Assembly: GCA_902806015.1 (NCBI GenBank) | Contig: CADCUZ010000046.1 | Span: forward strand, 1-13,122 | Reading direction: 5' to 3' | Length of the DNA: 13,122 bases | Origin: an uncultured Rubrobacteraceae bacterium | Lineage (GTDB): Bacteria; Actinomycetota; Rubrobacteria; Rubrobacterales; Rubrobacteraceae | Shown here: one piece after another, positions 1-13,122 of the stretch | Position numbering within the stretch: position 1 is the first letter of the stretch | How the letters are laid out: the number at the start of each line of letters is the position of its first letter | Program-made: the position numbers and the translations under genes | Notes under the pieces: generated by a model | Told to the model about the DNA's origin: nothing | Seen by the model: only the letters and a program-made list of their open reading frames with translations | Databases searched by the model: none

Positions 1-105
1 AGCGCTCTCTACGACGACAAGGGCAAGAAGATTCCGACCCAGCAGGTGCCGATCGCGGAGGTCGACGGAAGCTACTACGGGGTGGACTTTAGTACCCTCG
101 AGTAG
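1..105 (+). CDS. C-terminal fragment of an unidentified protein
   Basis: The first frame is open from base 1 to a TAG at 103-105 and gives the last 34 residues of a protein whose start lies outside the window. The tail contains KKIPTQQVPIAEVDGSYYG and ends DFSTLE, which is polar and beta-strand-like with no membrane segment. A strong hairpin terminator follows 33 nt later, which supports a real gene end. The fragment is too short to assign a family; a secreted or lipoprotein-type domain is possible, but that is only an impression. Confidence 0.6.
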   Translation, partial: SALYDDKGKKIPTQQVPIAEVDGSYYGVDFSTLE

Positions 106-138
106 TCACCGTTCTCAGCACTTCAGCTCTGGTCAGCA

Positions 139-170
139 AGGGGCCCCGGTTTGGAACCGGGGCCCCTCTT
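139..170 (+). terminator. Intrinsic terminator, probably serving both strands
   Basis: A perfect 13-bp stem (139-151 pairing with 155-167) closes a 3-nt loop (TGG) and is followed by CTCTT. It lies between the end of the + strand gene at 105 and the end of the minus-strand decarboxylase at 239. The near-symmetrical stem could stop transcription from both sides, although the T-run is short. Confidence 0.8.
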
Positions 171-207
171 CGTGCCGAAACGTACTTTGCAGACACCATG
201 CTTAGTG

Positions 208-225
208 ACGCCGATCAGGCGGCGT
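208..225 (-). terminator. Short hairpin after the decarboxylase operon
   Basis: ACGCCG at 208-213 pairs with CGGCGT at 220-225 around a 6-nt loop, 13 nt beyond the decarboxylase stop on the minus strand. There is no clear U-run, so it may be a 3'-end stabilising hairpin, with the stronger hairpin at 139-170 doing the termination. Confidence 0.35.
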
Positions 226-238
226 GCTGACCGGCTGA

Positions 239-1570
239 CTAGCCCTTAAGCGCTCTCTGTCCTTCCAGCACGTCCTCGGGCTTGCCGCCGGCGCGCAGCA
301 GCACGGCCTCCCCGTCGAGGAGGAGCACCTCGGCGGGCGACGGGTGGCTGAGGAAGCCGAGGTTGGAGGCGGAGTAGCCGTAGGCGCCGCTGTAGAAGAC
401 GCCTATGAGGTCGCCGACCTCGGGTTGGGCCAGGCGGATGTTGGTACCGAACGAGTCGAGCGGCGTGCAGCAGGGGCCCGCGACGGCCACGCCCTCTTCG
501 GGGACCGCCCCGTCCATGCGGGTGAGGTTCAGGAGCGGGTAGGCCTTGCGGAAGACCTGGCCCATGTTGCCGGTGGCGGTGAGGTGGTGGTTCATGCCGC
601 CGTCGGTGACCGCAAAGGTCTTGCCCCGCGTCTGTTTTACGTCCACGACGCGGGTGACGTAGAGGCCGGCGTCGGCGACGAGGTAGCGGCCCAACTCGAA
701 GAGGAAACGGCACCCTTCGAGGCGCGGGTCGGACTTGTAGCTCGAGACGAGTCCGCGTAGGCCCTCGCCGAAGCGGTCGAGGTCGAACTCGCTCGTCTTC
801 TCGAAGTAGGGGACGCCGAAGCCGCCGCCAAAGTCGAGCATCTCCAGCGGGTGACCGGCGTGGTCGGCGGCCTCTAGCGCGATCTCGAAGATGTTGCGGC
901 AGTGCTCCAGCAGCGGGTCCACCTCGAAGACCTGCGTCGCCGTGTAGACGTGGACGCCCCGCAGGACGAGACTCTCGTGGGAGAGGACCTTCCCGACCGC
1001 CTCGGCGAGGTCGGCCTGGTCGATGCCGAACTGGCCGACTGTGCCGCCCATGCGCATCCCGCTCCCCATGAGCTGGGCCGCCGGGTTGATCCTTAGTCCC
1101 ACGCCCGTCTTCTTTTCGGCCTCTCCTGCGATGGCGGACAGGCGCTGTATCTCGCCGAGCGACTCGACGTTGACGGCGTGGATGCCCTCATCGACGGCCA
1201 TCCTTAGCTCTTCGTCCGTCTTGGCGGGCCCGGCGAAGACGACGTCCTCGGGCGCGAAGCCCGCGGCCAGCGCCACGATCAACTCCCCCGAAGAGGCGAC
1301 CTCGCCGCCGGTGCCGGCCCTCGCTATGAGGGAGCACACGCCGAGGTTTGGGTTGGCCTTCAGGGAATAGGCCACCTCGGTGCCCAGAGCGTCGCGCACG
1401 CGGCGGACGCGGTCTGAGATCATCTCCGCGTGGTAGAGGTAGAAGGGCGAGCCGTAGCGCCCCGCTATCTCCGAGATCGGGACGCCGGCGGGGGCGAACT
1501 CGCCCCCCTCGACGGCGGAGCCGCCGAAGCGCGTCGCCAGGTCGTGGGCCTTATCCGTTTGTGTAAGCAC
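239..1570 (-). CDS. Fold-III PLP-dependent decarboxylase (DapDC/ODC family), carrier-protein-linked type
   Basis: This 443-residue protein has the alanine-racemase-fold decarboxylase layout used by diaminopimelate and ornithine decarboxylases. Visible motifs are SLKANPN with the PLP lysine K71, HVYTATQ (H207), the phosphate-binding GGGFG at 248-252, ELGRYLV at 292-298, GPCCTPLDSF at 365-374 with the catalytic-type Cys, and GAYGYS at 395-400. The start is GTG at 1570 behind AAGGGGAT, and it overlaps the upstream ligase by 20 nt, so translation is probably coupled. Position after a ligase and a carrier protein sets it apart from lysine-biosynthesis LysA. It resembles BtrK of butirosin synthesis, which decarboxylates glutamyl-S-carrier, and the exosortase-A-associated decarboxylases. 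The substrate is not readable from sequence. A free amino acid such as meso-diaminopimelate remains possible. Confidence 0.9.
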   Translation of the reverse strand: MLTQTDKAHDLATRFGGSAVEGGEFAPAGVPISEIAGRYGSPFYLYHAEMISDRVRRVRDALGTEVAYSLKANPNLGVCSLIARAGTGGEVASSGELIVALAAGFAPEDVVFAGPAKTDEELRMAVDEGIHAVNVESLGEIQRLSAIAGEAEKKTGVGLRINPAAQLMGSGMRMGGTVGQFGIDQADLAEAVGKVLSHESLVLRGVHVYTATQVFEVDPLLEHCRNIFEIALEAADHAGHPLEMLDFGGGFGVPYFEKTSEFDLDRFGEGLRGLVSSYKSDPRLEGCRFLFELGRYLVADAGLYVTRVVDVKQTRGKTFAVTDGGMNHHLTATGNMGQVFRKAYPLLNLTRMDGAVPEEGVAVAGPCCTPLDSFGTNIRLAQPEVGDLIGVFYSGAYGYSASNLGFLSHPSPAEVLLLDGEAVLLRAGGKPEDVLEGQRALKG

Positions 1571-3137
1571 TGCTGATCCCCTTGCGGTCTATCTTGCCCG
1601 AAGCCGTCTTGGGGAGCTCGTCCCTGACGATTATCTCCTTCGGGATCATGTACGGCGGGCCGTTTTTTATGGCGTAGCCCCGGATGGAGTCTATGGCTTT
1701 GCCGTCGTCGGCGTCTCTCAAAGAGATCACGGCGACGACGTCGTGCCCGACGGCCGGGTTTTCCACCCCGAACGCGCACGCCTCGTTGACCAGTCCCGAC
1801 GCGATGAGTAGGTTCTCGACCTCTTCGGGGCTCAGGCGGTAGCCCTGGTTCTTGATCATGGCATCCTCGCGGCCGAGAAAGTACAGGTACCCTTCCTCGT
1901 CCCGCCTGACGGTGTCCCCCGAGTAGACGACCCGCTCCACGTCCAGAAGCTCCGGCGGGGCGAGCGGGTTTGGACGGTAAGCCTTTTGCGTCGCCTCCTC
2001 GTTTCCCCAGTAGCCCATCGCCACGGTAGGGCCACGGTGGACCAGTTCCCCGGGTTCCCCGGGACCGGCCTCTCCGCCCTCCTTGTTTATGACCATGATC
2101 TCGGTGTTCGGGATGGGCTTGCCGATGCAGTTGCCCTGCTCGGGCGAAGAGCGGTGGATCTCCTCTGGTGCTAGGTACGTCGAGCGGAACGCCTCCGTCA
2201 AGCCATACATCAGGTAGATCTTGGTCCCGGCGGGCTCTAGGAGGTTCCTCAGTTCGTCCAGGTTGGCCTGCGGTATCCGGCCGCCGGTGTTGGCGAGATA
2301 GCGCAGGTGCGTGAGCGGGTTCTCCCGCAAGGACTTCGCCCCCCGGATCAGGAGCGACCACAGCGGCGGCACGCCCGTAACGCCCGTGATCTCGTGCCGG
2401 CGCAGGGCCTTCAACAAGTCCCCCGGCAACCTGGAACGCAGCAGGTACAGCGTCGCCCCCGCCCTGAGCGACGTTGTGAACTGACTCATCCCCGCGTCGA
2501 AGTTGAAGGGCAGCGCGGAGAGGATGCGATCCCCAGGCGTGTTCTCCAGGTACGTCGAGACGATCTGGGACCCCACCACCACGTTGCGCTGGCTCGTCGC
2601 GACGCCCTTGGGCATCCCCGTCGAGCCCGAGGTATACAAGATAGTCCCGAGGTCGATCTCAGAGACCCTCCTGTCTTCTCTCAAACCAGCGCCCTTGAGG
2701 GCTTCGGCGACGTCCTCGTAGGACTTCGCGGCGTCGCCTCGCGGTTTCTCGCCCCTGTAGAAGGCGGTCTGGACCGTCTTGGGCTGGAGCTCATTGAGCT
2801 TACCCGTGTCCCCGATCATGACGCGCATGTCGCAATCCTGCGCCAGGTACTCGATCTGGGGGGCCTTGAAAAGCGGGTTGACGTTGACGTAGGCGGCCCC
2901 GATGCGCGAGGCCGCGAGCATCGAAACGATCGCCTCCCACGACTTCTCGACCAGCACGCCTACCCGATCGCCGTTTCCGACGCCGGCGTCCACGAGGGCC
3001 GCTCCCAGGGCACTACTCTCCCGCTCTAAGTCCTCGTAGCTGTACTCGGCGTCGCCGTCCACGACGGCGGCTTTTTGGGGATCGCGTTCGAGAGAGTTGT
3101 GGAGGAGGTCGTGGAGGGTAAATTCCGGGCGGGGCAT
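1551..3137 (-). CDS. AMP-forming acyl/aminoacyl ligase (ANL superfamily adenylation enzyme)
   Basis: This complete 528-residue adenylate-forming enzyme should activate a carboxylate with ATP and transfer it to the phosphopantetheine thiol of the carrier encoded just upstream. Motifs occur in the usual order: P-loop TSGSTGMPKGV (169-179), PFNFDAG at the A4 position (210-216), YGLTEAF (311-317), YSGD (405-408), the hinge GREDAMIKNQGYRLSPEEVE (422-441) and LPKTASGKIDRK (508-519) with catalytic K515. The Asp in FDAG lies where amino-acid adenylation domains place the residue that binds the substrate alpha-amine, which suggests an amino-acid substrate (inference). The ATG at 3137 overlaps the carrier stop as TAATG. 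Fatty acyl-CoA ligase is a less likely alternative because of the operon partners. Exosortase-A clusters have a comparable ligase. Confidence 0.92.
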   Translation of the reverse strand: MPRPEFTLHDLLHNSLERDPQKAAVVDGDAEYSYEDLERESSALGAALVDAGVGNGDRVGVLVEKSWEAIVSMLAASRIGAAYVNVNPLFKAPQIEYLAQDCDMRVMIGDTGKLNELQPKTVQTAFYRGEKPRGDAAKSYEDVAEALKGAGLREDRRVSEIDLGTILYTSGSTGMPKGVATSQRNVVVGSQIVSTYLENTPGDRILSALPFNFDAGMSQFTTSLRAGATLYLLRSRLPGDLLKALRRHEITGVTGVPPLWSLLIRGAKSLRENPLTHLRYLANTGGRIPQANLDELRNLLEPAGTKIYLMYGLTEAFRSTYLAPEEIHRSSPEQGNCIGKPIPNTEIMVINKEGGEAGPGEPGELVHRGPTVAMGYWGNEEATQKAYRPNPLAPPELLDVERVVYSGDTVRRDEEGYLYFLGREDAMIKNQGYRLSPEEVENLLIASGLVNEACAFGVENPAVGHDVVAVISLRDADDGKAIDSIRGYAIKNGPPYMIPKEIIVRDELPKTASGKIDRKGISSAYTNG

Positions 3138-3388
3138 TAGGCGGCCTTGCCCTCCACCAGGGTGGCGATGGCGTCCACGGAGCCGAAGTTCTCCTCATCG
3201 AACTCCTCGTCCTCCACGACGATGCCGAACTCCTCTTCCAGGAAGGTCACGAGCTCGACCGTCTGCAGCGAGGTCATAACGCCGTTATCTATGAGGGGCT
3301 CGTCGTTGGCGACGTCGCGCCCGCCCGTCACGTTCTCCTGCAACCAGCCGCGTATCGCGGCCCTCGCGTCCCCGTTGTTTGCAACCAT
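3137..3388 (-). CDS. Acyl carrier protein (phosphopantetheine-binding)
   Basis: This 83-residue acidic four-helix carrier has the usual length for a discrete ACP/PCP. The attachment serine is most likely S40 in DNGVMTSLQTVELV, where the common DSL is replaced by TSL. The helix after it and the acidic stretch LEEEFGIVVEDEEFDEENF are typical of the family. Strong AAGGAGAT precedes the ATG at 3388 and overlaps the TAA of the upstream GNAT gene. The end overlaps the ligase start by one base. It is flanked by a ligase and a decarboxylase rather than by fatty-acid-synthesis genes, so its job is probably to hold an amino acid or small acid for tailoring. A 4'-phosphopantetheinyl transferase is needed and is not in the window. 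Confidence 0.92.
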   Translation of the reverse strand: MVANNGDARAAIRGWLQENVTGGRDVANDEPLIDNGVMTSLQTVELVTFLEEEFGIVVEDEEFDEENFGSVDAIATLVEGKAA

Positions 3389-3399
3389 GACGTATCTCC

Positions 3400-4602
3400 T
3401 TATCTGAGCCAGAAGCTCGCTTCGCCGTCGCCGAGGTTATACGACCAGTTGGTAAGGTCGAGTGCGGTTTTGTGCTGGTCACCGTCCGCGAACTTGGCCA
3501 GCAGGTAGTTGCGCCTTCCCTTGCGGGAAAAGAAACCCAGGCGGGCGAGGTCGCCCGGCCGGGCCGAGGTGGGGGAGTCCAGGTACCTGTAGCGGATGAT
3601 CTGGGCCCCCGTCTCCCGGAAATTCCGGGTCGTCTCCCGTAGCAGCGCCCGCGTCACATCCTGACGGCCAGGAAGGGCCATCAGGTCGAGCACGTAGCCA
3701 TCCTGGCCCTTGGAAACCGTCCTGAGCACAGCGTAACCGAGCAGCCTGCCGCCCGAGCGGACGCCGAGGACGGTCACCGGCGACTGGGGCGAGCCGGGGC
3801 CGTAGCGCCACCTCAAAAAGGTTGCGTCTTTCTCGGGGAGGCAGGGGACCACGGCGGCCACCCTCTCGAAGAGGTCGTCGAACGACTCGTCGAACCCGTC
3901 GAGCACCTCGACTTCGAGGTCGCCGCCGAAGTTCTTGCCAAGCGCCTCGTCTACCGCCCGAAGCCCACGGTTCAGGAGGATCTTGAGCGGGCCCGGTAGT
4001 GGGGCCCGCGGGCGCGGGGCTGGCGGGGCGATGTACTCCTCGGCCTCTTCGGTCTCCACCCCGAGGCGGTCCGTAATGCCGCGGGTGGGCGCGAACTGGT
4101 CCGGAAGGTTCAGGGCGCGCCTGATAGGGCCGGGGACCGGCGGCATCGGGAGCCTGGAGACGTTGAGCAGCTTCGCCGCGTAGTCCATCTCCCCGGCGAC
4201 CTTCGCCCCAAGCTTGCTCTCTATCTCGATCACCGCCGGAACCATGTCGCAGACGACGCAGTTCTGCGTGGTGCGGAAAAAGTTGCGCATAAGGGAGAGG
4301 GCCTGGAAGCCGTACCCCTCATCCACCATGTAGTCACCGGGCGTATGCGCGACGACCCGCCGCCCGTTGACCCTGTAGTACTGGGGCGTCGCCGCCAGGT
4401 GTCCTACCACCCTATCCCCGTCGAGCGCGACCCACCGGTGCACCTCGTCGGCCAGCGGGTGACCCGCGAACCATCTGTAGACGCCCGCATAGAACGCGGT
4501 ATCCCGGGTCTCGGGAAAGTAGGGGAAGGCGCGGATGCGGAGCCTGCCGACACCCTCCTCGAGCTCTGGGCTCTCCATCGGCTTGACGACGACCTTCTTC
4601 AT
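3400..4602 (-). CDS. Tandem GNAT-type acyltransferase
   Basis: This is a 400-residue protein with two GNAT-like halves. The first (about 1-145) contains the substrate-side region RIRAFPYFPETRD, the strand VALDGDRVVGHLAATPQYY and GDYMVDEGYGFQALSLMRNF, which is the acyl-donor strand and helix area. A proline-rich linker (about 150-205) follows. The second half (about 228-400) has the PEKDATFLRWRYG signature common in GNAT proteins of glycan and lipoconjugate clusters, then LLGYAVLRT and a YVLDLMALPGR strand. The frame stays open upstream to 4785, but those 61 residues are low-complexity, so the ATG at 4602 (MKKVVVKPME) is preferred despite a weak ribosome site. It is the first gene of the operon, 11 nt from the carrier gene. 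Transfer of the carrier-bound group to an amine or sugar is the inferred role. Confidence 0.82.
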   Translation of the reverse strand: MKKVVVKPMESPELEEGVGRLRIRAFPYFPETRDTAFYAGVYRWFAGHPLADEVHRWVALDGDRVVGHLAATPQYYRVNGRRVVAHTPGDYMVDEGYGFQALSLMRNFFRTTQNCVVCDMVPAVIEIESKLGAKVAGEMDYAAKLLNVSRLPMPPVPGPIRRALNLPDQFAPTRGITDRLGVETEEAEEYIAPPAPRPRAPLPGPLKILLNRGLRAVDEALGKNFGGDLEVEVLDGFDESFDDLFERVAAVVPCLPEKDATFLRWRYGPGSPQSPVTVLGVRSGGRLLGYAVLRTVSKGQDGYVLDLMALPGRQDVTRALLRETTRNFRETGAQIIRYRYLDSPTSARPGDLARLGFFSRKGRRNYLLAKFADGDQHKTALDLTNWSYNLGDGEASFWLR

Positions 4603-4735
4603 CTGCGCGGTCCCGAGAGGTCGTCGCGCTCCCTGGGCGACGCTCCCTCGCTCTTCCGTGTTTTCCCCGCCACGACCGCACGACCCCTCTGCTCTTCCAA
4701 CGACTCCCTGCCGGATGGCAGGATCCAAAGACCAG

Positions 4736-4765
4736 AGTGTAAAGGAGCGGAGACGCAAAATCCAA
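4736..4765 (-). promoter_or_regulatory. Candidate promoter for the GNAT-ACP-ligase-decarboxylase operon
   Basis: On the minus strand TTGGAT (4765-4760) and TACACT (4741-4736) are 18 bp apart. The -10 matches four of six consensus bases, the -35 only three. It would give a leader of about 125 nt before the ATG at 4602. An alternative pair, TTGTCC/GATTTT with 17-bp spacing, lies just upstream, so the exact promoter is uncertain. Confidence 0.35.
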
Positions 4766-4827
4766 ACGGGGATCGCAGGGGACAACCCGTCTCGGGGGGG
4801 TCCGGTGGGCGGATTTTCAGCCGGAAC

Positions 4828-4856
4828 TTGAAGGTTCGGCGGGTTGCCCCGATAAT
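4828..4856 (+). promoter_or_regulatory. Vegetative-type promoter for the VanW gene
   Basis: TTGAAG (4828-4833) and GATAAT (4851-4856) are separated by 17 bp, matching the housekeeping sigma consensus well. Transcription would start near 4863 and give a leader of about 60 nt that ends in the AGGAGGGT ribosome site at 4911-4918. Confidence 0.7.
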
Positions 4857-4925
4857 TAGCGCCTGCGCGTCACCGCTTGTTTGGCGAAAAGGTAGCGCGG
4901 GTCGCACTGTAGGAGGGTCGGACGT

Positions 4926-6392
4926 TTGAAGGAAATAAGCAAGGCAGGCGGGCCTCGGGCCGCCCGGAGGGCCGCGCGTGACCGTTCGAAGGCCAACGGC
5001 GGGCCGCCGCCGAGCGGTCGGTCGCGCAACCGCAAGTCGCGCTACGCCCGCAGGCGCGGGCTCGCGATCGTGGTGGCCGTCGCCGGCGTTTTTCTGCTCG
5101 GGTTTCTCGCCGTGGGCGTGCTCGTCGGCGGGGACGGCATCCAGCGCGGTGTCCGGATCGGGGACGTCAACGTCGGCGGGATGAACAAGGACGAGGCCCG
5201 GGCGGCCGTGGAGCGCAACGCCGCCGAGGCCTTCCGGCAGATCTCCTTCGGGGAGGGCCCCGACGCCGTCTCGGTTGGCGCCGATAAACTGGGCGTGAAG
5301 GTGAACGCTGACGCGGCCGTGGACGAGGCGTACTCTATCGGGCGCAGCGGCGGTCCCCTCCGCAAGGTTTCCGACCTTTTCGGCTCGTACTTCGGCGGGG
5401 CGCAGGTGGAACTGAAAGCCGGTTACGACGAGGGGGCCGCCCGCGGCGTCCTCGTCGGGCTGGCGGAAGACTTCGACCGCCAACCCCAGGACGCCACCTT
5501 CACTGTAGCCGACGGCGGCAAGGTCGAGGTCAAGGAGGCCAAGAACGGCAGGGCGCTCGACATGGGGGCGACCCTGGCGAACCTCGAAGGGGCGCTCGAG
5601 AACATGAGCGGCCGGGTGCCGCTGGCCGAGGGTAAGCCCCCAGAGCCCGAGGTCACCACGGCGGAGGTTCAGAAGTACAAGCCCGAGGAGGTCATCGGGG
5701 AGTACCAGACGGACTTCCTCTGGGACTCCAACCCCAACCGTAAATTCAACATGAAGCTCGCGGCCGGCGCCGTGGACAACACCGTCCTGAAGCCGGGCGA
5801 GACCTTCTCCTTCAACGAGCGGGCCAATTCCCTGGACTACAAGGAGGCCAAGACCTTCTCCGACGGCGGCGTCGGCATCGCCAACGGCGGCGGTCTCTGC
5901 CAGGTCTCCTCGACGCTGTACATGGCGGCCCAGTACGCGGGGCTCGAGATCGAGGAACGCCATCCGCACTACGCGGTGCTGCCGTACATAAAGCCGGGCT
6001 TCGACGCGACGGTGTGGTTCGGCGACGAGTACGGGTACGGTGTGCAAGACATGAAGTTCAAGAACACCACCGACGGCCACCTCCTCATCCGTGAGTGGGT
6101 CGACGAGAGAGGCTTCCTGAACGCCCAGATCCTCGGCCAGCCGACAGGCAAGAAGGTAAAGATGACCACCGAGAAGATTTTTGAGGACACTACCCGCGGC
6201 ATCCGGTGGGACACCTACAAGAAGGTCACCGAGGACGGCGAAGTGACCTTCAACGACCGCATCCACACCTACACCTACTCCTACAACCCGCCCCCGCCGG
6301 AGGACGGCCCGCATTACGACACCTCCGCCCCGCGGGTCTCCGGTTGGGACGACCCCGGCAACACCACCGGCTGGGCCGAAGTCCCCGAGTAG
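4926..6392 (+). CDS. Membrane-anchored VanW-family protein with peptidoglycan-binding-like N-terminal domain
   Basis: This 488-residue protein starts at TTG 4926, chosen because AGGAGGGT sits 7 nt before it. A very basic cytoplasmic tail (1-45) is followed by one membrane helix (about 46-68). The extracytoplasmic part begins with IGDVNVGGMNKDEARAAV, the usual entry to the PG_binding_4-type domain that precedes VanW (about 75-240). The VanW domain (about 259-405) carries NMKLAAGAVDN, GETFSFNE, the hallmark GGGLCQVSSTLY (321-332, C325) and ERHPHYAVLPY with two His. The tail is polar and proline/acid-rich. VanW proteins occur in vancomycin-resistance clusters and many Gram-positive genomes, but the biochemical role is not settled. 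The beta-lactamase-like gene follows after 45 nt in the same orientation, which suggests a cell-wall operon. Confidence 0.9.
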   Translation: MKEISKAGGPRAARRAARDRSKANGGPPPSGRSRNRKSRYARRRGLAIVVAVAGVFLLGFLAVGVLVGGDGIQRGVRIGDVNVGGMNKDEARAAVERNAAEAFRQISFGEGPDAVSVGADKLGVKVNADAAVDEAYSIGRSGGPLRKVSDLFGSYFGGAQVELKAGYDEGAARGVLVGLAEDFDRQPQDATFTVADGGKVEVKEAKNGRALDMGATLANLEGALENMSGRVPLAEGKPPEPEVTTAEVQKYKPEEVIGEYQTDFLWDSNPNRKFNMKLAAGAVDNTVLKPGETFSFNERANSLDYKEAKTFSDGGVGIANGGGLCQVSSTLYMAAQYAGLEIEERHPHYAVLPYIKPGFDATVWFGDEYGYGVQDMKFKNTTDGHLLIREWVDERGFLNAQILGQPTGKKVKMTTEKIFEDTTRGIRWDTYKKVTEDGEVTFNDRIHTYTYSYNPPPPEDGPHYDTSAPRVSGWDDPGNTTGWAEVPE

Positions 6393-6415
6393 CGCGATGC
6401 CTGCGGCCAGAACGG

Positions 6416-6432
6416 GCCCCGCCGAACGGGGC
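6416..6432 (+). promoter_or_regulatory. Hairpin between the VanW and serine hydrolase genes
   Basis: GCCCCG (6416-6421) and CGGGGC (6427-6432) form a 6-bp stem with a CCGAA loop. It ends 5 nt before the TTG at 6438 and contains the only G-rich segment that could serve as ribosome site for that start. It could lower translation of the second gene or act as a weak attenuator; no U-run follows. Confidence 0.35.
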
Positions 6433-6437
6433 ACCCC

Positions 6438-7937
6438 TTGAACCTTTTACCGCGCAGAAAGATGTCCTCGCGCGCCGAAACGCGGCGCAAGCGTCGCCGG
6501 CATCGGATCGGCGCCCTGGCCGTCATCCTGGTGTTCGCCGCGGGCGGCGTGTATCTCGCGGGCCAACTGCTCGGCGAGACGCCGTCCGCCGGCCCTTCCC
6601 CGCTCTCGGAGGACGGAGCCCGGTCGGAGCCCCGGCAGGATGCCGCCTCCGAACCGCGCGAAGATGGACCGGAGGCCAGAGGCGGGGAGAAGCAGAGCCA
6701 ACCCCCGCCGGAAGATGCGGCGCCCGACCCCGGGCAAAAGACCCCTGAGGCCGCCGCCTTCGTCGCGGTGGCCCCCGAGTTTCCCGGGGTGAAAGAGGAA
6801 AACGTCGAGGCCGTGTACAGGAGCAGGATGGACCCCTCGTGGGCCTCCGTCCGGTTCTCCCCGGAGGGGGAGAACAAGGACTTCGTGGTTTTCTCGCACC
6901 GCTGGGGTGAACTCTGGCAGGCCGAGAAGTCCGTCCGCGCCGACGAGCCCGACTACCCGAAAAACGATACGGTCCCGCTCGCGGGCGTCCCCAAAGATCT
7001 GCTGGATTACCTCTACGAGGAGAACCTCTTCGCCGCCGAGGTACCCGAACCCGAGCGGGAGGAGATCGGCGTCCTGCCGGACGTCGGCCCCGCGCAGACG
7101 CCGCCGGCGGAGACGACGACCGACGGCGTACCCGAGGACGAGCGGGAACGGGTCGAAGAGGTCGTCGGTAAGCTCGAAGAGCGGGTAAAGGACTACGACG
7201 GGGTCGCGGGCGTCTACGTGCGGGACCTCGACGAGGGTTTCGGCTACGGGGTGCGCGCCGACGAGACGTTTTTCTCGGCCTCGATCATCAAGGTCCCCGT
7301 CATGGTCGCCGTATACCGCAAGGTCGAGAAGGGTGACCTCAAATTTTCCCAGGAGGTCGAGCTGAAAAAAGAAGACTGGGCCGCCGGCGCCGGCTGGCTG
7401 CAGTGGGAGAAGGCGGGGACAAAGCAGACCGTGGGCGACCTCTTGCTCCTAATGATGACCCAGTCCGACAACGTCGCCACGAACGCTCTCGTACGCATGG
7501 TCGGCGGCAGGGACCACGTCAACAGGGTCGCCGAATCCCTCGGCGCGAAGGATACCCTCCTCTACCAGAAGGTCAGCAGCGAGCGGGGCGCGGTGCCCAG
7601 GCTAGACAATAGGACCACCCCGCGCGACATGGCGACCATGCTCCAGAAGATAGCCGACGGCAAGGCGGCCAACGAGAAGAGCTGCGGGTACATGATCGAC
7701 CTCATGCACACAGACGAGCTCGACTGGTGGCTGGACGCCGGCCTCCCCGACGAGGTAGACGCGGCCAACAAGGCCGGCTGGCTCTACCAGGTCTACGGCG
7801 ACGTCGGCATCGTCGAGCACGACGGCCGCCGCTACACGGTCGCCATCCTCAGCAAACACGGCTCGGCCACCGTGGACGAAGGCGCTGTGTTGATCGAAGA
7901 CCTGTCCAGGACCGTCTGGGAGTCGCAGAGCGGGTAG
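6438..7937 (+). CDS. Membrane-anchored class A beta-lactamase-related serine hydrolase
   Basis: The protein has 499 residues from TTG 6438; ATG 6462 (491 residues) is an equally possible start, since neither has a strong ribosome site. A basic tail and one helix (about 25-44) anchor it, followed by a charged Pro/Glu-rich linker (45-105). Next comes a small domain (about 106-210, YRSRMDPSWASVRF and FVVFSHRWGELWQ) of unknown function. The catalytic domain (about 233-499) shows S282-x-x-K285 in SASIIKV, SDN at 343-345 and KAG at 446-448 where class A enzymes have KTG. Spacing between these motifs is close to that of TEM. No clear ExxLN omega-loop motif is present: the region reads SSERGAVPRLDNRTTPRD. 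It may be a penicillin-interacting or peptidoglycan-acting protein rather than a resistance enzyme (inference). It is likely co-transcribed with the VanW gene. Confidence 0.88.
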   Translation: MNLLPRRKMSSRAETRRKRRRHRIGALAVILVFAAGGVYLAGQLLGETPSAGPSPLSEDGARSEPRQDAASEPREDGPEARGGEKQSQPPPEDAAPDPGQKTPEAAAFVAVAPEFPGVKEENVEAVYRSRMDPSWASVRFSPEGENKDFVVFSHRWGELWQAEKSVRADEPDYPKNDTVPLAGVPKDLLDYLYEENLFAAEVPEPEREEIGVLPDVGPAQTPPAETTTDGVPEDERERVEEVVGKLEERVKDYDGVAGVYVRDLDEGFGYGVRADETFFSASIIKVPVMVAVYRKVEKGDLKFSQEVELKKEDWAAGAGWLQWEKAGTKQTVGDLLLLMMTQSDNVATNALVRMVGGRDHVNRVAESLGAKDTLLYQKVSSERGAVPRLDNRTTPRDMATMLQKIADGKAANEKSCGYMIDLMHTDELDWWLDAGLPDEVDAANKAGWLYQVYGDVGIVEHDGRRYTVAILSKHGSATVDEGAVLIEDLSRTVWESQSG

Positions 7938-7943
7938 CGGCGC

Positions 7944-7998
7944 GCCGCCGGAGGCGGCTCGTCCGATCCCCGCTCTCGGCAAGCTTCGCATTGGACGA
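7944..7998. terminator. Hairpins between convergent genes
   Basis: GCCGCC-GGA-GGCGGC (7944-7958) forms a 6-bp stem just after the serine hydrolase stop, and TCGTCC (7959-7964) can pair with GGACGA (7993-7998) over a longer distance. The region lies between the ends of the serine hydrolase and the flippase gene, so a two-way terminator is likely. U-runs are absent. Confidence 0.45.
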
Positions 7999-8036
7999 TC
8001 GGCCAAACTTTGACCAGGCCGCGAAGCGCCGTGCCC

Positions 8037-9608
8037 TCAAGCGGCGGGACGACGCCTGAAGAGACCTGCCACGGACTTCAACTCTTCCGTGCCTAGCAGG
8101 AACGCGACGCCGAGGTAGGCGGCGAGGGAGACGCCCCCGACGGCGACGAGGACGAGGAGGCGTTGGGTGAAGTCCGAGCCCCCTCCGAGCAGGGCCGTGC
8201 CGGCGAGGGAGACGGCGTACATGGCGCCGCCGGCGGTGAGGATCTTCGCTAGGGACGTGAGGAGGTGCCGGCCGTCGATCCTGCCTATCTCCCGGCGGGT
8301 CGCCCCAAGGGCGAGGAGCGCGAGCACGGCGTAGGCGATGGAGAGGGCCAACACGACGCCTACGGCCCCAAGCCGGTAAGAGAGGCCGTAGGCGAGGGCA
8401 GCGTAGGCGAAGAGGATGCCGACGTTCAGTATGGCCGGGGTCTTCGTGTTCTGGCGGGAATAGAACGCCCGGACAAGAAAAAAGTACGCGGAGTAGCCTA
8501 GCAGCCCGACCGAGTAGGCGATCAGCAGCGTGGCCACCCTCTGGGTTGCTTCGGGGCCGAAGTTGAGGCGCTGGTAGAGCACCCCCACTATGGGCTCGGC
8601 CAGAACGACCAGCCCGACCGTCGAGGGCACCACTACGAAGACGATCGTCCTCAGCCCGAAGGAGAGGGTGTCGCGGTAGTCCTCCACATCGCCGCGCGAA
8701 TGCTTCTCTGAGAGCTCGGGCATCAGGGCCGTCGCGATGGCGACGACGAAGATGCCGTAGGGAAGGGAGAATACGGTGAACGCGTAGGTGAGCTCAGCGT
8801 ACGCCCCGAAGCCGGTTGCCAGGCGGGCGGCCAAGAGCTGAAAGCCGACAGACGCCGCCACCAGCACGACCATAGGTCCTGCCAGCCTAGCGGTGGGGAG
8901 CAGGGCCGGGTGCCCAAGCTGCGGACGCGGCCTGTAGCCGAGGGAAAGCATCGTCGGGACGAGGGCGAGCGCCATCACCGCGACGCCCACCGTCACCCCG
9001 AGGGCCAGCACGTAGACGGCGGTCTCCCTGTCGCCCTCCTGAAGAAAGAAGTAGGCGACAAACGAGGCGACGATTATGAGGTTGTTCAGGACGGGGGCGA
9101 AGGTCGGCAGGAAGAAGCGCCGGTGGGCCTGTAACACGCCGGTCGCGATGGTGCTGACCCCGTAGAAGAGCATCTGCAGGGCGAAGATCCTGAAGAGCAG
9201 CACCGCGAGGTCCGTGGTCCGCCTGGCGTCGGTGGGCGAAATGGCCCCGGAAGGGCTCCAGGCCCCGACCAGCGCCACGAGGGGTCCCGCGAAGATCACG
9301 CCGAGGAGGGTGAGAAGCGCCATCAGCGGCAGCACCAGGGTGAATAGGGCGCTCGTCAGGCGTCGGGCGTCCTCCCCGCCGTGGCTCGTCATGCGATCGA
9401 CCAGGACCGGGATGAAGATCGAGTACAGGATGCCGCCCAGGAAGAGCTCGTAGATCAGGCTCGGTAAGAGTATGGCAAGGGCGTAAGCGTCTGCCACGAC
9501 GCCTACGCCGAGGACGGCGGCCTGGGCGGAGAGGCGCACGTAGCCCGTAACCCGCGAGAGGACCGTGGCAGCGGAGATCGAGAGGATCGACCGGAGGACG
9601 CCGGTCAA
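8037..9608 (-). CDS. murJ: MurJ/MviN-family lipid-linked precursor flippase (divergent paralogue)
   Basis: This 523-residue, very hydrophobic protein has about 14 predicted helices, the usual size for MurJ, which moves lipid-linked cell-wall precursors across the membrane. Family motifs are SRVTGYVR (18-25), ADAYALA (39-45), GVLQAHRRFFLPTFAPVLNN (157-176), LIAYSVGLLGY (362-372) and FYSRQNTKTP (382-391). R19, R25 and D40 match E. coli R18, R24 and D39. The pair R52-R53 is replaced by Y53-E54, and the R270 position by a threonine near 278, so this may be a paralogue for another lipid-linked glycan. The start is the TTG at 9608: the frame continues upstream without any ATG, GTG or TTG for over 150 nt, and no strong ribosome site is seen. 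It converges with the serine hydrolase gene. Confidence 0.88.
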   Translation of the reverse strand: MTGVLRSILSISAATVLSRVTGYVRLSAQAAVLGVGVVADAYALAILLPSLIYELFLGGILYSIFIPVLVDRMTSHGGEDARRLTSALFTLVLPLMALLTLLGVIFAGPLVALVGAWSPSGAISPTDARRTTDLAVLLFRIFALQMLFYGVSTIATGVLQAHRRFFLPTFAPVLNNLIIVASFVAYFFLQEGDRETAVYVLALGVTVGVAVMALALVPTMLSLGYRPRPQLGHPALLPTARLAGPMVVLVAASVGFQLLAARLATGFGAYAELTYAFTVFSLPYGIFVVAIATALMPELSEKHSRGDVEDYRDTLSFGLRTIVFVVVPSTVGLVVLAEPIVGVLYQRLNFGPEATQRVATLLIAYSVGLLGYSAYFFLVRAFYSRQNTKTPAILNVGILFAYAALAYGLSYRLGAVGVVLALSIAYAVLALLALGATRREIGRIDGRHLLTSLAKILTAGGAMYAVSLAGTALLGGGSDFTQRLLVLVAVGGVSLAAYLGVAFLLGTEELKSVAGLFRRRPAA

Positions 9609-9873
9609 GGGGGCGCGCCGCCTTCGGCGGCTTTCCGCGCGCTCCAGCTTGCGCCCCCGCTCCCGGCACGCGACCCTTCGGCTGCTCTGGGCATTCCGCC
9701 GGGCGCTGCCCGGGGGGTATCGCGGTGCTCCCCACGGAACGATGGCGCCGGGGATGGTCCCCCGTGCGATGTTGGTTGGGGTCCGGAGGTTGAGACGCTG
9801 ATGGCTGAGAGCGAGGCCGAAGGCCGAAGCGTGCCGAGGACGGAGGCGAAGCCGGAGCGGGCTGACAAGCTCT
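9609..9873. other. GC-rich structured intergenic stretch
   Basis: These 265 nt lie between the flippase start and the binding-protein stop on the minus strand. They contain GCCGCC-TTC-GGCGGC (9617-9631), a GGCC-GAA-GGCC palindrome beside a second GAAGC (about 9818-9831), and several CGGAG/GAAGC-type short repeats near 9835-9865. Several frames are open on both strands, but the translations are Arg/Pro/Gly/Ser-rich with no domain, as expected from GC-rich non-coding DNA. It could hold terminator structures for the binding protein, the flippase leader, or an interspersed genomic repeat. Confidence 0.4.
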
Positions 9874-10701
9874 CTACGGTACCTCTTCCGGGGGGCGGCC
9901 GATCCACCTCTCGTAGATCTCCTCGTAGGTGCCGTCCTCCTTTATCTCGGCGAGCGCCTCGTTGACGGGCTCGACCAGGGGGCTCTCCTTGGGGAGGGCG
10001 ATGCCGTACTGCTCGCCGGTCGGGATGACCTCCACCAGCTCCAACTCCCCGCCCGACTCGTCCGCTTCCCTCTGCGCGGCCGGCAGGTCGTAGATCACGC
10101 CGCTCAGTACCTCGTTCTCCAGCGCGGCGAAGGCCTCCCCGATGGTCCTGTAGGTGCGAACCTCCTTGACGTCGCCGGCGTTCAGGAGATCCCCGGCCTC
10201 CGCCTGCCCCATCGTGCCGAGCTGGACGCCGAGGGTCTCCTCCGTGAGGTCGCCCGTGGCCTCTATCTCGGAGCCGCTCCGGACCACCAGCGCCTCATCC
10301 ACGTTGTAGTAGGGGTCGGAGAAGTCCACCTGCTGGCGGCGGGTGTCGGTGATAGTCATGCCCGAGATCGCCGCGTCGAACAGGTCCGAGGTGAGGCCCC
10401 GGAGTATGCTGTCGAACTGGACGTTCCTGTACTCGACCTCGAGGCCCATCCGGTCGGCGACCTCGTTCATCAGGTCTATGTCGAAGCCTTTGGGCCCCTT
10501 ACGCGGGGCGAACTCGAAGGGCGGGTAGGCGATGTCGGAAGCGACAACTATCTTGCCGTCGGCCAGGGCGGAGCTTGTGGTCTCCTCCTTATGCACGACG
10601 TCCGCCGGGGACCCGTCGCTCCCCGCGCCGCACCCCGCCGCAACAAAAAGGGCGCCCAAGACGAGCATCGCCGCAAAAAGCCTCCCGGACCACCCTGTCA
10701 C
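9874..10701 (-). CDS. ABC transporter substrate-binding lipoprotein, amino-acid (SBP family 3) type
   Basis: Read from GTG 10701 this is a 275-residue lipoprotein. A signal segment (about 7-22) ends in VAAGC with lipidated C24. The mature domain starts IVVASDIAYPPFEF and carries the family signature GFDIDL (72-77), then FDAAISGMTITDTRRQQVDFSDPYY, the usual amino-acid-contacting region with R121 as candidate carboxylate ligand, and ends TYEEIYERWIG. The frame is open up to an ATG at 10812, but that extension has no signal-peptide character and the promoter at 10784-10812 lies inside it, so the GTG is preferred; GGGAGGG lies about 10 nt before it. Polar or acidic amino acids are plausible ligands. 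No permease or ATPase gene is in the window, so it is an orphan here. Confidence 0.9.
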   Translation of the reverse strand: MTGWSGRLFAAMLVLGALFVAAGCGAGSDGSPADVVHKEETTSSALADGKIVVASDIAYPPFEFAPRKGPKGFDIDLMNEVADRMGLEVEYRNVQFDSILRGLTSDLFDAAISGMTITDTRRQQVDFSDPYYNVDEALVVRSGSEIEATGDLTEETLGVQLGTMGQAEAGDLLNAGDVKEVRTYRTIGEAFAALENEVLSGVIYDLPAAQREADESGGELELVEVIPTGEQYGIALPKESPLVEPVNEALAEIKEDGTYEEIYERWIGRPPEEVP

Positions 10702-10741
10702 CGTGAACGTTCCCTCCCGCGTCTGAGACCCGGGGCTTCCT

Positions 10742-10754
10742 CCCGTCAGGCGGG
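10742..10754 (-). promoter_or_regulatory. Small hairpin in the leader of the binding-protein gene
   Basis: CCCG-5nt-CGGG lies in the leader, about 40 nt upstream of the GTG at 10701. On the RNA it is followed by GGAGGAAG and later by a GAGAC/GTCTC pair that could enclose it. No known riboswitch consensus was recognised. Confidence 0.25.
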
Positions 10755-10783
10755 TCGGCCGGGCGTGGCGTCTCTGCACGCCA

Positions 10784-10812
10784 ATACTATTCATGCGGCC
10801 CCGCGGGGTCAA
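10784..10812 (-). promoter_or_regulatory. Promoter of the substrate-binding lipoprotein gene
   Basis: On the minus strand TTGACC (10812-10807) and TAGTAT (10789-10784) are 17 bp apart, matching the housekeeping consensus in five and four of six positions. Transcription would begin near 10777 and give a leader of about 75 nt. This rules out the ATG codons at 10812 and 10794 as starts of the lipoprotein if the promoter is used. Confidence 0.7.
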
Positions 10813-10945
10813 GGCGCCAGCGCCGTATACGTCGCTACGCCGTGCGGCGGTTCAGTTGGCGCGCTCTAGGCCGTTTACCAGGTAGAGCAGGGGTAGGCAA
10901 ATCGCCAAGTAGAAGCGGGGTTGCGGTGATTTATTTCTACCGCGA

Positions 10946-10985
10946 TTCTCCTTTTAACAGCTACCTGACAGCTACGGAAGGAGAA
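10946..10985 (+). promoter_or_regulatory. Hairpin covering the ribosome site of the integrase remnant
   Basis: TTCTCCTT (10946-10953) is a perfect complement of AAGGAGAA (10978-10985), which is the ribosome site 4 nt before the ATG at 10990. The 24-nt loop holds two direct copies of ACAGCTAC (10957-10964 and 10968-10975). Folding would hide the ribosome site in the mRNA. Confidence 0.5.
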
Positions 10986-10989
10986 ACCG

Positions 10990-11541
10990 ATGGGCGGAAA
11001 AAGGCGCGGGGCCGGTGAGGGGTCCATATACCGGCGCGAGACGTTAGGTACGTGGGGCAGTACGAGGTCGAGGAGAAACGCCGCTACGTCTACGGGCGGG
11101 ACAGGCAAGGGGTCATGACCGGGCTGAAGAAGGCCCTCGTGGTATCGGGACGCGGGCATCGCCTTCGACTCGCGGAATCTCGCTGTTGGCGAGTACATGC
11201 CCTTGTGGCTCGACTCGATAAGGGAGGCCCTCGGTCTTCGCACCTGGTAGAGGCACGAGGAGCTAACCGGCTGCACATCATCCCCCGACTCGGCACAACC
11301 AAGCTGGACGCGCTGCAGGTCAAGTCCCTCTACCGCAAAAAGCTCGGCGCTGGCCTATCTTCCACCGCCATGCGGAAGATATCCACGCCACGACCTACAA
11401 ATCGCTCAAGCAGGAGGCGCTGCGCGGTGGGCACCCGTCCCGCGCAACGTCTGCGAATCCGTTACGCCACCGAGTGCGGCGAAGGTGGCGATAGAGGCGC
11501 TGACCGGCGAACAGGTCTCATGGGCCTTGTGGGTGTCGTGA
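10990..11541 (+). pseudogene. Degraded tyrosine-integrase N-terminal region
   Basis: The ATG at 10990 behind GGAAGGAG opens MGGKRRGAGEGSIYRRE, the usual start of actinobacterial phage-type integrases. The homologous reading then jumps frame repeatedly: GQYEVEEKRRYVYGRDRQGV from 11055, then GIAFDSRNLAVGEYMPLWLD (from about 11155) ending in a TAG at 11248, then RLHIIPRLGTTKLDAL from 11268, IHATTYKSLKQEA from 11381, and RWAPVPRNVCESVTPP from 11425 to a TGA at 11541. Together these cover the arm-binding domain and most of the core-binding (SAM-like) domain, about 180 residues. The catalytic R-H-R-Y domain is missing. At least five frame changes plus a stop show long decay rather than one sequencing error. 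No att repeats or tRNA target were recognised nearby. Confidence 0.8.
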
Positions 11542-11919
11542 GAAGCGACAGGCCCCCTACGTCGAGCGACGGACCATGACGTACCCTACCAACCCAGACA
11601 AGGATGGTTCTCTAAAATCGCTTGAAAGGCTGAGGCATATCATGTTCTTCCCCAAGTTGGGGTACGGCAGTCCGAAGATAGCCGTGCTCAAGGTCAACTC
11701 GAAAACGCGGTATCCGAAGCCTTTCGAGTAGGAGCCAGAGGCCTGTAGGCGCAAGTAGAAAATGGGCAATTACGCCACAGTCCCTCGGAGAGACGCAACA
11801 GACCGCCCCAAAGACGAGACAAACTACATATTTTGGTGCATGCGGTTGTGTCGCAAAAGAGACATAATCTATCCGGACGGTATTTTTTGGCTGCTCTCAT
11901 GAGAGAGGCAGGAGGGCTC
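11542..11919. other. Gap with no supported gene, lower GC
   Basis: This stretch after the integrase remnant is visibly richer in A and T than the rest of the window. It holds a 51-codon open frame (11576-11731) without a ribosome site and other short frames on both strands with no recognisable domain. CTCTCATGAGAG (11894-11905) is a 12-bp palindrome directly before the ribosome site of the next gene. CATAAT at about 11865 could be a -10 element but has no well-spaced -35. The segment is probably remnant DNA of the lost element. Confidence 0.4.
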
Positions 11920-12111
11920 GTGGCTGTTTTTTATTGCAAGTGCAAGAGCAAAAGAAGGGTTTGGGCTGAATTCTGGTGGAAGTCGGATGAAGACGAGCAC
12001 GGATGGAGGTTCTTCGACGATCAGGAAGGAAGCGCGAGCTACGGGGAGCGCGTGACCACCTGCTCGGGGTGCGGCGAGCGGTTGGATCGTAGGATGCTGA
12101 CACCAGCGTAA
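11920..12111 (+). CDS. Small four-cysteine zinc-ribbon-like protein
   Basis: This 63-residue protein reads from GTG 11920, chosen because AGGAGGG at 11910-11916 lies directly before it; the frame is open further upstream to an ATG at 11833, but without a ribosome site. It contains C6-x-C8 in FYCKCKSK and C48-x-x-C51 in TCSGCGERLDRR, a likely single zinc-binding knuckle pair. Between them is an aromatic, acidic stretch (VWAEFWWKSDEDEHGWRFFDD). The second knuckle looks like those of rubredoxin-type ribbons. No exact family is recognised. The role could be nucleic-acid or protein binding (inference). It follows the integrase remnant and converges with the YqaE-like gene. Confidence 0.65.
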   Translation: MAVFYCKCKSKRRVWAEFWWKSDEDEHGWRFFDDQEGSASYGERVTTCSGCGERLDRRMLTPA

Positions 12112-12191
12112 ACGAGGCCGCTCGGGAAGATCGCAGGGCGCTGGTACGGTGCCCCGCGTAAGCTCCGATCGTGAAGCGCCGCTAGGGGCAT

Positions 12192-12224
12192 CGCTCGGCC
12201 CACCCAATTGGGGGCAAACGAGCG
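12192..12224. terminator. Interrupted hairpin between convergent small genes
   Basis: CGCTCG (12192-12197) pairs with CGAGCG (12219-12224), and inside it GCCC can pair with GGGC around the self-complementary CCAATTGG. It lies just beyond the stop of the YqaE-like gene and about 80 nt beyond the zinc-ribbon gene. No U-run is present, so terminator function is tentative. Confidence 0.4.
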
Positions 12225-12229
12225 TGGAG

Positions 12230-12388
12230 CTAGTATTTGGCGATGACCCATACGGCGTGGATGATGCCGGGGATGAAGCCGAGGATCGTCAGCAGGATGT
12301 TAATCCAGAAGTGCTTCCCTATCCCGACCTGCAAGAATACCCCCAGGGGCGGTAGCAGTATGGCGATCAAGATACGCAGTAAATCCAT
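12230..12388 (-). CDS. YqaE/Pmp3 family small membrane protein
   Basis: This 52-residue protein is the usual length of the UPF0057/Pmp3 family. It starts MDLLRILIAILLPPLGVFLQ (helix 1, about 4-22), has the polar turn VGIGKHFWIN, and ends with helix 2, ILLTILGFIPGIIHAVWVI (about 31-49), before AKY. The PPLGVFLQ and LGFIPGIIHA motifs are diagnostic. The ATG at 12388 has AAAGAGG 6 nt upstream; the open frame reaching 12523 is rejected because family members begin here. In yeast and plants Pmp3 relatives affect membrane potential and salt tolerance; the bacterial role is unclear. Confidence 0.9.
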   Translation of the reverse strand: MDLLRILIAILLPPLGVFLQVGIGKHFWINILLTILGFIPGIIHAVWVIAKY

Positions 12389-12545
12389 CGGAAGCCTCTT
12401 TCTGTCCGTTTGACTTCTCTTCTTACTACGCTGAACAACCCTAGCGGTTGCGAGCACCGAAGGGTCGAATTGGCTGGGCCTCGGCAGGGGCCGATTGCCA
12501 ACTTGCCTCCGAAATGCCCACATCTTGGGCCACCCCGAGACTAAC

Positions 12546-12564
12546 TGCTATATGACGTATAGCA
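12546..12564. promoter_or_regulatory. 19-bp palindromic operator candidate
   Basis: TGCTATATGACGTATAGCA is a perfect 7-bp inverted repeat with a 5-bp centre. It lies about 80 nt before the GTG of the + strand hypothetical gene and about 160 nt before the YqaE-like gene on the other strand. TTGGGC about 18 bp before TATATG (12549-12554) could make a weak promoter overlapping it. A dimeric repressor site is the likely reading (inference). Confidence 0.45.
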
Positions 12565-12642
12565 TGCATCGCTGCGCTCGGCCTGCTACGCTAATGCCGG
12601 GGATTCGGTGGTGCCCGCAGGACCAGACGAAGGGGCTTTAGA

Positions 12643-12843
12643 GTGAGGGGAACGGAAAGCGAAACAAACGAGGTTAGGGTAAGGACCGTGCGTTGGATCG
12701 AGTCGCTGTGGGAGGGTAAGAACACCACCGCAAGAGAGGAGGACCAGAAGGAAGAGGTCCTTTCGGTGTTCCGCGAGTTGGCGAGGGAGTCCAGGAGCGA
12801 GGGAGAAATCCGCGAGTACGTGCCCTGGCAACCGCTCTGGTAG
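12643..12843 (+). CDS. Small charged hypothetical protein
   Basis: The GTG at 12643 with AAGGGG 7 nt upstream opens a 66-residue frame. The product is highly charged: VRWIESLWEGK near the N-terminus, an Arg/Glu-rich helix-like middle (REEDQKEEVLSVFRELARES) and an aromatic end (YVPWQPLW). There is no signal peptide or membrane segment. A 90-codon frame lies opposite it but is Pro/Leu/Ser-rich without a ribosome site. The gene converges with the next small gene with a 21-nt gap. No family is recognised. Confidence 0.55.
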   Translation: MRGTESETNEVRVRTVRWIESLWEGKNTTAREEDQKEEVLSVFRELARESRSEGEIREYVPWQPLW

Positions 12844-12864
12844 CGGTGGGACTTCCAAGATAGG

Positions 12865-13044
12865 TCAGGCCCCCAACCTACACCGCCCCCGCTGCCTGTG
12901 AACCCTTCCCCTACGGAGCGCCTCGTGCGGCCTCCTGCACCTGCGGCTCGCGGCTGGTCCCGTCAACAGGGTCAAGCCGTAGCCGATGGCAGAGGTTCCT
13001 AGAGCGACCGTAACGACGAAGATGATGAACGACAGCACCTGCAC
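12865..13044 (-). CDS. Small single-helix membrane protein
   Basis: From GTG 13044 (GGGAGGGGGATCAC before it) the frame encodes 59 residues: one membrane helix at about 3-25 (LSFIIFVVTVALGTSAIG) followed by an Arg-rich cytoplasmic tail (ASRRCRRPHEALRRGR). The frame is open to 13101, but that would place the start within the promoter at 13073-13101, so the GTG is preferred. No family is recognised; the layout is like small stress or membrane-regulatory proteins, without firm basis. Confidence 0.6.
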   Translation of the reverse strand: MQVLSFIIFVVTVALGTSAIGYGLTLLTGPAASRRCRRPHEALRRGRVHRQRGRCRLGA

Positions 13045-13072
13045 GTGATCCCCCTCCCGCTTTGGTCGGGGC

Positions 13073-13101
13073 GTTATAACAAACGCTACTTTGAGCGGCA
13101 A
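13073..13101 (-). promoter_or_regulatory. Promoter of the small membrane protein gene
   Basis: On the minus strand TTGCCG (13101-13096) and TATAAC (13078-13073) are exactly 17 bp apart. Transcription would start near 13066, about 20 nt before the GTG at 13044, leaving just enough leader for the GGAGGGG ribosome site. Confidence 0.7.
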
Positions 13102-13122
13102 GGACGTTCTCTTTGCCGCACA

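Follow-up and report, generated by a model that had tools for sequence, protein, structure and literature searches.

What does a compact operon, probably for loading, decarboxylating and handing on an amino acid, do in the midst of cell-envelope genes? The question is raised by the window, the whole stretch of 13,122 nucleotides from an uncultured Rubrobacteraceae bacterium analysed here, in which genes for a GNAT-like transferase, a carrier protein, a ligase and a decarboxylase form a minus-strand block running from 4602 (GNAT start) to 239 (decarboxylase stop). As the preliminary description stated, the four open reading frames are tightly packed, with an 11-nt gap between the GNAT and carrier genes, a TAATG junction (1-nt overlap) between the carrier and ligase genes and a 20-nt overlap between the ligase and decarboxylase genes. 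With gene starts extrapolated from alignments, the 20-nt overlap is kept in 20 of 22 measurable loci, the window counted, which points to a layout beyond chance. Downstream of the operon, ahead of the convergent VanW2 gene, an inverted repeat likely serves as terminator. The features are:

1..105, plus strand: VanW2, a second VanW-like gene, of which the window includes the C-terminal end (29 aa at 65% by tblastn); the usual downstream neighbour in many loci
140..166, no strand assigned: perfect 12-bp inverted repeat with a 3-nt loop, read directly (the pattern scan did not list it)
239..1570, minus strand: fold-III PLP decarboxylase, 443 aa, with Lys71 and a CTPLD motif at 368-372
1551..3137, minus strand: AMP-forming ligase, 528 aa, with a VinN-like pocket (Asp214/Thr284/Arg318) and the motif MYGLTEAFRSTYL
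3137..3388, minus strand: carrier protein, 83 aa, PP-binding domain; its phosphopantetheine site is Ser40, within TSL
3400..4602, minus strand: GNAT-like transferase of 400 aa, distantly homologous in its N-terminal domain (residues 4-157) to an alphaproteobacterial protein
4926..6392, plus strand: VanW/PG_binding_4 protein, divergent from the operon, a frequent neighbour
6438..7937, plus strand: class A beta-lactamase-like protein, a frequent neighbour
8037..9608, minus strand: MurJ lipid II flippase (TIGR01695, 312.4 bits, cutoff 235.6)

Judging from sequence, we think it probable that the four proteins constitute a cytosolic module in which an acidic amino acid is loaded, decarboxylated on the carrier and passed to an envelope precursor. 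Gene order, co-occurrence, family assignments, and pocket and motif residues were read directly, whereas the substrate, the order of reactions, the transfer and the acceptor are what we infer from them. The ligase (269.8 bits with Pfam AMP-binding) resembles VinN, which ranked at the top together with CmiS6 for the pocket fragment and aligned without gaps through MYGxTExxR. Asp214 (VinN 230), Arg318 (VinN 331) and the shortened loop of the VinN type are all present, Thr284 also agrees with the VinN pocket, and Arg318 is invariant in all seven Rubrobacteria ligases aligned. According to a 2024 review, D230 of VinN holds the amino group, and K330 and R331 belong to a loop that is shortened by one residue; another review states that VinN loads 3-methylaspartate onto VinL before VinO decarboxylates it. 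As these reviews describe it, the vicenistatin starter-unit system shares with the window a stand-alone AMP-forming ligase with an Asp/Arg pocket and short loop, a discrete carrier and a PLP decarboxylase for the acid on the carrier; it differs in that the window has a wall context, no polyketide synthase among the proteins scanned and two changed pocket residues. Since Phe231 and Lys330 of VinN are replaced by Ala215 and Phe317, the pocket alone cannot tell Asp from Glu or another dicarboxylate.

The decarboxylase (143.5 bits with PF02784) scored 268 bits with BtrK, 189 with the next PDB sequence and 160-168 with the six best DAP decarboxylases, and it carries CTPLD where BtrK has CTPED and four Rubrobacteria LysA proteins have CESGD. 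A BtrK score above the LysA score together with CTPxD assigns it to the BtrK type; in a poorly resolved 17-row tree with long branches (fork support 85/76), its place is not separated from the BtrJ-type and LysA rows. The BtrK-type motif and the VinN-type pocket agree with the previously suggested logic of carrier-bound decarboxylation. The carrier exceeds the cutoff for PP-binding PF00550 (23.8 versus 20.8 bits), and its Ser40, set in TSL instead of the usual carrier motif DSL, is invariant in nine aligned orthologs.

The GNAT-like protein is more divergent. Its Pfam matches in the window lie below both cutoffs (22.6 of 25 and 20.0 of 20.7). In the alignment of 21 GNAT members, 17 match the one GNAT family and 17 the other at E<=0.01. 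By hhalign, its N-terminal domain is related to a protein encoded ahead of the ligase or carrier gene in Alphaproteobacteria (probability 90%, E 1.4e-6), whereas the comparison profiles gave 0.9% for FemX-like proteins and 0.09% for the decarboxylase; a FemX relationship is not supported. The alphaproteobacterial counterparts, none of which (0 of 38) matches any Pfam family, escaped a plain profile search started from the Rubrobacteria GNAT, and among PDB sequences the GNAT had no solved relative, the one match (E 1.4) being due to chance. We infer that this protein is the transferase of the module.

Based on these assignments, we propose the following hypothetical sequence, in which (i) the ligase would adenylate the side-chain carboxylate of an amino-dicarboxylic acid, L-aspartate being the most likely one, while its Asp214 binds the amino group and its Arg318 the alpha-carboxylate; (ii) the acid would be loaded onto the phosphopantetheine arm of the carrier; (iii) the BtrK/VinO-type decarboxylase would act on the residue in its thioester-bound state, and loss of the alpha-carboxylate would leave an omega-amino acyl thioester, namely beta-alanyl-S-carrier in the case of Asp or GABA-S-carrier in the case of Glu; and (iv) the GNAT, together with FemX-like enzymes in many relatives, would attach the group to an envelope precursor, at an amino group, while this precursor is still in the cytosol. 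The acceptor could plausibly be the stem peptide of lipid II, which the adjoining MurJ would flip.

The neighbourhood bears out the earlier remark that the operon lies among cell-envelope genes: MurJ, VanW/PG-binding and beta-lactamase-like genes occur at the locus, with FemX-like genes often added in relatives. MurJ is present on 17 of 25 module stretches, and the module block was found at none of five MurJ loci examined from module-free genomes. FemX-like genes, whose best PDB matches are lipid II:glycine glycyltransferase and FemX and whose products exceed the Pfam cutoff in relatives, directly follow the decarboxylase gene in 10 of the 25 stretches. Together with MurJ, they speak for a precursor of peptidoglycan as the acceptor. 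Although FemX-like genes thus lie in or beside the module in many Rubrobacteria, the window has none, the GNAT shows no detectable kinship with FemX/FemAB cross-bridge transferases, and 8 of 24 module genomes, including the nearest relatives of the window, gave no FemX-like match. No relic of such a gene was detected either, the lowest E values being 1.4 for the GNAT-VanW gap and 0.23 for the window as a whole. Genome G027 carries a 3' piece of a FemX-like gene in its GNAT-VanW gap.

The same carrier chemistry could instead decorate a surface polysaccharide or a teichoic acid-like polymer, as an N-acyl group on an amino sugar, and not peptidoglycan; we regard this as possible, although we would not expect it. 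The modules of S. meliloti and Aureimonas lie among glycosyltransferase genes, that of Shinella near a VpsF-family polysaccharide gene, and two from Paracoccus adjoin glycosyltransferase family 61 genes. GNAT paralogs in G003 and G029 are found near sulfatase-family genes, one of which, when scanned, had lipoteichoic acid synthase as its top NCBIfam model, with a score far under the cutoff (78.5 of 970 bits). These neighbours and the polysaccharide clusters elsewhere favour another polymer, but the main Rubrobacteria locus has MurJ, VanW/PG-binding, beta-lactamase-like and often FemX-like genes, and the scan of window proteins matched no glycosyltransferase. Four stretches do have a mannosyltransferase-like gene (PMT) on the far side of VanW2.

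Transfer of the carrier-bound product to a lipid, or its N-acylation, to give an aminolipid appears improbable. The top NCBIfam model of the carrier is indeed an ornithine-lipid ACP (NF052616), but the score of 49.3 bits is far under the 130 required, and the neighbours are FemX-like genes and MurJ. As for a carrier of the ornithine-lipid type, which was set aside, the OlsH/OlsI paper describes a GH3-like enzyme and does not use the term 'acyl carrier'. We give even less credence to a free-standing second decarboxylase of DAP or another amino acid, encoded beside an ordinary acyl-CoA ligase and a fatty-acid carrier. The decarboxylase does approach the LysA model (280.4 bits, below the curated cutoff of 297.9), the ligase resembles AMP-forming fatty-acid ligases, and no LysA-like match was obtained for 6 of the 24 genomes with the module, so that a LysA-like role is possible in some. 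However, the protein has CTPLD rather than CESGD and is nearer to BtrK than to LysA, 18 of these 24 genomes have a separate LysA-like gene, and a control AMP-ligase on the contig of one module lacks the Asp/Arg pocket.

Of 39 class genomes, 24 have a GNAT ortholog, and the identical set has a decarboxylase ortholog. Among 25 stretches from these 24 genomes, 19 show the order GNAT-carrier-ligase-decarboxylase, one has the GNAT and carrier genes separated by a FemX-like gene, and five are cut by contig ends, so that the co-occurrence proposed as a check was indeed found. In two of the searches, at most three and at most four first-look candidates per genome were scored, so misses are possible, and many of the genomes are MAGs of unstated completeness, which makes absences soft.

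The preliminary description had also pointed to the ligase/decarboxylase pair of exosortase-A clusters. TIGR03098 (ligase_PEP_1) and TIGR03099 (dCO2ase_PEP1) are indeed the top NCBIfam models of the window proteins, but both scores fall under the cutoffs (556.7 of 592.35 and 415.1 of 478.45 bits), and exosortase PF09721 was absent from all 39 class genomes (the genome of the window not among them; 1 of 14 control genomes was positive), leaving an exosortase link in the class unsupported. Among ten window proteins scanned, no exosortase, aminoglycoside or NRPS gene was matched, the NRPS-adenylation similarity of the ligase itself aside, as had been noted. A Sphaerobacter relative exceeds the ligase cutoff (621.3 bits), pairs above both cutoffs occur in S. 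meliloti, Aureimonas and one other actinomycetote, and MYGLTEAFRSTYL is common to the window ligase and TIGR03098-type ligases of Proteobacteria and others; the over-cutoff members from S. meliloti, Aureimonas and G171 also carry CTPLD. No described function was found in the literature searched for the TIGR03098/TIGR03099 families or any module member. This agrees with the former view of an undescribed pathway, but the module is not specific to the lineage, as Shinella has GNAT-like, carrier, ligase and decarboxylase genes in the same order with a distantly homologous GNAT. The module looks like an uncharacterised variant of known chemistry, wider than exosortase clusters. The D-alanylation pair DltA-DltC likewise combines an AMP ligase with a discrete carrier for an amino acid, but the window ligase scored 172.7 of 559.85 bits with the DltA model TIGR01734, the window adds a decarboxylase, and no dltB or dltD model was among the matches listed.

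More speculatively, and with considerable doubt, we suggest that some Rubrobacteria build wall cross-bridges without aminoacyl-tRNA, the carrier feeding a decarboxylated, beta-alanine-like amino acid to GNAT or FemX in place of the FemAB route, and that the module could be a general system for attaching omega-amino acids to cell surfaces; it occurs in Actinomycetota, Sphaerobacter and Proteobacteria and owes its names mostly to the exosortase link. FemAB was found in 3 of 24 module genomes and 13 of 15 module-free ones (Fisher p 5.7e-6, uncorrected for kinship); two of the latter, G016 and G026, had no FemX match at all and may simply miss contigs. The replacement idea is weakened by G002, G033 and G034, which keep distant FemAB, by this uncorrected kinship and by a LysA tree of 31 genomes that needs six changes of the module label, at least three of them forced by well supported branches. 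Among the literature matches listed, nothing usable on the Rubrobacter wall type and no beta-alanine in cross-bridges was found. If the product does enter peptidoglycan, cross-bridge residues would be supplied from a carrier, independently of tRNA. The proposed reading ties two families named only by exosortase neighbourhood to envelope synthesis outside exosortase clusters and offers them a testable chemistry in substrate class, pocket residues and a 44-Da loss on the carrier.

Outside Rubrobacteria, 14 loci were hand-picked from 134 ligase and 332 decarboxylase records, plus G009 and G171, so that the counts are not frequencies. TEAFRSTYL occurs in eleven of the ligases and TECKR in two, with the Asp and an unchanged loop length; the remaining one (L143), with a longer loop and without the Asp, has no adjoining decarboxylase, and L142 has Asp and TECKR yet no decarboxylase was found. 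Beside such ligases, three decarboxylases have CTSID and one CSRAD instead of CTPxD, and that of Burkholderia (L091) is divergent; L072, excised out of frame, was left out of the motif reading; taken with these coordinates into the 17-row tree, it behaved like a Rubrobacteria decarboxylase. The kinship to butirosin side-chain synthesis (BtrI-BtrJ-BtrK) named in the preliminary description stands for the decarboxylase, whose best solved relative is BtrK, with CTPxD in both, but not for the loader: BtrJ is an ATP-grasp ligase, whereas the window has an AMP-binding enzyme closer to the VinN-VinL-VinO system. A locus of the BtrJ type, with ATP-grasp, decarboxylase and carrier genes, was seen on a Streptomyces plasmid.

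The module occupies four genes at the left of the window, all on one strand:

4602-3400, minus strand: GNAT-like protein, 400 aa
3388-3137, minus strand: carrier, 83 aa
3137-1551, minus strand: AMP-forming ligase, 528 aa
1570-239, minus strand: fold-III PLP decarboxylase, 443 aa

The tight packing claimed in the preliminary description (11-nt, TAATG and 20-nt junctions) is borne out, as the successive junctions measure 11, -1 (TAATG) and -20 nt. Upstream of the module and divergent from it lie VanW/PG_binding_4 and class A beta-lactamase-like genes, followed by genes for MurJ and a family-3 solute-binding protein, and at its left end the window includes the tail of a second VanW-like gene, VanW2. 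A 611-aa ORF antisense to the VanW gene (4599-6434, minus strand) had no family match and is most likely spurious. In the window, an Rfam scan gave no match over the gathering score and a tRNA gene search found none. To the right of the solute-binding protein gene, positions 10875-13122 hold short open frames only.

A GNAT profile search of the named genome collection returned 13 loci, of which 12 bear the titles Rubrobacter, Rubrobacteraceae or Actinobacteria and the other comes from a Sphaerobacter metagenome-assembled genome (MAG). Across 39 genomes, comprising the class of one genome among these matches, the GNAT (E<=1e-20) and the decarboxylase ortholog (E<1e-130) occur in the same 24, and the order GNAT-carrier-ligase-decarboxylase is found in 19 of 25 stretches from these genomes, which supports the co-occurrence to be checked by genome context. 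In the other stretches a FemX-like gene stands between GNAT and carrier (one) or a contig end cuts the module (five). The ligase/decarboxylase overlap of 20 nt is conserved in 20 of 22 loci including the window, with starts extrapolated from alignments. A LysA-like gene (diaminopimelate (DAP) decarboxylase), which scores apart from the module decarboxylase (E 2e-56 to 4e-44), is present in 18 of the 24 module genomes and 14 of the 15 without the module, and on the LysA tree the module has a patchy distribution. Close ligases (E<=1e-120) were found in 24 of 396 sampled Actinomycetota genomes, namely 23 of the 24 module genomes and the more distant G171; in the Sphaerobacter phylum (E<=1e-110), the Sphaerobacter genome itself was the only one of 301 sampled.

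The surrounding block reads, with variations, MurJ, beta-lactamase-like gene, VanW, module, VanW2. Seventeen of the 25 module stretches include MurJ; the gene also occurs in eight genomes without the module, and none of five MurJ regions fetched from these (16 kb each) carried block genes near it. A FemX-like gene directly follows the decarboxylase in ten of the 25 stretches, in one of them (G039) with an internal stop. All four FemX-like proteins scanned exceeded the Pfam cutoff for FemAB, and the best PDB matches of one were S. aureus lipid II:glycine glycyltransferase and FemX. Close FemX-like genes are present in 14 of the 24 module genomes; the search gave no match in eight module genomes, which include the window's nearest relatives. 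Distant FemAB genes (35-39% identical) are carried by 13 of the 15 module-free genomes versus 3 of the 24 that have the module (Fisher p 5.7e-6, uncorrected for kinship). Just upstream of the GNAT gene, G027 retains a 3' piece of a FemX-like gene (L068:13252-13428), probably the relic of a lost neighbour, which together with the missing matches suggests that the gene was lost in the window's nearest relatives.

Among solved structures, the decarboxylase is closest to BtrK (268 bits), followed by 6knh (189), which we take to be SbnH; the six best DAP decarboxylases reach 160-168 bits. Around the Cys, the window protein reads CTPLD, BtrK CTPED and 6knh CTPKD, and four Rubrobacteria LysA have CESGD. 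The protein falls below the NCBIfam cutoffs of both LysA and TIGR03099, the exosortase-A-associated decarboxylase. A paper on this fold places BtrK, SbnH and MccE in one clade with DAP decarboxylases and gives glutamyl-S-BtrI as the substrate of BtrK.

The whole ligase matches linear gramicidin synthase best in the PDB, and its pocket fragment CmiS6 and VinN, the vicenistatin ligase. In the alignment, Asp214, Thr284 and Arg318 correspond to Asp230, Ser299 and Arg331 of VinN, of which Arg331 presumably binds the free carboxylate; the ligase differs in having Ala215 at Phe231 and Phe317 at Lys330. Another AMP-ligase, on the same contig as one module, has neither Asp nor Arg. The alignment is gapless in the loop; a 2024 review, the source of the VinN numbering, gives for VinN a loop shorter by one residue. 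As a thioester at the alpha-carboxylate would leave none to remove, the acid would have to be joined via its other carboxylate, and Asp, or 3-methyl-Asp, Glu or DAP, fits as the loaded acid.

Outside Rubrobacteria, 14 hand-picked loci have a ligase match (L084, L087, L088, L090-L092, L138-L145). The ligase motif MYGLTEAFRSTYL is common to 11, each adjoined by a decarboxylase of the same fold, counting a divergent one in L091. Of the remaining ligases, that of L144 (TECKR) has a decarboxylase, and none was found at the L142 (TECKR) or L143 (MTECCTR, without the Asp) locus. Thirteen decarboxylases, including BtrJ-type L089, carry CTPxD (nine), CTSID (three) or CSRAD (one). The profile search detected a carrier in 11 of the 14 loci, weak and further off in L139; in L087 a carrier-like ORF after the decarboxylase was recognised by eye. 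A GNAT-like family protein directly precedes the ligase in L084, L087, L088 and L145, and Shinella (L090) has GNAT-like, carrier, ligase and decarboxylase genes in the window's order. None of these five proteins was recovered by a simple profile search with the Rubrobacteria GNAT, and none of 38 family members matched Pfam; in a profile-profile comparison the family was linked to the window GNAT's N-terminal domain (90% probability, E 1.4e-6, 141 columns, versus 0.9% with the FemX-like and 0.09% with the decarboxylase profile), with weak pairwise similarity (33 bits). The S. meliloti, Aureimonas and G171 pairs exceed the cutoffs of TIGR03098 (the exosortase-A-associated ligase) and TIGR03099, the Shinella pair falls below them, and in Sphaerobacter the ligase lies above and the decarboxylase below. 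Two Paracoccus modules have a serine-acetyltransferase-like gene before the ligase. From this gene content, ligase, carrier and decarboxylase look like a constant core with an exchangeable transferase.

Several of these loci have further features. The Sphaerobacter MAG has a GNAT (47% identical) at L013:1705-2691 and, on another contig (L092:7382-10211), the ligase (55%) and decarboxylase (65%). An Azospirillum plasmid (L143:7471-13860) encodes a carrier and the ligase without Asp and, 3 kb further, a protein matching the Rubrobacteria GNAT profile (E 3e-14). GNAT, decarboxylase, VinN-like TECKR ligase, carrier and ectoine synthase are consecutive on a Rhizobium gallicum conjugative plasmid (L144:7440-11936). 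Near an NRPS on a Streptomyces decoyicus plasmid (L089:7617-10661), an ATP-grasp protein, a CTPND decarboxylase and a carrier resemble BtrJ/K/I of butirosin. In L142 a carrier directly precedes the ligase (FDYG, TECKRCTYL), possibly a loader whose product requires no decarboxylation.

We propose that the module probably acts in three steps: (i) an amino-dicarboxylate is loaded onto the carrier; (ii) it is decarboxylated while carrier-bound; and (iii) the resulting omega-amino acyl group is transferred to an amine of a cytosolic envelope precursor. Steps (i) and (ii) are modelled on VinN-VinL-VinO (ligase, carrier and decarboxylase); we infer the transfer and its acceptor from the GNAT similarity, from the FemX-like genes and MurJ in the neighbourhood, and from polysaccharide genes at other loci. 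Such carrier-bound chemistry is already known from antibiotic pathways. What seems new is a cross-phylum module with an exchangeable transferase, the pocket-based substrate prediction and the conserved position at a wall locus; the open-licence literature searched yielded no function for the named ligase and decarboxylase families. The acceptor may be teichoic-acid-like, since GNAT paralogs in G029 adjoin VanW and sulfatase-family genes, the latter related to one with weak LtaS similarity. In that genome VanW2, GNAT, VanW and sulfatase-family genes are found again outside the main locus (L130:5815-12130, L131:6667-18148), on one chromosome-sized contig and a second of 205 kb.
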